From the NCBI RefSeq assembly GCF_003008515.1, contig NZ_CP027668.1:62001-126000 (forward strand): DNA of 64,000 nt, read 5' to 3'. Under the pieces are notes generated by a model that did not search any database, was not told the DNA's origin, and saw only the letters and a program-made list of their open reading frames with translations. The stretch comes from Phreatobacter cathodiphilus. GTDB lineage: Bacteria > Pseudomonadota > Alphaproteobacteria > Rhizobiales > Phreatobacteraceae. Shown piece after piece: positions 1 to 64,000 of the stretch. The first letter of the stretch is position 1. Each line of letters begins with the position of its first letter. Position numbers and translations under genes: made by a program.

Positions 1-2
1 TT

Positions 3-3000
3 TCCGTGTCCGAGGAGGGGGGCCCGGCCACCCTCCTCGCCGAGCGGATGATGCTGTCGGGCGAATCGCGCGGCACGGCCGGGCCGGTCAGGCTGGAAGG
101 CTCGGCCACGGTGGGCGAGACGGTGCTGCCGCTGCATCTGATGATGAGCCTCGCCGAGCACGGCGACCTCATGCTGCGCCTCAGGGTGCCCGAACGTCCC
201 GAGGGGCCGGGCCTCGAGGCCGAGGGCACGATCGGCGCCGCGGGGCGGCCGCGTTTCGACGGCACCCTGGTCATGACCGGCCGCAGCGGCCGGCTGCCCT
301 GGCGCGTCTCCGGTCCGGCCGCCGCGACGGCCCAGGCCCTCGTCATGCAGCGGGCGGAGGCGCAGGTCGGCTCCGGCGAGCGCATCGCCCGCGCCACCGG
401 CTCCTTCCGCCGCGGCTTCGGGCCGGGCGGCGCGATCGAGGCGGTGGTCTCCGTCCGGCAGGCCGACCTCGACAAGCTGATCGAGGGTCCGCCCCGCACG
501 CCGCGCATGGTGCTTGCGGCGCTGCTCGCCGAAGTCCCGCGTCTGGCCGAGGGCGCCGTGCCGATGACGCTCGGCTTCGACATTGCCGGCGCGACCCTCG
601 GCGGGGCGCCGCTCGGGGACCTGCGCGGCGACATGGAGGCGGTCGACGGCCGCTGGACCGTCAAGGCTTTTTCAGGCCGGTTTCCCGGAGAGGCGCAGGT
701 CGAGGCGGCGGGCGATCTGACGCTCGCCGGCGAGATGGGCTTTGCCGGAACGCTGTCCGTCAACGCGGCGCGGCCCGCCGTGCTGCTCTCCTGGCTCGAC
801 GGCCAGCCGACGCCTCCCGGCACGCTCGACGATCCGCTGACCCTGACGACCCGCATGACGGCCGATGCCGGGCGCCTCCTTCTCGAGGACATCACCGCTC
901 AGACCGCCGCCGGCCGCACCTCCGGCCGCATCGCGCTCGACGTGCCCGCCCTCGGCCGCCACGCCTTCCAGGCCGAGCTGACGGCCGACGCCCTCGACCT
1001 CGACCTGATGCTGCGCATCGCCCGCGGCGCCGGGGCGCGGCTCGACCCCGCCACCGACACCCGCGTCCAGTTGCGCGCCGGCCAGGCGCGCTTCGCCGGC
1101 TTCCTGGCCCGCGACGTCGATCTCGCCGTCGCCACCGACGGGCGCACCTTCGAGGCCGAGCGGCTGAAGGTCGGCGACCTCGCCGGCTTCGGCCTCGATC
1201 TCACCGGCCGTCTCGACGGCCTCGGCGGGCCGCTGCTCGGGCGGCTCTCCGGCCGGCTCAGGGCGGCCGATGCGGACGGCCTCGTCGCCCTGCTGCTGCG
1301 TGACGAACGCACGCGGACATTGGCCGAATGGATCCGGAACCGGGCGCCGTCGCTCGCCGGAGCCGACCTCGCCGTGACCTTCGCCGCCAGCGGCCGCCGC
1401 GCCCTCGGCCTCAGGATCGAGGGCCGTGTCGGCGAGGCGAACCTGCAGATCGACGCTGCCGGCGCCGGCGATCCCTTCGAGCCGGCGGGTCTGACGGGCC
1501 GTGTCGCCCTCGCCATCGACGCGCCGCGCGCCGACCAGATCTTCGCCCTGGTGGCGGGCGCCGCCGCGCCGGCGCCGACGCCTGTCGCCCGCACCCGCCT
1601 GTCGGCGCAGGTGGAGCGCCCGGATCCCGCCACCTTGCGGCTGCGGGGCTCTCTCGTCTCCGCCGGCACCACGCTCTCCTTCGACGCCGGTCGCGGCGGC
1701 GACGGCAGCGGCCGCCTCACCGCCGCCCTGCGCTCCGAGGACGTCTCGGCCCTCATGCCGCTCGCCGGCGTCCCCGCCGAAATCGCCGGCCGCCTGCCGG
1801 GGAGTTTCGACCTCACCGCCGTCGCCGATGACGGCGGCTGGCGCACCGAGAAGGCCGAGGGTCGGCTCGGCGGCACCACCGTCACCGCCCGTCTGAACGG
1901 GCGCGGCGCTTCCGCCCGCGGCGAGATCGGCCTTGGCGACATGACCGGCGAGGCGGCGATGGCGCTGCTGTCGGGCCCGGCCTGGCTCGTCGACGGCGGG
2001 GCGGGGGAATTCGCCGCCGCCGCCTTCGGCGAGACGGTTCTGGACCACGTCGATGCCGATGTGGCGCTCCGCATCGCGCGCATCGGCCTCGGCGGCTATC
2101 CCGCCCTCACCGGCGTGACGGCGCGCCTCCTGCGCCAGGGCCGCGTCACCAGCCTGCGCGACCTCGGCGCGGCGGCCGGCCCGGCCCGCGTCAGCGGCGG
2201 CCTGACCCTTGATCGCTCCGCCCTGCGCACGCTCCTGTCGGCGCGGCTCGCCCTCACCGGCGTGCCGGCGGTCCTGGCCCTTCCCGGGGCGAAGGGCGAG
2301 CTGGCGGTGACCGCCGATCTCGCCGCCGACGGGGCGACGCCGGCGGCCCTCGTTGCCGGCCTCAACGGATCGGGCGAGCTGATCTTCCGCACGACGGCCG
2401 TGTCCGGTGCCGATCCGGCTTCGCTGGCGCGTGTCACCCGCCAGGCGGAGATCGCCCAGGATCTCGGCCGGCCGATGACCGACATGGCGTTCGGCGCGGC
2501 TCTCGCCCAGGCTCTGGACGCGTCCGTTCCGCTCGGCGGCGGCCGTGCGACGCTGGGATTCGTCGGGCTCACCGCCCGTGCCGGCAGCACCTCCTTTGCG
2601 GTCCCCGGCGGCAGCATCGCCTGGTCCGGGAGCTTCGACCTCGCCGAGGGGACGATGGCCGCCCAGGTCCGCGTCACGCCGGATCCCATCCCCGAGGCCG
2701 AGACCATGCCGGTCATCGCCATGCGGTTCGAGGGACCGATCGGCGCGCCCGCCCGCGCCATCGAGACCGACGACGTCTCTGGCTGGCTGGGCCTCAGGCT
2801 CATCGACCGCGCCGCCTTCCGCATCCGCATGACCGAGAGCGACCGGCTGGAGCGCAGCCGCCAGCGCGCCTTCTCCCGTCACACGTCGGTGCCGCCGCCG
2901 CAGGTCGTTGTCGCCATGCCGCCCATGCCGCCGCCGGTGACCGCCGAGATGTTCCTGATGCCGGAGAGCCCCGCGCCGCGCGTGCCGGCGCCCGAGCCGC

Positions 3001-3218
3001 CGCAGGACGGCGCGCCCGTCCCGGCGCCGCGTCCGGCCGCGCCACGCACCGGTCCGGCTCCCGCCCCCAGCGCCGGCTCCGACCTGCCCGGAGTGGTCCG
3101 TCGCGCCCTCGACGGGGCACGTGCCGCCCCGCCGGCGGCCACCGGCGCGCCCCTGTCGATCCTTCCGCCCCTGCCGCCGCCGGTCGAGGTCGGTCCTGCG
3201 CCGGGGATGCGTCGCTGA
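3..3218 (+). CDS. AsmA/YhdP-like envelope protein, 3' part of gene
   Basis: The reading frame is open from the left edge, so the gene is probably cut at its 5' end; a GTG at 6 is the first possible start in the window, but no signal peptide or membrane anchor follows it. About 1070 residues are visible. They are repetitive, beta-rich and low in charge, with many G-x-L-x-G steps, as in AsmA, TamB and YhdP proteins (DUF3971/AsmA_2), which are thought to bridge the periplasm and move phospholipids to the outer membrane. From about residue 950 the sequence becomes a Pro/Ala-rich tail, probably disordered. The stop lies just upstream of the tmRNA gene. The AsmA-like assignment rests on composition and pattern; the exact family is inferred. 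Confidence 0.7.
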   Translation, partial: SVSEEGGPATLLAERMMLSGESRGTAGPVRLEGSATVGETVLPLHLMMSLAEHGDLMLRLRVPERPEGPGLEAEGTIGAAGRPRFDGTLVMTGRSGRLPWRVSGPAAATAQALVMQRAEAQVGSGERIARATGSFRRGFGPGGAIEAVVSVRQADLDKLIEGPPRTPRMVLAALLAEVPRLAEGAVPMTLGFDIAGATLGGAPLGDLRGDMEAVDGRWTVKAFSGRFPGEAQVEAAGDLTLAGEMGFAGTLSVNAARPAVLLSWLDGQPTPPGTLDDPLTLTTRMTADAGRLLLEDITAQTAAGRTSGRIALDVPALGRHAFQAELTADALDLDLMLRIARGAGARLDPATDTRVQLRAGQARFAGFLARDVDLAVATDGRTFEAERLKVGDLAGFGLDLTGRLDGLGGPLLGRLSGRLRAADADGLVALLLRDERTRTLAEWIRNRAPSLAGADLAVTFAASGRRALGLRIEGRVGEANLQIDAAGAGDPFEPAGLTGRVALAIDAPRADQIFALVAGAAAPAPTPVARTRLSAQVERPDPATLRLRGSLVSAGTTLSFDAGRGGDGSGRLTAALRSEDVSALMPLAGVPAEIAGRLPGSFDLTAVADDGGWRTEKAEGRLGGTTVTARLNGRGASARGEIGLGDMTGEAAMALLSGPAWLVDGGAGEFAAAAFGETVLDHVDADVALRIARIGLGGYPALTGVTARLLRQGRVTSLRDLGAAAGPARVSGGLTLDRSALRTLLSARLALTGVPAVLALPGAKGELAVTADLAADGATPAALVAGLNGSGELIFRTTAVSGADPASLARVTRQAEIAQDLGRPMTDMAFGAALAQALDASVPLGGGRATLGFVGLTARAGSTSFAVPGGSIAWSGSFDLAEGTMAAQVRVTPDPIPEAETMPVIAMRFEGPIGAPARAIETDDVSGWLGLRLIDRAAFRIRMTESDRLERSRQRAFSRHTSVPPPQVVVAMPPMPPPVTAEMFLMPESPAPRVPAPEPPQDGAPVPAPRPAAPRTGPAPAPSAGSDLPGVVRRALDGARAAPPAATGAPLSILPPLPPPVEVGPAPGMRR

Positions 3219-3257
3219 AGCCCTTTCGCTGAGGCGCGGGCTCCCCTATATTCAGCG

Positions 3258-3578
3258 GGCCGGGGCAACCCGGCTATGGCGATAAACGGCCATCGTAATA
3301 AGCCTTTCGGACCCGGGGGCAGTACCCGGCGCCTCCACCAGAAGGACCCTTCTAGGGTGTTTCTGATGGGGGCGAAACAGGATCGACGAGGGTGTAAAGG
3401 GTGGGCTTTTGCTCGGCATGGTTCCGCCGTTATCGGGCCGTCTCAATAGTTGCCAACGACAACTATGCTCCGGTGGCCGTTGCCGCGTAATGCGGTGATG
3501 GTACCGAAATCAAGTCCTTGCGGGTAGCACTGTAAGGCGGGGTTCGGAGGCACCTGGCAACAGAAGCCTCCACTTCTC
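3258..3578 (+). ncRNA. ssrA: Transfer-messenger RNA, circularly permuted two-piece form
   Basis: Rescues stalled ribosomes and adds a degradation tag. The order is permuted, as in alphaproteobacteria: the acceptor piece comes first and ends in CCA at 3338-3340, then a short spacer (3341-3367) that is removed, then the coding piece starting at 3368. The coding 5' end GGGGGCG (3368-3374) pairs with CGCCTCC (3330-3336) to form a 7-bp acceptor stem with one G-U pair; A3337 is the discriminator. The T-arm stem CCGGG/CCCGG encloses the seven-base loop GGCAGTA. The conserved GGATCGAC and GGGTGTAAAG stretches follow. A hairpin with GGAGGC/GCCTCC arms (3546-3571) lies near the 3' end. The outer limits are approximate. 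A TATATT at 3247 may be the -10 element. Confidence 0.93.
3452..3490 (+). other. tmRNA tag reading frame
   Basis: The resume codon GCC at 3452 opens the frame A-N-D-N-Y-A-P-V-A-V-A-A followed by TAA at 3488. The AND(N) start is the part read by SspB, and the terminal V-A-A is the part read by ClpX, as known for alphaproteobacterial ssrA tags. The frame lies inside the coding piece of the two-piece tmRNA. Confidence 0.93.
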
Positions 3579-3660
3579 TCCGGTCCGCGGCGCGGTGGCC
3601 CGGAAGGGTCCCATACAGCGCGACAGAAGGCCCCGGGTCCGTTCCGCGATCGACCAGCAC

Positions 3661-4221
3661 ATGCCAACAGACCTCATTCGCTACGATCTTCTGGCCCAGG
3701 ACGCGCTGCGCGGCGTGGTCCGCCGTGTCCTCCTCGACGCGGCGCGCGACGGCCTGCCGGGCGACCATCATTTCTACATCACCTTCGACACCCGCGCTCC
3801 CGGCGTCCGCCTGTCCAACCGCATGCGGGAGAAGTACCCGCTGGAGATGACGGTGGTTCTCCAGCACCAGTACTGGGACCTGATCGTCACCGAGCACAGC
3901 TTCGAGGTGGGCCTCTCTTTCGGCGGCATCCCCGAGCGCCTGCTCGTGCCCTTCGACGCGGTCAAAGGCTTCTTCGATCCCTCCGTCCAGTTCGGCCTCC
4001 AGTTCGAGGTGGCCGGCGCCGAGGCGGAGAAGGGCGACACGGGGGTGCGCGAGATCACTCCCCGCCCGTCCGGCGAGGCAGAACCCTCCGCGGTCTCGCC
4101 GCTGCCGGCTTCCGCGCCCCGGGCCGAGCCCGGCGACGCCCCCAAGGCCGATCATCCCGGCACCGATGCCGGGGCGGCCGGCGCCGAGGTCGTCAGCCTC
4201 GACAAGTTCCGCAAGAAATAA
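3661..4221 (+). CDS. sspB: SspB, adaptor delivering ssrA-tagged proteins to ClpXP
   Basis: A 186-residue cytoplasmic adaptor of the alphaproteobacterial SspB family. Residues 1-120 form the tag-binding domain, starting MPTDLIRYDLLAQDALRGVV, with the family block FYITFDTRAPGVRLS and then LVPFDAVKGFFDPSVQFGLQFE. A 50-residue Pro/Ala/Glu-rich linker leads to the C-terminal VVSLDKFRKK, the conserved tail that docks on the ClpX N domain. The ATG at 3661 fits the family N-terminus; the longer upstream frame would run into the tmRNA region. It lies about 80 bases after ssrA, so tag and tag reader are neighbours, and it is followed by the DUF4169 and ribbon-helix-helix genes that often accompany it in rhizobia. 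Confidence 0.93.
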   Translation: MPTDLIRYDLLAQDALRGVVRRVLLDAARDGLPGDHHFYITFDTRAPGVRLSNRMREKYPLEMTVVLQHQYWDLIVTEHSFEVGLSFGGIPERLLVPFDAVKGFFDPSVQFGLQFEVAGAEAEKGDTGVREITPRPSGEAEPSAVSPLPASAPRAEPGDAPKADHPGTDAGAAGAEVVSLDKFRKK

Positions 4222-4402
4222 GGCGCCTCCCGCGGCACGCCGCGCCAGAGACTGGTCCCCCGACAGGTCCCGCCCGCGATGCCTGACGGCTGCCGCGTGC
4301 AGACCTGTCGTGCAGCGCGGCACCTACCCCTTGCCGAGCCGGCTGCCTTTTTTTTTATCACTGCCGGAACCGAACCCCTCTTTGCGAATTTGGACTGTTG
4401 CC

Positions 4403-4579
4403 ATGGGTGACATCGTCAATTTGAAGCGCGCACGCAAACGCAAGGCGCGCGAAGCGGAGTCCCTCGGCGCTGACGCCAATCGTCTGCGCTTTGGTCGTCC
4501 AGCCGGCGAGCGAAAGCTCGAAGAGGCACGCAAGGCCCTCGACGCCAAGCGGCTGGACGGTCACAAGCGCCCGGAGTGA
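4403..4579 (+). CDS. DUF4169 small basic protein
   Basis: A 58-residue, strongly basic protein starting MGDIVNLKRARKRKAREAES. The N-terminal GDIVNLKRARK block and a later NRLRFGRP motif are the marks of DUF4169, a family found almost only in alphaproteobacteria next to sspB. It is probably helical; no function is known. It starts at ATG 4403; the longer frame upstream has no family support. It lies seven bases before the ribbon-helix-helix gene, so the two are probably co-transcribed. Confidence 0.8.
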   Translation: MGDIVNLKRARKRKAREAESLGADANRLRFGRPAGERKLEEARKALDAKRLDGHKRPE

Positions 4580-4585
4580 AGCTGA

Positions 4586-4816
4586 ATGAAGAGCCACGTT
4601 GTCAAACGTTCGATCGTGGTCGAGGGCCACAAGACCAGCGTCAGCCTGGAGGACGAATTCTGGAATGCCCTGAAGGAAATCGCCGCCGAGCGCCGCGAGA
4701 CCCTGTCGGATCTCGTGGGGCAGATCGACGGGGGCCGGACCCATGGCAATCTGTCGTCTTCGATCCGGCTCTTCGTGCTGGATCATTACCGTACGCGAAG
4801 CGCCGCAACCAGTTGA
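4586..4816 (+). CDS. Ribbon-helix-helix domain protein
   Basis: A 76-residue protein: KRSIVVEGHKTSVSLEDEFW forms the ribbon strand and first helix, then ALKEIAAERRETLSDLVGQID, then SSSIRLFVLDHYR. This matches the RHH_4 type (PF13467) of small dimeric DNA-binding proteins common in alphaproteobacteria. It follows DUF4169 closely, in the sspB neighbourhood. It may be a transcriptional regulator; its target is unknown. No partner toxin gene is seen next to it. Confidence 0.8.
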   Translation: MKSHVVKRSIVVEGHKTSVSLEDEFWNALKEIAAERRETLSDLVGQIDGGRTHGNLSSSIRLFVLDHYRTRSAATS

Positions 4817-4891
4817 TGTTGCGCTGCGGGAAGGCCGAAAGATACGCATCCTCCCCTATCCGTGAATCGCCTCCCGCTTGTCTTCGGGGTG

Positions 4892-4905
4892 TTGACATGA
4901 TGTCA
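4892..4905. promoter_or_regulatory. Palindromic operator candidate over a TTGACA, upstream of tctB
   Basis: TGACAT-G-ATGTCA (4893-4905) is a perfect 6-1-6 palindrome. It overlaps a TTGACA (4892-4897) that would suit a -35 element, 63 bases before the tctB start. Its shape suits a GntR-type or other dimeric regulator of the tctBA operon. Regulator identity is inference only. Confidence 0.4.
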
Positions 4906-4967
4906 TCCGCGCGCAAGAGCACGGGGCGACAGAAAGTCTCAAGACAACGCTCCGACGCGGGGGGACG

Positions 4968-5507
4968 ATGCACGACGATAGCGCGAAAGCGGATGACAAT
5001 ACACGCGGCCTGATCAAGAGCCCCCAGGACATGTTTGCGGGGCTGTTCATCATCGCCTTCGGCCTCCTGATCATGTGGGCGTCCTCGAATCTGACGGGCG
5101 GCCGCGGTGCCAATCTCGGCCCCGGCTCCTTCCCGCGCGGCCTCTCATTTCTCCTCGTGGCCGTCGGCGTGGTGATCATCGTCCAGGCCCTGACCGTCGT
5201 CGGTCCGCGCCTCGAGGCCTGGTCGATCCGCGGCCCGGTCTTCGTTCTCGGCGCCGTCCTGCTCTTCGCCATGACGATCCGCGGCACCACGCTCAACATC
5301 CCCGGAATCGGCCGCACCGATCTCCTGCCGCCGCTCGGCCTCATCGTCGCCGGACCGCTGACCCTCGTCGTCGCCAGCCTTGCCGCCACCGAGCGCAACT
5401 GGACCCAGACGCTGATCTTCTCGGCGGCCATGACCGCCTTCTGCATCCTGCTGTTCAAAGTCGCGTTGAGGCTGCCGATCCCGGTCGCCCCGTGGGCCGG
5501 CTGGTAA
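4968..5507 (+). CDS. tctB: TctB-family small membrane subunit of a tripartite tricarboxylate transporter
   Basis: A 179-residue inner-membrane protein with four or five hydrophobic segments (from about residues 17, 48, 82, 117 and 147). The motifs GLFIIAFGLLIMWAS and GPGSFPRGLSFLL are the TctB signature (DUF1468). In TTT systems TctB and TctA form the membrane complex that imports carboxylates captured by a periplasmic TctC. The start at ATG 4968 follows a GGGGGA ribosome-binding stretch. tctA begins 10 bases after its stop. No TctC gene lies on either side. Confidence 0.92.
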   Translation: MHDDSAKADDNTRGLIKSPQDMFAGLFIIAFGLLIMWASSNLTGGRGANLGPGSFPRGLSFLLVAVGVVIIVQALTVVGPRLEAWSIRGPVFVLGAVLLFAMTIRGTTLNIPGIGRTDLLPPLGLIVAGPLTLVVASLAATERNWTQTLIFSAAMTAFCILLFKVALRLPIPVAPWAGW

Positions 5508-5517
5508 GGCGCGTCAC

Positions 5518-7026
5518 ATGGATATGGTTGCCAATCTGGCGCTGGGCTTCGGCGTCGCCTTCACCGTCAAGAACCTCGGTCTCTGCTTCCTCGGCTGCAT
5601 GATCGGCACGCTGATCGGCGTGCTGCCCGGCGTCGGCCCGATCGCCACGATCGCCATGCTGCTGCCGATCACCTTCGGCCTCGACCCGGTCGGCGCGCTG
5701 ATCATGCTCGCCGGCATCTACTACGGCGCGCAGTACGGCGGCTCGACCACGGCCATCCTCGTCAACATCCCCGGCGAGGCGACCTCCATCGTCACCGTGC
5801 TCGATGGCCACCAGATGGCCCGCAACGGCCGCGCCGGCGCCGCCCTCGGCATCTCCGCCATCGGCTCCTTCTTCGCCGGTTCGGTGGCCACGATCGTGAT
5901 CGCGGCCCTCGCCGCGCCGCTGACCCGCGTCGCGCTGCTCTTCGGCCCGGCGGAGTATTTCTCGCTCATGGTCATGGGCCTGATCTTCGCCGTCGTGCTG
6001 GCGCGCGGCTCGGTCATCAAGGCCGTGGCCATGGTGCTGCTCGGCCTCACCCTCTCCACCGTCGGCCAGGACCTCGAGACCGGTGCCGACCGCATGACCT
6101 TCGGCTGGCCGGAACTCTCCGACGGCATCGACTTCACCACCATCGCCATGGGCATGTTCGGGTTCGCGGAAATCCTCCGCAATCTCGAATCGCCCGAGAC
6201 GCGCGACGTGCTGAAGAGCAAGATCGGCAGCCTCCTGCCCAACTGGGAGGAGATGAAGCAGTCGCTCATGCCGGTGCTGCGCGGCACCGGCCTGGGCGCC
6301 GCCCTCGGCATCCTGCCCGGCAACGGCGCGGTGCTCGGTCCCTTCGCCAGCTACACGCTGGAGAAGAAGATCGCCAAGGATCCGAGCCGCTTCGGCAAGG
6401 GCGCGATCGAGGGCGTCGCGGGTCCGGAGAGCGCCAACAATGCCGGCGCGCAGACCTCCTTCATCCCGCTGCTGACGCTCGGCATCCCGCCCAACGCCGT
6501 CATGGCCCTCATGGTCGGCGCCATGACCATCCACGGCATCGTGCCGGGCCCGCAGGTCATGGAAAAGCGGCCCGATCTCTTCTGGGGCATGATCGCCTCG
6601 ATGTGGATCGGCAACCTCATGCTGCTCATCATCAACCTGCCGATGATCGGCCTGTGGGTGAAGCTCCTGAAGGTGCCCTACCGCATGCTGTTCCCCTCGA
6701 TCCTGATGTTCTGCTGCATCGGCATCTACTCGGTGAACAACAACCCCTTCGACGTGATGATCACCGCCTTCTTCGGCCTCGTCGGCTACGCCTTCATCAA
6801 GATGGGCTTCGAGGTCGCGCCGCTGCTGCTCGGCTTCGTGCTCGGCAAGCTGATGGAAGAGTATCTGCGCCGGTCGATCCTGATGTCGCGCGGCGACTGG
6901 TCGGTCTTCGTCGATTTCGTCAACCGGCCCATCTCGGCCGTGCTGATCGCCATCGCCGTGCTGATGCTGATCATCTCCTTCCTGCCGGCGATCACCAAGA
7001 AGCGCGACACCGTCTTTGTCGAGTGA
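5518..7026 (+). CDS. tctA: TctA-family large membrane subunit of a tripartite tricarboxylate transporter
   Basis: A 502-residue protein with about a dozen hydrophobic helices, the usual length for TctA. The signature block near residues 35-95 is present: GVLPGVGPIATIAMLLPITF, then IYYGAQYGGSTTAILVNIPGE. A second internal repeat has GILPGNGAVLGPFASY. It is translated right after tctB and should form the transport channel. The substrate cannot be told from sequence; TTT systems take up citrate, tartrate, terephthalate and other carboxylates. A separate TctC must lie elsewhere if the system works. Confidence 0.95.
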   Translation: MDMVANLALGFGVAFTVKNLGLCFLGCMIGTLIGVLPGVGPIATIAMLLPITFGLDPVGALIMLAGIYYGAQYGGSTTAILVNIPGEATSIVTVLDGHQMARNGRAGAALGISAIGSFFAGSVATIVIAALAAPLTRVALLFGPAEYFSLMVMGLIFAVVLARGSVIKAVAMVLLGLTLSTVGQDLETGADRMTFGWPELSDGIDFTTIAMGMFGFAEILRNLESPETRDVLKSKIGSLLPNWEEMKQSLMPVLRGTGLGAALGILPGNGAVLGPFASYTLEKKIAKDPSRFGKGAIEGVAGPESANNAGAQTSFIPLLTLGIPPNAVMALMVGAMTIHGIVPGPQVMEKRPDLFWGMIASMWIGNLMLLIINLPMIGLWVKLLKVPYRMLFPSILMFCCIGIYSVNNNPFDVMITAFFGLVGYAFIKMGFEVAPLLLGFVLGKLMEEYLRRSILMSRGDWSVFVDFVNRPISAVLIAIAVLMLIISFLPAITKKRDTVFVE

Positions 7027-7056
7027 TCCCCGGGCCGTCCCGTACGAACCTTCCTG

Positions 7057-7082
7057 CCGGCGGCGCCCTCGGGTGCCGCCGG
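7057..7082 (+). terminator. Hairpin after tctA
   Basis: CCGGCGGC (7057-7064) and GCCGCCGG (7075-7082) form an 8-bp GC stem with a 10-base loop. It is followed by TTGCGTTC rather than a pure T run, so intrinsic termination is possible but not strong. Confidence 0.4.
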
Positions 7083-7171
7083 TTGCGTTCGGAGGGGGCG
7101 TAACGGCCGCCCGCGACGATCCGTAAGTCCGCGTGAGGGCAAGCCCGCCCCGCCGGACGAAAGGGTCGACC

Positions 7172-7645
7172 ATGCCGCCTGCCTCCAGCCTCACCCGCCG
7201 CGCCCTCGGCCCCCTCCTCGCGGGCGCCTCGCTCCTCGTCTCCGCCATGTCCGCCGTCGCCGGACCCGAGGTCTATACGGGCACGCTCTCAAACCTCGCC
7301 GCCGACGGCTACGACGTCGTCGCCTTCCACCGCGAGGGACGGGCGCTGCGCGGCGATCCGCGCTTCACCCATCGCTGGAAGGACGCCGTGTGGCGCTTCG
7401 CCAGCGCCAACGCCCGCGACGCCTTCGCCGCCGATCCCGCCCGTTACGCCCCCGCCTATGGCGGCCACTGCTCCTGGGCCGCCGCCCAGGGCTACCGTGC
7501 CTCGGGCGATCCCCGCCACTGGCGCATCGTCGCCGGCCGGCTCCACTTCAACTACGACGCCCGGGTCCACCGGACCTGGCTCGCCGATGCCGAGAGTCTC
7601 ATCGCCGCCGCCGATCGCAAGTGGCCCTCGATCCTGGCGCAGTGA
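7172..7645 (+). CDS. Secreted YHS-domain protein
   Basis: A 157-residue protein with a probable signal peptide at residues 1-30 (RRALGPLLAGASLLVSAMSAVA). The mature part has the YHS pattern: VYTGTLSNLAADGYDVVAFHREGRALRGDPRF, then HRWKDAVWRFASANARDAFAADPARYAPAYGGHCSWA. This is the form often annotated as a YHS domain-containing protein and thought to bind metal or heme. ATG 7172 is chosen because it opens the signal peptide and follows GAAAGGG; an earlier in-frame GTG lacks this. It stands alone between tctA and DUF2853. Confidence 0.85.
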   Translation: MPPASSLTRRALGPLLAGASLLVSAMSAVAGPEVYTGTLSNLAADGYDVVAFHREGRALRGDPRFTHRWKDAVWRFASANARDAFAADPARYAPAYGGHCSWAAAQGYRASGDPRHWRIVAGRLHFNYDARVHRTWLADAESLIAAADRKWPSILAQ

Positions 7646-7772
7646 CCGCCGGGCTCATCGGGTTTTTGCCGGAGGTCGCGGGTGGCGACGCACCGTCGGG
7701 CCGGTGCTAGTCTTCGCTCGCTCCCGGCCCGTCAGGGTCGGGTCGATGCCGCAGAACAGGGGAGAAATCGGC

Positions 7773-8093
7773 ATGAGCGACTGGTTGGCTGACGTAAAGA
7801 AATATGCGCCGAAAGCGGACGAAGCGGCCGTCGCGGGCATCGTCAAATATCTCGGCATCGCGCTCAGGAATCGCGATTCCTCTCTCGTGTCTTTTGCCGA
7901 TCCCGAGGAAGTCTCCCGGGTGAAGAAGAATTTCTGCATGAAGAAGCTGGCGCTGACCGACGAGGCCGCCATCGACGCGGCGCTCGCCAAGGTCGCCGCC
8001 GCCCTCAAGGGCGACCGGACCAAGAACCGCGTGACGGTCTATTACCTGCTCGCCGAGCACTTCAAGAAGCTCGACCTCTTCGTCAAGAAGTGA
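7773..8093 (+). CDS. DUF2853 family protein
   Basis: A 106-residue cytoplasmic protein starting MSDWLADVKKYAPKADEAAV, with KYLGIALRNRDSSLVSFADPEE and RVKKNFCMKKLAL, and ending VYYLLAEHFKKLDLFVKK. These blocks match the DUF2853 family, a small all-helical fold with no known function. The ATG at 7773 follows GGGGAGAAA. The track's longer upstream extension has no family support. It probably ends at the hairpin just downstream. Confidence 0.88.
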   Translation: MSDWLADVKKYAPKADEAAVAGIVKYLGIALRNRDSSLVSFADPEEVSRVKKNFCMKKLALTDEAAIDAALAKVAAALKGDRTKNRVTVYYLLAEHFKKLDLFVKK

Positions 8094-8101
8094 GCGCCTC
8101 C

Positions 8102-8125
8102 CGGGCGCCGGACCGCCGGCGCCCG
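8102..8125 (+). terminator. Perfect GC hairpin after the DUF2853 gene
   Basis: CGGGCGCCGG (8102-8111) and CCGGCGCCCG (8116-8125) make a 10-bp stem with the four-base loop ACCG. No T run follows, so this may terminate weakly or protect the mRNA end. Confidence 0.45.
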
Positions 8126-8215
8126 CCGATTCATGTGGGTGTCGCGCCGCGCGCTGCTGCCAGCGAGCCGCCTTCCGCGCTATAGTCTCCGCTCTCGGAT
8201 TCGCCGGAGGCCGCC

Positions 8216-8737
8216 ATGCGCCAGTATCACGACCTGATGGAGCACGTGCTCAGGCACGGCGCCCGCAAGGACGACCGCACCGGCACCGGCACGCTCTCCG
8301 TCTTCGGCCACCAGATGCGCTTCGACCTGTCGGAGGGCTTTCCGATGGTCACCACCAAGAAGCTGCATCTGAAGTCGATCGTCCACGAGCTCCTCTGGTT
8401 CCTGAAGGGCGACACCAACATCGCCTATCTCAAGGCCAACGGCGTCAGCATCTGGGACGAATGGGCCGATGCGGAGGGCAATCTCGGCCCCGTCTACGGC
8501 AAGCAGTGGCGCTCCTGGGCCGCCCCCGACGGCCGCACCATCGACCAGATCGCCAATCTCGTGGCGATGCTGAAGGCGAATCCGGACTCCCGCCGCCTCA
8601 TCGTCTCGGCCTGGAACCCGGCGGATGTCGAGGCCATGGCGCTGCCGCCCTGCCACTGCCTGTTCCAGTTCTACGTGGCGGACGGCAGGCTCTCCTGCCA
8701 GCTCTACCAGCGCTCCGCCGACATCTTCCTCGGCGTG
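8216..8737 (+). pseudogene. thyA: Native thymidylate synthase, 5' part (codons 1-174), interrupted
   Basis: This is the N-terminal two thirds of a normal ThyA (dUMP methylation with methylene-tetrahydrofolate). [31 protein letters not shown], the dUMP-loop arginine, [11 protein letters not shown], the catalytic cysteine in [12 protein letters not shown] and the [10 protein letters not shown] block are all intact. After the GTG codon at 8735-8737 similarity stops. The frame runs on into insert DNA for 31 codons, to a stop at 8828-8830. The continuation, beginning PFNIASY, is found at 13146. Without the C-terminal third, including the PFN asparagine that recognises dUMP, this product should be inactive. 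It has the local 70% GC, unlike the insert. Confidence 0.95.
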
Positions 8738-9118
8738 GGCAATTTTTCAGGAATAACGCAGGAAATTAGTGACTGCAGCGCGGCCAATCCCGATAGCAAT
8801 TCCGGCCCACGAAAGGCCAACTATCACTAGTTTGCCGCTACAGATATTGAGTGGCGAAGCTCGCATGCCAGGACGCTGACACCATACCGCTATTGAAACT
8901 GACTGCCGTGTAATTCGGTCGCCGCCCTTTGTGCTTCTCAACTGAAAGCTTGGTAGGCACCTCTTCCCGTGGCGGCTGCTACCAGGACGAGCCAGCGCTT
9001 TGGGCAACCGCCGAAGGCAGCCCACCATGTTCTCTCCTCATACGCACGGTGACGAAACAGCCGAGTCACCTTAAGGTCCGCCCGAGAAGCCCGCTGCGAA
9101 GATTGCACGGAGTTGGGA
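8738..9118. other. Left end of the insertion, no gene recognised
   Basis: These 381 bases separate the split native thyA from the replacement thyA. No ORF with family support is visible on either strand. The region is of mixed, lower GC. It should hold the left attachment site and the promoter of the incoming thyA; no clear -35/-10 pair could be fixed by eye. Confidence 0.5.
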
Positions 9119-10015
9119 ATGAGACATCCAGAATACCAGTACCTCGACCTACTCGAACGAGTACTGGAAACAGGGGACGAGCGAATAGACCGCACCGGCG
9201 TCGGCACCCGGTCAGTCTTTGGTAGTATGGTCCGCTTCGACCTATCGCAAGGGCATGTCCCGATCCTCACCTCGAAGCGAGTATATTGGAAAACTGCTGT
9301 TAAGGAGATGCTGTGGTTCCTGACGGGCGGCACCAACATTCAAGACCTTCTCAAAGATAACGTCCGAATTTGGACGGATTGGCCGCTCGCCTCCTACCGA
9401 GCTGCGACCGGGGAAACGATCACGCAAACAGATTTCGAGCGCCGCATATTAGAGGACGACGCTTTTGCTCGGAGATGGGGCGAACTCGGCCCGGTCTACG
9501 GGAAGCAATGGCGTCGCTGGTTGGGGCCAGATGGACGAGAGCATGACCAGATTGCTGTGCTCGTTCAACTGCTCAAAAATAATCCATCAAGTCGGCGAAT
9601 GCTTTTTCACGGTTGGAACGTTGCTGAACTCAGTGACATGGCGCTGCCTCCATGTCACATGGTGTACCAGTATCATGTAACCTCAGGCGGAAGACTCAAT
9701 TGTTTACTCTTTCAAAGGTCTGTCGATCTTTTGCTCGGGGCCCCGTTCAATTTTGTAGGCGCTGCAACTCTTCAGTTGATGCTTGCACAGCAGTCCAAGC
9801 TTGAGCCTGGAGAGCTGATTTGGGTCGGTGGCGATACGCACCTCTACAGGAATCATCTAGACGTGGCCCGCGAGCAGATCCGCCGTGATCCCCGGCCGTT
9901 TCCCACCATGAGTATAGTAAGGGACGTTCCTAGCATCGATGATTACAAAATTTCGGATTTCTTGGTTGAGAACTACGATCCTCACCCTGCAATCCAAGCG
10001 GATGTTGCGGTATGA
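9119..10015 (+). CDS. thyA: Second, intact thymidylate synthase carried by the insertion
   Basis: A 298-residue ThyA, apparently complete. It has the N-terminal RIDRTGVGTRSVFGSMVRFD, the [12 protein letters not shown] block, the catalytic cysteine in ALPPCHMVYQYHV, RSVDLLLGAPFN with the substrate asparagine, GDTHLYRNHLD and the C-terminal DPHPAIQADVAV. It has a longer small-domain insert (about residues 83-119) than the native 264-residue form, as in Lactobacillus-type enzymes, and PFNFVGAATL in place of [13 protein letters not shown] 9119 follows GGAG with a six-base gap. It is low in GC and clearly foreign. It should supply dTMP in place of the broken native gene. The next ORF starts inside its stop (ATGA). 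Confidence 0.93.
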   Translation: MRHPEYQYLDLLERVLETGDERIDRTGVGTRSVFGSMVRFDLSQGHVPILTSKRVYWKTAVKEMLWFLTGGTNIQDLLKDNVRIWTDWPLASYRAATGETITQTDFERRILEDDAFARRWGELGPVYGKQWRRWLGPDGREHDQIAVLVQLLKNNPSSRRMLFHGWNVAELSDMALPPCHMVYQYHVTSGGRLNCLLFQRSVDLLLGAPFNFVGAATLQLMLAQQSKLEPGELIWVGGDTHLYRNHLDVAREQIRRDPRPFPTMSIVRDVPSIDDYKISDFLVENYDPHPAIQADVAV

Positions 10016-10326
10016 GCCAGGGCCAACGTGTTGATTGGGCCAGAAGAGAGTGTCTTTTGAGGGCCGTCATAGAGGAGGACAAGCGATCCGGGCGACTTGT
10101 AACGAGTAGAGGAGGAATGATCAGCCGAAAATATTACACAAAAGCGATAGGTATACCTGAGCAACCTGGCGGACAAAGACTTTTCTCCGTATTTTCAGAA
10201 TATGAAAAACTCTACAACGTCGAGACCAATCCGAAGGCATTATTGCCCGAGATGCGAATTTGGCTTGAAGCCGCCTTTCGTGACCGAAGTTTGGCCATGC
10301 ACGCCGAAGGGCTCGATCGGAGGTGA
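10012..10326 (+). CDS. Unknown protein coupled to the foreign thyA, 3' end cut by the IS
   Basis: The start ATG overlaps the thyA stop (ATGA), so the two genes are translationally coupled. It reads 104 residues, beginning MSQGQRVDWARRECLLRAV, with LVTSRGGMISRKYYTKAIGI and FSVFSEYEKLYN. It is basic and probably helical. I do not recognise the family; the G-x-I-x-R-x-x-Y pattern hints at DNA binding, but this is only an impression. The stop codon (10324-10326) lies inside the left inverted repeat of the IS, so the original protein was probably longer and has been truncated. Confidence 0.5.
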   Translation: MSQGQRVDWARRECLLRAVIEEDKRSGRLVTSRGGMISRKYYTKAIGIPEQPGGQRLFSVFSEYEKLYNVETNPKALLPEMRIWLEAAFRDRSLAMHAEGLDRR

Positions 10327-10386
10327 CCTGCCACTGAGTTTTTCCTCCACGCGGAGTTAGAGTCCGGCCCTGACGAGGACGGACAG

Positions 10387-10653
10387 ATGAAGCGAGCAAG
10401 GTTCACCGAGGAGCAGATCATCGCGGTTCTGCGCGAGCACGAGGCGGGGGCGAAGACCGCCGACCTGGCGCGTAAGCACGGGATCTCGGAAGCGACGCTG
10501 TACAACTGGAAGGCCCGCTATGGCGGGATGGATGTCTCCGAGGCGAAGCGGCTGAAGCAGCTCGAGGACGAGAACGCCAAGCTGAAGAAGCTTCTGGCTG
10601 AGCAGATGTTGGATGCAGCTGCACTTCGCGAGCTTCTCGCAAAAAAATGGTAG
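10387..10653 (+). CDS. IS3-family transposase OrfA
   Basis: An 88-residue helix-turn-helix plus leucine-zipper protein: [37 protein letters not shown], then a coiled segment with [20 protein letters not shown]. This is the HTH_Tnp_1 OrfA of IS407-type elements, which binds the element ends. Its 3' end has A-AAA-AAA-TGG-TAG (10641-10653). A -1 slip on the A run would fuse it to OrfB, giving the active OrfAB transposase. Confidence 0.95.
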
Positions 10654-11519
10654 GGCCCGCCGCCAAGCGCGAGGCAGTCGCGCATCTGCGGGCCGTCATG
10701 GGCCTGTCGGAACGGCGGGCCTGCAGCATCGTCGACGCTGACCGGAAGATGGTCCGCTATCGGTCGTGTCGTCCGCCGGATTTGGCCCTGCGAACCCAGC
10801 TGCGCGACCTCGCCAATGAGCGGAGGCGCTTCGGCTATCGCAGGTTATTTGTGCTTCTACGCCGCGACGGCGAGCCTTCCGGGATCAACCGCATCTACCG
10901 GCTCTACCGCGAGGAAGGCCTGACCGTGCGCAAGCGGCGCGTCAGACGCCGCGCAGTCGGAACACGGGCACCGATCCTCGTCGAAGCGAAGGCCAACGCA
11001 CGCTGGTCGCTCGACTTCGTCCATGATCAGCTTGCCTGCGGCCGGCGCTTCCGCATTCTCAACGTGGTCGATGACGTCACTCGGGAATGCCTTGCCGCCA
11101 TTCCCGACACCTCGATCTCGGGGCGGCGCGTTGCACGCGAACTGACGGGGTTGATCGAACGTCGGGGCAAGCCAGACATGATCGTCTCCGATCACGGAAC
11201 CGAGTTTACCTCGAACGCCATGCTCGCCTGGGCGCAGGAGAACCGGGTCACGTGGCACTTCACTGCGCCGGGCAAGCCCATGCAAAACGGCTTCTGCGAA
11301 AGCTTCAACGGACGCATGCGTGACGAACTGCTCAATGAGAGCCTGTTCTTCGGGCTCGACCACGCCAGGATCAGGATCGCCGCCTGGGCTGACGACTACA
11401 ATCTCCGGCGCCCTCACTCGGCGCTCGGATATATCCCGCCGGCGGCCTATGCCGCCAAGCTCACCACCGCTGCGCAATCCCGCGCAAAACCCGCCGAGGC
11501 TCTAACCGCCGCTGGATGA
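10647..11519 (+). CDS. IS3-family transposase OrfB, DDE integrase domain
   Basis: 290 residues with an HTH_21-type N-terminal part and an rve catalytic domain. The acidic triad appears intact: D in [14 protein letters not shown] in [15 protein letters not shown], and E in [19 protein letters not shown]. The C-terminal [19 protein letters not shown] is standard. It is expressed as OrfAB by -1 frameshifting at the A7 run; its own ATG at 10647 overlaps orfA. No internal stop is visible, so the IS may still be able to move. Confidence 0.95.
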
Positions 11520-11538
11520 CAAAGCAGTGGCAGGTCAC

Positions 11539-11925
11539 GATGTAGATCGGCGACGCGAAATTCGGGGCTGAGGCTTCAAGAACCGTGCGAATGGTCGCAA
11601 GCCGGGCGGGCTCCTCGACGATCCGCTCCAGCAGCGAGTCGGAAAGAGTGGGGCGGTGCTCGATTAGTCCTTCGTAACGCGGCTTGAGCGGCCCGCGCAG
11701 CTGCGCTGAATAGGGCTGCTCACGGAAATAGCGAAATACCGACTCATCAAGGAAGTCGCGGACCGCATCTTTGGCCGCCGATGTTCCCCGACTTTCTTTC
11801 AGCCTCAGAATGTCCGACGTAATGCGGTCGAGATCGAATGCGGTTATCTCGGGTGTATAATACCAGGCATAAACGCCAGGCGCGGCAGGGACGTCGGCGA
11901 TCTCATGCCAGCTGTAAATCGCCAT
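11539..11925 (-). pseudogene. GIY-YIG-like gene fragment, 3' end cut off by the IS
   Basis: About 129 residues remain, from ATG (complement of 11923-11925) to the IS end. It begins MAIYSWHEIADVPAAPGVYA, with WYYTPEITAFDLDRI, later PLKPRYEGLIEHRP and finally NFASPIYI, where the IS inverted repeat starts. PGVYAWYY and SPIYI look like the two halves of a GIY-YIG core, but about 100 residues separate them, far more than in I-TevI or UvrC. The expected glycine of YIG and everything after it are lost; the frame then runs into the IS to a stop at 11461. Family call from memory of pattern, so moderate. Confidence 0.55.
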
Positions 11926-12248
11926 GGAACGTCAGGACGCCCTTCACCTCGAACGACCGAGGTATCTGCGAGCGAATCGATCCGCGCAACTCCGGCCTGC
12001 CCGGCCGAAGCCTAGCAAGAAGCGGTTTTCGATGCACCGCCATAATCCTCTCGGCCCGTCACCCTGCCGAGGTGTCTCGAGGAGGCGTCGAGGCATGACC
12101 AACAGCTCGCTATCTGTGTTTAAGCTGTGAACTCGTACTTAGGCCACGAGCCGCGGCCTGCGCTCGGGCTACCCCGCCTCGTCGAACAAGCGGCGCATCG
12201 CGGCACGGCGAGAGGCTCTGTAGGGCGCGTAGGAGAGGCGCTTGAACT
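11926..12248. other. Stretch inside the insertion with no recognisable gene
   Basis: This 323-base stretch lies between the GIY-YIG-like fragment and the integrase remnant. Only short frames without family support are present. It probably holds the promoter of the minus-strand fragment and decayed element DNA. No repeat or hairpin stands out by eye. Confidence 0.5.
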
Positions 12249-12960
12249 TCAGGCCATCGAGTAAGCCCTGCACGTATCCCGAGACCGCGTCCAGTGCTTG
12301 ATTATCGCGGTGTCCATCTCGTGGATGTAGCGGGTAGTGACGGACCCCTGCGCGTGGCCAAGAAGTGCGGCTACGGTCGCTCCGGTGAAACCGAGATCAT
12401 TGGCGAGGCGTGCATAGCTGTGGCGAAGGACGTGGGGTGCCACATCGGCGAGCGGCGTTAACTCCGCGATCTTGCGCCAGTGCTTGGGAAAGCCGACCGG
12501 CTTACCTTCAATCGTTCCCGGAAAGGTTGGGCTACTCGCCTCGTCAGGCCGACGCTGCTCCAAGAGCTCGAGCGCGGGAAGCCCGACCGGCCTGACCGAC
12601 AGGCCTTCCTTCGTGTCCTTCAAGCTGAACCGGATCACGTCGGCCGAAGCGATGTCTTTAGCCTTGCAGGTGCGAGCAGCGGGATGATGTGCCGCTTAAT
12701 CCGTCCCTCGCCTATGTAGATTGCAAAAGCTTTCTTCGGGCGACGGCCTTTGCCGAGAATGAGGCCCTGCGTCGCCTCATCCAGGTAGCGTTCGCAAGGC
12801 TCCTTCACGCTCATCGTCTCATGGTCGACCAGGCGCCCCTCGGCGAGGCTGGCGCCTTGAGCTATGCGACCCGGAAGGACGCAGGCTTCTCGCCGTGCCG
12901 TCTCCGGCTTCCAGACGCCGTCGGGGTGGCTGCTCCCCGCCTCTGAGTTGGTGCCTCCGG
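12249..12960 (-). pseudogene. Tyrosine recombinase (integrase), decayed
   Basis: Read on the minus strand. The N-terminal part (12814 down to about 12655) encodes MSVKEPCERYLDEATQGLIL and then RRPKKAFAIYIGEGRIKRHI, the core-binding domain of alphaproteobacterial phage-type integrases. A frameshift near 12658-12664 is needed to continue as KDIASADVIRF. The sequence then jumps to LKDTKEGLSVRPVGLPALEL, so about 130 residues, including the first catalytic arginine, are missing. The C-terminal catalytic part remains: HVLRHSYARLAND, ALLGHAQGSVTTRYIHEMD with the nucleophilic tyrosine. Frameshift and deletion make it inactive. It lies near the right end of the thyA insertion, where an integrase is expected. 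Confidence 0.85.
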
Positions 12961-13031
12961 CAACAGCGGGACAGTGAACCCTTCTTACGACTGACGCTTC
13001 AATCGGCGTTGGCTAGCCGCCTGAGGCGCGA

Positions 13032-13076
13032 CAAAGCCTCGGCTGAGCAACCCCGACCAGCTCCGCCGAGGCTTTG
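13032..13076. repeat. Perfect 12-bp inverted repeat near the right end of the insertion
   Basis: CAAAGCCTCGGC (13032-13043) and GCCGAGGCTTTG (13065-13076) flank a 21-base spacer, about 70 bases inside the right junction and upstream of the integrase remnant. Possible roles are a recombinase arm site, an operator or a transcription stop. The sequence alone does not decide. Confidence 0.7.
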
Positions 13077-13145
13077 CGCTTTGCGCGGCGTCAGCGGGCC
13101 GCAAGCACAATAGCGGTTCGGTCTCAAAACGGCATGACCGGAAAA

Positions 13146-13418
13146 CCCTTCAACATCGCCTCCTACGCGCTCCTGACCCTCATGCTGGCGCAGGTGACGG
13201 GGCTGAAGCCAGGCGACTTCGTCCACACGCTCGGCGACGCCCACATCTACACCAACCACATCGAGCAGGCCGAGCTGCAGCTCACCCGCCCGCTGCGGCC
13301 CCTGCCGGTCATGACGCTGAACCCCGACGTGACCGACCTCTTCGCCTTCACCTATGACGATTTCACGCTGACGGGCTACGAGCCGCATCCGGCCATCAAG
13401 GCGCCGGTGGCGGTCTAG
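13146..13418 (+). pseudogene. thyA: Native thymidylate synthase, 3' part (codons 175-264), displaced
   Basis: This is the exact continuation of the 5' fragment ending at 8737. It begins [20 protein letters not shown] and has [20 protein letters not shown] and the C-terminus [14 protein letters not shown]. The 90 codons here plus the 174 codons before the insertion give 264, the standard ThyA length, so nothing was lost. Element DNA supplies an in-frame ATG at 13134 (MTGK-PFN), but no good ribosome-binding site is seen and the fragment lacks the catalytic cysteine. GC returns to host level here. Confidence 0.95.
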
Positions 13419-13428
13419 GGCGGTCGGC

Positions 13429-13854
13429 GTGAGCTTTGGCCTGAAGCGGGCTGATCTGCATCAGTTGGCGGAAGCCAAGTATGAAGATGCGCTCCTGCTG
13501 CTGTCCCATAGACGCCCATCCAACGCCTTCTATATGGCGGGGTATGCGGTCGAGATCGGCTTCAAAGCCTGTATCGCGCTGCAGTTTGCGGCTCACTCCA
13601 TCCCTGATCGCCGCTTCGTCTCGGCGGTCTACACTCATTCATTGAAGGAGCTTGTCGGACTGGCCGGTCTTACTGGGGAAATGAAACAGCGTCAGGTTGA
13701 CGATGTCCAGTTCGCGGCGAATTGGTCGGTCGTGGTACAATGGTCCGAGGAAAGCCGCTATCGGATGATCGATGAACTGACCGCGAGCAGCATGATCGAC
13801 GCGGTCGGAAATCGGAACCACGGAGTTCTCCCATGGCTGAAACTGCACTGGTAG
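13429..13854 (+). CDS. HEPN-domain protein
   Basis: A 141-residue, mostly helical protein. The segment LAEAKYEDALLLLSHRRPSNAFYMAGYAVEIGFKACIA is cut here into its recognisable parts: the AFYMAGYAVEIGFKA block is the HEPN signature (an aromatic residue, then E-x-x-x-K helix), followed by THSLKEL. A canonical RxxxxH RNase motif is not obvious. HEPN proteins include RNase toxins and nucleotidyltransferase partners. It starts at GTG 13429, ten bases after the thyA remnant, and overlaps the next gene by 22 bases. Its base composition is less GC-rich than folA, so the pair was probably acquired. Confidence 0.7.
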   Translation: MSFGLKRADLHQLAEAKYEDALLLLSHRRPSNAFYMAGYAVEIGFKACIALQFAAHSIPDRRFVSAVYTHSLKELVGLAGLTGEMKQRQVDDVQFAANWSVVVQWSEESRYRMIDELTASSMIDAVGNRNHGVLPWLKLHW

Positions 13855-14219
13855 GGCCTGACGTAGGGGGTGCCCGGGCTCTGATGTCGCTGCTGGAGAG
13901 CCAGGGGCTCGCCATCAGGTCCGCCCTTTTCGTCCTCGCTGCGGAAGACGCAAACTGGAGGCTCTGGCTCGAGTTCGCACGCCCGTTTGACGACAAGCGC
14001 GAGGCCTACCGGCGTATCGCCGCGATCGTGGCGGCCCACCAGCAGGAGATTGGCGGCATCGACACCAGTGATATCGACCTAATCGCCTCCGACAACAAGG
14101 CGCTGGAAGCGTTGGGCCGAATTGTGAAGCTCGGCGCCGGGGGCCAGGTCCAGCTGTCGAACAACATGTTCAACGGGGTGTTCCTCCCCGAGGCGATCAT
14201 TCTGAAGATGAATCGCTGA
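13833..14219 (+). CDS. Unknown partner of the HEPN protein
   Basis: A 128-residue protein starting MAETALVGPDVGGARALMSL, with ANWRLWLEFARPFDDKREAY and NNMFNGVFLPEAIILKMNR. It overlaps the HEPN gene by 22 bases, so the two are made together. It has no membrane segment and shows no nucleotidyltransferase (GSxxxGD) motif, so it is not an ordinary MNT antitoxin. I do not recognise the family. The overlap suggests antitoxin or partner status to the HEPN protein, by context only. folA starts ten bases after its stop. Confidence 0.6.
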   Translation: MAETALVGPDVGGARALMSLLESQGLAIRSALFVLAAEDANWRLWLEFARPFDDKREAYRRIAAIVAAHQQEIGGIDTSDIDLIASDNKALEALGRIVKLGAGGQVQLSNNMFNGVFLPEAIILKMNR

Positions 14220-14229
14220 GATTGCGCAA

Positions 14230-14790
14230 TTGACCCCCATCGTCCTCATCGCGGCCGTCGCCGCCAACGGCGCCATCGGCCGCGACAACCACCTGCTCTG
14301 GCGCCTGAAGTCCGACATGGCGCATTTCCGTGCCGCCACGGCCGGCCTGCCGCTGGTCATGGGGCGCAAGACCTTCGAGAGCTTCGGCGGCAAGCCGCTG
14401 CCGACGCGCCTCAACATCGTCGCCTCCCGCCAGCCCGGCCTGTCGCTGCCCGGCGCCGTCGTCACCGGCTCGCTCGAGGCGGCTCTCGCCATCGCCCATG
14501 CCGAGGCGCTGCGCTCGGGCGCCCCGGAGATAGCGGTTCTCGGCGGGGCTGACATCTATGCCCAGGCCATGCCGCGGGCCGACCGGCTCCTCATCACCCA
14601 TGTCGATGCCGAGCCGGAGGCCGACGCCTTCTTTCCCGCCATCGACCCGGCGATCTGGACCGCGGAGACAGGAACCGAGCACCCGGCGGGACCCGGCGAC
14701 GACCACCCTTTCCGTGTCGTCGCCTACCGGCGCACCAGCGGCGGAACGCCGCATGGCGCAGCGCAGGGGCCGGACACCTCCCCCCGTTAG
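14230..14790 (+). CDS. folA: Dihydrofolate reductase
   Basis: A 186-residue cytoplasmic enzyme that regenerates tetrahydrofolate from the dihydrofolate made by ThyA. It starts at TTG 14230 with TPIVLIAAVAANGAIGRDN, then LLWRLKSDMAHFRAAT, LVMGRKTFES for NADPH binding, and EIAVLGGADIYAQAMPRADR. The acidic residue of the active site is D in SDMAHF. No ATG is available near the family N-terminus, so TTG is chosen. A C-terminal tail of about 20 residues exceeds the usual length. It normally follows thyA; here a thyA remnant and two foreign genes lie upstream, which may have changed its promoter. Confidence 0.95.
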   Translation: MTPIVLIAAVAANGAIGRDNHLLWRLKSDMAHFRAATAGLPLVMGRKTFESFGGKPLPTRLNIVASRQPGLSLPGAVVTGSLEAALAIAHAEALRSGAPEIAVLGGADIYAQAMPRADRLLITHVDAEPEADAFFPAIDPAIWTAETGTEHPAGPGDDHPFRVVAYRRTSGGTPHGAAQGPDTSPR

Positions 14791-14964
14791 GGCGCCTGCA
14801 GGGGCCTGACGGGGCGCGTCATATTCACCAAGACGCCCTGCGGGTGGACTTCCCACCCCCCGCCGCGTTGAAAGCGGCGAGGCGGTCTTCTATATCCGGG
14901 CGTAACGTCAAGCGCCTTCGGGCGTGAGCAGGGCTCCCGTCCTGCCATCAAGCGAGGACAGTTC

Positions 14965-16155
14965 ATGCCGTGGAACAATCAAGGCGGCGGCGGCCCCTGG
15001 GGCGGCGGCGGCACGGGCGGCGGTGGTGGCGGCGGTCCGCGCGGCCCCTGGGGTCAGGGTCCCCAGGGCGGCGGCGGTGGCGGCGGCGGCAACCAGCCTC
15101 CTGACCTCGAGGAGCTGATCCGCCGCAGCCAGGAGCGGCTGAAGAACGTCCTTCCGGGCGGTGGCGGCAATATCGGCGCCAAGGGCATCGCCCTCATCGC
15201 TGTCCTCGGCCTCATCATCTACGGCCTCACTGGCTTCTATACGGTCAGCCAGAACGAGGTCGGCGTGAACACCGTGTTCGGCCGCCACATCGGCAATGCC
15301 GCGCCGGGCCTGAACTGGAACCCGCCGGCGCCCTTCGGCACCGTCTACAAGGTGCCTGTCACCGACGTGCGCCGCACCGAGATCGGCTACCGCTCCGGCG
15401 GCGGGCCGCGCGGCGCCAATCGCGAGGTGCCGGAGGAGAGCCTGATGCTCACCGGCGACGAGAACATCGTCGACATCGACCTCGAGGTTCAGTGGGACGT
15501 CAACGCGGCGCAAGTCGCCAACTTCGTCTTCCAGCTCCAGAACCCGGAAGGCACCGTCAAGGCGGTGGCCGAGAGCGCCCTGCGCGAGTCCATCGGCCGG
15601 CGCAACATCCAGAACATCCTCACTGTCGATCAGGCCGCGATCGCGTCGGAAATCCGCCAGATCATGCAGCGTATCATGGACGACTACCAGTCGGGCGTGA
15701 ACATCCGCGTCGTCCAGCTCCTCTCGGCCCTGCCGCCGACCCAGGTGCGCAACGCCTTCCTCGACGTCAACGCCGCCCAGCAGGACCAGACGCGCGTCCA
15801 GAACGAGGCGCGCACCTATGCCAACCAGGTGGTCCCCGAGGCGCGCGGCCGCGCCTCGCAGATCCTCCAGGAGGCCGAGGCCTACCGCGACCGCGTCGTC
15901 GCCGAGGCCAGCGGTCAGGCGAGCCGCTTCACCCAGGTCTTCGAGCAGTACCGCCAGGCTCCGGACGTGACGCGCGAGCGCATGTTCCTGGAGACCATGG
16001 AGCGCATCCTCGGCGGCACCGACAAGGTCATCATCGACCAGGCCGGCGGCAATGCCGTCCAGCCCTTCCTGCCGCTCGACCAGATCATGCGCCGCCCCGG
16101 CCAGCAGCCCCCGGCGGGCGGCCCGGCCGCCGGCGCCCCGAGGACCCAGCGATGA
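14965..16155 (+). CDS. hflK: HflK, membrane protease modulator subunit
   Basis: A 396-residue inner-membrane SPFH protein that with HflC forms the cage around FtsH and controls membrane protein degradation. The N-terminal 45 residues are almost all Gly, Pro, Trp and Gln (GGGG runs), as in rhizobial HflK. A transmembrane segment follows at about 74-94 (GIALIAVLGLIIYGLTGFY), then the SPFH domain (VNTVFGRHI, EENIVDIDLEVQWDV-type core) and a helical C-terminal part ending PAGGPAAGAPRTQR. The stop overlaps the hflC start (ATGA). Confidence 0.96.
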   Translation: MPWNNQGGGGPWGGGGTGGGGGGGPRGPWGQGPQGGGGGGGGNQPPDLEELIRRSQERLKNVLPGGGGNIGAKGIALIAVLGLIIYGLTGFYTVSQNEVGVNTVFGRHIGNAAPGLNWNPPAPFGTVYKVPVTDVRRTEIGYRSGGGPRGANREVPEESLMLTGDENIVDIDLEVQWDVNAAQVANFVFQLQNPEGTVKAVAESALRESIGRRNIQNILTVDQAAIASEIRQIMQRIMDDYQSGVNIRVVQLLSALPPTQVRNAFLDVNAAQQDQTRVQNEARTYANQVVPEARGRASQILQEAEAYRDRVVAEASGQASRFTQVFEQYRQAPDVTRERMFLETMERILGGTDKVIIDQAGGNAVQPFLPLDQIMRRPGQQPPAGGPAAGAPRTQR

Positions 16156-17081
16156 ACTCCTCTCTGAAACTCGTCTTCGGCGTCGTCGCCGCCATAGCGC
16201 TCTTCGTCCTCGCCAATTCGTTCTTCATCGTCCAGATGACGCAGCACGCCATCGTGCTGCGCTTCGGGCAGGTGGTGCGCGAGCCGATCAGCGAGCCGGG
16301 CCTCTACTTCAAGGTTCCGTTCATCGAGAACGTGGTGACCGTGGACAAGCGCATCCTCGACCTCGACCTGCCGGTGCAGACGGTGCTCTCCACCGACCGC
16401 CAGAACCTCGACGTGGACGCCTTCGCGCGCTACCGGATCACCCAGCCGCTGCGCTTCTTCCAGACGGTGCGGACGATCCCCAACGCCAACACGCGCCTCG
16501 CCAGCTTCGTCAATTCCTCGATGCGCAACATCATCGCCGGCGCCACCATGGCGCAGCTGATCCGCACGGATCGCGACCGGCTGATGAACCGCATCCAGGA
16601 AGAGGTGAACCGCGAAGCGACGACGCTGGGCGTCGCCATCGTCGACCTGCGCCTCACCCGGGTCGACCTGCCTCAGGTCAACCAGGAGGCGGTGTTCAAC
16701 CGCATGCAGACCGAACGCCGCCAGGAGGCCGCCGACCTGCGCGCCACCGGTCAGCAGGCGGCGGTGACCATCCGCGCCCGCGCCGACCGCGAGGTCGTCG
16801 GCATTCTCGCCGAAGCGGACCGGCGGTCGGAGGAGCTCCGCGGTGCGGGCGATGCCGAGCGCAACAAGATCTTCGCCGAGGCCTTCAACCGCGATCCGGA
16901 CTTCTTCTCCTTCTACCGGACGATGCAGGCCTACGAGCAGAGCCTGAAGCAGAGCGACACCCGCATGGTGCTGTCGCCCAACTCCGAGTTCTTCCGCTAT
17001 TTCGGCGACCCGGCAGGCCGGCGGAACGGCCCCCGGCCCCCGGCTCCGGGGACCCCGGCGACGCCGCCGACGGGCAACTGA
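16152..17081 (+). CDS. hflC: HflC, membrane protease modulator subunit
   Basis: A 309-residue partner of HflK with one N-terminal membrane anchor (KLVFGVVAAIALFVLANSFF) and an SPFH domain: VLRFGQVVREPISEPGLYFK, DLPVQTVLSTDRQNLDVDAF. A long charged helix rich in R, E and A follows, with SFYRTMQAYEQSLKQSDTRM near the end. The C-terminus is a Pro-rich tail. It is translationally coupled to hflK by an ATGA overlap. Confidence 0.96.
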   Translation: MNSSLKLVFGVVAAIALFVLANSFFIVQMTQHAIVLRFGQVVREPISEPGLYFKVPFIENVVTVDKRILDLDLPVQTVLSTDRQNLDVDAFARYRITQPLRFFQTVRTIPNANTRLASFVNSSMRNIIAGATMAQLIRTDRDRLMNRIQEEVNREATTLGVAIVDLRLTRVDLPQVNQEAVFNRMQTERRQEAADLRATGQQAAVTIRARADREVVGILAEADRRSEELRGAGDAERNKIFAEAFNRDPDFFSFYRTMQAYEQSLKQSDTRMVLSPNSEFFRYFGDPAGRRNGPRPPAPGTPATPPTGN

Positions 17082-17095
17082 TCCTTCCAGCTCCC

Positions 17096-17134
17096 GGACA
17101 GGGCCGCCGCGATCACCTCGCAGCGGCCCTGTCC
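17096..17134 (+). terminator. Strong hairpin between hflC and the DUF2065 gene
   Basis: GGACAGGGCCGC (17096-17107) pairs with GCGGCCCTGTCC (17123-17134), a 12-bp perfect stem with a 15-base loop. No T run follows, so it could be a partial stop or an mRNA-stabilising structure that lowers expression of the gene after hflC. Confidence 0.45.
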
Positions 17135-17149
17135 CAATAAACAAGCGCC

Positions 17150-17335
17150 ATGCAAGACTTTCTCGTCGCCTTGGGTCTCGTGCTCGTGATCGAGGGGCTG
17201 ATCCTCGCAGCCTTCCCCTCGCGTATAAGGGATGCGCTCGAGACCATGCGCGTCACGCCGGACCAGCAGTTGCGCGTGGTGGGGCTCGTCGCCGCCGTTC
17301 TCGGCACGCTCGTCGTCTGGTGGATGCGCGGCTGA
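17150..17335 (+). CDS. DUF2065 small membrane protein
   Basis: A 61-residue protein with two hydrophobic helices ([19 protein letters not shown] and [17 protein letters not shown]) joined by a short charged loop with RIRDALETM. This is the DUF2065/YjeT type, which is regularly found right after hflKC in proteobacteria and may belong to the FtsH-HflKC membrane complex. In many relatives a Do-type serine protease gene follows; here sdhB follows instead. Confidence 0.88.
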
Positions 17336-17438
17336 GGGGGCGCGGGCACCCGTCCCGCCAAAAGACCCGATTGACAAGGGCGCGCCAAGGCTTGATGGGA
17401 AGTCAGCCTTGCTCGGCCGCACGACAAGTAGACATCAC

Positions 17439-18221
17439 ATGGCTCAGTTCACGCTTCCGAAGAACTCGAAGATCACAGAGGGAAAGACCTGGCCGAAGCC
17501 GCCGGGGTCGAACCGGCTGAGCGAGTTCCGCATCTATCGCTGGAATCCGGACGACGGCGCCAATCCGCGCATCGACACGTTCTACGTGGACCGCGACGAT
17601 TGCGGCCCGATGGTCCTCGACGGGCTCATCTGGATCAAGAACAAGGTCGACCCCACCCTGACCTTCCGCCGCTCCTGCCGTGAGGGCATCTGCGGCTCTT
17701 GCGCCATGAACATCGACGGCACCAACACCCTCGCCTGCACCAAGGGCATGGACGAGGTGAATGCCGGCCAGGTGAAGATCTACCCGCTGCCGCACATGCC
17801 GGTGGTGAAGGATCTCGTCCCCGACCTCACCCGCTTCTACGCCCAGCACGCCTCCATCGAGCCCTGGCTGAAGACGACCACCGCCCGCCCCGAGAAGGAG
17901 TGGCGGCAGTCGAAGGAGGACCGCGAGAAGCTCGACGGCCTCTACGAATGCATCCTCTGCGCCTGCTGCTCCACCTCCTGCCCGAGCTACTGGTGGAACG
18001 GCGACCGCTATCTCGGCCCCGCGATCCTGCTGCAGGCCTATCGCTGGCTCATCGATTCCCGTGACGAGGCCACCGGCGAGCGCCTCGACAATCTCGAGGA
18101 TCCGTTCCGGCTCTACCGCTGCCACACGATCATGAACTGCTCGAAGGCCTGCCCGAAGGGTCTCAACCCCGCCAAGGCCATCGCCGAGATCAAGAAGATG
18201 ATGGTGGCGCGCCAGGTCTGA
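17439..18221 (+). CDS. sdhB: Succinate dehydrogenase iron-sulfur subunit
   Basis: A 260-residue subunit that carries electrons from SdhA to the quinone site at the inner membrane. All three cluster motifs are present: [16 protein letters not shown] with a later C (2Fe-2S), [16 protein letters not shown] (4Fe-4S) and [17 protein letters not shown] (3Fe-4S). The start is ATG 17439 ([15 protein letters not shown]). The usual upstream sdhCDA genes are not here; a DUF2065 gene precedes it, so sdhA is elsewhere or was moved. Confidence 0.97.
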
Positions 18222-18387
18222 CGCGCCCCGCACGCAAAAAAAGCGGCTGCAACAGCCTCAACGATCGGTTAACCAGAACGCGAACATCGTCAGCGTGTCG
18301 CGGCGCTGCCACGGAATCGCCGTTCCGTGGCGCCACCGTGGCACAGTCCGCGCATCGCGCGACCTCAGCCTCTGGGTGAACCGCTTC

Positions 18388-19059
18388 ATGGGTATGCGCC
18401 CCGCCGCACTCGTCCTCTGCTCCATCCTCCTCGCCGGCTGCACCTCCTCGTCCCGCTTCGGCGACGGAGGCGGTGGCTCCGGCGGCTGGGGACGTTCCCC
18501 CGCCGTCGCCCGCACCGAGGTCCAGCCGCAGATCCGCCCGGCGCCGTCCGACGACATCATCCCCGGCGGTCAGCCCGGCGCCGCCGGCACGATCGAGAGC
18601 CAGGAGATCGCGCCGCCTTCCGTCTCCGGCCGCTCCGACACCGGTCCCCCGGCCGTCGACACGGCGCTCGCCCCCTCGGCCCAGCCGCAGATCATGCAGC
18701 CCGAACCGCCGCGTCCCGGCACCGCCACGCCCTCCGCGCCGCCCGTGGTCGCCGCCCTGCCGCGCCAGGAGCGCGCCGCCTCCGGCCCCACCAGCATCGC
18801 CGGCACCTGGACGGTGACGGATGCCGGCGACCGCTGCCGCATCACGCTCACCTCGACGCCGCTGTTCGAATTCTATCGCGCCAGCCCGCAGAACTGCCGC
18901 GCGCCCTCGCTCGCCCGCATCAACGCCTGGGAGCAGCGCGGCTCGGAGATCGTCCTGCTCCAGCCGGGCGGACGCGTCGCGGCCCGCCTGTCGCCGCAGG
19001 GCGGCGGGGCCTATGGCGGGGCCACCGCCACCGGCGCGCCGGTCACCATGGCCCGCTGA
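18388..19059 (+). CDS. AprI/Inh-domain lipoprotein
   Basis: A 223-residue lipoprotein. The signal ends in the lipobox LLAGC with the lipidated cysteine at residue 18. A low-complexity, Pro/Gly/Ser-rich linker (20-135) leads to a C-terminal domain with SIAGTWTVTDAGDRCRITL, PQNCRAP and INAWEQRGSEIVLLQPGGRV. This matches the AprI/Inh metalloprotease-inhibitor beta-barrel fold, also used by rhizobial outer-membrane lipoproteins of the Omp10/Omp19 type. ATG 18388 is chosen because it opens the signal; upstream in-frame codons do not. Confidence 0.8.
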   Translation: MGMRPAALVLCSILLAGCTSSSRFGDGGGGSGGWGRSPAVARTEVQPQIRPAPSDDIIPGGQPGAAGTIESQEIAPPSVSGRSDTGPPAVDTALAPSAQPQIMQPEPPRPGTATPSAPPVVAALPRQERAASGPTSIAGTWTVTDAGDRCRITLTSTPLFEFYRASPQNCRAPSLARINAWEQRGSEIVLLQPGGRVAARLSPQGGGAYGGATATGAPVTMAR

Positions 19060-19062
19060 GGC

Positions 19063-19650
19063 TCAGCGCGCCCCGCTCCAGCCGGGCGCGCGCCTGATCA
19101 GGCCGATCTGCCGCTCCACCACCGTCTCCGCGGCCGCGGCCGAATCCCGCCACAGCTCCCGCCAGAGCGACAGCGGCGTCGCCGGCCGTGCCGCGACCCG
19201 CGCATGGCTGTCGCCGGAGGCATAGGTGATCCGCCCCTCGAAACGCGCCGCCAGACGTTGCATGGCGCGGTTGGAGGGCAGGCAGGTCATGACGAGGTCG
19301 GTGAGTCCGCGATTGCGGGCGGTGAGGAGCAGCCGGCCGAACAGGGCGGATCCGACGCCCGTCAGCCGCCAGTCCTCCTCGACGCTCACCGCCACCTCGC
19401 CGGTATGCGCCGGCATCAGGCGCAGTTCCGCGGCGCCGCGCAGCACGCCGTCGACGAAGAAGCCATGGACGATCGCGTCGGGTCCGAGCGCCTTGTCCGC
19501 ATAGGCTGAGACCGTGGCGTCGGAGACCCCGGCCGCGAAGCGACCGTGGCGGGCATCCGCGTCGAGGCGGAGGAAATGCGCCTTCAGGAGGGCCGTCTCC
19601 CAGGCGTAGAGCTTGCGTATGACGCCGCTCGCGGTGAGGTCTTCCAGCAT
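19063..19650 (-). CDS. GNAT-family acetyltransferase
   Basis: A 195-residue protein. The acetyl-CoA fold is shown by VHGFFVDGVLRGAAELRLM, EVAVSVEEDWRLTGVGSALF (the R/Q-x-x-G-x-G/A loop) and TARNRGLTDLVMTCLPSNRAM. I chose MLEDLTASG (start at 19650) because a GNAT protein would begin there; an upstream in-frame ATG would add 34 residues of unlikely composition. It converges with the AprI/Inh-domain gene, its stop only a few bases away. The substrate is unknown. Confidence 0.8.
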   Translation of the reverse strand: MLEDLTASGVIRKLYAWETALLKAHFLRLDADARHGRFAAGVSDATVSAYADKALGPDAIVHGFFVDGVLRGAAELRLMPAHTGEVAVSVEEDWRLTGVGSALFGRLLLTARNRGLTDLVMTCLPSNRAMQRLAARFEGRITYASGDSHARVAARPATPLSLWRELWRDSAAAAETVVERQIGLIRRAPGWSGAR

Positions 19651-19821
19651 GGGGCGGTCTCCGGGGGGCGCAATGCGCCCGTCTGGCTGTCCCCTCACAA
19701 GTCCGGCGTCGTCTCCCGTTCGCGCTCTAGCCGACCGGCGTGCTCCCAGCAATGCCTATATTGCACTGCAACATGACGATCACGTCATACCTGCGGCCGT
19801 CGACGCGCGGCAAGGCCCACG

Positions 19822-19853
19822 CAAAAAGCCCCGGCCTTGGCGAGGCCGGGGCT
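19822..19853 (-). terminator. Intrinsic terminator of rpmE
   Basis: AGCCCCGGCCT (19827-19837) and AGGCCGGGGCT (19843-19853) form an 11-bp stem with a five-base loop. On the minus strand it is followed by TTTTT, so it ends transcription of rpmE. Confidence 0.92.
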
Positions 19854-19880
19854 CTTGCAGGACCGCCGGGAGGCGAAAAC

Positions 19881-20111
19881 TTACTTCTTGAGGGCGCCGA
19901 TGCCGCCGAACTTCTGATTGAAGCGCGACAGGCGACCGCCGCGGTCCATCAGCTGCTGCGAACCGCCCGTCCAGGCCGGATGGACCTTCGGGTCGATGTC
20001 GAGCTGGAGGACATCACCCTCCTTGCCGTAGGTCGAGCGCGTCGTGTACTCGGTGCCATCGGTCATCACGATCTTGATGGTGTGATAGTCGGGATGGATG
20101 TCGGCTTTCAT
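19881..20111 (-). CDS. rpmE: Ribosomal protein bL31, zinc-free type
   Basis: A 76-residue protein of the large ribosomal subunit: [59 protein letters not shown]. It has no cysteine, so it is the zinc-independent form usual in alphaproteobacteria. Divergent from the ABC exporter upstream, with about 150 bases between them, and followed by a clear terminator. Confidence 0.97.
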
Positions 20112-20261
20112 GGGTCGTCCTCGAAGGGCGCCGCTCTCGAAGGGCAGGCGCTAAGGGTCGTGTCCTGTGATGAGAAGCCGCGCTATTAAAGGAACTCGGC
20201 GGTCTTTTCAAGCGAAGACCTGGGTTCCATCATCAGCAACGGGAAGACGAGTCCGCCATTC

Positions 20262-22085
<1,824 letters not shown>

Positions 22086-22505
22086 GGTCGATGGGCCGGC
22101 CCTGCTCGTTGACGCGCCCGCCCGTCCGCACGAAGCCCTGTCGCCGGTAGAAGGCGATGGCGCGGGCATTGTCGGCATTGACGTCCAGGGTGAGACCCGC
22201 GGGGCGCTCCTGCTTGGCGGCCGCCATCAGCGCATCGGCGACACCACGGCCCTGGTGGGCGATGCCGACCAGCATCTGGTCGATCCATCCCGTGACCGGG
22301 TGCACGGTCACGAAGCCGGCGGGGGCCTCGCCGTCGAGGGCGACGAGGATGGCCGTACCGTCGCGCTCCATCACCGCGATGCGGTCGAGGAGCCAACCCC
22401 GCCGCGTCTCGAAGTCGTAGATCGGATAGGCGCGGCCCCAGGCCGCCACCCACAGGTCGGCGAGCGCCGGCGTGAGGGTGGGACGATAGGGGACGATCCG
22501 GACCG

Positions 22506-23534
22506 TCACCGGTCCGTCAGGCGCAGCTCGATGCGCCTGTTGCGGGCGAGCGCCTCGGGGCCCTCGCCCTGGTCGATGGGCTGGAACTCGCCGAAGCCGG
22601 CTGCCACCAGCCGCTGCGGCGGGATGCCCTTGGAGATGAGGTACTGCACCACGGCGATGGCGCGCGAGGCCGACAGTTCCCAGTTGGAGCGGAAGCGGCC
22701 GCCCTGGATCGGCCGGGCGTCGGTGTGGCCGTCGACCCGCAGCACCCAGGGGATGTCGCTCGGAATATCCTTCTCGAGCTGGATCATGGCCGCCGCGAGC
22801 TTGTCGAGCTCCGCGCGGCCGCCGGGCTCCAGCTCGGCCTGGCTCGATCCGAAGAACACCTCCGAACCGAAGACAAACCGGTCGCCGACGACGCGGATGT
22901 CCGAGCGCTCGGCGAGGATCTCGCGCAGACGACCGAAGAACTCGGAGCGGTAGCGCGACAGTTCCTGCACGCGCTGCGCGAGGGCGAGGTTCAGCCGGCG
23001 CCCGAGATCGGTGATGCGGCTCTGGGCGTCCCGGTCGCGGGCTTCACTGGCGCCCAGCGCCTCCTCGAGCGAGGCGAGCTGCCGGCGCAGCGCGGTGATC
23101 TGCTGGTTGAGGAGCTCGATCTGCGAGAGCGCCGCCTGGGCCGTCTGGCGCTGCTGGGCGAGCTGCTGCTCCAGTGAGGTGGCCCGGCCCGCCTGGGCGC
23201 CCGCCTGGCCCTGCGCGTCGTCCAGGAGCCCCTGCAGGCGCCGCCGTTCGGCGTCCGAGGTCCCGAGCGTCGCGGTGATGGCGGCGAGGCCCTCCTGCAG
23301 CGTCTGCCGCTGGCCGCGTTCGAGCTGCAGCAACTCGCCGAGCTCGGCGATCTGCCGCTGCAGCCGCAGCATGGCGTCGTCCTTGCCGGCAATGTCGCGC
23401 GACAGGAAATACTGCGCCAGCATGAACACCGAGAGCATGAAGATGATGGCCAGGAGGAAGGTCGACAGCGCGTCGACGAACCCCGGCCAGTAATCGATCC
23501 CGCGGTCCCCGCGGCGCGACCGCGACAGGGCCAT
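22506..23534 (-). CDS. OmpA/MotB-like peptidoglycan-binding protein with coiled coil
   Basis: 342 residues. One membrane helix near the N-terminus (FVDALSTFLLAIIFMLSVFM), a long Q/L/A/R-rich coiled coil (about 50-195), then an OmpA C-terminal domain with VDGHTDARPIQ, NWELSASRAIAVVQYLISKG and ARNRRIELRL. This is the layout of a MotB- or TolR-like stator anchor. Its start overlaps the end of the MotA-like gene. The pair may make a proton-driven or envelope-spanning complex; it is not the flagellar MotB by length and coiled coil. Confidence 0.85.
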   Translation of the reverse strand: MALSRSRRGDRGIDYWPGFVDALSTFLLAIIFMLSVFMLAQYFLSRDIAGKDDAMLRLQRQIAELGELLQLERGQRQTLQEGLAAITATLGTSDAERRRLQGLLDDAQGQAGAQAGRATSLEQQLAQQRQTAQAALSQIELLNQQITALRRQLASLEEALGASEARDRDAQSRITDLGRRLNLALAQRVQELSRYRSEFFGRLREILAERSDIRVVGDRFVFGSEVFFGSSQAELEPGGRAELDKLAAAMIQLEKDIPSDIPWVLRVDGHTDARPIQGGRFRSNWELSASRAIAVVQYLISKGIPPQRLVAAGFGEFQPIDQGEGPEALARNRRIELRLTDR

Positions 23535-24526
23535 CAGACCGGTCCCCGCTCGCGCAGCATCTGTTCGAGCAGGCGCCGCAGCTCCTTCTGGTCGGCGGAC
23601 TGGGCCTGCATCCAGTCACGCACCACCTGCTGCTCGGAGCGCATATGAGTGACGAGGCCCTGGATGCCCTCGGCGAGATTGGCCATGGCGGCGCTGGCGC
23701 GCTGGTTGGACGAGCCCTCGCCCAGCGCCTCGCGCAGCCTGTCGAAGGCGCGCTGGAGATCGGCGACGCTCACCTGCGGAGCGCCGCCCTCCTGGGTGGG
23801 GCTGATGACGGCCATGTCCTGCACGGTCGAGGACAGCCAGTCTTCCACCTCGGTGTAGAAGCGGTTCTGCGCCTGGCTCGCCTGCAGGTCGAGGAAGCCG
23901 AGGACGAGCGACCCGGCGAGGCCGAAGAGCGAGGACGAGAAGGCGATGCCCATGCCGCCCAGCGGCTCGGCGAGGCCGCGCTTCATGTCCTCGAAGATGG
24001 TGCCGAGCTCGCCCTGGTTGGACAGGCTGTTGATGACGCGGCCGACCGAGGTCACCGTCTCGATCAGGCCCCAGAACGTGCCGAGAAGGCCGAGGAAGAC
24101 GAGAAGGCCGGTGAGGTAGCGGGCGAGTTCGCGCCCCTCGTCGAGGCGGGTGGCGAGCGAATCGAGCAGCGATCGCATGGTGACCGTGGAGATCGCCATC
24201 TGGCCGCTGCGTGCGCCGAGCATGGTCGCCATGGGCGCGAGCAGCACCGGCGGCTTCTCGACTGCTATGCCCGGATCGGCGAGGCGGAAGGTGTTGACCC
24301 AGCGCGCCTCGCGGAAGAGGCGGATCACCTGCCGGAACGACAGGATGACGCCGATCAAGCCGACCGCGACGATGACGCCGTTGAGGCCGGGATTGGCCAT
24401 GAAGGCCACCTGCACCTCGCGCTGCAGGACGAAGACGACGAGGCCGACCAGCGCCAGGAACACCAGCATGCGGAACAGGAAGATCCGCGGGGACGAGACC
24501 TTGAAAGGATCGAGTTCGCGGGCCAT
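23534..24526 (-). CDS. MotA/TolQ/ExbB-like membrane protein
   Basis: 330 residues with hydrophobic helices at about 18-38, 46-66, 138-160 and 190-215. The third and fourth contain LVFLGLLGTFWGLIETVTSV and GGMGIAFSSSLFGLAGSLVL, the proton-channel family core. After residue 220 a helical cytoplasmic tail follows, ending QSADQKELRRLLEQMLRERG. It is coupled to the OmpA-like gene (one-base overlap). The pair recalls flagellar and Tol/Exb stators; its load is unknown. Confidence 0.88.
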   Translation of the reverse strand: MARELDPFKVSSPRIFLFRMLVFLALVGLVVFVLQREVQVAFMANPGLNGVIVAVGLIGVILSFRQVIRLFREARWVNTFRLADPGIAVEKPPVLLAPMATMLGARSGQMAISTVTMRSLLDSLATRLDEGRELARYLTGLLVFLGLLGTFWGLIETVTSVGRVINSLSNQGELGTIFEDMKRGLAEPLGGMGIAFSSSLFGLAGSLVLGFLDLQASQAQNRFYTEVEDWLSSTVQDMAVISPTQEGGAPQVSVADLQRAFDRLREALGEGSSNQRASAAMANLAEGIQGLVTHMRSEQQVVRDWMQAQSADQKELRRLLEQMLRERGPV

Positions 24527-24641
24527 CGGTACTCATCGGCATGTTGAGGGTTCGGACAGGCTAACCCCACCGGACCCAGAAATGAAGCAAACCTTGCGTC
24601 AGGCCCGTGACGGCTGGCCTGACGGCACGGCGGTGGGCCGC

Positions 24642-26024
24642 TCAGGCGCCGAGAAGGCCCTCCGCCTTCGCCTTGTCGAGCGTCCGGTCGAGCGTCCGCG
24701 CGACGCGGTCGAAGAGGTCGTCGATCTCCTCCGGCGTGATGATCAGCGGCGGGCAGATGGCGAGCGAATCCCCGAGATTGCGGATGATCAGGCCTTCCTC
24801 CTGCGCGATCGCCGTGGCATAGGCGCCGAGGCCGGCCTTGGCCTCGAAGGCCTTCTTCGTCGGCTTGTGCGCGACCATCTCCAGCGCGCCGACCAGGCCG
24901 ACGCCGCGCGCCTCGCCCACCAGCGGGTGGTCGGCGAGCGCCTGCAGATGCGCCTGGAACTGCGGCGCCTTGGCCGCCGCCTTCTCGATGATGCGATCGC
25001 GCTCGTAGATTTCGAGGGTCTTCAGCGCCACCGCCGCGCCGACCGGATGGCCGGAATAGGTGAAGCCGTGGCCGAATGTGCCGGTCTTCTTCGATTCGAT
25101 GATGGTCGCCTGGTACATCTCCTCGGGGATCATCACCGCGCCCACCGGCATGTAGGCCGAGGTCAGCGCCTTGGCGACCGAGATGGCGTCCGGCTTGTAG
25201 CCCAGCACCGAGGAGCCGAACCACTCGCCGAGGCGCCCGAAGCCGCAGATCACCTCGTCGGCGATCATGTAGACGTCGTAGCGTCGGCACACCGCCATGA
25301 TCTTCTCGAAATAGCCCTTCGGCGGCACGATCACGCCGCCGGCGCCCATCACCGGTTCGGCGATGAAGGCGGCGACCGTGTCGGGCCCCTCGCGCAGGAT
25401 CATGTCCTCGAGATCCTGGGCGCAGCGGCTGGCGAACTCCTCCTCGGTCTCCCCCTCCAGCCCGAAGCGATAGTAGTGCGGGCAGGACGTGTGCAGGATG
25501 CCGGAGATCGGCAGGTCGAAATCGGTGTGGTTGGCGGGCAGGCCGGTCAGCGAGGCCGAGGCGATGGTGACGCCGTGATAGGCCCTGAGCCGCGAGATGA
25601 TCTTTTTCTTCTGCGGACGTCCCAGCGCATTGTTCATGTACCAGACCATCTTGATCTGGCTGTCGTTGGCCTCCGAGCCCGAGCAGACGAAGAACACCTT
25701 GGAGATCGGCACCGGCGCCTTCTCCTTCAGCTTCTCGGCGAGCTCGATGGCCGGGTCGTGGCTTTTTCCGCCGAACAGATGGGTGAAGGAGAGCTTCTTC
25801 ATCTGCTCGTAGGCGGTCTCGGCGAGCTCCTCGTTGCCGTAGCCGAGCGCGGTGCACCACAGCCCCGCCATGCCCTCGATATAGGGCTTGCCGTCGACGT
25901 CGTAGACATAGATGCCCTTGGCCCGCTCCAGCACCAGCGTGCCCGTGTCCCGGATGGTCGCCTGATTCGTGTAGGGGTGAAGAACGGTTTCCAGGTCGCG
26001 GACCTGCAGGTTGGTCAAAGCCAT
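24642..26024 (-). CDS. Class III (omega) aminotransferase
   Basis: A 460-residue PLP enzyme. It has GMAGLWCTALGYGNEELAE, the phosphate-binding CSGSEANDSQIKMVWY, AYHGVTIASASLTG, the aspartate that holds the PLP ring in DEVICGFGRLGEWFG, and the lysine in SVAKALTSAYMPVGAVMIP. It moves an amino group from an omega-amine (such as GABA, putrescine or beta-alanine) to pyruvate or 2-oxoglutarate. The start is supported by GGAGG a few bases upstream on the minus strand. It stands alone; substrate not fixed. Confidence 0.93.
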   Translation of the reverse strand: MALTNLQVRDLETVLHPYTNQATIRDTGTLVLERAKGIYVYDVDGKPYIEGMAGLWCTALGYGNEELAETAYEQMKKLSFTHLFGGKSHDPAIELAEKLKEKAPVPISKVFFVCSGSEANDSQIKMVWYMNNALGRPQKKKIISRLRAYHGVTIASASLTGLPANHTDFDLPISGILHTSCPHYYRFGLEGETEEEFASRCAQDLEDMILREGPDTVAAFIAEPVMGAGGVIVPPKGYFEKIMAVCRRYDVYMIADEVICGFGRLGEWFGSSVLGYKPDAISVAKALTSAYMPVGAVMIPEEMYQATIIESKKTGTFGHGFTYSGHPVGAAVALKTLEIYERDRIIEKAAAKAPQFQAHLQALADHPLVGEARGVGLVGALEMVAHKPTKKAFEAKAGLGAYATAIAQEEGLIIRNLGDSLAICPPLIITPEEIDDLFDRVARTLDRTLDKAKAEGLLGA

Positions 26025-26126
26025 GGCGGCCTCCGATGCGGGGATGGCGGAGTGAACCCGATCGGCGGGCGGCCTGTCAAAGCAGGACAGGCTCGCAAAA
26101 GGACAGCCCCTGCTACAATTCGAAAC

Positions 26127-26795
26127 CTAGCCTTCGGGCGGCATGTCCTTGGGCTCGGAAGGGGCGGTGACCGCCACCACGCCCGCCGACGTCCGGGCCT
26201 TGGGGTCGCGCCGCTTCAGCCGGCGCGGCGGCAGGATTTCAGGGTCGCTCACCACCTTCTTGGCGAGGAAGATGGCGGCGTCCAGCTTGGTGAAGGACCG
26301 GCCGCGGTAGAACTTCAGGGCGTTGTCGTTGTTCTCCGCCACCTCCAGCACCAAGTGGGTGCAGCCGCGCAGGCGGGCGAGATGTTCGAGCTGCTCCAGT
26401 ACGAAGGTGCCGAGGCCGCGGCCCTGGAACTCCGGGTCCACCGCCAGCTCCTCGACGAAGAGCGGGCGCATGTCGCGGGCGCGGAAATAGCGCTCGTTCA
26501 TCCAGTTGTCGGTGCCGATGATGGTCAGCGCGCATTCGGCATAGCCGACGATCCGCTCCTTGCCGCCGAGGCGGATGACGAAGAGCAATTGCTCGATGCC
26601 CTTCTCGTCGAAGACCTCGAGGAAGCGCTTCTTCGATTTCGGCCGCTGGTACTCCACCGTCGAGCGGTTCACCTCGCGGAACACCGCCTTGATGAACTCC
26701 CAGGTGCGGTTGAGGTCGCGCTTGTTGAGATGGCGCACCCGCACTTGCGGTTCGGCGTCGGCAAGGTCGTCGGCGTGGCGGTCCTCGGCGGCCAT
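26127..26795 (-). CDS. GNAT-family acetyltransferase
   Basis: A 222-residue protein with RPLFVEELAVDPEFQGRGLG (beta-4 and the Q-x-x-G-x-G loop), LRGCTHLVLEVAENNDNALK and FYRGRSF, the normal GNAT core at about 105-170. The N-terminus (KRDLNRTWEFIKAVFREVNR) and the basic C-terminal tail after RRLKRRDP are extra. It lies alone between the aminotransferase and the divergent amidase gene. Substrate unknown. Confidence 0.85.
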   Translation of the reverse strand: MAAEDRHADDLADAEPQVRVRHLNKRDLNRTWEFIKAVFREVNRSTVEYQRPKSKKRFLEVFDEKGIEQLLFVIRLGGKERIVGYAECALTIIGTDNWMNERYFRARDMRPLFVEELAVDPEFQGRGLGTFVLEQLEHLARLRGCTHLVLEVAENNDNALKFYRGRSFTKLDAAIFLAKKVVSDPEILPPRRLKRRDPKARTSAGVVAVTAPSEPKDMPPEG

Positions 26796-26975
26796 TGTCG
26801 TCCCGGATGGTGTTGCGCTCCGCTCCTCTTAGCCCAGTCGCGCCGGGCCGGCATAGCCCACAGCCTGCCGACCCATTCGCGCCGCGCATGACGCCGCGGC
26901 AGCCGGCCCGGCTTGCGGCGGAGGGTGCGGCAATGCCACCGTGCCCGCCGCATTCCAGGACCCGAGGGGAATTCC

Positions 26976-28394
26976 ATGGCCGCCGATCTGTCGCTGATCG
27001 AGAAGAGCGCTACCGACATCGTCAAGCTCTTGAAGGCGGGGGAGGTGACGCCGATCGACCTGCTCGACACGCTGGAGAAGCGCATCAAGGCGGTGGACGG
27101 CAAGGTCAACGCCCTGCCGACGCTGTGCTTCGACCGCGCCCGCAAGCACGCCCGCGCGCTGATGAAGAAGCCGAAGGAGGGCAGGGGCCTCCTGCAGGGC
27201 ATGCCCGTGCCGATCAAGGACCTCACCGACGTCGCCGGCGTGCTGTCGACGCAAGGGTCCCCGATCTTCAAGGACTTCGTGCCGGAGGCCTCCAACATCC
27301 TGGTCGAGCACCTCGAGGCCCAGGGCGGCGTCATCTACGCCAAGTCCAACACGCCGGAATTCGGCGCCGGCGCCAACACCTTCAACGAGGTCTTCGGCGC
27401 CACCGTGAACCCCTACAACACCAAGCTGTCGGCGGCCGGCTCCTCCGGCGGCGCCGCCGTGGCGCTCGCCACCGGCATGGCCTGGCTCGCCCACGGCTCC
27501 GACATGGGCGGCAGCTTGCGCAATCCCGCGAGCTTCTGCGGCATCGTCGGCATGCGCCCCTCGCCGGGCCGCGTCGCCGCCACGCCCGGCACCAAGATCG
27601 ACGCGACGCTGGGCGTCGAGGGCCCCATGGCCCGCACGGTCACCGACCTCGCTTTGCTGCTCGACGCCATGAGCGGCGACGACCACCGCGACCCCCGCTC
27701 GCTGCCCGCCCCGAAGAAGAGCTTCCGCTCCATTCTCAAGGGGCCGTGGAAGCCGAAGCGCGTCGCCTGGTCGCCGGACCTCGGCATCACCCCGGTCGAC
27801 CCGGAGGTGCGCGCCATCACGGAAGCCGCGGCGAAGCGCTTCAAGGAGGCCGGCGTCATCGTCGAGGAGGCTCATCCCGACTTCTCCGAAGTGCACGAGT
27901 GCTTCGGCACGCTGCGCGCCTATGCCTTCGCCACCACCAAGTTCGAGCTCCTCAAGACCCACCGCGACAAGCTGAAGCCGGAGGTCATCTGGAACATCGA
28001 GAAGGGCCTGAAGCTCACCATGGACGAGCTGACCCGCGCCGAGGCCCAGCGCCAGACCATGCTGCGCCGGACCCTCGCCTTCTTCGACCGCTATGACCTC
28101 CTGCTCACCCCGGCGACCATCGTCGCCGCCTATCCGGTCGAGCAGCGCTATGTCGCCGAATGCGACGGCTTCACCTTCCCGGACTACGTGCAGTGGCTCT
28201 CCATCGCTTACGCGCTGACGACGGTCTCCTGCCCCGCCCTGTCGCTGCCCTGCGGCTTCACGAAGGACGGCCGCCCGATCGGCCTGCAGATCGCCGCCCG
28301 CCCCCACGGCGAGGACCGGGTTCTGGCCGGCGCGAAGATCATGGAGGACATCCTCGGCATCGGTTCGGTGAAGCCGGTCGATCCCAGGGGGTGA
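26976..28394 (+). CDS. Amidase-signature family amidohydrolase
   Basis: A 472-residue enzyme of the amidase-signature family. The Ser-cisSer-Lys triad is visible: lysine in MPVPIKDLTDVAGV, cis-serine in AAGSSGGAAVALATGMA and the nucleophile in GSDMGGSLRNPASFCG. It hydrolyses an amide bond; it is a free-standing enzyme, not GatA, since no gatB or gatC is near. ATG 26976 follows GAGGGGAA. Upstream runs divergently to the GNAT gene; downstream is a repeat-rich gap. Confidence 0.9.
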   Translation: MAADLSLIEKSATDIVKLLKAGEVTPIDLLDTLEKRIKAVDGKVNALPTLCFDRARKHARALMKKPKEGRGLLQGMPVPIKDLTDVAGVLSTQGSPIFKDFVPEASNILVEHLEAQGGVIYAKSNTPEFGAGANTFNEVFGATVNPYNTKLSAAGSSGGAAVALATGMAWLAHGSDMGGSLRNPASFCGIVGMRPSPGRVAATPGTKIDATLGVEGPMARTVTDLALLLDAMSGDDHRDPRSLPAPKKSFRSILKGPWKPKRVAWSPDLGITPVDPEVRAITEAAAKRFKEAGVIVEEAHPDFSEVHECFGTLRAYAFATTKFELLKTHRDKLKPEVIWNIEKGLKLTMDELTRAEAQRQTMLRRTLAFFDRYDLLLTPATIVAAYPVEQRYVAECDGFTFPDYVQWLSIAYALTTVSCPALSLPCGFTKDGRPIGLQIAARPHGEDRVLAGAKIMEDILGIGSVKPVDPRG

Positions 28395-28470
28395 GGCGGG
28401 GGGAGGCCCTTTGCTTTCCGCTCCGGCCGCTGCGTCGCCTCGCAGCAAGCATGACGGTGCCGCGCATTTA

Positions 28471-28594
28471 CCTCTCCCCGGCGGGGAGAGGTCGGCCGAA
28501 GGCCGGGTGAGGGGGATCTGGTCCTCCTCGTCGATTCTCTCCCCCTCACCCGCCTCGCTTGACGCTCGGCGACCTCTCCCCGCCGGGGAGAGGT
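28471..28594. repeat. Paired palindromic repeat (REPIN-like)
   Basis: Two inverted copies face each other. Each has a self-complementary core CCTCTCCCCGGCGGGGAGAG (first copy at 28471) and an outer segment CGGGTGAGGGGG or its complement CCCCCTCACCCG. The arms match over about 25 bases at the outside and 13 at the inside, with a different middle. It lies between the amidase and the outer-membrane protein gene, a 359-base gap that holds nothing else I can recognise. The same core recurs at 59625-59782. Confidence 0.85.
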
Positions 28595-28753
28595 GAAGGT
28601 GGAGCCCATGCCGTGGCCGCGGATGTTGGGGGGTCTTCCCGAGAAGCGCCCGCCACCCTCACCGTTAACGGACCATCCACCCTCATCGGCGGTTTTCACG
28701 CTCCCTCGTCCACCTCGTGTTAAACATGATCCGGGTCGCGAGAGGTTGGGGAG

Positions 28754-29686
28754 ATGGCCGTGGTTCGCCACGCCTTGCGGCTCGTCGTCGTGCTCGGAAC
28801 CGTGCTTGCTGCCGCGGGCGCCGCGGCGCAGGACGTACGCCATTCCGCCATTCCCGATTTCGACGCGGTCGCCGCCGCCAACCGCGGCTTCGGCGGCTTC
28901 TACGTCGCCGGCGGCTTCGGCTACGGCACGGCCGCCCACCGGGACTTCACCATCGTCGACGGCTTCGCCTGCCCGGGGGCGGGGGTGCCCTATCTCGGGC
29001 CGGTCTCGCTCGGCGGCGGGTCGGGCTGCCGCACCTCCGCGGGGCTCTCCGGCCTCACCGTCCATGCCATGGCCGGCTGGAATTTCGGCGGGCCGCAGGG
29101 CTGGATCTCCGGCATCGAGATCCGCGGGCGGCTCGGCCGCGAAGCGGGTTCCGGCCGGCTCGGCGGCTCGAGCATCGTCTCCATCCCCGGCCTCGCGCCC
29201 TACACCAACACGGCCTCCGGCACCTACCGCGCCAGCATCGACAACAGCCTCGCCGTCACCGGCCGCTGGGGCTATGCCTTTTCCGGCTTCATGCCCTTCG
29301 TGAAGGCCGGCCTCGGCATGGCCCGGCTTTCGGAGCAGGTCGATTTCGACGCCACCGGATCCAGGTCCTGCACGGTCGGCCCTCCGGTCTCGTGCACGTC
29401 CGGCGGGCGGGTGGCGAGCCGCACCTCGCGCTGGCTGCCGGCCGCGGTCTTCGGCGCCGGCCTGGAAGTGCCCCTCGGCCGCGCCTTCATCCGGCTCGAC
29501 GGCGAGCTCGAGGCGGTCTTCTCGCCGTCGCAGAACCTGACGCAGACCCTCGCCGGCCAGGCGCTGGTCACCGTTACGGGAACCGGCACGGGGGTGACGC
29601 CCACAACCGTCGGCCAGGCCTCGCTGCGGTCCGAGAACTGGGTCCTGTCGCGGCGGATCATGCTCTCCGGTGGCTTCCGGTTCTGA
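28754..29686 (+). CDS. Outer-membrane beta-barrel protein
   Basis: 310 residues with a signal peptide cleaved after about residue 26 (LRLVVVLGTVLAAAGAAAQ). The rest alternates polar and aromatic residues (GGFYVAGGFGYGTA, AMAGWNFGGPQGWISGIEIR, VTGRWGYAFSGFMPFVKAGL) and ends in SGGFRF, a terminal phenylalanine as used by the BAM machine. It resembles the Omp25/ropB-type eight-strand barrel group of rhizobia, but the exact family is not certain. ATG 28754 follows GGGGAG. Confidence 0.75.
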   Translation: MAVVRHALRLVVVLGTVLAAAGAAAQDVRHSAIPDFDAVAAANRGFGGFYVAGGFGYGTAAHRDFTIVDGFACPGAGVPYLGPVSLGGGSGCRTSAGLSGLTVHAMAGWNFGGPQGWISGIEIRGRLGREAGSGRLGGSSIVSIPGLAPYTNTASGTYRASIDNSLAVTGRWGYAFSGFMPFVKAGLGMARLSEQVDFDATGSRSCTVGPPVSCTSGGRVASRTSRWLPAAVFGAGLEVPLGRAFIRLDGELEAVFSPSQNLTQTLAGQALVTVTGTGTGVTPTTVGQASLRSENWVLSRRIMLSGGFRF

Positions 29687-29724
29687 CCGGGCGTCACTAT
29701 GTTCACCGGCTCAAGGACCGCGGG

Positions 29725-31023
29725 ATGACCCCGGCGGCAGTGACCCCGGCGCTGATGACCACCACCCGAATGACGACGCTTCCCTCCGGCCTGACGGTCG
29801 TGACGGATGCCATGCCCCATCTGAAGACCGCCTCGATCCAGGTGACCTTCGGCGTCGGCGGCCGCGACGAGCGGGCGGACGAGCACGGCATCAGCCATCT
29901 TCTGGAGCACATGGCCTTCAAGGGCACCACGAAGCGCACGCCGCGCGGCCTCGCCGAGGAGATCGAGGCGGTCGGCGGCGACCTCAACGCCGCCACCGCC
30001 TCGGAGAACACCTCCTACTACGCGAAAGTGCTGGGCGAGGACCTGCCCGTCGCCATCGACATCCTCTCCGACATCCTCACCGATCCCCAGTTCCATCCGG
30101 AGGAACTGGTCAAGGAGAAGAACGTCATCGTCCAGGAGATCGGCGCCGCCGAGGATGATCCCGACGACGTCGTGGTGGATCATTTCATCGCCGAGGCCTA
30201 TCCGGGCCAGCCGCTGGGGCGCACCATCCTCGGCACGCCCCAGGCGGTCCGCGCCGCGACACCCGACAAGCTGCGCGCCTATATGGACCGCTCCTATGCC
30301 GCGCCGCGCGCGGTGGTGGCCGCGGCCGGCGCCGTCGACCACGACCGGGTCGTCGACGCCGTCGCCCGCGCCTTCGAGGCCCTGCCGCAGCAGGCGCCTC
30401 CCGCCTGCGAGGCCGCCCGCTACGCCGGCGGGGCCACCACCATCGCCCGGCCGCTGGAACAGACCAATCTCGTCTTCGGCTTCGAGGGCATGAGCTACCG
30501 CGACCCCGACATCTACGCCGTCGGCGTCTTCAACAACCTGCTCGGCGGCGGCCTGTCCTCGCGCCTGTTCCAGGACGTGCGGGAGGACAGGGGGCTCTGC
30601 TACGAGATCCACTCCTTCCACTGGTCCTACAACGACACCGGCGTCTTCGGCATTTCCGCCGGCACCGACCCGGCCGACGCCGTCGACCTCTTCAACCTCA
30701 CCATGGATGTGCTCAACGCCACCGTTGAGGGAGCGAGCGAGGCGGAGGTGGGCCGCGCCAAGGCGCAGATGAAGGTCGGCCTCCTCGGCGCCCTCGAAAG
30801 CTCGTCCTCGCGCACCGACCAGATGGCCCGCCAGGTGCTCGTCTTCGGCCGCACCCTCGATCTCGAGGAGATCGCGGCGAAGATCGACGCGGTCACGGTG
30901 GAGGATGCCCGCGCGGCCGGCGCAAGGCTGGTGCGCTCCTCGCCCATGACCTTTGCCGCCATCGGGCCCAAGCGTGGGCTGGACAAGGTGCGGAAGCTGG
31001 CCGAACAATTCCGCTCGACATGA
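29725..31023 (+). CDS. M16-family zinc protease (processing-peptidase type)
   Basis: A 432-residue peptidase. The inverted zinc motif HxxEH is in GISHLLEHMAFKGTTKRT near residue 62, with the distal glutamate in KNVIVQEIGAAEDDPDD. The C-terminal repeat has FNNLLGGGLSSRLFQDVRED. Such proteins degrade or process peptides and lie beside thrC in many alphaproteobacteria; thrC is not seen here. Start: ATG 29725 has AAGGA seven bases upstream; ATGs at 29755 and 29770 are also possible. The stop overlaps the next start (ATGA). Confidence 0.92.
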   Translation: MTPAAVTPALMTTTRMTTLPSGLTVVTDAMPHLKTASIQVTFGVGGRDERADEHGISHLLEHMAFKGTTKRTPRGLAEEIEAVGGDLNAATASENTSYYAKVLGEDLPVAIDILSDILTDPQFHPEELVKEKNVIVQEIGAAEDDPDDVVVDHFIAEAYPGQPLGRTILGTPQAVRAATPDKLRAYMDRSYAAPRAVVAAAGAVDHDRVVDAVARAFEALPQQAPPACEAARYAGGATTIARPLEQTNLVFGFEGMSYRDPDIYAVGVFNNLLGGGLSSRLFQDVREDRGLCYEIHSFHWSYNDTGVFGISAGTDPADAVDLFNLTMDVLNATVEGASEAEVGRAKAQMKVGLLGALESSSSRTDQMARQVLVFGRTLDLEEIAAKIDAVTVEDARAAGARLVRSSPMTFAAIGPKRGLDKVRKLAEQFRST

Positions 31024-31661
31024 ACGCCACGCCCAAGGCTCCCATCCGCCGGTCTCCCGCAGGTCGGCCCCTCTCCCTGTTGCGGGCGGTGGGGCTGGCC
31101 TATGCCGCGCCGGAGCCGGTGGTGGGGCCGAAGGTGGTGCTGCGCCTGCCCGACATGGGCGACTACGAGGCCTGGTCCCGGCTGCGTGATGCGAGCCGCC
31201 GCTTCCTCGTGCCCTGGGAGCCGGCCTGGCCGCCGGACGACCTCACCCGCACCGCCTTCCGCCGCCGCATCGCCCGCTACCGGCAGGACTGGCGCGACGA
31301 CCAGGGCTACGCCTTCTTCCTCCACCGCAAGGAGGACGGCGCCCTCGTCGGCGGCCTGACGCTGACCAATGTCCGCCGCGGCGTCGCCCAGACCATCTCG
31401 CTCGGCTACTGGATGGGCGAGTCCTTCGCTGGCCAGGGCTATATGAGCGCCGGCGTCCGGGCGGTCATTCCCTATGCCTTCGGCGTTCTCGGCTTCCGCC
31501 GCATGGAGGCGGCCTGCGTGCCTGAGAACGCCGCCTCGGTCGGCCTGCTGGAGCGCGTCGGCTTCACCCGCGAGGGGCTCGCCCGGCAATATCTGTGCAT
31601 CAACGGCACGTGGACCGACCACGCGCTCTATGCCTTCGTCCAGGGTGACCGGCTCGGCTGA
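31020..31661 (+). CDS. RimJ/RimL-type GNAT acetyltransferase
   Basis: A 213-residue protein with LRLPDMGDYEAWSRLRDASR, VGGLTLTNVRRGVAQTISLG, YWMGESFAGQGYMSAGVRAV and ENAASVGLLERVGFTREGLA, the pattern of RimJ-type protein N-acetyltransferases. ATG overlaps the M16 stop, so the two are co-expressed, an arrangement often seen in Rhizobiales. The target is probably a protein N-terminus, by family. Confidence 0.9.
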   Translation: MNATPKAPIRRSPAGRPLSLLRAVGLAYAAPEPVVGPKVVLRLPDMGDYEAWSRLRDASRRFLVPWEPAWPPDDLTRTAFRRRIARYRQDWRDDQGYAFFLHRKEDGALVGGLTLTNVRRGVAQTISLGYWMGESFAGQGYMSAGVRAVIPYAFGVLGFRRMEAACVPENAASVGLLERVGFTREGLARQYLCINGTWTDHALYAFVQGDRLG

Positions 31662-31670
31662 ACCGGCCTC

Positions 31671-32012
31671 TCAGTCGACGATGAAGAGCTTGGCGCCCTT
31701 CGGCGCCTGCGACCGGTGCGCCTCGGCACCGTCGGCCACCTGATAACTCATCCCCGGCTTCAGCACGAAGACCCGGCCGTCCTCCAGCGTCGTCTCCAAC
31801 TCGCCCTCGAGGCAGAAGAGCACGTGGCCCTTGGAGCACCAGTGGTCCGACACGTAGCCGGCCGAGTACTCCACCATGCGCACGCGGATGGCGTTGCCCT
31901 CGGGGCCGAAATGCCGTGTGCGCCAAAGGGCCTCGCCCACCTCGCCGGCATGGCGGGTGGGCTGGACGGTGGACCAGTCCACCGTGCCGAAGGGGATGTC
32001 GGACATCTTCAT
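31671..32012 (-). CDS. DHCW-motif cupin-fold protein
   Basis: A 113-residue single-domain cupin. The family motif DHWCSKGHVLFCLEGELETT is present, followed by VLKPGMSYQVADGAEAHRSQ. The histidines of the two cupin motifs could bind a metal. No enzyme activity is known for the family. It starts at ATG (complement of 32010-32012), shortly after the DUF4337 gene on the same strand, and faces the acetyltransferase gene. Confidence 0.88.
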   Translation of the reverse strand: MKMSDIPFGTVDWSTVQPTRHAGEVGEALWRTRHFGPEGNAIRVRMVEYSAGYVSDHWCSKGHVLFCLEGELETTLEDGRVFVLKPGMSYQVADGAEAHRSQAPKGAKLFIVD

Positions 32013-32025
32013 GGGGCTGGACCGG

Positions 32026-32589
32026 TCAGAACAGGTGGATGAGGCCGGGCTTCAGGAGACCGATGGCGGAAAAGGCGATGCCGACGAGGCCGAGGCCACC
32101 GGCGAGCCAGGCCAGCGCCATGGCCCCCGTCACCACCGCGGCGGAGGCAAGAACGATGGCGATCTGGAACGCCGCCGACGAGATCTCGAAGTCGTGGTAG
32201 CGCTTGTAGGAGACGTCGCGCTTCTTCTCCGCCGCCTGGGCGCGGGCGGAGAGCTGGCGCCGGCCCTCGTTGGTCTCCGGCTCGTTGTCCCAGCGGGCGG
32301 CGCGGCCCTGCCAGGTTTCGATCTGCCGGGTCATGGCGGCCTTGGCCGCCTCGTCGGTCACCGCGTTGCGGGTGATCGTCATGTCCTCGGCGGCGGTGGT
32401 CACCGCCGTCATGCGGATGGTCTTCGCCTGGAAGAAGGCCCAGAGGTTGGAAGCCTCCACATTGGCGTTGAGCGCATCGGTCTGCGAGCTCTTGGCGGCC
32501 GTCTCGGCGAGCGCCAGGAAGAGCGCGAGGACGGCGATGAGGAGGGCGATCTTCTTGTTCGACGGGTCGATATGGCCGTGGCCGGACAT
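32026..32589 (-). CDS. DUF4337 membrane protein
   Basis: A 187-residue protein. An N-terminal helix (KKIALLIAVLALFLALAETA) is followed by a soluble helical part with EASNLWAFFQAKTIRMTAVT and a C-terminal pair of helices (FQIAIVLASAAVVTGAMALA, GGLGLVGIAFSAIGLL). The ALxEASNLWAFFQAKxIR block is typical for DUF4337. Function unknown. The GHGHI start suggests a minor metal-binding tip. It lies just upstream of the cupin gene. Confidence 0.85.
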   Translation of the reverse strand: MSGHGHIDPSNKKIALLIAVLALFLALAETAAKSSQTDALNANVEASNLWAFFQAKTIRMTAVTTAAEDMTITRNAVTDEAAKAAMTRQIETWQGRAARWDNEPETNEGRRQLSARAQAAEKKRDVSYKRYHDFEISSAAFQIAIVLASAAVVTGAMALAWLAGGLGLVGIAFSAIGLLKPGLIHLF

Positions 32590-32711
32590 GGGATGATTCC
32601 TCTGGGGAAGGACGCGCGCGTGGCTTTGCCCGCTGCGGCGTTCTGGCGCAAGGGGACTCTTGCGCCGCCGCGCTTTTGCCGAACGCCGGTGAACCGATTA
32701 AGACAGCGCCC

Positions 32712-33440
32712 ATGACCATCTGGGGAAAACTGGCGGGGGCCGCCGCGGGCTTCATGCTGGGCGGGCCGATCGGCGCGCTGCTGGGCGCACTCGCCGGCCA
32801 TTTCATCGTCGACGAGGGGCTTCTGGCTCCCGAGCAGGGCCCGCCCCTGCAATCGGTGGTCTTCACCGTCGGCCTCATCGCGCTCGCCGCCAAGATGGCC
32901 AAGGCCGACGGCGTGGTGACCCGCGACGAGGTCGCCGCCTTCCGCCGGCTCGTGTCGGTGGCGCCGGAGGACGAGGCTCACGTCTCCCGCCTCTTCGACC
33001 TCGCCAAGCAGAGCACGGCCGGCTTCGACGCCTATGCCCGCCAGCTCGCCCAGCTCCTGAAGGACAAGCCCGATACGCTGGAGGACTTGGTCGACGGCCT
33101 CTTCGGCATCGCCACGGCCGACGGCGCCGTCCACGCCGACGAGCGCGCCTATCTCGCCGAGGTCGCCGCCATTTTCGGCCTGCCGGAACAGGCCTTCTCC
33201 CGCATCGAGGCGCGCCACGTCGTCGCCGGCCCGCGCGACCCCTACCGCGTCCTCGGCCTCGCGCCCGATGCCGCCGACGGCGAGATCAAGCAGGCCTGGC
33301 GCGCCCTGGTGCGGCAGTATCACCCCGACCGCCTCATCGGCCGCGGCGTGCCGGCCGAGTTCGTCGTCATCGCCACCGGCAAGATGGCCGCCATCAACGA
33401 GGCCTATGACGTGCTGCGCCGGGCGAGGGGGTTCGCATGA
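32712..33440 (+). CDS. djlA: DjlA-type TerB and J-domain co-chaperone
   Basis: 242 residues: a Gly/Ala-rich membrane-like N-terminus (GAAAGFMLGGPIGALLGALA), a TerB domain (about 55-160, with KMAKADGVVTRDEVAAFRRL and GIATADGAVHADERAYLAEV) and a C-terminal J domain with RDPYRVLGL and the HPD motif in VRQYHPDRLIG. It should stimulate DnaK ATPase. ATG 32712. Four bases overlap the next gene, so the envelope amidase is coupled to it. Confidence 0.92.
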   Translation: MTIWGKLAGAAAGFMLGGPIGALLGALAGHFIVDEGLLAPEQGPPLQSVVFTVGLIALAAKMAKADGVVTRDEVAAFRRLVSVAPEDEAHVSRLFDLAKQSTAGFDAYARQLAQLLKDKPDTLEDLVDGLFGIATADGAVHADERAYLAEVAAIFGLPEQAFSRIEARHVVAGPRDPYRVLGLAPDAADGEIKQAWRALVRQYHPDRLIGRGVPAEFVVIATGKMAAINEAYDVLRRARGFA

Positions 33441-34237
33441 GCGGCGCCTGCGGCCACGATCACGAACACGATCACCACGACGACGGCCCGCTGGAACGGC
33501 CCGACTCGCCCTGGGTGAACGGCCTCGCACCCTCGCCGAACCACGACGAGCGCCGCGCCCCCGTCGACATCCTGATGATGCACTACACCGGCATGCAGGA
33601 CGGCATGGCCGCGCTCCACCGGCTCTGCGACCCGAACCCGCCGAGGGTCTCGGCCCATTACGTGGTGTTCGAGGACGGCGAGATCGTCCAGTGCGTCGCC
33701 GAGGGCCGGCGCGCCTGGCATGCGGGGGCCGGCTCATGGCAGGGGAGGGAGGACGTCAATTCCCGCTCCATCGGCATCGAGATCGTCAATCCCGGCCACG
33801 AATTCGGCTACCGGCCCTTCCCGGAGGAGCAGGTCGCGGCGGTTGTGAACCTCTCCCGCGACATTCTCATGCGCCATCCGCAGATCGCTCCCGCCGGGGT
33901 TCTCGCCCATTCCGACACCGCACCGGGCCGCAAGCAGGATCCCGGCGAGCTCTTCCCCTGGGGGCGGCTCGCCGAGGAGGGCGTCGGCCTCTGGGTGCCG
34001 CCGGCCCCGCTGCAGCCCGGCCCGGTCTATCGCCGCGGCGAAGAGGGCCCGCCGATCCAGGCGGTGCAGGCGCTCTTCGCCATGGCCGGCTACGGGCTTC
34101 AGGTGACCGGCGTCTTCGACGGGCCGACCGAGGCCGTGGTCACCGCCTTCCAGCGCCACTGGCGGCAGGAGAAGGTGGACGGCGTCGCCGACGCCTCGAC
34201 CCTCCGCACCCTGCGCGATCTCCTCGCCGCGCGCTGA
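33437..34237 (+). CDS. N-acetylmuramoyl-L-alanine amidase with peptidoglycan-binding domain
   Basis: 266 residues with an Amidase_2 domain: zinc ligands in ILMMHYTGM, GIEIVNPGHE and VLAHSDTAPGRKQDPGELFP. A PG-binding type 1 domain (about 200-262) follows with VQALFAMAGYGLQVTGVFDG. It cleaves the bond between muramic acid and L-alanine, as AmiD/AmpD do. The first 20 residues are CGHDHEHDHHDD-rich, an unusual His/Asp metal-binding segment; no signal peptide is seen, so the product is probably cytoplasmic and AmpD-like. Confidence 0.92.
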   Translation: MSGACGHDHEHDHHDDGPLERPDSPWVNGLAPSPNHDERRAPVDILMMHYTGMQDGMAALHRLCDPNPPRVSAHYVVFEDGEIVQCVAEGRRAWHAGAGSWQGREDVNSRSIGIEIVNPGHEFGYRPFPEEQVAAVVNLSRDILMRHPQIAPAGVLAHSDTAPGRKQDPGELFPWGRLAEEGVGLWVPPAPLQPGPVYRRGEEGPPIQAVQALFAMAGYGLQVTGVFDGPTEAVVTAFQRHWRQEKVDGVADASTLRTLRDLLAAR

Positions 34238-34277
34238 CCGGCTTGCCAAACCGCGCCCCCCGCGGGAGGCTCGCCCC

Positions 34278-35018
34278 ATGCGCACGCTCGTCCTCCTCGC
34301 CGCCCTCATCGCACCCCTGCCGGCGGCGGCGCAGCCCGGCCTGCCGGAGGGCTTCGTCCACCTCGCCGACGTCGCGCCCACCGTCCGCCAGGACATCCGC
34401 TATGCCGGCGCGCGCAACTTCCTCGGCCGACCCGTCGCCTTCTATGGGGCCGGCGAATGCATCCTCACCCGCCGCGCCGCCGAGGCGCTGGCCCGGGCCC
34501 AGGCGGAGATCGCGCCGCGCGGCCTCACCCTCGTCGTCTGGGACTGCTATCGCCCGTCGGGCGCCGTCGCCGACATGATGGCCTGGACCCGCGATGCGGC
34601 CGACCAGCGCATGAAGGCGGTCTTCTACCCCGCCGTGGACAAGGCCCGCCTCTCCCTCGACGGCTATCTCTCCTCGCGCTCCACCCATTCCCGCGGCTCC
34701 ACCGTCGACCTCGGCATCGCCCGCGCCGGCGCGGTGGCCGGCGCCGCGGCCGGGGCATGCACCGAGCCCGCCGGCCGGCGCCTCGACGACGGCGTGCTCG
34801 ATTTCGGCACGTCCTATGACTGCTTCGACCCGCGCGCCCATGTCCGCGCCCCCGGCATCGGCCGCGAGGCCGCCGCCAACCGCGCCATGCTGGCCTCGCT
34901 GATGCAGCGCCACGGCTTCCGCGCCTATGCCAAGGAATGGTGGCACTTCCAGCTCGCGCAGGAGCCGTTTCCCGGCCGCAGCTTCGATTTTCCCGTCATG
35001 CAGCGGCGGCAGAGGTGA
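34278..35018 (+). CDS. D-alanyl-D-alanine dipeptidase, VanX/DdpX-like (M15D)
   Basis: A 246-residue secreted zinc dipeptidase with a signal peptide (LVLLAALIAPLPAAA). VanX-type blocks: VVWDCYRPSGAV with the transition-state arginine, SRSTHSRGSTVDLGI with zinc ligands H and D, and KEWWHFQL with catalytic E and ligand H. It splits D-Ala-D-Ala from wall turnover; no vanHA genes are here, so recycling rather than glycopeptide resistance is likely. It follows the muramyl amidase on the same strand. Confidence 0.9.
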   Translation: MRTLVLLAALIAPLPAAAQPGLPEGFVHLADVAPTVRQDIRYAGARNFLGRPVAFYGAGECILTRRAAEALARAQAEIAPRGLTLVVWDCYRPSGAVADMMAWTRDAADQRMKAVFYPAVDKARLSLDGYLSSRSTHSRGSTVDLGIARAGAVAGAAAGACTEPAGRRLDDGVLDFGTSYDCFDPRAHVRAPGIGREAAANRAMLASLMQRHGFRAYAKEWWHFQLAQEPFPGRSFDFPVMQRRQR

Positions 35019-35090
35019 CCTGATACGGACGCCGCAGGGAACGGCGGCCCGTCGGGTGCATTGTGTTGGAGCAGTGCTGGAGGCTGAGCC

Positions 35091-35708
35091 ATGACCGACG
35101 TCCGACCCGCCACCCCCGAAACCGCCCGCACGGGCCATTCGCTCGGCGCCCATCTCGTGCCGCTGCGCCGCAACTGGGGCTGGCTGATGGGCGCCGGCAT
35201 CGCGCTCATCGCCCTCGGTCTGTTCGGGCTGGTCGCGGCCAACCTCTTCACCGTGGTGAGCACCCTGTCCTTCGGCGCCATGATGCTGGTCGCCGGCGGC
35301 GTGCTGCTCTTCGATTCGTTCCGCCGCGAGGGCTGGCAGAGCCGATTGGCGATGATCGCCATCGGCGTGCTCTACATCGCCACCGGCGTCCTCGTCTTCT
35401 ACAACCCGCTCCAGGCGGTCGTCGCCCTGACGCTGGTCTGCGCCGCCATGCTGGTCGCGGTGGGGTTGCTGCGAATCGTCACCGCCTTCCACATGCGCCC
35501 GCTCGTCGTCTGGGGCTGGGTGCTGGCCTCGGGCATGATCTCGCTGTTGCTCGGCCTCTTCATCTTCGTGCAACTGCCGCAGGCGGCGCCCTGGGTGCTC
35601 GGCACCTTTCTCGCCGTGGAGCTGATCTTCCAGGGGTGGTCCTACGTCTTCCTGGCGCGCGCCATCCGCTCCACCTTCGACGGCGTCCATGCCAAGCCCA
35701 TCGCCTGA
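35091..35708 (+). CDS. HdeD-family membrane protein
   Basis: A 205-residue inner-membrane protein with six hydrophobic helices arranged as three repeats of the DUF308 unit: NWGWLMGAGIALIALGLFGL, LAMIAIGVLYIATGVLVFYN, VWGWVLASGMISLLLGLFIF. HdeD of E. coli gives acid resistance at high cell density. The start is ATG 35091 in a weak context. It is the last gene before the dcw cluster. Confidence 0.88.
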   Translation: MTDVRPATPETARTGHSLGAHLVPLRRNWGWLMGAGIALIALGLFGLVAANLFTVVSTLSFGAMMLVAGGVLLFDSFRREGWQSRLAMIAIGVLYIATGVLVFYNPLQAVVALTLVCAAMLVAVGLLRIVTAFHMRPLVVWGWVLASGMISLLLGLFIFVQLPQAAPWVLGTFLAVELIFQGWSYVFLARAIRSTFDGVHAKPIA

Positions 35709-35752
35709 CGCCTCCGGCATGGTCACCAAATCCTTGCCGGAAACCGTTTCTT

Positions 35753-35772
35753 AACGGCCGCCCGCGTTAATG
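35753..35772. promoter_or_regulatory. TTAACG inverted repeat upstream of the dcw cluster
   Basis: TTAACG and CGTTAA flank an eight-base GC-rich spacer about 200 bases before rsmH. The two TTAA cores are 12 bases apart rather than the seven of a CtrA site. It could still bind a dimeric regulator of the cluster. No mraZ gene is present in this gap. Confidence 0.3.
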
Positions 35773-35970
35773 AGGCGTTGACGACACGAGGCCCGCGGAC
35801 AGGCCCCGCGGGTCGTGATCGTCACCGACGCCCGTGATGCCATGCCGGTCCTGAGCGAGCAGCCGTTTCCGACGCCCGAGGCGCGTGCCCCGCACGCGCG
35901 CTCGGCGTGGGGGTGGCGCCCGTCCGACCGCCGGCCTCGCCCCGTCGGCGCGGCGCGCGGGAGGATCGGC

Positions 35971-36948
35971 ATGACGGGTCTAGGCGGCATGGGAGGCACG
36001 GGCGACATGTCCCGGCACGTGCCCGTGCTGCTGGCCGAGGTCGTGGCCGCCCTCTCTCCCGCCGACGGCGACGTGATCATCGACGGCACCTTCGGCGCCG
36101 GCGGCTACAGCCGCGCCCTGCTTGACGCCGCCGACACCCGCATCCTCGCCATCGACCGCGATCCCACCGCCATCGCCGGCGGCACCGCCATGGTGGACGC
36201 CTTCGCCGGCAGGCTCACCCTCGTCCACGATCGCTTCGCCCGTCTCGACGCCATAGCCGCCGAATGCGGCCACGCGGGCGTCGACGGCGTCGTCCTCGAC
36301 ATCGGCGTCTCGTCCATGCAGCTCGACGAGGCCGAGCGCGGCTTCTCCTTCCGCTTCGACGGTCCTCTCGACATGCGCATGGCGAGCGAGGGCGAGAGCG
36401 CCGCCGATCTCGTCGCCAGGCTCGAGGAAACCGCCCTCGCCGATCTCATCTACACCTATGGCGAGGAGCGCCTGTCGCGGCCCATCGCCAAGGCCATCGC
36501 CCGCGAGCGGGCGGTCGAACCGATCCTCACCACCCGCCGCCTCGCCGACATCGTCGCCCGCGTCGTGCGCTCCAAGCCCGGCGACATCCATCCGGCGACG
36601 CGCACCTTTCAGGCGCTGCGCATCGCCGTGAACGACGAACTCGGCGAGCTCGAAGCGGCGCTGGAGGCCGCCGAGCGGGTGCTGAAGCCCGGCGGTCGCC
36701 TGGCGGTCGTCACCTTCCACTCGCTCGAGGACCGCATCGTCAAACAGTTCCTGGTCGAGCGGTCCGGCAAGGCCCCCGGCGGCTCGCGCCATATTCCGGC
36801 GGCCCGCCCGCCCGAGCCGACATTCACCCTGCTGACGCGCAAGGCGGTCGCCGCCTCCGAGGCCGAGAGCCGCGCCAATCCGCGCGCCCGCTCCGCCAAG
36901 CTGCGCGCCGCGCTGCGCACCGCCGCGAGCCCGAGGACCCGCCCATGA
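35971..36948 (+). CDS. rsmH: 16S rRNA (cytosine-1402-N4) methyltransferase RsmH
   Basis: A 325-residue SAM enzyme (formerly MraW) that methylates C1402 in the ribosomal P site. It has [13 protein letters not shown], the SAM motif [34 protein letters not shown] and [19 protein letters not shown] 35971 has GGGAGGA upstream; the longer frame from 35815 is GC-rich leader without family support. It is the first gene of the dcw cluster; mraZ, usually before it, is missing. The stop overlaps the ftsL start. Confidence 0.95.
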
Positions 36949-37343
36949 TGCGTCTCCTCAACATCGTCGTGGTGGCGGCCCTGATCGTCGCGGCGGCCTA
37001 TGTCTATCGCATCAAATACGAGGCGACCCGCCATGCCGAGCAGGTCGCGAAGCTGCAGCTCGAGATCAAGCGCGAACGCGAGACCATCGCCGAGCTCAAG
37101 GCGCAATGGGCGCACCTCAACAGCCCCGACCGGCTGCAGGCCCTCGCCGAGAAGCATCTGCGGCTCCGGCCGCTGGCCATCAACCAGTTGCACGATCTCG
37201 CGGGCCTGCCCGACAAGCCCTTCGTCGATCCCGATCCGATCGGCTCGATGCTGGAGGCCCTCGGTTCCGGCGCCGATCCCGTGGTGACCGGTTCGGTGCC
37301 CGGCATGCCGCTGCCGCAACGCCGCCCGGCAGGAGGCCGCTGA
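36945..37343 (+). CDS. ftsL: FtsL-type cell-division protein
   Basis: A 132-residue bitopic membrane protein: one N-terminal helix ([20 protein letters not shown]), then a coiled-coil segment ([20 protein letters not shown]) with [19 protein letters not shown]. It joins FtsB and FtsQ in the divisome that controls FtsWI. The coupled position between rsmH and ftsI, with ATGA overlaps on both sides, confirms identity. The last 40 residues are Pro-rich and disordered. Confidence 0.92.
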
Positions 37344-39088
37344 TGACCCCTCGGCCGTCCTTCCTGATGCGTGCCCGCCATGCCCTCGCCTGGGTGCTCG
37401 CCGGCCCGCAATCGGAACGCCTGAAGAAGGCAAAGTCGCGCGTGCGCCTCGCCATGCTCGGCTTCGGCGCGCTCTATGGCGTCATCGCCGTCAGCCTCGT
37501 CCTCTACGTCGTGCGCTACGACCGCTCGGCCCAGTCCGGCGTGCGCAGCGCCGAGGCGGTGTCCTCCACTCGCCCGGACATCCTCGACCGCAACGGCGAG
37601 GTGCTCGCCACCGACGTGCGCGCCATCTCGCTCTATGCCGAGCCGAAGAAGCTCGCCGCCAGCTTCGACGTCGACGAGGCGACCGAGCTCCTCACCGCCG
37701 TCCTGCCGGACCTCGACCAGCGCGAGGTGCGCGAGCGCCTGCGTTCGGGCAAGGGCTTCGTCTGGCTGCGCCGCGAGATCACGCCGACTCAGCGCGACCA
37801 GATCCACCGCCTCGGTATTCCCGGCGTCGGCTTCCTGCGCGAGGCCAAGCGCACCTATCCCAACGGGGCGACGCTGTCCCACGTGCTCGGCATGGTCAAC
37901 GTCGACAACCAGGGCCTCGGCGGCATCGAGCGCTACATCGACAACCAGGGCCTCGCCGAACTGCACCGCGCCGGTTTCGTCACCGACCGCAATCAGGCGG
38001 CCGTCCAGCTCTCCATCGACCTGCGCGTCCAGCACGTGCTGCGCGATGAACTGGTCCAGGCGCACCAGAAGTTCCGCGCCAAGGCGGCGGCCGGCGTCAT
38101 CGTCGACGTCAATACCGGCGAGATCCTGGCGCTCGCCTCGATCCCCGACTACGACCCGAACCGGCCCTCCACCGCCGCCGGCTTCGACCGCGCCAACCGC
38201 ATCACCACCGGTGTCTACGAGATGGGTTCGGTGATGAAGTCGCTCACCACCGCGATGGCGCTGGATTCCGGCCGCTTCACCATCAACTCCACCCTCGACG
38301 CCCGTTTCCCCATGGCGGTCGGCCGCCACCAGGTGAAGGACTTCCACGCCCAGCGCCGCGTGCTGACCCTGCCCGAGGTCTTCACCTATTCGTCCAACAT
38401 CGGCACCAGCCGCATGGCCCTCACCCTCGGCGGCGAGCACCAGCGGTCATTCCTGCGCCGCCTCGGCCAGTTCGACCGGGTCGTCACCGAGATCGGCCCC
38501 TCGACGGCGCCGCTCGTGCCGCGCCGCTGGGCCGACATCACCGCCGCCACCGTCTCCTTCGGCCACGGCATTTCGGTGGCCCCGCTGCAGGCGGTCATGG
38601 GCACGGCGGCCCTCGTCAACGGCGGCCGGCTCATCCAGCCGACCTTCCTGCGCCGCACGCCGGACGAGGCCAACGCCATCGCCCGCCAGGTCATCCGTCC
38701 CGAGACCTCCCAGGCCATGCGCTTCCTGATGCGCCTCAATTCCGAACGCGGGTCGGGTCGCCGCGCCGAGGTCGACGGCTTCTATGTCGGCGGCAAGACC
38801 GGCACGTCCGAGAAGGTCATCGGCGGCCGCTATTCCAAGGACAAGCAGCTCAACTCCTTCATGGCCATCTTCCCCGCCGACCAGCCGCGCTACCTCCTGC
38901 TCGTCATGCTCGACGAGCCGCGCGGCATCCCGGAGACCCACGGCCTCGCCACCGCCGGCTTCAACGCCGCGCCGACCGCCGGCCGGGTGATCGCGAGGTC
39001 CGCGCCGCTCCTCGGCCTGCAGCCGCGCTTCGACATGCCGCCGGCCATGCAGGCGATCCAGGCGGGCTACCGGATGCCGGGGCGGTGA
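37343..39088 (+). CDS. ftsI: Septal peptidoglycan transpeptidase FtsI (PBP3)
   Basis: 581 residues: a cytoplasmic tail, a membrane helix near 37-57 (AMLGFGALYGVIAVSLVLYV), a PBP dimer domain with TRPDILDRNGEVLATDV, then the transpeptidase domain. The catalytic SxxK is SVMK in EMGSVMKSLT; SxN is SSN in FTYSSNIGTS; KTG is in GGKTGTSEKV. It cross-links septal wall with FtsW. The last 30 residues go on past the domain. It overlaps ftsL by one base. Confidence 0.97.
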   Translation: MTPRPSFLMRARHALAWVLAGPQSERLKKAKSRVRLAMLGFGALYGVIAVSLVLYVVRYDRSAQSGVRSAEAVSSTRPDILDRNGEVLATDVRAISLYAEPKKLAASFDVDEATELLTAVLPDLDQREVRERLRSGKGFVWLRREITPTQRDQIHRLGIPGVGFLREAKRTYPNGATLSHVLGMVNVDNQGLGGIERYIDNQGLAELHRAGFVTDRNQAAVQLSIDLRVQHVLRDELVQAHQKFRAKAAAGVIVDVNTGEILALASIPDYDPNRPSTAAGFDRANRITTGVYEMGSVMKSLTTAMALDSGRFTINSTLDARFPMAVGRHQVKDFHAQRRVLTLPEVFTYSSNIGTSRMALTLGGEHQRSFLRRLGQFDRVVTEIGPSTAPLVPRRWADITAATVSFGHGISVAPLQAVMGTAALVNGGRLIQPTFLRRTPDEANAIARQVIRPETSQAMRFLMRLNSERGSGRRAEVDGFYVGGKTGTSEKVIGGRYSKDKQLNSFMAIFPADQPRYLLLVMLDEPRGIPETHGLATAGFNAAPTAGRVIARSAPLLGLQPRFDMPPAMQAIQAGYRMPGR

Positions 39089-39154
39089 GGGGCCTGCCCC
39101 ATCTCCGCCATAGTGCCTGACGCTGATGTCCGCGAACCGAGATCACCGCGCCCC

Positions 39155-40648
39155 ATGCCTTCCCAAACCCTTCGATCCCTGCTCGCCGAGGAGACGCCGC
39201 CGGGGCTTTCGTCTCTCGCCGTCTCCGGTATCACCGCCGACAGCCGGGCGGTCGCAGCGGGCACCCTCTTCTTCGCGCTGAGGGGCGAGAAGACCGACGG
39301 CATGGCCTATGCGCAGGCCGCCGCCGCCGCGGGCGCCGCCGCCGTCGTCACCGACAGGGCGGATGCGCCGGCCGAGGTGGGCGGCGTGCCCGTCGTCGCC
39401 GTCGCCAACGCGCGCCTCAGCGTCGCGCTTGCCGCCAGCCGCTTCCACGCCCGCCAGCCAGGCACCATCGCCGCCGTCACCGGCACCTCCGGCAAGACCT
39501 CGGTCGCCGCCTTCCTGCGGCAGATCTTCGCGGCGGAGGGCCATGCCGCCGCTTCCATCGGCACGGTCGGCGTGGTCCGCCCCTCCGGCAAGGTCTATGG
39601 CGGCCTGACCACCCCCGACCCGGTGACGCTGCACGAGACCCTCGACACCCTCGCCGGCGAGGGCGTCACCCACGTCGCCTTCGAGGCCTCCTCCCACGGG
39701 CTCGACCAGCACCGCCTCGACGGCGTGCGCATCCAGGCGGCCGGCTTCACCAACCTGTCGCGCGACCATCTCGACTATCACCACACGGTCGAGGCCTACC
39801 GCGCCGCCAAGCTGCGCCTCTTCACCGAACTCCTGCCGCCCGGCGGCACGGCCGTCGTCATGGCGGGCCCGGAGGGGGATCCTTTCATCGCCGCGGCCAG
39901 GGCGCGCGGGCAGAGGCTGATCGTGATCGGCCGCGATCCGGCGCTGGCGCCGGACGGCATCGCCATCCTCTCCGAGGCCATCGACGGCGCGGCCCAGAGG
40001 GTCGAGATCGAGGCCTTCGGGGCCCGCCGCGCCATCCGCATTCCCCTACTCGGCCGCTTCCAGGTCGACAACGCCCTCCTCGCGGCCGGCCTCGCCATCG
40101 GCTGCGGCGTCGCACCGGAGCGCGCCTTCTCAGCCCTCGCCGGGCTCGAGGGAGCCAAGGGCCGGCTCGAATTCGTCGGCGCGAAGGATGGCGCCCCCGT
40201 CGTCGTCGACTATGCCCACAAGCCCGGCGCCCTGGAGACCGTGCTCGACGCCGCGCGCCCCTTCGCCACCGGTCGCCTCGTGGTGGTGGTCGGCTGCGGC
40301 GGAGACCGCGATCCCGGCAAGCGGCCGATGATGGGGCGCATCGCGGTGGAAAAGGCCGACCGCGTCATCGTCACCGACGACAATCCCCGCTCCGAGGACC
40401 CCGCCGCCATCCGCGCCGCCATCATGGCGGCGGCTCCCGGTGCCGAGGAAATTGGCGACCGCGCCGAGGCGATCCGCGCCGCCGTCCGCGATCTCTCGCC
40501 CGGCGACCTCCTGGTCATCGCCGGCAAGGGCCACGAGACCGGTCAGATCGTCGGCCAGGTGACGCTGCCCTTCTCCGATCACGAGGTCGCCGCCGCCGCG
40601 ATCCGCGAATTCTCCTCTCCCTCCGCCGTGAAAGGGCCGGCCGCATGA
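39155..40648 (+). CDS. murE: UDP-MurNAc-L-Ala-D-Glu:meso-DAP ligase
   Basis: 497 residues. Adds meso-diaminopimelate to the nucleotide precursor. It has the P-loop TGTSGKTSVAAFLRQ, the EASSHGLDQHRLDG block, the SRDHLDYH motif and DDNPRSEDP, the DNPR sequence that selects meso-DAP over lysine. The start ATG 39155 is chosen over weaker upstream codons. Its stop overlaps the start of murF (ATGA). Confidence 0.97.
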   Translation: MPSQTLRSLLAEETPPGLSSLAVSGITADSRAVAAGTLFFALRGEKTDGMAYAQAAAAAGAAAVVTDRADAPAEVGGVPVVAVANARLSVALAASRFHARQPGTIAAVTGTSGKTSVAAFLRQIFAAEGHAAASIGTVGVVRPSGKVYGGLTTPDPVTLHETLDTLAGEGVTHVAFEASSHGLDQHRLDGVRIQAAGFTNLSRDHLDYHHTVEAYRAAKLRLFTELLPPGGTAVVMAGPEGDPFIAAARARGQRLIVIGRDPALAPDGIAILSEAIDGAAQRVEIEAFGARRAIRIPLLGRFQVDNALLAAGLAIGCGVAPERAFSALAGLEGAKGRLEFVGAKDGAPVVVDYAHKPGALETVLDAARPFATGRLVVVVGCGGDRDPGKRPMMGRIAVEKADRVIVTDDNPRSEDPAAIRAAIMAAAPGAEEIGDRAEAIRAAVRDLSPGDLLVIAGKGHETGQIVGQVTLPFSDHEVAAAAIREFSSPSAVKGPAA

Positions 40649-42084
40649 GCCAGCAGCCTCTGTGGACCACCGAAGCGCTGGCGCGCGCCATGGGCGGCCG
40701 CTTGGTCGGCGCCCCCGCTGCCACCGTCTCCGACCTGTCGATCGACACCCGCACCCTCGCCGCGGGCGAAGCCTATGTCGCCATCAAGGGCCACGCCCAT
40801 GACGGCCATGCCTTCGTGCAGGCGGCGCTCGACAAGGGCGCGGCGCTCGCCGTCGTCTCGCAGGATTGGGCGGCCACCGCGCCTCCCGGCGCCTATATCG
40901 TCGTCGCAGACCCGCTGAAGGCGCTGGAGAAGGCCGGCATCGTCGCCCGCGCCCGCACCGCCGCCAAGATCGTCGCGGTCACCGGCTCCATCGGCAAGAC
41001 CTCCACCAAGGAGGCGCTCGCCCATGTCCTCTCGCGCGAGGGCCGAACCCATGCGCCGCCGAAGAGCTTCAACAACCATATCGGCGTGCCGCTGACGCTC
41101 TCCCGCATGCCGGCGGGCAGCCAGTTCGGCGTCTTCGAGATCGGCATGAACCATGCCGGCGAGATCACGCCGCTGACGCGGATGGTGAAGCCCGACATCG
41201 CCGTCATCACCAATGTCGAGGCCGTGCATATCGAGAACCTCGGCACCATCGAGGCCATCGCCGACGCCAAGGCGGAGATCTTCGCCGGCGTCGAGCACGG
41301 GGGCGCGGCGGTCCTGCCCCGCGACAGCCGCCATTTCGAACGCCTCGCCCGTGCGGCGCGCGCCGCCGGCATCGACACCATCGTGACGTTCGGCGAGCAC
41401 GAGGAGGCGGACGTGCGGCTGCTGCGCGTCGTCCTCGCCGCCGACTGCTCGACCGTCTCCGCCCGCATCATGGAGACGGACGTCACCTACAAGCTGGGAT
41501 CGCCCGGCCGCCACCTCGCCATGAACTCGCTCGCCGTCCTCGCCGCGGCGAAGCTCGCGGGAGCCGATCTCGCCGTCGCCGCCCTCACCCTCGGCGAAAC
41601 GCGGGCCGTGGCCGGCCGCGGCGAGCGCACCCAGCGCCGCCTCGCCTCTGGCTCCTTCACGCTGCTCGACGAGAGCTACAACGCCAACCCGGTCTCGGTG
41701 CGGGCGGCGATCGCCGTGCTCGGCACCGCGCCGAAGGGTCCTGAGGGCCGCCGCATCGCCGTTCTCGGCGACATGCTGGAACTCGGGCCCGAGGGGCCGG
41801 CCCTCCACGCCGGCCTCGCCGAGCCGCTGGACAAGGCCGGCATCGACCTCGTCTTCTGCTCGGGCCCGCTGACGGAGAGCCTGTGGAGGGCATTGCCGCC
41901 GCACCGCCGCGGCGCCTGGGCCGCCACCTCGGCCGAACTCGGGCCCCTCGTGATCCGCGCCCTGCGCGCCGGCGACGTCGCCATGGTCAAGGGATCGCGC
42001 GGCAGCCTCATGGCGCCGCTGGTCGAGACGCTGAAGCAGAAGTTCCCGCCCGTTCCTGCCGACGAGCACCAGGGCGCCACCTGA
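40645..42084 (+). CDS. murF: UDP-MurNAc-tripeptide:D-Ala-D-Ala ligase
   Basis: 479 residues; adds the D-Ala-D-Ala dipeptide made by Ddl. ATP site VTGSIGKTSTKEALAHVLS, then SFNNHIGVPLTLSRMPAG, FEIGMNHAGEI, NVEAVHIENLGT and the C-terminal DESYNANPVSVRAAI. It is coupled to murE by an ATGA overlap and followed, after a 126-base gap, by mraY. Confidence 0.97.
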   Translation: MSQQPLWTTEALARAMGGRLVGAPAATVSDLSIDTRTLAAGEAYVAIKGHAHDGHAFVQAALDKGAALAVVSQDWAATAPPGAYIVVADPLKALEKAGIVARARTAAKIVAVTGSIGKTSTKEALAHVLSREGRTHAPPKSFNNHIGVPLTLSRMPAGSQFGVFEIGMNHAGEITPLTRMVKPDIAVITNVEAVHIENLGTIEAIADAKAEIFAGVEHGGAAVLPRDSRHFERLARAARAAGIDTIVTFGEHEEADVRLLRVVLAADCSTVSARIMETDVTYKLGSPGRHLAMNSLAVLAAAKLAGADLAVAALTLGETRAVAGRGERTQRRLASGSFTLLDESYNANPVSVRAAIAVLGTAPKGPEGRRIAVLGDMLELGPEGPALHAGLAEPLDKAGIDLVFCSGPLTESLWRALPPHRRGAWAATSAELGPLVIRALRAGDVAMVKGSRGSLMAPLVETLKQKFPPVPADEHQGAT

Positions 42085-42210
42085 TCCGCCACGGCGGCGG
42101 GCTTTGCGTCCGTCCCGCGGCAGGGCATATCGACATGAACCACACCGGGGGCGGCGGTGGTGATTCGCTTGCCGGCTTCGCGGCGCGACGGACGAAAGAC
42201 GACGACAACG

Positions 42211-43293
42211 ATGTTCGCCTTCCTTGCCGAATTCTCCGGCGTCTTCTCGCCGCTCAACATCTTTCGCTACATCACCTTCCGCACCGGCGGCGCCATCTTC
42301 ACGGCGCTGATCTTCGTCTTCCTGTTCGGTCCGGGGCTGATCCAGCTCCTGCGCCTGAAGCAGGGCAAGGGCCAGCCGATCCGCGCCGACGGCCCGGAGA
42401 CGCACCTCGCCAAGAAGGGCACGCCCACCATGGGCGGGCTGATGATCCTGTCGGGGCTGCTGGTGGCGACGCTGCTCTGGGCGAACCTGCGCAGCCCCTA
42501 TGTCTGGATCCTGCTCTTCGTCCTGCTCGGCTTCGGCGCCATCGGCTTCTACGACGACTATCTCAAGGTGACGAAGCAGACCCATGCGGGCTTTTCCAGC
42601 AAGGCCCGCCTCGCCCTGGAATTCCTCATCGCCGGCCTCGCCGTCACCGCCGTGATGATGGTCACCCGCGAGCCGCTCAACACCTCGATCTTCTTCCCCT
42701 TCATCAAGGACCTGTCGATCAACATCGGCTACCTGATGATCCTGTTCGGGGCCTTCGTCATCGTCGGCTCCGGCAATGCGGTGAACCTCACCGACGGGCT
42801 CGACGGCCTCGCCATCGTGCCGGTGATGATCGCTGCCGGCACCTTCGGCGTCATCGCCTATCTCTCCGGCAACGCCTTCTTCGCCAATTACCTGCAGATC
42901 ACCCACGTGCCCGGCACCGGCGAGATCATCGTCATCATCGGCGCGCTGATCGGCGCCGGCCTCGGCTTCCTCTGGTTCAACGCCCCGCCGGCCCACATCT
43001 TCATGGGCGACACCGGATCGCTCGCCCTCGGCGGCCTCATCGGCACCATCGCCGTGGCGGTGAAGCACGAGATCGTGCTGCTGGTGGTGGGCGGCCTCTT
43101 CGTGCTCGAGGCCGTGTCGGTCATCGTCCAGGTCGTGTCCTTCAAGCTCACCGGTAAGCGCGTCTTCCGTATGGCGCCGATCCACCACCATTTCGAGAAG
43201 AAGGGCTGGTCGGAGCCGCAGGTGGTGGTGCGCTTCTGGATCATCGCCTTCGTCCTGGCGCTCGCCGGTCTGTCCACGCTGAAGCTGCGGTGA
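42211..43293 (+). CDS. mraY: Phospho-MurNAc-pentapeptide transferase MraY
   Basis: A 360-residue enzyme with ten membrane helices that makes lipid I from UDP-MurNAc-pentapeptide and undecaprenyl phosphate. It has [13 protein letters not shown], the aspartates in [44 protein letters not shown] and [14 protein letters not shown]. The ATG 42211 follows GACGACAACG; upstream frames lack support. murD begins one base after its stop. Confidence 0.97.
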
Positions 43294-43294
43294 C

Positions 43295-44689
43295 ATGATC
43301 CCCGTCACCACCTACCGCGGCGCCACAGTCGCCGTCTTCGGCCTCGGCGGATCGGGCCTCGCCACCTGCGCCGCGCTGGCGGCCGGCGGCGCCCGTGTCG
43401 TCGCCTGGGACGACAGCCCCGCCTCTCTGGCGAAAGCCGAGGCCGCCGGACACGAGACCGCCGACCTCCGCCACATCGACTGGTCCGGCATCGCCGCCCT
43501 GGTGCTCGCCCCCGGCGTGCCGCTGACCCACCCTGCGCCGCATTGGAGCGTCGGCCTCGCCCGCGCCAACGGCGTCGAGGTGCTCGGCGACATCGAGCTC
43601 TTCTGCCGCGAGCGCCGCGCCACCGCGCCTCGCTCGCCCTTCGTCGCCATCACCGGCACCAACGGCAAGTCGACGACCACCGCCCTCATCACCCACATCC
43701 TCGCCGAGACCGGTCGCGACCCGCAGATGGGCGGCAATATCGGCACCGCGGTCCTGTCGCTCGCCCCCCCCGCCGCCGGCCACAGCCATGTCGTCGAGTG
43801 CTCCTCCTTCCAGATCGACCTGACGCCCTCCATCGACCCCCTGGTCGGCATCTGCCTCAACGTGACGCCCGACCATCTCGACCGCCACGGCACGCTGGAC
43901 CTCTATGCCGCCGTCAAGGAACGCCTCGTCGCCGGTGTGCAGCCGGGGGGCACGGCCATCCTCGGCATCGACGACCGCCACTGCCAGGCCATGGCGGACC
44001 GCGCCGAGCGGGCCGGGCACCGCACCGTGCGCATCTCGATCCGCAATCCCGTCGCCGACGGGCTCTGTCTCGACGGCGCCGACATCCTGCGCATGGAGGC
44101 CGGCGCCGTGGTCCGCCGCTTCTCCATCGCCGCCGCGGGTGCCCTGCGCGGCACCCACAACGCCCAGAACGCCATGGCCGCCTATGCCGCCTGCGAGGCC
44201 CTGGGCCTCACGCACGACGCCATCGTTCGGGCCATGCTGACCTTCCCCGGGCTCGCCCACCGCATGGAGCAGGTCGGGCGCATCGGCCGCGTGCTCTTCG
44301 TCAACGATTCCAAGGCGACCAACGCCGATTCCGCCGAGAAGGCCCTCGCAGCCTTCTCCGACGTCTACTGGATCGCCGGCGGCACGCCGAAGGAGGGCGG
44401 CATCGCCCCGCTCGCCCGCTTCTTCCCGCGCATCCGCAAGACCTATCTGATAGGCAAGTCGGCCGAGGATTTTGCCAAGACCCTCGGCGCCCATCCCCAT
44501 GTGATCGCCGGAACCCTCGACAAGGCGGTGGCCCTCGCGGCGGCGGACGCCGCGGCGGAGGGTGCCGCCGATCCCGTCGTGCTCCTCTCGCCGGCCTGCG
44601 CCAGCTACGACCAGTTCCCGAATTTCGAGGTGCGCGGCACCGCCTTCCGCGACCTCGTGCTCGCCATGCCGGGAGTGGTGAAGGTGTGA
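43295..44689 (+). CDS. murD: UDP-MurNAc-L-Ala:D-Glu ligase
   Basis: 464 residues; adds D-glutamate. It has a Rossmann N-terminus ([20 protein letters not shown]), the ATP loop [42 protein letters not shown] and [18 protein letters not shown]. The C-terminus has [20 protein letters not shown]. After it comes a 336-base gap with a long inverted repeat, before ftsW. Confidence 0.97.
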
Positions 44690-44722
44690 GCGCATGACCA
44701 CGACGTGGCATCAGCGGAGTGC

Positions 44723-44883
44723 GTCCTTCGAGGCTCGCTTCGCTCGCACCTCAGGATGAGGACGGAATCGAACTGCATCAGGGGCCGCAGGAGCGCGACC
44801 GGCACGCCTCCCCTCTGGCTGGCGTCGATGCAACGCTCAGCCGTCCTCATCCTGAGGTGCGAGCGAAGCGAGCCTCGAAGGAC
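44723..44883. repeat. Long inverted repeat with perfect 43-bp arms
   Basis: The arm at 44723-44765 (starting GTCCTTCGAGGCTCGCTTCG) is repeated exactly in reverse at 44841-44883, with 75 bases between. Outside, AGTGxGTCC is shared on both sides, so the similarity reaches about 50 bases. This family (ACCTCAGGATGAGG core) is scattered through rhizobial genomes. It fills the murD-ftsW gap; no other gene is seen there. Confidence 0.93.
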
Positions 44884-45025
44884 TCACTTCCGTCGTGCAG
44901 GCCGTCCGGCCGACTGGCAATCGGGCCTCCCGCCCCCCGCGCAGTTAACGAAGCGTTGAGCGGCGGCCTTTAGATTTCCTGAAGGCCCGTTCTGCGGGCG
45001 ATCTCACTTGGGACGGGGACCGGGC

Positions 45026-46174
45026 ATGATCTCCAGGGCTGAACGCACGGCCTTCGGCGAGTGGTGGTGGACCGTCGACCGCCTCCTGCTCTCGGCCCTG
45101 TTCGGGCTGATGCTCGCCGGCATCGTCCTGTCGCTGGCCGCGTCCCCCGCCGTGGCCCACCGCATCGGCCTCGACACGTTCCATTTCGTCAACCGGCAGG
45201 TCCTCTTCCTCGTGCCCGCCGCCATCGTCCTGATTGCCACCTCCTTCCTCTCGCCCTACTGGATCCGTCGCCTCGCCTTCGTCGCCTTCCTCGGCGCCCT
45301 GGTGCTGGTGGTGGCCACGCTCTTCGTCGGCGCCGAGATCAAGGGCGCACGGCGCTGGCTCAACTTCGCCGGCATCGGCCTGCAGCCCTCCGAGTTCCTC
45401 AAGCCCGCCTTCGTGGTGCTCGCCGCCTGGCTCTTCGCCGAGAGCGCCAAGCGCCCGGAAATGCCGGCCAACCTCCTCGCCATGCTGCTGCTCGGCGCCA
45501 CCGTGACGCCGCTGATCCTGCAGCCCGACGTCGGCCAGACCTCGCTCATCATCGCCGTCTGGGCGGCGCTGTTCTTCATGGCGGGGATGCGCTGGCTCTG
45601 GGTTTTCGGGCTCGCCGGTGTCGGCGCCGCGGGCATCGCCGCCGCCTATTTCACCTTCCCGCACGTGCGCCGCCGCATCGACAAGTTCATGGAGCCCGGC
45701 ACCTCCGACACGTTCCAGGTGGACGTCGCCATCGACGCCTTCCAGCAGGGCGGCTGGTTCGGCAAGGGTCCGGGCGAAGGCACGGTGAAGCGCATCATCC
45801 CCGACAGCCATACCGACTTCATCTTTGCCGTGGCGGCGGAGGAGTTCGGCGCCGTGCTCTGCCTCGTCATCATCGCCCTCTTCGCCTTCGTGGTGCTGCG
45901 CTCTCTGAACCACGCGCTGAAGGACGAGGACCCGTTCTGCCGCTTCGCCGTCGCCGGTCTCGCCATGCTCTTCGGCCTGCAGAGCTGCATCAACCTGATG
46001 GTCAACTTGCATCTCATTCCGCCGAAGGGCATGACCCTGCCCTTCGTCTCCTATGGCGGCTCCTCGCTCATCGCGCTCGCCTTCGGCATGGGCATGCTCA
46101 TCGCCCTGACGAGGCGGCGCCCTCGCGCGGAAACGCTCGCCGAACTCAGCCACTACCAGGCGAGCCGGGCCTGA
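45026..46174 (+). CDS. ftsW: FtsW, septal peptidoglycan glycosyltransferase
   Basis: A 382-residue SEDS-family membrane protein with about ten helices. It has GAEIKGARRWLNFAGIGLQP, the extracellular WFGKGPGEGTVKRIIPDSHT with its catalytic region, DFIFAVAAEEFGA and KGMTLPFVSYGGSSLIALAF. It polymerises lipid II at the septum with FtsI. ATG 45026 is preferred to a TTG at 45008. murG begins one base after its stop. Confidence 0.96.
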   Translation: MISRAERTAFGEWWWTVDRLLLSALFGLMLAGIVLSLAASPAVAHRIGLDTFHFVNRQVLFLVPAAIVLIATSFLSPYWIRRLAFVAFLGALVLVVATLFVGAEIKGARRWLNFAGIGLQPSEFLKPAFVVLAAWLFAESAKRPEMPANLLAMLLLGATVTPLILQPDVGQTSLIIAVWAALFFMAGMRWLWVFGLAGVGAAGIAAAYFTFPHVRRRIDKFMEPGTSDTFQVDVAIDAFQQGGWFGKGPGEGTVKRIIPDSHTDFIFAVAAEEFGAVLCLVIIALFAFVVLRSLNHALKDEDPFCRFAVAGLAMLFGLQSCINLMVNLHLIPPKGMTLPFVSYGGSSLIALAFGMGMLIALTRRRPRAETLAELSHYQASRA

Positions 46175-46175
46175 C

Positions 46176-47276
46176 ATGGCGCAGCCCCTGATCCTCGTCT
46201 GCGCCGGCGGCACCGGCGGCCATCTCTTCCCGGCGGAAGCCCTGTCGGTGGCGCTCGCCGCCCGCGGCTGCCTCGTCGATCTCGTCACCGACGAGCGCGC
46301 CGAGAAATACGGCCGCGCCTTTCCCGCCCGCGCCACGCACATCGTCTCGTCGGCGACCATCGCATCGAAGAACCCGCTGGCGCTGGCGAAGACGCTCTTC
46401 GCCCTCGGCAGCGGCTATCTCCACGCCCGCAAGATCATCCGCGTGCTGAAGCCCGCCGCCGTCATCGGCTTCGGCGGCTATCCCACGCTGCCGCCGATGT
46501 TCGCGGCCACCCAGCTCGGCGTGCCGACCCTGATCCACGACCAGAACGCCGTAATGGGGCGCGCCAACCGCCAGCTCGCGCCGCGCGTCACCGCCATCGC
46601 CACCTCGTTCCCCGGCGTGCTCGACGGCGACCCGCCGCTCGCCGCCAAGGCGACCTTCACCGGCAACCCCGTCCGCCCGATGGTCATCGCGGCGGCGGGG
46701 ACGCCCTATGACGCACCGGTGGCCGGCGGGCCGTTCCGGCTCTGCGTCTTCGGTGGCAGCCAGGGCGCCCGCGTCATGAGCGAGATCCTGCCCGCCGCGC
46801 TCGAACAGGTGGACGCCGGCCTGCGCGCCCGCCTCCACCTCGTCCAGCAGGCCCGTGCCGAGGACAAGGCGGCGGTCGAGGCAGCCTATGCCCGGCTCGG
46901 CGTCGCCGCCGAGGTCGCGCCCTTCTTCGTCGACCTGCCGGAACGCCTGGCAGGAGCCCATCTCGTTGTCGCGCGCTCGGGGGCCTCCACCGTCGCCGAG
47001 CTCTCGGTCATCGGCAGGCCGTCGATCCTCGTGCCGCTGCCGCACGCCCTCGACCAGGACCAGCTGATGAACGCCGCGACGCTGGCCGCGGCCGGCGCGG
47101 CGACCGTCGTCAAGCAGGCGGACTTCGCCCCCGCCTGGCTCGCCGGCGAGCTTGCCCGGCTCCTCGCCGATCCCGCGCCGCTCGCCGCGGCTGCGGCCTC
47201 AGCGCGCGCCCAGGGCCATGCCGACGCCGCCGACCGCCTCGCCGACCTGGTGATGAAGACCGCGGGGATCGGATGA
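46176..47276 (+). CDS. murG: Lipid II synthase MurG
   Basis: 366 residues; transfers GlcNAc to lipid I on the inner face of the membrane. N-terminal glycine loop ILVCAGGTGGHLFPAEALS, then GFGGYPTLPPMFAATQLGVP, IHDQNAVMGRANRQLAPRV, GGSQGARVMSEILP and RSGASTVAELSVIGRPSILV. The C-terminal QxQ-like block is present as DQDQLMNAATL. Start ATG 46176. Confidence 0.97.
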   Translation: MAQPLILVCAGGTGGHLFPAEALSVALAARGCLVDLVTDERAEKYGRAFPARATHIVSSATIASKNPLALAKTLFALGSGYLHARKIIRVLKPAAVIGFGGYPTLPPMFAATQLGVPTLIHDQNAVMGRANRQLAPRVTAIATSFPGVLDGDPPLAAKATFTGNPVRPMVIAAAGTPYDAPVAGGPFRLCVFGGSQGARVMSEILPAALEQVDAGLRARLHLVQQARAEDKAAVEAAYARLGVAAEVAPFFVDLPERLAGAHLVVARSGASTVAELSVIGRPSILVPLPHALDQDQLMNAATLAAAGAATVVKQADFAPAWLAGELARLLADPAPLAAAAASARAQGHADAADRLADLVMKTAGIG

Positions 47277-47353
47277 TGGCTTCGCACTGACTTGATGCAG
47301 CCATCATTCTCCAGCTTCTGACCGCACCCTCCGAATCCGCAAGAAGACGCCCC

Positions 47354-48763
47354 ATGAAACTGCCCCGCGACATCGGACCCATCCATTTCATCGGCATCGG
47401 CGGCATCGGCATGTCCGGCATCGCCGAGGTGCTGCTCAACCTCGGCTACAAGGTGCAGGGGTCGGACGCCGCCGAGGGCTATACGATCAAGCGGCTGAAG
47501 GATCGGGGCGCCACCGTCACCATCGGCCACGCGGCGGAGAATCTCGGCGGGGCCGAGGTGGTGGTGGTCTCGACCGCCATCAAGAAGGACAATCCCGAAC
47601 TCGTCGCCGCCCGCGAGAAGCGCATTCCCGTGGTCCGCCGCGCCGAGATGCTCGCCGAGCTGATGCGGCTGAAGTCCTGCGTCGCCATCGCCGGCACCCA
47701 CGGCAAGACGACGACCACCTCGATGGTCTCCACCCTGCTCGACGCCGGCGGCTTCGATCCCACCATCGTCAATGGCGGCATCATCAACGCGCTCGGCACC
47801 AATGCCCGCCTCGGCGCCGGCAACTGGATGGTGGTCGAGGCTGACGAGAGCGACGGCTCATTCCTCAAACTGCCGGCCGATGTCGCCATCGTCACCAACA
47901 TCGATCCGGAGCACCTCGACCATTACGGCAATTTCGACGCGGTGAAGACGGCCTTCCGCTCCTTCATCGAGAACCTGCCCTTCTACGGTTTCGGCGTCAT
48001 GTGCATCGACCATCCGGTGGTGCAGGACATGGTCGGCGCCATCGCCGACCGCCGCGTCGTCACCTATGGCGAGAACCCGCAGGCCGACGTTCGCCTCATC
48101 GACGTCGACCTCACCGGCGGCCAGTGCCGGTTCAAGGTGCAGTTCCGCGACCGCGCCGGCGCCCTCGTCGAGGAGATCGACGATCTCGTCCTGCCCATGC
48201 CCGGCCGCCACAACGCTCTCAACGCCACCGCCGCCATCGCGGTCGCCCGTGAACTCGGCATGGCCGGTCCGCAGATCCGCAAGGCGCTGGCCGGCTTCGG
48301 CGGCGTCAAGCGCCGCTTCACCCGCACGGGCGAATGGAACGGGGCCACCATCTTCGACGATTACGGCCACCATCCCGTGGAGATCGCCGCCGTGCTGAAG
48401 GCGGCGCGCGCCTCCACCGACAAACAGGTCATCGCCATCGTCCAGCCGCATCGCTACACGCGGCTCGCCTCGCTGTTCAACGAGTTCTGCACCTGCTTCA
48501 ACGACGCCGACCACGTCATCGTCGCCGACGTCTATGCCGCCGGCGAGCAGCCGATCTCCGGCGCCTCCCGCGACGACCTCGTCTCCGGCCTGAAGACGCG
48601 CGGCCACAAGTCGGTGGTGGCGCTGGAGAGCCCGGCGCGGCTTGCGAGCCTCGTCGCCGGGGTGGCGAAGCCCGGCGACTACGTCATCTGCCTCGGCGCC
48701 GGCAACATCACGCAATGGGCCTATGCCCTGCCGGGCGAGCTCGAAGCCCTGGCGCGGGAGTGA
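47354..48763 (+). CDS. murC: UDP-MurNAc:L-Ala ligase
   Basis: 469 residues; first amino-acid ligase of the muropeptide stem. It has [31 protein letters not shown], the ATP loop [54 protein letters not shown] and [18 protein letters not shown]. Its stop lies at the start of murB, coupling the two. Confidence 0.97.
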
Positions 48764-48765
48764 CC

Positions 48766-49689
48766 GTGTTCGACGACATCACGCCGCTGATCCGCAGCCT
48801 CGCGCCGGACCTGCGCGGGCGCCTCGCCGCGAACGAGCCGATGGCCCCGCTCACCTGGTTCCGCGTCGGCGGGCCGGCCCAGGTCCTGTTCACGCCCGAG
48901 GACGAGGCCGATCTCGCCTATCTGCTCGCCCGTCTTCCCGCCGACATGCCCGTGATGCCCGTCGGGGTCGGGTCCAACCTCATCGTCCGCGACGGCGGCG
49001 TCGAAGGCGTCGTGGTGCGCCTTCGCCCCCGCGGCTTCGGCGAGGTGACGGTGGAGGGGACCCGCATCACCGCCGGTGCCGTCGCCCCCGACAAGCGCGT
49101 GGCCGAGGCGGCCGCCGCCGCCGGCCTCGGCGGGCTCGAGTTCTACTACGGCATTCCCGGCACCATCGGCGGGGCGCTGACCATGAATGCCGGCGCCAAT
49201 GGCGGCGAGACGAAGGACGTGCTGGTGGAGGCCCGCGCCGTCACGCGCGAGGGGGAGACGCTGATCCTCTCCAATGCCGCCATGAACTTCGTCTATCGCA
49301 AGTCCGACGTCGGCCGCCCGGTGATCTTCACCTCCGCCATCTTCGAGGGCGTCCCGACCGACCCGGCGATCATCCGCGAGCGGATGGAGGCCGTGCAGCA
49401 TCACCGCGAGACGGTGCAGCCGATCCGCGAAAAGACCGGCGGCTCCACCTTCAAGAACCCGCCCGGCCATTCCGCCTGGAAGCTCATCGATGCCGCCGGC
49501 TGCCGCGGCCTGAGGCTCGGCGGCGCGCAGGTGTCGGAGATGCATTGCAACTTCCTCATCAACACCGGCACCGCCACCGCCGCCGACATCGAGGCGCTCG
49601 GCGAGGAGGTGCGTCGGCGGGTGCGGGAGACCAGCGGCGTCGAGCTGCAATGGGAGATCAAGCGCGTGGGGGTAAGCGGTAAGACGTAA
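48766..49689 (+). CDS. murB: UDP-N-acetylenolpyruvylglucosamine reductase
   Basis: A 307-residue FAD enzyme that reduces enolpyruvyl-UDP-GlcNAc to UDP-MurNAc. It has [60 protein letters not shown] and [20 protein letters not shown] with the catalytic serine. Start: GTG 48766 has GGGAG five bases upstream; GTG at 48760, inside the murC stop, is the alternative. It is followed not by ddl directly but by a toxin-antitoxin pair. Confidence 0.95.
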
Positions 49690-49754
49690 GACGCTTTACT
49701 GTAGGTCGAGGCGTCCCTATGTCTCACACCAGCGCGTCGCGTCAGGAGGACACC

Positions 49755-49988
49755 ATGTCGAAGGCTGCTCGGAAGGTGCATGTCTCCAAGCTCTCCTCGA
49801 AGAGCCAGACCGTGCTGCCGCGCGCGGTCCGCGATCACCTCAAGCTCGGTCCGGGCGACACCGTACGCTACGTGATCACCGACAAGGCGGTCATGATCGA
49901 AAAGGACGACGATCTGATCGACGATCCCTTCATCACCTTCACCGAATGGGCGAGCCCCATCGACGAGGCGGGATATGCCGATCTCTGA
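49755..49988 (+). CDS. AbrB/SpoVT-type antitoxin
   Basis: A 77-residue protein with VHVSKLSSKSQTVLPRAVRD and HLKLGPGDTVRYVIT, the swapped-hairpin AbrB DNA-binding fold used by MazE-like antitoxins. The C-terminal tail (DDLIDDPFITFTEWASPIDE) is acidic and aromatic, suited to mask the toxin. ATG 49755 follows AGGAGG. It overlaps the toxin gene by 14 bases. The pair lies between murB and ddl, where the cluster normally has no such genes. Confidence 0.9.
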   Translation: MSKAARKVHVSKLSSKSQTVLPRAVRDHLKLGPGDTVRYVITDKAVMIEKDDDLIDDPFITFTEWASPIDEAGYADL

Positions 49989-50325
49989 AGGGCAATACCT
50001 CCCGCGCGGTTCGGTCGTGGTGGTGCCCTTTCCCTACACGGATGGCGACGCCCAGCGCCGCCGCCCCGCTCTGGTGTTCTCCAACATGTCGCTGGCCGAG
50101 ACCGGATATTATTGGCTCGCGATGATAACGGGGGCGGAAAACCCTCCGATGCCCTTCGATGTGACTGTGCCTGACCATGGCGCCATCGGCCTGGCGATTC
50201 CGTCCGTCGTCCGCACCATCAAGATCGTCTGCGTCGAGCCCAAGCTCATCGTCAGGCCCATCGGACGCCTCGACGAGCAAACGCTCGATCGCGTGATGAC
50301 CAACATTCGGGCGCGGGTCGCATGA
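49975..50325 (+). CDS. MazF/PemK-type toxin
   Basis: A 116-residue protein with the MazF/PemK/Kid fold: LPRGSVVVVPFPYTDGDAQR, RRRPALVFSNMSL, then SVVRTIKIVCVEPKLIVRPI and GRLDEQTLDRVMTNI. These toxins are usually sequence-specific mRNA endonucleases. The start overlaps the antitoxin gene, the common order antitoxin-toxin. It stops 34 bases before ddl, so its promoter or read-through could affect ddl and the ftsQAZ genes. Confidence 0.88.
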   Translation: MPISEGQYLPRGSVVVVPFPYTDGDAQRRRPALVFSNMSLAETGYYWLAMITGAENPPMPFDVTVPDHGAIGLAIPSVVRTIKIVCVEPKLIVRPIGRLDEQTLDRVMTNIRARVA

Positions 50326-50359
50326 CCGCGCCGGCAGGGCTGCGAGCTCAGGAGTGACC

Positions 50360-51283
50360 ATGACCAAACCCCATGTCGCCGTCCTCTATGGCGGCTGGTC
50401 CGCCGAGCGCGAGGTCTCGCTTGCCTCCGGCACCGCCTGCGCCGACGCGCTGGAGAGCCGCGGCTACCGGGTGACCCGCGTCGACGTCGGCCGTGACATC
50501 GCGCTCCGCCTGGCCGAGCTGAAGCCGGACGTGGCGCTGAACGTCACCCATGGCCGCCCCGGCGAGGACGGCACGCTCGCCGGCATCCTCGAGGTGATGC
50601 AGATCCCCTACAGCCATTCCGGCGTCATGGCCTCGGCGCTATGCATGGACAAGGCGATGGCCAAGAAGGTCATGGCGGCGGCCGGCGTTCCCGTGCCGGG
50701 AGGGCTCATCGTGCCGCGCCGCGAGGCCGCCCGCGAGCACCTCCTGCCGCGCCCCTACGTGATCAAGCCCAACACCGACGGCTCATCCCTCGGCGTCTTC
50801 ATCGTCACCAAGGACCACGAACATCCGCCCCAGGAACTGCACTCCACCGAGTGGACGCTCGGCGACTCGGTGCTGGTCGAACCCTTCATCGCCGGCAAGG
50901 AATTGACCTGCGCGGTAATGGGTGACCGCGCCCTCGGCGTCATCGAGATCACCTTCGCCGGAACCTTCTACGACTACGAGGCGAAATATGCCCCGGGGGG
51001 GTCCAAGCACCTGATTCCGGCGCCGCTTAAACCAAATATTTACTCTGAGGTTCAAAGACTGTCCCTCGCAGCGCATCAGGCGCTCGGCTGTAAAGGGGTC
51101 AGCCGTGCGGACTTCAGATACGACGATACGCCCGGCGGAACCGGGCAGCTCGTCTGCCTCGAAGTCAACACGCAGCCCGGGATGACCGGGACTTCGCTCG
51201 TCCCCGACATGGCCGCTCACGAAGGTGTCTCGTTCGCCGAGCTGGTCGAATGGATGGTATTGGACGCGTCTCTCGATCGTTGA
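50360..51283 (+). CDS. ddl: D-alanine:D-alanine ligase
   Basis: 307 residues of the DdlB type; makes the dipeptide used by MurF. It has VAVLYGGWSAEREVSLASG, NVTHGRPGEDGTLAGILEVM, YVIKPNTDGSSLGVFIV, EPFIAGKELTCAVMG and LEVNTQPGMTGTSLVPDMAA. The usual glycine/alanine and tyrosine positions are present. ATG 50360 has AGGAG five bases upstream. Its end overlaps ftsQ by 34 bases. Confidence 0.96.
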   Translation: MTKPHVAVLYGGWSAEREVSLASGTACADALESRGYRVTRVDVGRDIALRLAELKPDVALNVTHGRPGEDGTLAGILEVMQIPYSHSGVMASALCMDKAMAKKVMAAAGVPVPGGLIVPRREAAREHLLPRPYVIKPNTDGSSLGVFIVTKDHEHPPQELHSTEWTLGDSVLVEPFIAGKELTCAVMGDRALGVIEITFAGTFYDYEAKYAPGGSKHLIPAPLKPNIYSEVQRLSLAAHQALGCKGVSRADFRYDDTPGGTGQLVCLEVNTQPGMTGTSLVPDMAAHEGVSFAELVEWMVLDASLDR

Positions 51284-52269
51284 CCGCCAGGCTCGCCGGA
51301 GCCGGGGCGGACGCGCTCGCCCAGGCCAGCGAAAGGCTGCGGTCCTCCGCCGCCCCCTCGCACCGGGAAGCCGCGTTCGACGGCTACGCCCGGCCGAGCG
51401 CCGTCGGCCTGCGCCTGCGCCGCCTGTCGAGCCGCATGGCCGGCATCCGCCTGCCGCGCCGCACCGGCCTCGTCGCCACGCTCATCCTCTTCGCCGCCAC
51501 CGGCCTCTACGGCGTCCAGCGCGGCGGCCACTGGCCCGTCGTCAACGAGGCGCTGCTCTCGGTGGGCGACCGCGCCGCCAATGCCGCCGGCCTCCAGGTG
51601 CGCGGCGTCCGCCTCACCGGCAACAGCCAGATGAGCCACGCCCAGGTGCTGGAAGTCGCCGGCGTCCATCCCGAGACCTCCGTGCTCTTCTTCGACGCCG
51701 ACCAGGCCCGCGAGCGCCTGAAGGCCAATTCCTGGATCGCCGACGCCACCGTGCAGAAGCTCTATCCGGACCAGATCATGATCTCGGTGGTCGAGCGCGA
51801 GCCCTTCGCGCTGTGGCAGCTCGACGGCCGCATCCAGGTCATCGCCGCCGACGGCCGCGTCATCGTCGACCATCTCGATGCCCGCTTCCAGCATCTGCCG
51901 CTCCTCGTCGGCAAGGGTGCCGGCGAGCGTGCCCGCGAGATCGTCGGCCTGCTCGGCGATCACCCCGACGTGGCCAAGGTCGTGCGCGCCGCCGTGCTCG
52001 TCGCCGAGCGCCGCTGGACCCTCGTACTGAAGAACGGAATCGACGTGCGCCTGCCCGACACCGATCTCGACCGTGCCATGGTCGACCTCGCCCGCCTCGA
52101 CGGCGAGCGCCGGCTGATGACGCGCGACGTCACCATGATCGACATGCGCATTCCCGGCCGGGTCACCGTCCGCCTGTCCGAGGACGCGATGAAGGCCCAC
52201 GAGGCGGCCCTCAAGGAGCGCGACCGCGAGCGTGCCCGCCGCCGCGCCCAGCAGGGCCTGCGCACATGA
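51250..52269 (+). CDS. ftsQ: Cell-division protein FtsQ
   Basis: 339 residues. A long basic cytoplasmic part (1-72), one membrane helix (about 74-92, GLVATLILFAATGLYGVQRG), a POTRA domain (LQVRGVRLTGNSQMSHAQVL) and the FtsQ beta domain with PDQIMISVVEREPFALWQLD. It holds FtsB and FtsL in the divisome. It overlaps the ddl end by 34 bases, and its own stop overlaps the ftsA start. Confidence 0.93.
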   Translation: MDGIGRVSRSLTARLAGAGADALAQASERLRSSAAPSHREAAFDGYARPSAVGLRLRRLSSRMAGIRLPRRTGLVATLILFAATGLYGVQRGGHWPVVNEALLSVGDRAANAAGLQVRGVRLTGNSQMSHAQVLEVAGVHPETSVLFFDADQARERLKANSWIADATVQKLYPDQIMISVVEREPFALWQLDGRIQVIAADGRVIVDHLDARFQHLPLLVGKGAGERAREIVGLLGDHPDVAKVVRAAVLVAERRWTLVLKNGIDVRLPDTDLDRAMVDLARLDGERRLMTRDVTMIDMRIPGRVTVRLSEDAMKAHEAALKERDRERARRRAQQGLRT

Positions 52270-53591
52270 CCGCGCCCTTCCGCCACGGCCTGACCCCGAA
52301 GATGAAGCCCATTTCGCCGAAGCGCTCGGCGATCATGTGCGTTCTCGACATCGGCACCTCGAAGATCGTCTGCATGATCGTGCGGCTGCGTCCGCGCGAG
52401 GGCACGGACATCCTGCCGAATCGCACCCACAAGGCCGAAATCCTCGGCATCGGCCACACCCGCGCCCGCGGCATGAAGGCCGGCGCCATCGCCGACATGG
52501 CCAAGGCCGAGGCGGCCATCCGCCAGGCGGTGGACGCAGCCGAGCGCATGGCCGAGGTCCAGGTCGACCGCGTCATCGTCACCGTCTCCGCTGGCCGCAT
52601 CGGTTCGGAGCAGTACGAGGCCCGCGTCACCTGCCCCTCGCCCCGCGTCCAGGAGCAGGACCTTCACCGCGTGCTGCAGGCCGCCTCCGACCACTCGGTG
52701 CGGCAGGGCAGGGCGGTCCTCCATTCCATGCCCGTCGGCTTCCGGCTCGACGACACCCGCGGCATCAAGGACCCGCGCGGCATGCTCGGCTCCTCGCTCG
52801 GCGTCGACATGCACGTCGTCACCTGCGACGCCGCCACCGCCCGCAACCTCATGCTCTGCATCGAGCGCTGCCACCTCACCGTGGAGGCCCTCGTCGCCGC
52901 TCCCTTCGCCGCCGGCCTCGCGGTGCTCACCGACGACGAGGCCGAGCTCGGCACGGTCTGCCTCGACATGGGCGCCGGCACCACGACGCTGTCGGTCTTC
53001 GCCGGCGGCCACTTCGTCCATGCAGACGCCGTTGCCGTGGGATCCCATCACGTCACCATGGACCTCGCCCGCGGCCTGTCGACGCGCCTCTCCGACGCGG
53101 AGCGCATCAAGGTGCTGAACGGCGCCTGTTTCGCCGCCAAGTCGGACGAGCGCGACATCGTCAACGTCCCCTCCATCTCCGAGGACGAGCGCGACATCCC
53201 CAATTCGGTGTCGCGGGCGCAGATCATCCGCATCATCCGCCCGCGTATCGACGAGATCCTCGAAATGGTGCGCGACCGCCTCGTCGCCGCCGGCTCCGCC
53301 GCCGAAGTCGGCCGCCGCCTCGTCCTCACCGGCGGCGGCGCCCAGCTTCCCGGCCTCGCCGATCTCGCCGCCCAGGTCTTCGGCCGCCAGGTCCGGGTCG
53401 CCCGGCCGGTCGGCATCACCGGATTGCCCGACAGCGCCAAGGGTCCGCCCTTCGCCGCCGCGGTCGGCCTCACCGTCTATCCGCAGATCGCGGGTGCCGA
53501 GCATTTCGAACCGCAGCGGCGCTTCCTCGCCGCCACCGGGACGGACGGCTACTTCACCCGGGTGGGCCGTTGGATCAGGGACAGTTTCTAG
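52266..53591 (+). CDS. ftsA: Cell-division protein FtsA
   Basis: A 441-residue actin-family ATPase that tethers FtsZ to the membrane. Phosphate loop VLDIGTSKIVCMIVRL, 1C-domain stretch EQYEARVTCPSPRVQEQDL, second loop CLDMGAGTTTLSVFAGG, adenosine motif VLTGGGAQLPGLADLA. The C-terminal GYFTRVGRWIRDSF is the amphipathic membrane helix. Coupled to ftsQ by ATGA. Confidence 0.97.
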   Translation: MTAPFRHGLTPKMKPISPKRSAIMCVLDIGTSKIVCMIVRLRPREGTDILPNRTHKAEILGIGHTRARGMKAGAIADMAKAEAAIRQAVDAAERMAEVQVDRVIVTVSAGRIGSEQYEARVTCPSPRVQEQDLHRVLQAASDHSVRQGRAVLHSMPVGFRLDDTRGIKDPRGMLGSSLGVDMHVVTCDAATARNLMLCIERCHLTVEALVAAPFAAGLAVLTDDEAELGTVCLDMGAGTTTLSVFAGGHFVHADAVAVGSHHVTMDLARGLSTRLSDAERIKVLNGACFAAKSDERDIVNVPSISEDERDIPNSVSRAQIIRIIRPRIDEILEMVRDRLVAAGSAAEVGRRLVLTGGGAQLPGLADLAAQVFGRQVRVARPVGITGLPDSAKGPPFAAAVGLTVYPQIAGAEHFEPQRRFLAATGTDGYFTRVGRWIRDSF

Positions 53592-53712
53592 ACCATTCCG
53601 GCCGCGTCAATGCGGCCCGGACCCGAGCACGCGATGCCGGTTGCCGCCGGCGAAGCACCGACAGTAGAAAAGCGACGTGGCAGTCGCGTGAGTGATTCGA
53701 ACGAGGCTCATG

Positions 53713-55413
53713 ATGACCATCAACCTGAAGATGCCCGACATTCGGGAACTGAAGCCCCGGATCACCGTATTCGGCGTCGGCGGCGCGGGCGGCAACGCCG
53801 TCAACAACATGATCGAGGGCGGCCTTCAGGGCTGTGACTTCGTCGTCGCCAACACCGACGCCCAGGCGCTGTCCTCGGCCAAGGCCGAGCGCATCATCCA
53901 GATGGGCCTCGCGGTCACCTCGGGCCTCGGCGCCGGCTCGCACCCGGAAGTCGGCGCGGCCGCGGCGGAAGAGGTCATCGACGAGATCCGTGACCAGCTC
54001 TCCGGCTCGCACATGGCCTTCATCACCGCCGGCATGGGCGGCGGCACCGGCACGGGTGCTGCCCCGGTCATCGCCCGCATTGCCCGCGAGCTCGGCATCC
54101 TCACCGTCGGCGTCGTCACCAAGCCCTTCCACTTCGAGGGCGTGCGCCGCATGAAGACGGCCGAGGCCGGCATCGTCGAGCTGCAGAAGTCGGTCGACAC
54201 CCTCATCGTCATCCCGAACCAGAACCTGTTCCGGGTGGCCAACGAGAGGACCACCTTCACCGACGCCTTCGCCATGGCCGACCAGGTGCTCTACTCGGGC
54301 GTCGCCTGCATCACCGACCTGATGGTCAAGGAAGGCCTGATCAACCTCGACTTCGCCGACGTGCGCGCCGTCATGCGCGACATGGGCAAGGCGATGATGG
54401 GCACGGGTGAGGCCACCGGCGAGCGCCGCGCCATCACCGCCGCGGAAGCCGCCATCGCCAACCCGCTCCTCGACGAGACCTCGATGAAGGGCGCCCGCGG
54501 CCTCCTCATCTCGATCACCGGCGGCAACGACCTCACCCTCTTCGAGGTGGACGAGGCGGCGACCCGCATCCGCGAGGAGGTCGACCCCGAGGCCAACATC
54601 ATCCTCGGCGCCACCTTCGACAACGCCCTCGACGGCACCATCCGCGTCTCGGTGGTGGCCACCGGCATCGACCTGTCGGCCCAGGGCGCCAACACCCAGA
54701 CCATCGCCGAGATGACCGCCAAGCTGCGCCAGAGCGCCCAGCGCATGGCCCAGCTCCAGCAGCCCGCCCCGGCTCCCGCTCCGGCCCCCGCGCCGCAGCC
54801 GGTCGCCCAGGCTCCCGTCGAGGCCGAGCCGCAGATCTACGACCTTCCCGCTGCCGAGGCGCCGGCGCCTGCCGCCGTCGTCACCGAGAGCGAGGTCGTC
54901 CTGCAGCCGGTCGTCGCCAAGCCCGCCCTCTTCCGCGAGGCCCCGGTGGAGCTCGACCAGCCGCTGATGCCGCCGCGCGACGAGCCGATCCCGGCCCGCG
55001 ACTTCATCCCGCCGGCCGCCGAGAAGCCGATGCGCCCCGTGCGCATGCCGACGACGGACGAACTGCCGCCCATCGTCCGCCAGCAGCTTCGCGCCGAGCC
55101 CGCCCCGGCTTCCCGCGCCGAGGACAACCCGGTGGAGCGCAAGCGCACTTCGCTGATGGAGAAGCTCCAGTCGATCGGCTTCACCCGCAAGCCCGAGGCG
55201 GCCGAGGCTCCGGCTCCGGCGCCGCGTGCCGCCCCGCCGCTGCAGCCGGCTCGCCCGCTCGCCCAGGCGCCCCGCATGCCGGCAGCGCCCGCTCCGCAGA
55301 TGCGCCGCGAGCCCTCGGGCCTCGACATCCACGGCCGTCCCGCAGCGCAGCAACAGCGCGCCGACGACGAGCATCTGGACATCCCGGCCTTCCTGCGCCG
55401 GCAGGCCAATTGA
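53713..55413 (+). CDS. ftsZ: Cell-division GTPase FtsZ with long C-terminal linker
   Basis: A 566-residue tubulin homolog forming the Z-ring. GTP-binding blocks [36 protein letters not shown] (tubulin signature) and [11 protein letters not shown]. The globular part ends near 320. A linker of about 220 residues, very rich in Pro, Ala, Gln and Glu, follows, then the conserved tail [10 protein letters not shown] that binds FtsA. The long linker is typical for alphaproteobacteria. GAGG lies six bases before ATG 53713; ATG 53710 is an alternative. Confidence 0.97.
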
Positions 55414-55465
55414 GGCCTTTTCGGCCGCTCGGCCGAATTGTTACCAAATCTTGCAGCGCTTCAAT

Positions 55466-55498
55466 TTACCCGGGTGTGAACCACCCGGGTAAGTTTTT
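55466..55498 (+). terminator. Intrinsic terminator of the dcw cluster after ftsZ
   Basis: TTACCCGGGTG (55466-55476) and CACCCGGGTAA (55482-55492) form an 11-bp stem with a five-base loop, followed by GTTTTTG. It should end transcription after ftsZ. Confidence 0.92.
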
Positions 55499-55775
55499 GT
55501 TAACGCCCGCTTTTTAAGGTGTTAACACAGTTTCGAGAATGCGTCGGAATTCTGGTAACAGTCCGACATAAACCGTGACTTGGCCCTCCCGGAGGGGGTG
55601 TTTATGGTCCGGCCGCGACGAGGTTGGATGAACCGGTGGGGCGATTCGCTTCACTGCAACAAAATCCCGGATCGGCACCCCCGCAATCTGGACCACCGCG
55701 TCAGGTCATGAATGGAGCCATCCCGCTCGGGTGAGGTTCACGAACCTCCTCCTTTTCGGGTGGCAGAGACGGTCG
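55499..55775. other. Gap between the ftsZ terminator and lpxC
   Basis: About 280 bases without a gene, AT-rich at first (GTTAAC twice near 55500-55525). It should hold the lpxC promoter. It contains CACTGCAACAAAAT (55652-55665), found again upstream of the small DUF1127-like gene at 62815. No riboswitch-like structure is obvious. Confidence 0.5.
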
Positions 55776-56711
55776 ATGATGAAGCCTGCCAGGCAAACGA
55801 CGCTACACGACGCGGTCCAGCTCGACGGGATCGGCGTCCACTCGGGAGCTGCGGTGTCGGTGACGCTGCACCCCGCCGAGGCCGGTAGCGGCATCGCCTT
55901 TCTGCGCTCCGACCAGGACCATGCCGAAATTCCCGCCGTCTTCCGCAACGTCTCCTCGGCCGACCTGTCCACCGTCATCGGCAAGCCTGAACGCGGCGGC
56001 GTCGCCACCGTCGAGCACCTGATGGCGGCACTGGCCGGCCTCGGCATCGACAATTGCCTCGTCGAGGTCGACGGGCCGGAAATGCCGATCCTCGACGGTT
56101 CCGCCGCTCCCTTCGTCGCCGCCATCGACCAGGCCGGGATCCGCACCCTCGACGCCACCCGCCGCATGGTGAAGGTGCTGAAGTCGGTCGTGCTGGAGAC
56201 CGAGCGCGGCGTGGTCGAGCTGCATCCCCACGACCGCGGCCTGCGCCTCGAGGTCGAGATCGACTTCGACAACGCCATGATCGGCCGTCAGCTCTTCGGC
56301 ATGGACCTCGACGCCGGCGCCTTCCGCCGCGAGGTCGCCCGTGCCCGCACCTTCGGCTTCATGCAGGACGTCAGCCGGCTCTGGGCCGTCAACAAGGCCC
56401 TCGGCGCCTCGCTGGAGAACACCGTCGTCGTCGGCGACGACCGCATCCTCAATCCCGAGGGCCTGCGCTTCCGCGACGAGTTCGTCCGCCACAAGCTTCT
56501 CGACGCGGTCGGCGACCTGTCGCTCGCCGGCGCGCCGCTGATCGGCCGATTCCGCTCCTATCGGGGCGGCCACCGCATGAACGTCAAGCTGCTCGAGGCG
56601 CTCTTCGCCGACCCGACGGCCTATGCCATCGTCGAGCAGACCGCCCGCCGCGAGCGCGGCCATGCCGATATCGGCGTGTCGGTCGCCGCCTACGGGCCGG
56701 ACGCCAACTGA
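55776..56711 (+). CDS. lpxC: UDP-3-O-acyl-N-acetylglucosamine deacetylase LpxC
   Basis: 311 residues; the committed step of lipid A synthesis, a zinc enzyme. It has the N-terminal TLHDAVQLDGIGVHSGAAVS, zinc ligand H in VATVEHLMAALAGLGIDNCL, GDDRILNPEGLRFRDEFVRH and the ligands H and D in RHKLLDAVGDLSLAG, and the last-domain RGGHRMNVKLLEAL. ATG 55776 (then 55779) fits the family start; the longer GTG start at 55731 does not. It is transcribed separately from ftsZ. Confidence 0.96.
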   Translation: MMKPARQTTLHDAVQLDGIGVHSGAAVSVTLHPAEAGSGIAFLRSDQDHAEIPAVFRNVSSADLSTVIGKPERGGVATVEHLMAALAGLGIDNCLVEVDGPEMPILDGSAAPFVAAIDQAGIRTLDATRRMVKVLKSVVLETERGVVELHPHDRGLRLEVEIDFDNAMIGRQLFGMDLDAGAFRREVARARTFGFMQDVSRLWAVNKALGASLENTVVVGDDRILNPEGLRFRDEFVRHKLLDAVGDLSLAGAPLIGRFRSYRGGHRMNVKLLEALFADPTAYAIVEQTARRERGHADIGVSVAAYGPDAN

Positions 56712-56846
56712 GCGCTTGCCCCAATTGGGCCTCAACTCCGCTTCAGAACGTGGCGCCGGGGCGATAGCCCCACGGTTCAAATTCGGTTATGAGCCGTGCC
56801 GGGCCCCGCGGCCCGCGTCATAACGTCGAGTGGGAAGGTCGTGACC

Positions 56847-57761
56847 GTGCAGAAGCATCCCGTGGATGGGCAGCCCTCGGATCAGGCCCTTTCGGCGCAT
56901 CCCGCCCGCAGCGCTTCGGCGCGCGCGGTGGTCATGGCCGCGGTTCTGGCGGTCTCGCTCCCGCTCGGCGCCTGCGCCAACGCTCCGTCCTTCGGCAACC
57001 TGTTCGGCGGCAATGTCGATTCGGCCAGCCTTCCCGACGAGCCGGCCGAAAAGCTCTACAACGAGGGCATCGCCCTGCAGAACCGCCGCGACTGGCGTCG
57101 CGCCGCCCTGAAGTTCATGGAAATCGACCGCACCCATCCCTACACGGAATGGGCCAAGCGGGCCCTCGTCATGGCCGCCTATTCCTACTACGAGGCGCAG
57201 GACTACGAGGAGACGATCAACCAGGCCCGCCGCTATCTGCAGCTTCACCCCGGCTCCAACGACGCCGCCTATGCCCAGTACCTGATGGGCGCCGCGCAGT
57301 ATGACCAGATCCCCGACGTCCAGCGCGACCAGACCCGCACCGAGCGCGCCCTGGTGGTCCTGGAAGAGGTCACCCGCAAGTGGCCGCAGTCGGAATATGC
57401 CATCGCCGCCCGCCGCAAGGTCGAGGTCGCCCGCGACCAGCTCGCCGGTCGCGAGATGACGGTCGCCAAATACTATCTCGACCGCCGCCAGTTCGCCGGC
57501 GCCATCAACCGCTACCGCACGGTGATCTCCCAGTTCCAGACGACCCGCCACGTCGAGGAGGCGCTCGCCCGCCTCGTCGAGTGCTACATGGCGCTCGGCA
57601 TCGTCAACGAGGCGCAGACCGCCGCCGCCGTCCTCGGCCACAACTTCCCGGACAGCCAGTGGTACAAGGACAGCTACGCGCTGATCCAGGGCCAGGGCCT
57701 CTCGCCCCGCGAGGACACCGGCTCGTGGATCAGCCGCGCCTTCCGCCGCATCACCGGCTGA
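56847..57761 (+). CDS. bamD: BamD, outer-membrane assembly lipoprotein
   Basis: 304 residues. A lipoprotein signal ends in LPLGAC, the lipidated cysteine near residue 44. Five TPR-like helix pairs follow: EKLYNEGIALQNRRDWRRAA, ALVMAAYSYYEAQDYEETIN, SEYAIAARRKVEVARDQLAG, AINRYRTVISQFQTTRHVEE. BamD binds BamA in the OMP insertion machine. The start is GTG 56847, eight bases after GGAAGG; GTG 56841 is possible. It sits between lpxC and recN, the normal rhizobial order. Confidence 0.94.
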   Translation: MQKHPVDGQPSDQALSAHPARSASARAVVMAAVLAVSLPLGACANAPSFGNLFGGNVDSASLPDEPAEKLYNEGIALQNRRDWRRAALKFMEIDRTHPYTEWAKRALVMAAYSYYEAQDYEETINQARRYLQLHPGSNDAAYAQYLMGAAQYDQIPDVQRDQTRTERALVVLEEVTRKWPQSEYAIAARRKVEVARDQLAGREMTVAKYYLDRRQFAGAINRYRTVISQFQTTRHVEEALARLVECYMALGIVNEAQTAAAVLGHNFPDSQWYKDSYALIQGQGLSPREDTGSWISRAFRRITG

Positions 57762-57865
57762 CGCTTCCGTTCCGCCTCCGTTCGCGTTAAGCCCATGAGG
57801 GCGCGGAGCGGGCCGAATCTCCCGGCCTCCGCGTCCAGCCGCTGCCGGGAACTCGCGAACCGCCC

Positions 57866-59521
57866 ATGCTCGTCCAGCTTTCGATCCGCGACATCGTCCT
57901 GATCGACCGGCTCGATCTGACCTTCGCCGAGGGACTCTCCGTGCTCACCGGCGAGACCGGCGCCGGCAAGTCCATCCTGCTCGACGCCACCTCGCTGGCC
58001 CTCGGCGCCCGCGGCGACGCCGCTCTCGTCCGTCACGGGCAGGACCAGGGCCAGGTCACCGCCGTCTTCGACGTGCCGCTCGCCCATCCCGCCCGGCGCA
58101 TCGCGGCGGAAGCCGACATCGACACCGAGGGCGACATGATCCTGAGGCGGGTGCAACTCGCCGACGGCCGCACCCGCGCCTTCGTCAACGACCAGGCGGT
58201 GAGCGTGCAGGTGCTGCGCGCCATCGGCGGCGCCCTGGTCGAGATCCACGGCCAGCACGCCGACCGGGCGCTGATCGAACCGGAGAGCCACCGCGCCGTC
58301 GTCGACGCCTTCGGCGGGCTCGCGGCCGAGGTCGAGGCCGTCCGCGCCGCCTGGAAGGGCTGGCGCGAGGCCCGCAGGGCGGTGGAGGAGGCGCAGGCCC
58401 GCCTCCTGAAGGCGCGTGCCGACGGCGATTTCCTGCGCCACGCCGTGGAGGAACTCGGCAAGCTGAAGCCGGAGGCGGGGGAGGAGGCCGATCTCGCCGC
58501 CCGCCGCCAGGAGATGATGGGCGCGGAGAAGATCGCGAGCGACCTTTCCGAGGCCATGGAGGTGCTGGCCGGCCCCGCCTCCGCCGTACCCTCGCTCGCC
58601 GCCGCCTGGCGCCGGCTGGAGCGCCGCGCGGCCCAGGCGCCGGCCCTCGTCGAGCCCATCGTCCGGGCCTTCGGCGAGGCGCTGGACCGCATCGAGGACG
58701 CCCGCGCCGCCGTGGAAGCCGCCCAGCGCGCCGCCGAGTTCGACCCGCGCGAGCTGGAGCGGATCGAGGAGCGGCTCTTCGCGCTGCGTGCCGCCTCGCG
58801 CAAATATGCCGTGCCGGTGGAGGGCCTCGCCGACCTCGCGTCACGCTACCTCGCCGACGTCGCGGCCCTCGACGCCGGCGAGGACCGGCTGGTGGCGCTG
58901 GAAAAGGCCGCCGCCGCCGCCGAGGCCGCCTATGGCAAGGCCGCCGCCGTCCTGTCGGCCAAGCGCAAGGCCGCGGCGACGAAGCTCGACAAGGCGGTGA
59001 ACGCCGAGCTCGGGCCTTTGAAGCTCGATCGCGCCCGCTTCACGACCGAGTTCTCCGCCGACGGAACCGGGGCCGACGGCGTCGACCGCCTGGAGTTCTG
59101 GGTGCAGACCAATCCGGGCACCCGCCCCGGCCCGATGATGAAGGTCGCCTCCGGCGGCGAGCTCTCGCGCTTCATGCTGGCGCTCAAGGTGGTGCTGGCC
59201 GACCAGGGCTCGGCGCCGACCCTCGTCTTCGACGAGATCGACACCGGCGTCGGCGGCGCGGTGGCGGACGCCATCGGCCAGCGCCTCGCCCGTCTCGGCG
59301 GCAAGGTGCAGGTGCTCTCCGTCACCCATGCGCCGCAGGTCGCCGCCAAGGCGACGCGCCACTATCTCATCGCCAAGGAGACGACCGGCCAGCGCGTCGC
59401 CACCCGCGTCAGGCCGCTCGGCTTCGAGCTTCGGCGCGAGGAGCTCGCCCGCATGCTGGCCGGCGAGACCATCACCGACGAGGCCCGCGCCGCCGCCGAG
59501 AAGCTGCTCACCGTCGGGTGA
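57866..59521 (+). CDS. recN: DNA repair ATPase RecN
   Basis: A 551-residue SMC-like ATPase for double-strand break repair. Walker A GETGAGKSILLDATSLALG at the N-terminus, long coiled-coil arms, the signature VASGGELSRFMLALKVVLAD and Walker B LVFDEIDTGVGGAVADAI near the C-terminus, then VLSVTHAPQVAAKATRHYLI. Full length for the family. It follows bamD by about 100 bases. Confidence 0.96.
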   Translation: MLVQLSIRDIVLIDRLDLTFAEGLSVLTGETGAGKSILLDATSLALGARGDAALVRHGQDQGQVTAVFDVPLAHPARRIAAEADIDTEGDMILRRVQLADGRTRAFVNDQAVSVQVLRAIGGALVEIHGQHADRALIEPESHRAVVDAFGGLAAEVEAVRAAWKGWREARRAVEEAQARLLKARADGDFLRHAVEELGKLKPEAGEEADLAARRQEMMGAEKIASDLSEAMEVLAGPASAVPSLAAAWRRLERRAAQAPALVEPIVRAFGEALDRIEDARAAVEAAQRAAEFDPRELERIEERLFALRAASRKYAVPVEGLADLASRYLADVAALDAGEDRLVALEKAAAAAEAAYGKAAAVLSAKRKAAATKLDKAVNAELGPLKLDRARFTTEFSADGTGADGVDRLEFWVQTNPGTRPGPMMKVASGGELSRFMLALKVVLADQGSAPTLVFDEIDTGVGGAVADAIGQRLARLGGKVQVLSVTHAPQVAAKATRHYLIAKETTGQRVATRVRPLGFELRREELARMLAGETITDEARAAAEKLLTVG

Positions 59522-59624
59522 GCCGCGCCATCGGATCGCCGGGTTTCGGGGGGATCACGGCGGCATGATCCATGTTCCGTTTCTCCTCGCACCGTCGCGC
59601 ATCCCCCGGCCTGCTGCCGCCATG

Positions 59625-59782
59625 GCCCCTCACCCTTCCCTCTCCCCGCAGGCGGGGAGAGGGGGCCCCGGCGTCGCGCCGTCTGCATCACGCGGTCGTG
59701 CCTGGCACCAGCGATGGGCTACTCCCGCGACGTCGACGTCCCCCTCTCCCCGCCTGCGGGGAGAGGGAAGGGTGAGGGGCCG
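59625..59782. repeat. Paired inverted repeat with perfect 42-bp arms
   Basis: The arm at 59625-59666 (GGCCCCTCACCCTTCCCTCT, then CCCCGCAGGCGGGGAGAGGGGG) recurs exactly in reverse at 59741-59782, with 74 bases between. Each arm also holds its own palindrome CTCTCCCCGCaggCGGGGAGAG. It is related to the element at 28471-28594. It lies in the gap between recN and the ClpP-like gene. Confidence 0.93.
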
Positions 59783-59804
59783 GCTCTCAACGGGCGAGAG
59801 AAGG

Positions 59805-62721
<2,917 letters not shown>

Positions 62722-62783
62722 ACTTGCGAATCCAGATCGTTAACAGTTCGTTTTCACAAGCCATGCGCGGAATGCAAGGCTGG

Positions 62784-62828
62784 TTGTGCACTGCACAATC
62801 TTGTAAAATCGCTGCACTGCAACAAAAT
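62784..62828. promoter_or_regulatory. Tandem TGCACTGCA sites upstream of the DUF1127-like gene
   Basis: TTGTGCA-C-TGCACAA (62784-62798) is a perfect palindrome. A second TGCACTGCA lies at 62813-62821, 25 bases further, and continues as CACTGCAACAAAAT (62815-62828). The TGC-rich pattern resembles sites bound by PhaR-type regulators of alphaproteobacteria. Regulator identity is inference. Confidence 0.45.
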
Positions 62829-62887
62829 GGTCTTGTCGAAAGGGAGGAAGCCTCGAGGTCGTCCACTCTTTCAGAGGAGAGACCACC

Positions 62888-63121
62888 ATGGCTACCATTG
62901 CGCTCGACAAGATCGCTTCCGCCGCCCCCGCCGAGAAGGCGACGGGCAAGCGCGGCTTCTGGGGTTCCATCTACGACGCCATCGTCGAGGCCCAGGAACT
63001 GCGCGCTTCCACCTACGTCAACGGCTACCTGGCCCATCTGTCGGACGACGAGCTCGCCCGCCACGGCCTGACCCGCGACCAGATGGTCCGCCGCACCCGC
63101 AGCATGATGTCGGGCCTCTGA
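62888..63121 (+). CDS. Small DUF1127-like protein
   Basis: A 77-residue basic protein: an Ala-rich start, GKRGFWGSIYDAIVEAQELR, then ASTYVNGYLAHLSDDELARH and GLTRDQMVRRTRSMMSGL. The L-S-D-x-E-L-A-x-x-G-L-T-R block is the DUF1127 (YjiS-like) pattern. Members bind RNA or regulate metabolism in some rhizobia (known for Agrobacterium); this one is only similar. ATG 62888 follows AGAGGAGAG. Two TGCACTGCA sites lie upstream. Confidence 0.75.
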   Translation: MATIALDKIASAAPAEKATGKRGFWGSIYDAIVEAQELRASTYVNGYLAHLSDDELARHGLTRDQMVRRTRSMMSGL

Positions 63122-63150
63122 AGGCCCCCATCCTGCGCCGCACGACTGGG

Positions 63151-63178
63151 CCGGTCCTGCACCCGCGGGACCGGCCGT
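63151..63178 (+). terminator. Hairpin after the DUF1127-like gene
   Basis: GGCCGGTCC and GGACCGGCC form a 9-bp perfect stem with a nine- to ten-base loop. No T run follows. It may stop or slow transcription before the next small gene. Confidence 0.4.
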
Positions 63179-63211
63179 CGGCGTCACCCCGTACGCCCCC
63201 TGGAGGGCATC

Positions 63212-63373
63212 ATGTTTTTCGCCACCCTCGCCCGCTTCCTGAACGATGTCCGCCGCCGCCGCGCCGAGCGCCTGGCGCGCGAGGCCGAGACCCTCGTCTC
63301 CGCCGACGAGCTGCGCCGCGCCGGCGTCCTGACGACGCTTGGCGGCTCCTACACGCTGCCTTTCGCGCGCTGA
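63212..63373 (+). CDS. Very small basic protein, unknown
   Basis: A 53-residue ORF starting MFFATLARFLNDVRRRRAER, then LAREAETLVSADELRRAGVL and ending TTLGGSYTLPFAR. GGAGG lies five bases before the ATG, a strong ribosome-binding site. The N-terminal amphipathic helix with an Arg run and the S-A-D-E-L-R-R-A-G-V pattern recall the DUF1127-like neighbour upstream, so it may be a related short helical protein. Function unknown; the family call is not made. Confidence 0.6.
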   Translation: MFFATLARFLNDVRRRRAERLAREAETLVSADELRRAGVLTTLGGSYTLPFAR

Positions 63374-63389
63374 ACCCCGCGGGCCGTCC

Positions 63390-63896
63390 TCAGGACGGCT
63401 TGCGCCGGATGCCGATCACCTGACCCACGCCTTCCGGCCGCTCGCGGCCCTGGCTGGCGCGATGCCAGTCCTCCAGCCGCGCCATGATGTCGTCGGGGAA
63501 GGGCGCCGGCTTGCGCGTCGCCATGTCGATGTGGATCGAGATCGATTCCATCGTCGCCGACAGCCAGCGCTCCTCGGCGTGGATGAGCTCCATCCAGTAG
63601 TGGATGCGCTTGGCGTCGAGGTCGAGGATGCGGATGCGCGCCTGCACCGGATCGGTCAGGTGCACCTCGCGCAGGTAGCGCACGTGCATCTCCATGGCGA
63701 AGAAGCTCATGTTGCGCGTGCGCACATAGGATTCCGACAGGCCGATGCGCTCGAACAGCACGTCCAGCCCCTCGTCGAACAGCTTGACGTAGAAGGCGAC
63801 GTTCACGTGGCCGTTGTAGTCGATCATCTCCGGCCGGATCGCCATCCGCGGGGTAATCGCAAGGCCGGTGTCGGGGCAGAGGTCGAACTGGGTCAT
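63390..63896 (-). CDS. Acyl-CoA thioesterase, hotdog fold
   Basis: A 168-residue 4HBT-type protein: IRPEMIDYNGHVNVAFYVKL (D-x-N-G-H-x-N motif with the catalytic aspartate region), FDEGLDVLFERIGLSESYVR, FFAMEMHVRYLREVHLTDPV and DLDAKRIHYWMELIHAEERW. It should hydrolyse an acyl-CoA; the YciA/FcbC type is possible. It starts at the ATG complementary to 63894-63896. Convergent with the small genes. Confidence 0.9.
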   Translation of the reverse strand: MTQFDLCPDTGLAITPRMAIRPEMIDYNGHVNVAFYVKLFDEGLDVLFERIGLSESYVRTRNMSFFAMEMHVRYLREVHLTDPVQARIRILDLDAKRIHYWMELIHAEERWLSATMESISIHIDMATRKPAPFPDDIMARLEDWHRASQGRERPEGVGQVIGIRRKPS

Positions 63897-64000
63897 GCCT
63901 CCGGCTTAGCCGATGGCGGCTGGCTCCGGCAATCGCCCGGGCGGGGGAGGGGCATGTACTCCAGCTGGCGATGACACGGACCGCCCGCGCGATCCTGCCT
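63897..64000. other. Right edge, upstream of the thioesterase gene
   Basis: About 100 bases of GC-rich DNA that should hold the thioesterase promoter. No gene is recognised before the window ends. Confidence 0.4.

Follow-up and report, generated by a model that had tools for sequence, protein, structure and literature searches.

The thymidylate synthase gene thyA is essential, and the usual view of mobile elements is that they spare such genes or restore the ends of the genes they enter. A departure from this picture comes from Pseudomonas putida KT2440, in which a 65-kb genomic island lies in tmk and the substitute is the last gene of the island, PP_1964, which was shown to be essential; its authors call it a first-case example (PMC10653934). 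The insertion of GInts, islands defined by ginABCD, probably does not completely inactivate the target, according to the text on these elements (PMC5385486). In Aeromonas, Tn7360 and Tn7361a/b are described in the main text of the corresponding paper as integrated within thyA, with 6-bp direct repeats (PMC10229833).

The window analysed here is a stretch of 64,000 nucleotides from Phreatobacter cathodiphilus (NZ_CP027668.1, positions 62,001 to 126,000), in which thyA is interrupted by 4.4 kb of DNA (Table 1). The first-pass annotation had proposed that the native ThyA frame breaks after codon 174 and resumes at 13146, and this was borne out by both pieces and by the unsplit gene of a relative: the 174 codons of 8216-8737 and the 90 codons of 13146-13415 are consecutive parts of one 264-residue ThyA, the right piece matches positions 164-266 of the Pfam Thymidylat_synt profile (E 5.1e-37), and in the congener G001 these 264 codons run on without interruption, with identities of 97.7% to the left and 96.7% to the right piece. 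A stop-free open frame of 276-348 aa was present at the ThyA match in 11 of 11 same-genus genomes, the gene having been read through in G001 and the other ten having been judged by the length of the open frame. Relative to the congener, the native fragments show a dN/dS of about 0.07, which is consistent with a recent insertion. A 91% identical counterpart of the folA-like frame downstream sits behind an intact thyA in locus L131. An assembly join is unlikely and was rejected, as the genome is one complete contig (rated 100% complete) and the split recurs elsewhere. The lower GC content ascribed to the island holds for about 8750-10250 (0.50-0.57, compared with 0.60-0.74 in the flanks shown) but not for most of the remaining island (0.60-0.65).

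Table 1. Features of the split thyA locus, in window coordinates
Feature	Position	Strand	Evidence or remark
Native thyA, first 174 codons (truncated)	8216..8737	+	Pfam PF00303, profile 1-176, E 3.8e-85
Left 6-bp core GGCAAT, unlike the native Pro-Phe codons	8738..8743	+	Left junctions of 10 loci compared
Left element end TTTTCAGGAAT, near the relatives' TTTTCCGG	8744..8754	+	
Carried thyA, putative replacement, 298 aa, intact, ATG at 9119	9119..10015	+	Pfam profile 2-266, E 1.6e-102
Stub of the element's first recombinase gene, 104-aa ORF	10012..10326	+	tblastn to relatives' proteins
Insertion sequence, presumably IS3 type, two transposase frames, after the cut recombinase gene	10387..11519	+	HTH_Tnp_1 E 4.8e-26, rve_3 E 1.4e-30
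ORF running into the insertion sequence	11464..11925	-	No Pfam family above cut-off
Broken phage-type integrase fragment, two frames	12252..12814	-	Phage_integrase E 5.8e-07 for 12252-12638
Right element end ATAGCGG...TGACCGGAAAA, in-frame ATG at 13134	13110..13145	+	
Native thyA, last 90 codons and stop, starting with the native core CCCTTC (Pro-Phe)	13146..13418	+	
folA-like gene downstream of the split thyA (context)	14230..14790	+	Name from reading the sequence

The first gene of the island had been read as a complete, divergent thyA, and it is one. Its product also matches the NCBIfam thymidylate synthase models and, in an alignment with thymidylate synthases of solved structure (best chain 1an5), keeps the PCH motif, the Cys of which we take to be the catalytic residue. 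It is the only intact thymidylate synthase gene in the closed 4.49 Mb genome: the second intact native thyA that would have spoken against an exchange is absent, and a profile search of the whole genome for the ThyX family gave no match. Synonymous sites of the carried gene are saturated, such that dN/dS is not estimable. In scans for expression signals, promoter-like sites (2 vs 0.9 expected) and terminator-like sites (1 vs 2.2 expected) were both near chance. Two sources of the gene were considered and rejected. All 3929 matching phage records are less than 60% identical to it, as against 80% for the nearest bacterial genes, which argues against a phage origin, and carriage by the IS3-type element is contradicted by the position of thyA outside that element, of which a single copy was found in the genome.

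The same arrangement was sought in other bacteria, and a thyA cut at the same place was found in ten further loci from several proteobacterial orders. In nine of the ten, a complete second thyA comes after the truncated one in the same orientation: of the 80 genome loci that have a ThyA of this type, seven are cut at the codon-174 equivalent in this way (in the other 73, no split gene was present in the flanks examined), as is one of 80 loci in the viral collection, and the same structure occurs in L237, which was found via a recombinase remnant. The tenth, G1756, was found via its recombinase and contributes a right junction; its second thyA has the reverse orientation, and a search of 60 kb yielded no left piece. 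Two large islands among these loci carry phage-defence genes. Hosts of a large element include Sphingomonas sp. Leaf412 and Tardiphaga robiniae. In a tree, the carried ThyAs required 10 changes for 10 rows, at least six of them forced by supported branches, which is no better than shuffled labels; they are not monophyletic, so thyA has not simply been passed down together with the element. In Sphingobium limneticum (G185: L067, L129-L130), a full thyA is accompanied by weak remnants of the native pieces (E 0.003 and 0.018); this locus may be a fossil of the exchange and was left out of the counts. Extra thymidylate synthase matches in other genomes comprise a second full copy in G170 and partial or distant matches in G187, G208 and G212.

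The element is bounded by inverted ends, TTTTCCGG / CCGGAAAA, placed about a 6-bp core. In eight of ten left junctions the core is followed by TTTTCC, and the window (TTTTCA) and L057 (GTTTCC) each deviate by one base. On the right, ACCGGAAAA immediately precedes the core in six of seven junctions; the right end of L237 is degraded. In five of the six elements with both cores read, the cores differ between the two ends (GGCAAT / CCCTTC in the window), and in L043 they are equal. A search of viral contigs with the left-end pattern gave 15 matches, none of which (0/15) had a thyA match.

Four of the loci encode large tyrosine-recombinase-like proteins, similar at profile level to GInt-like integrases. 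Five gene families are common to L057, L074 and E153, the first two being present in L148 as well. The operon has an order of the type 880-679-184-142-463 (protein sizes in aa) and lies beside thyA in L057 and L074 and near the right end in E153, where an additional 767-aa ORF precedes the last gene. Compared with the proteins of two clusters, L236 and L234, which were labelled GInt-like from their gene order (and an ssb neighbour in L236) rather than from published Gin proteins, the 679-aa and 463-aa families gave profile E-values of 3.4e-10 and 1.9e-9 and the 880-aa family 1.9e-7 in L234 and 0.0019 in L236. In the search for a GinD counterpart, neither the 142-aa family, compared with the small protein of L236, nor the 184-aa family, compared with the small protein of L234, gave a match; the 142-aa protein has a weak NCBIfam VPA1267 match (E 1.3e-4). 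Strong recombinase matches occurred in four genomes, all in thyA; three of these (G152, G153, G155) had been identified through thyA beforehand and had supplied the query, which makes G1756 the one independent test. Among the weak matches that were read, G833 lies in thyA and the other eight of eight have no thyA in sight. The 880-aa recombinase had no match among 72,556 plasmids, and its two-sequence profile had none in the viral contigs, a search that missed at least one such protein, as L148 encodes one. With a mean pLDDT of 58, the AlphaFold model of the 880-aa protein was set aside.

The island in the window is a decayed member of this family rather than an intact element. It keeps thyA, both ends and the stub of the first recombinase gene, which by tblastn matches the 880-aa protein of L057 (E 1.5e-14) and the 1176-aa protein of L074 (E 2e-15). 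We conclude, with a probability of about 0.86, that it derives from a GInt-like, site-specific tyrosine-recombinase element that lands in thyA and carries a complete thyA. The cut position, the inverted ends, the core, the carried gene, the recombinase operon of the relatives and the stub are observed; from them the following course may be drawn. The element would land at one fixed place, codons 175-176 of thyA (Pro-Phe here), with its own thyA near the left end and oriented like the target. Its integrases would recombine the ends with the thyA core, leaving the native core on the right and placing the carried-over core on the left. This would inactivate the native gene and pass its role to the carried copy, which lies about 130-720 bp from the junction and may be transcribed from the promoter of the native thyA. 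From then on the carried thyA could not be lost whereas the rest could, and the element would decay around it, as it appears to have done here. At the level of sequence, the replacement of the split native thyA by the carried one is well supported, with the island supplying the only intact copy and the same exchange visible at other loci. The earlier notion of an addiction stands in part: a cell that lost the carried thyA, or only part of the element, would die, but one that lost the entire element need not, since clean excision between the ends would rejoin thyA, except perhaps where the carried-over 6-bp core stays behind.

The phage-type integrase fragment inside the island might suggest that this enzyme brought the DNA in and that the thyA-linked ends are incidental. 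(The portion at 12638-12814 gave no Pfam match and is joined to the fragment by position.) Arguing against this are the island ends, which match those of relatives with the large recombinase operon, and the stub, which belongs to that operon; we regard such an origin as very improbable. Equally improbable is that thyA travels as cargo, for dTMP supply or antifolate tolerance, and that landing in thyA is coincidental. Phages often have thyA-like genes (matches in 3929 of 50,697 phage records), but all ten left junctions lie at one codon with a full thyA adjoining, a count biased by the fact that nine were found by looking for thyA, with L237 as the exception.

Least probable of all, in our estimate, is that both parts of the native gene continue to be expressed and their products combine into a functional ThyA, with the island copy as a spare. 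The ATG provided in frame by the right end is in keeping with this idea, as is the presence, judged by eye, of an in-frame ATG or GTG 4-5 codons ahead of the core in five of seven right junctions. Against it stands the intact state of the island thyA in an otherwise decayed element. For the interrupted tmk of P. putida, where this possibility has been investigated, the tmk pseudogene proved non-essential (PMC10653934).

Beyond the site-specific element favoured here, we tentatively propose, at less than even odds, a dedicated GInt-like clade for which thyA is both landing site and obligatory passenger, such that insertion is survivable and nearly irreversible and decay swaps thyA between orders, a standing engine of horizontal replacement. 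Here an element family breaks an essential gene outright and appears to survive by the exchange, which would explain how a gene such as thyA can jump between bacterial orders, offer a testable route to the lasting fixation of defence islands and make the P. putida tmk case one example of a wider strategy.

The supposition that no such thyA element had been described holds for the repeated exchange of one thyA for another by elements of a GInt-like group, of which no description was found in the literature, but not more widely, as the tmk precedent and the Aeromonas elements in thyA are published. thyA is absent from the main texts of the GInt paper (PMC5385486) and of the paper on SEs. The Aeromonas elements share with the window island insertion in thyA and, by description, the 6-bp repeats, but the main text of their paper mentions thyA once and without a replacement copy (PMC10229833). 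As described in the main text, SEs resemble the thyA elements in having two or more tyrosine recombinases, target specificity and a 6-bp footprint from the donor site, and a 6-bp core of the SE or Tn554 kind, one end of which has bases brought along by the element, is seen in the thyA elements; unlike the thyA elements, SEs are described there from Gammaproteobacteria. With GInts, the thyA elements share several apparent tyrosine recombinases per operon, high insertion specificity, large cargo and short, imperfect repeats, which in GInts are cut with a stagger of 6-7 nt (PMC5385486). They differ from GInts in gene order and in an extra 180-aa gene, the small proteins compared gave no GinD match, and the ABCD order that bounds one end of a GInt was not found in them. 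As in the tmk island, an essential gene of thymidylate metabolism is split, a substitute is carried and recombinases of the tyrosine type, likened by type, are present. There the target is tmk and the substitute a T4-like dNMP kinase that is no homologue of the target, whereas in the thyA island the predicted sole intact substitute for the split essential gene is another thyA.

The break in the native ThyA frame after codon 174, and its resumption with the exact next residue, were borne out on reading. By tblastn and Pfam the two native pieces are parts of one ThyA, and a congener, G001, carries the same 264 codons unsplit, with 97.7% and 96.7% identity to the two pieces. At the ThyA match of all 11 same-genus genomes there is a stop-free open frame of 276-348 aa, read through in G001 only, and these matches share 47-52% identity with the island copy. 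The first-pass annotation had asked whether a second intact native thyA or a thyX lies elsewhere; the island copy is the sole intact thymidylate synthase gene in the genome, a single contig of 4,494,445 bases, across which PF02511 (ThyX) found no match. Relative to the congener, the left native piece shows 24.5 synonymous and 6.5 nonsynonymous changes and the right piece 16 and 4; since dN/dS is about 0.07, the sequences are consistent with a short time since the pieces lost their function. Two ORFs at 13429-14219, the first with a weak HEPN-like match below the cut-off (E 0.014), lie between the split thyA and the folA-like gene, where by eye the congener locus L131 has a shorter, different stretch.

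Features of the split thyA and its island (window numbering)
Feature	Position	Remarks
Native thyA, left piece	8216-8737	ends after codon 174
Left core and end	8738-8754	
Carried thyA	9119-10015	
104-aa ORF, start of large recombinase gene	10012-10326	matches 880-aa protein of L057 (41.8%, E 1.5e-14) and 1176-aa protein of L074 (E 2e-15)
IS3-type element	10387-11519	one copy found in genome
ORF of unknown family, then broken phage-type integrase	between IS3-type element and right end	minus strand
Right end	13110-13145	
Native thyA, right piece	13146-13418	

The same exchange, a thyA cut at the codon-174 equivalent, recurs in genome and viral contigs. A scan of genome contigs with the island ThyA yielded at least 582 relatives, and among the best 80 loci kept a ThyA 5' piece ending at this codon lies directly upstream in seven: Sagittula salina (L043), a Granulosicoccus MAG (L054), Burkholderiales PBB3 (L057, genome G152), Sphingomonas sp. 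Leaf412 (L060, G153), Sphingobium sp. AP50 (L061, G154), Tardiphaga robiniae (L074, G155) and a Rhizobium MAG (L108). The split was seen in one of the 80 viral loci kept (L148), and L237 (G833) came to light by way of a recombinase remnant rather than by its thyA. Including the window there are ten left junctions, all followed on the same strand by a second thyA starting about 130-720 bp downstream. In five cases (the window, L043, G152, G153 and L237) the two thyA halves share a contig, the right half of G155 is on another contig, the left side alone is visible in L054, L108 and L148, and in G154 two other contigs carry four right-hand fragments, not one of which was placed at a junction. An eleventh case, G1756, has a right junction, the recombinase operon and repeats nearby, and its second thyA belongs to another type and runs on the opposite strand; no left thyA piece was found within 60 kb. 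Sphingobium limneticum G185 (L129-L130) contains an element-type thyA with faint native remnants just upstream and 19 kb downstream, possibly the end stage of the element.

At the left junctions codon 174 is followed by six bases and then by TTTTCC in eight of ten, the exceptions being GTTTCC in L057 and TTTTCA in the window. A three-base shift of L060, L061 and L148 is only apparent, their alignments having stopped one residue short. In six of seven right junctions ACCGGAAAA is followed by CCNTTC or GCCTTC, the junction of L237 being degraded; this right core holds the codons for the native Pro-Phe (or Ala-Phe) pair. Left and right cores differ in five of the six elements in which both were read and are equal in L043, the left core being GGCAAT in the window and CCGAGG in the G155 element. 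Measured from their ends, the elements span 4.4 kb (window), 2.2 kb (L043), 39 kb (G152), 62 kb (G153) and >46 kb (G155). An in-frame ATG or GTG is found 4-5 codons upstream of the native core in five of seven right junctions (window 13134-13145, L043, G152, G1756 and L237) and might allow continued translation towards the downstream gene.

Fourteen proteins chosen from two large islands were submitted to Padloc, and all except one of 1792 aa were matched. The G152 cargo includes QatA/QatB, GajA/GajB, DruE-like and DrmD-like helicases and a type IIG restriction enzyme, and that of G155 a methyltransferase, a methyl-directed restriction enzyme, Vsr, and DrmB-like and NERD-helicase-like proteins. 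The G153 element carries a metal-efflux-like gene set, as read from sequence.

Among the matches listed, the identity of the window's carried ThyA to other ThyAs, those of Sphingomonas and roseobacters included, reaches 80%. Of the best 80 loci, 73 have no split gene, and in 28 of these a DHFR-like match lies no more than 2.2 kb from thyA, the pattern of an ordinary thyA. In a tree of 85 ThyAs, with unsettled bootstrap and with L237 and the outgroup as long branches, the ten carried copies require 10 changes, at least six of them forced by supported branches, and shuffled labels a mean of 9.6. Since the carried copies need no fewer changes than shuffled labels, repeated exchange or capture of the carried thyA is probable. 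One supported group, of 44, brings together Alpha-, Beta- and Gammaproteobacteria with one contig labelled Actinomycetota, perhaps a contamination; the mixture invites, but does not prove, the view that thyA is spread by such elements. In the virus records L220 and L225 a further thymidylate-synthase-like stretch, distant at about 23% identity and perhaps a hydroxymethylase, lies at 1953-2408, near thyA.

The fixed site, ends, core, carried gene, operon and decay are facts at the level of sequence. An integrase would act on the element and the carried thyA would take over thyA function, possibly with transcription running through from the native promoter; the plus strand at 8000-10400 gave no terminator-like site. 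Selection would then keep the carried gene. Of the addiction by gene replacement originally proposed, retention of the carried gene is supported; strict addiction is not, because clean excision should restore thyA.

When 385 genomes of the class were searched with the 880-aa recombinase, the window's own was the one match. The 679-aa family was found in 4 of 398 genomes of the phylum and in 2 of 298, 8 of 323 and 6 of 329 of the families of G153, G155 and G152, respectively. Matches above 400 bits occur in four genomes (G152, G153, G155, listed a second time as G861 with the match at the same place, and G1756), always in thyA; only G1756 is new evidence, as the others were already known through thyA and were the source of the query. 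Weak matches occur in 15 genomes. That of G833 lies in thyA; among the 14 others, no thymidylate synthase was found near the match in the eight read over 14-40 kb, six, including G1416 with too short a sequence, being outside the count. The thyA habit thus seems, on few independent cases, to be a property of one clade within a wider recombinase group.

The operons of L057, L074 and the G153 element have five families in common and in one order, of 880/1176/872, 679/681/697, 184/178/190, 142/143/154 and 463/470/507 aa, respectively, with start codons uncertain; the comparison took in only the first part of the last L074 gene, its 470 aa being read separately. The G153 element has an extra 767-aa ORF ahead of the last gene, and L148 has the first two families. 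By eye, the 679-aa family and the 463-aa family both retain R..HxxR..H..Y-like motifs. A related operon (828, 735, 180 and 475 aa) at L235 5072-13410 (G865) adjoins what looks by eye to be a truncated rtcB, perhaps a further landing gene. L236 has a four-gene cluster (6564-12552) immediately upstream of a complete ssb, named by eye. This cluster and that of L234 resemble GInts, the ginABCD islands with several tyrosine recombinases in one operon, and gave profile matches to three operon families of the thyA islands; they are labelled GInt-like by gene order, and the comparison was with their proteins. Two profile comparisons of the small operon proteins with those of the GInt-like clusters gave no match.

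The claim that no element of this kind with thyA has been described agrees with the literature searched, mostly open papers without supplements, in which no thyA-splitting carrier of thyA was found among the results listed. SEs and Tn554, other tyrosine-recombinase elements, are described as carrying along a 6-bp footprint from the donor site (PMC10214605), and the two near cases are the tmk island of P. putida (PMC10653934) and elements that sit within thyA in Aeromonas (PMC10229833).
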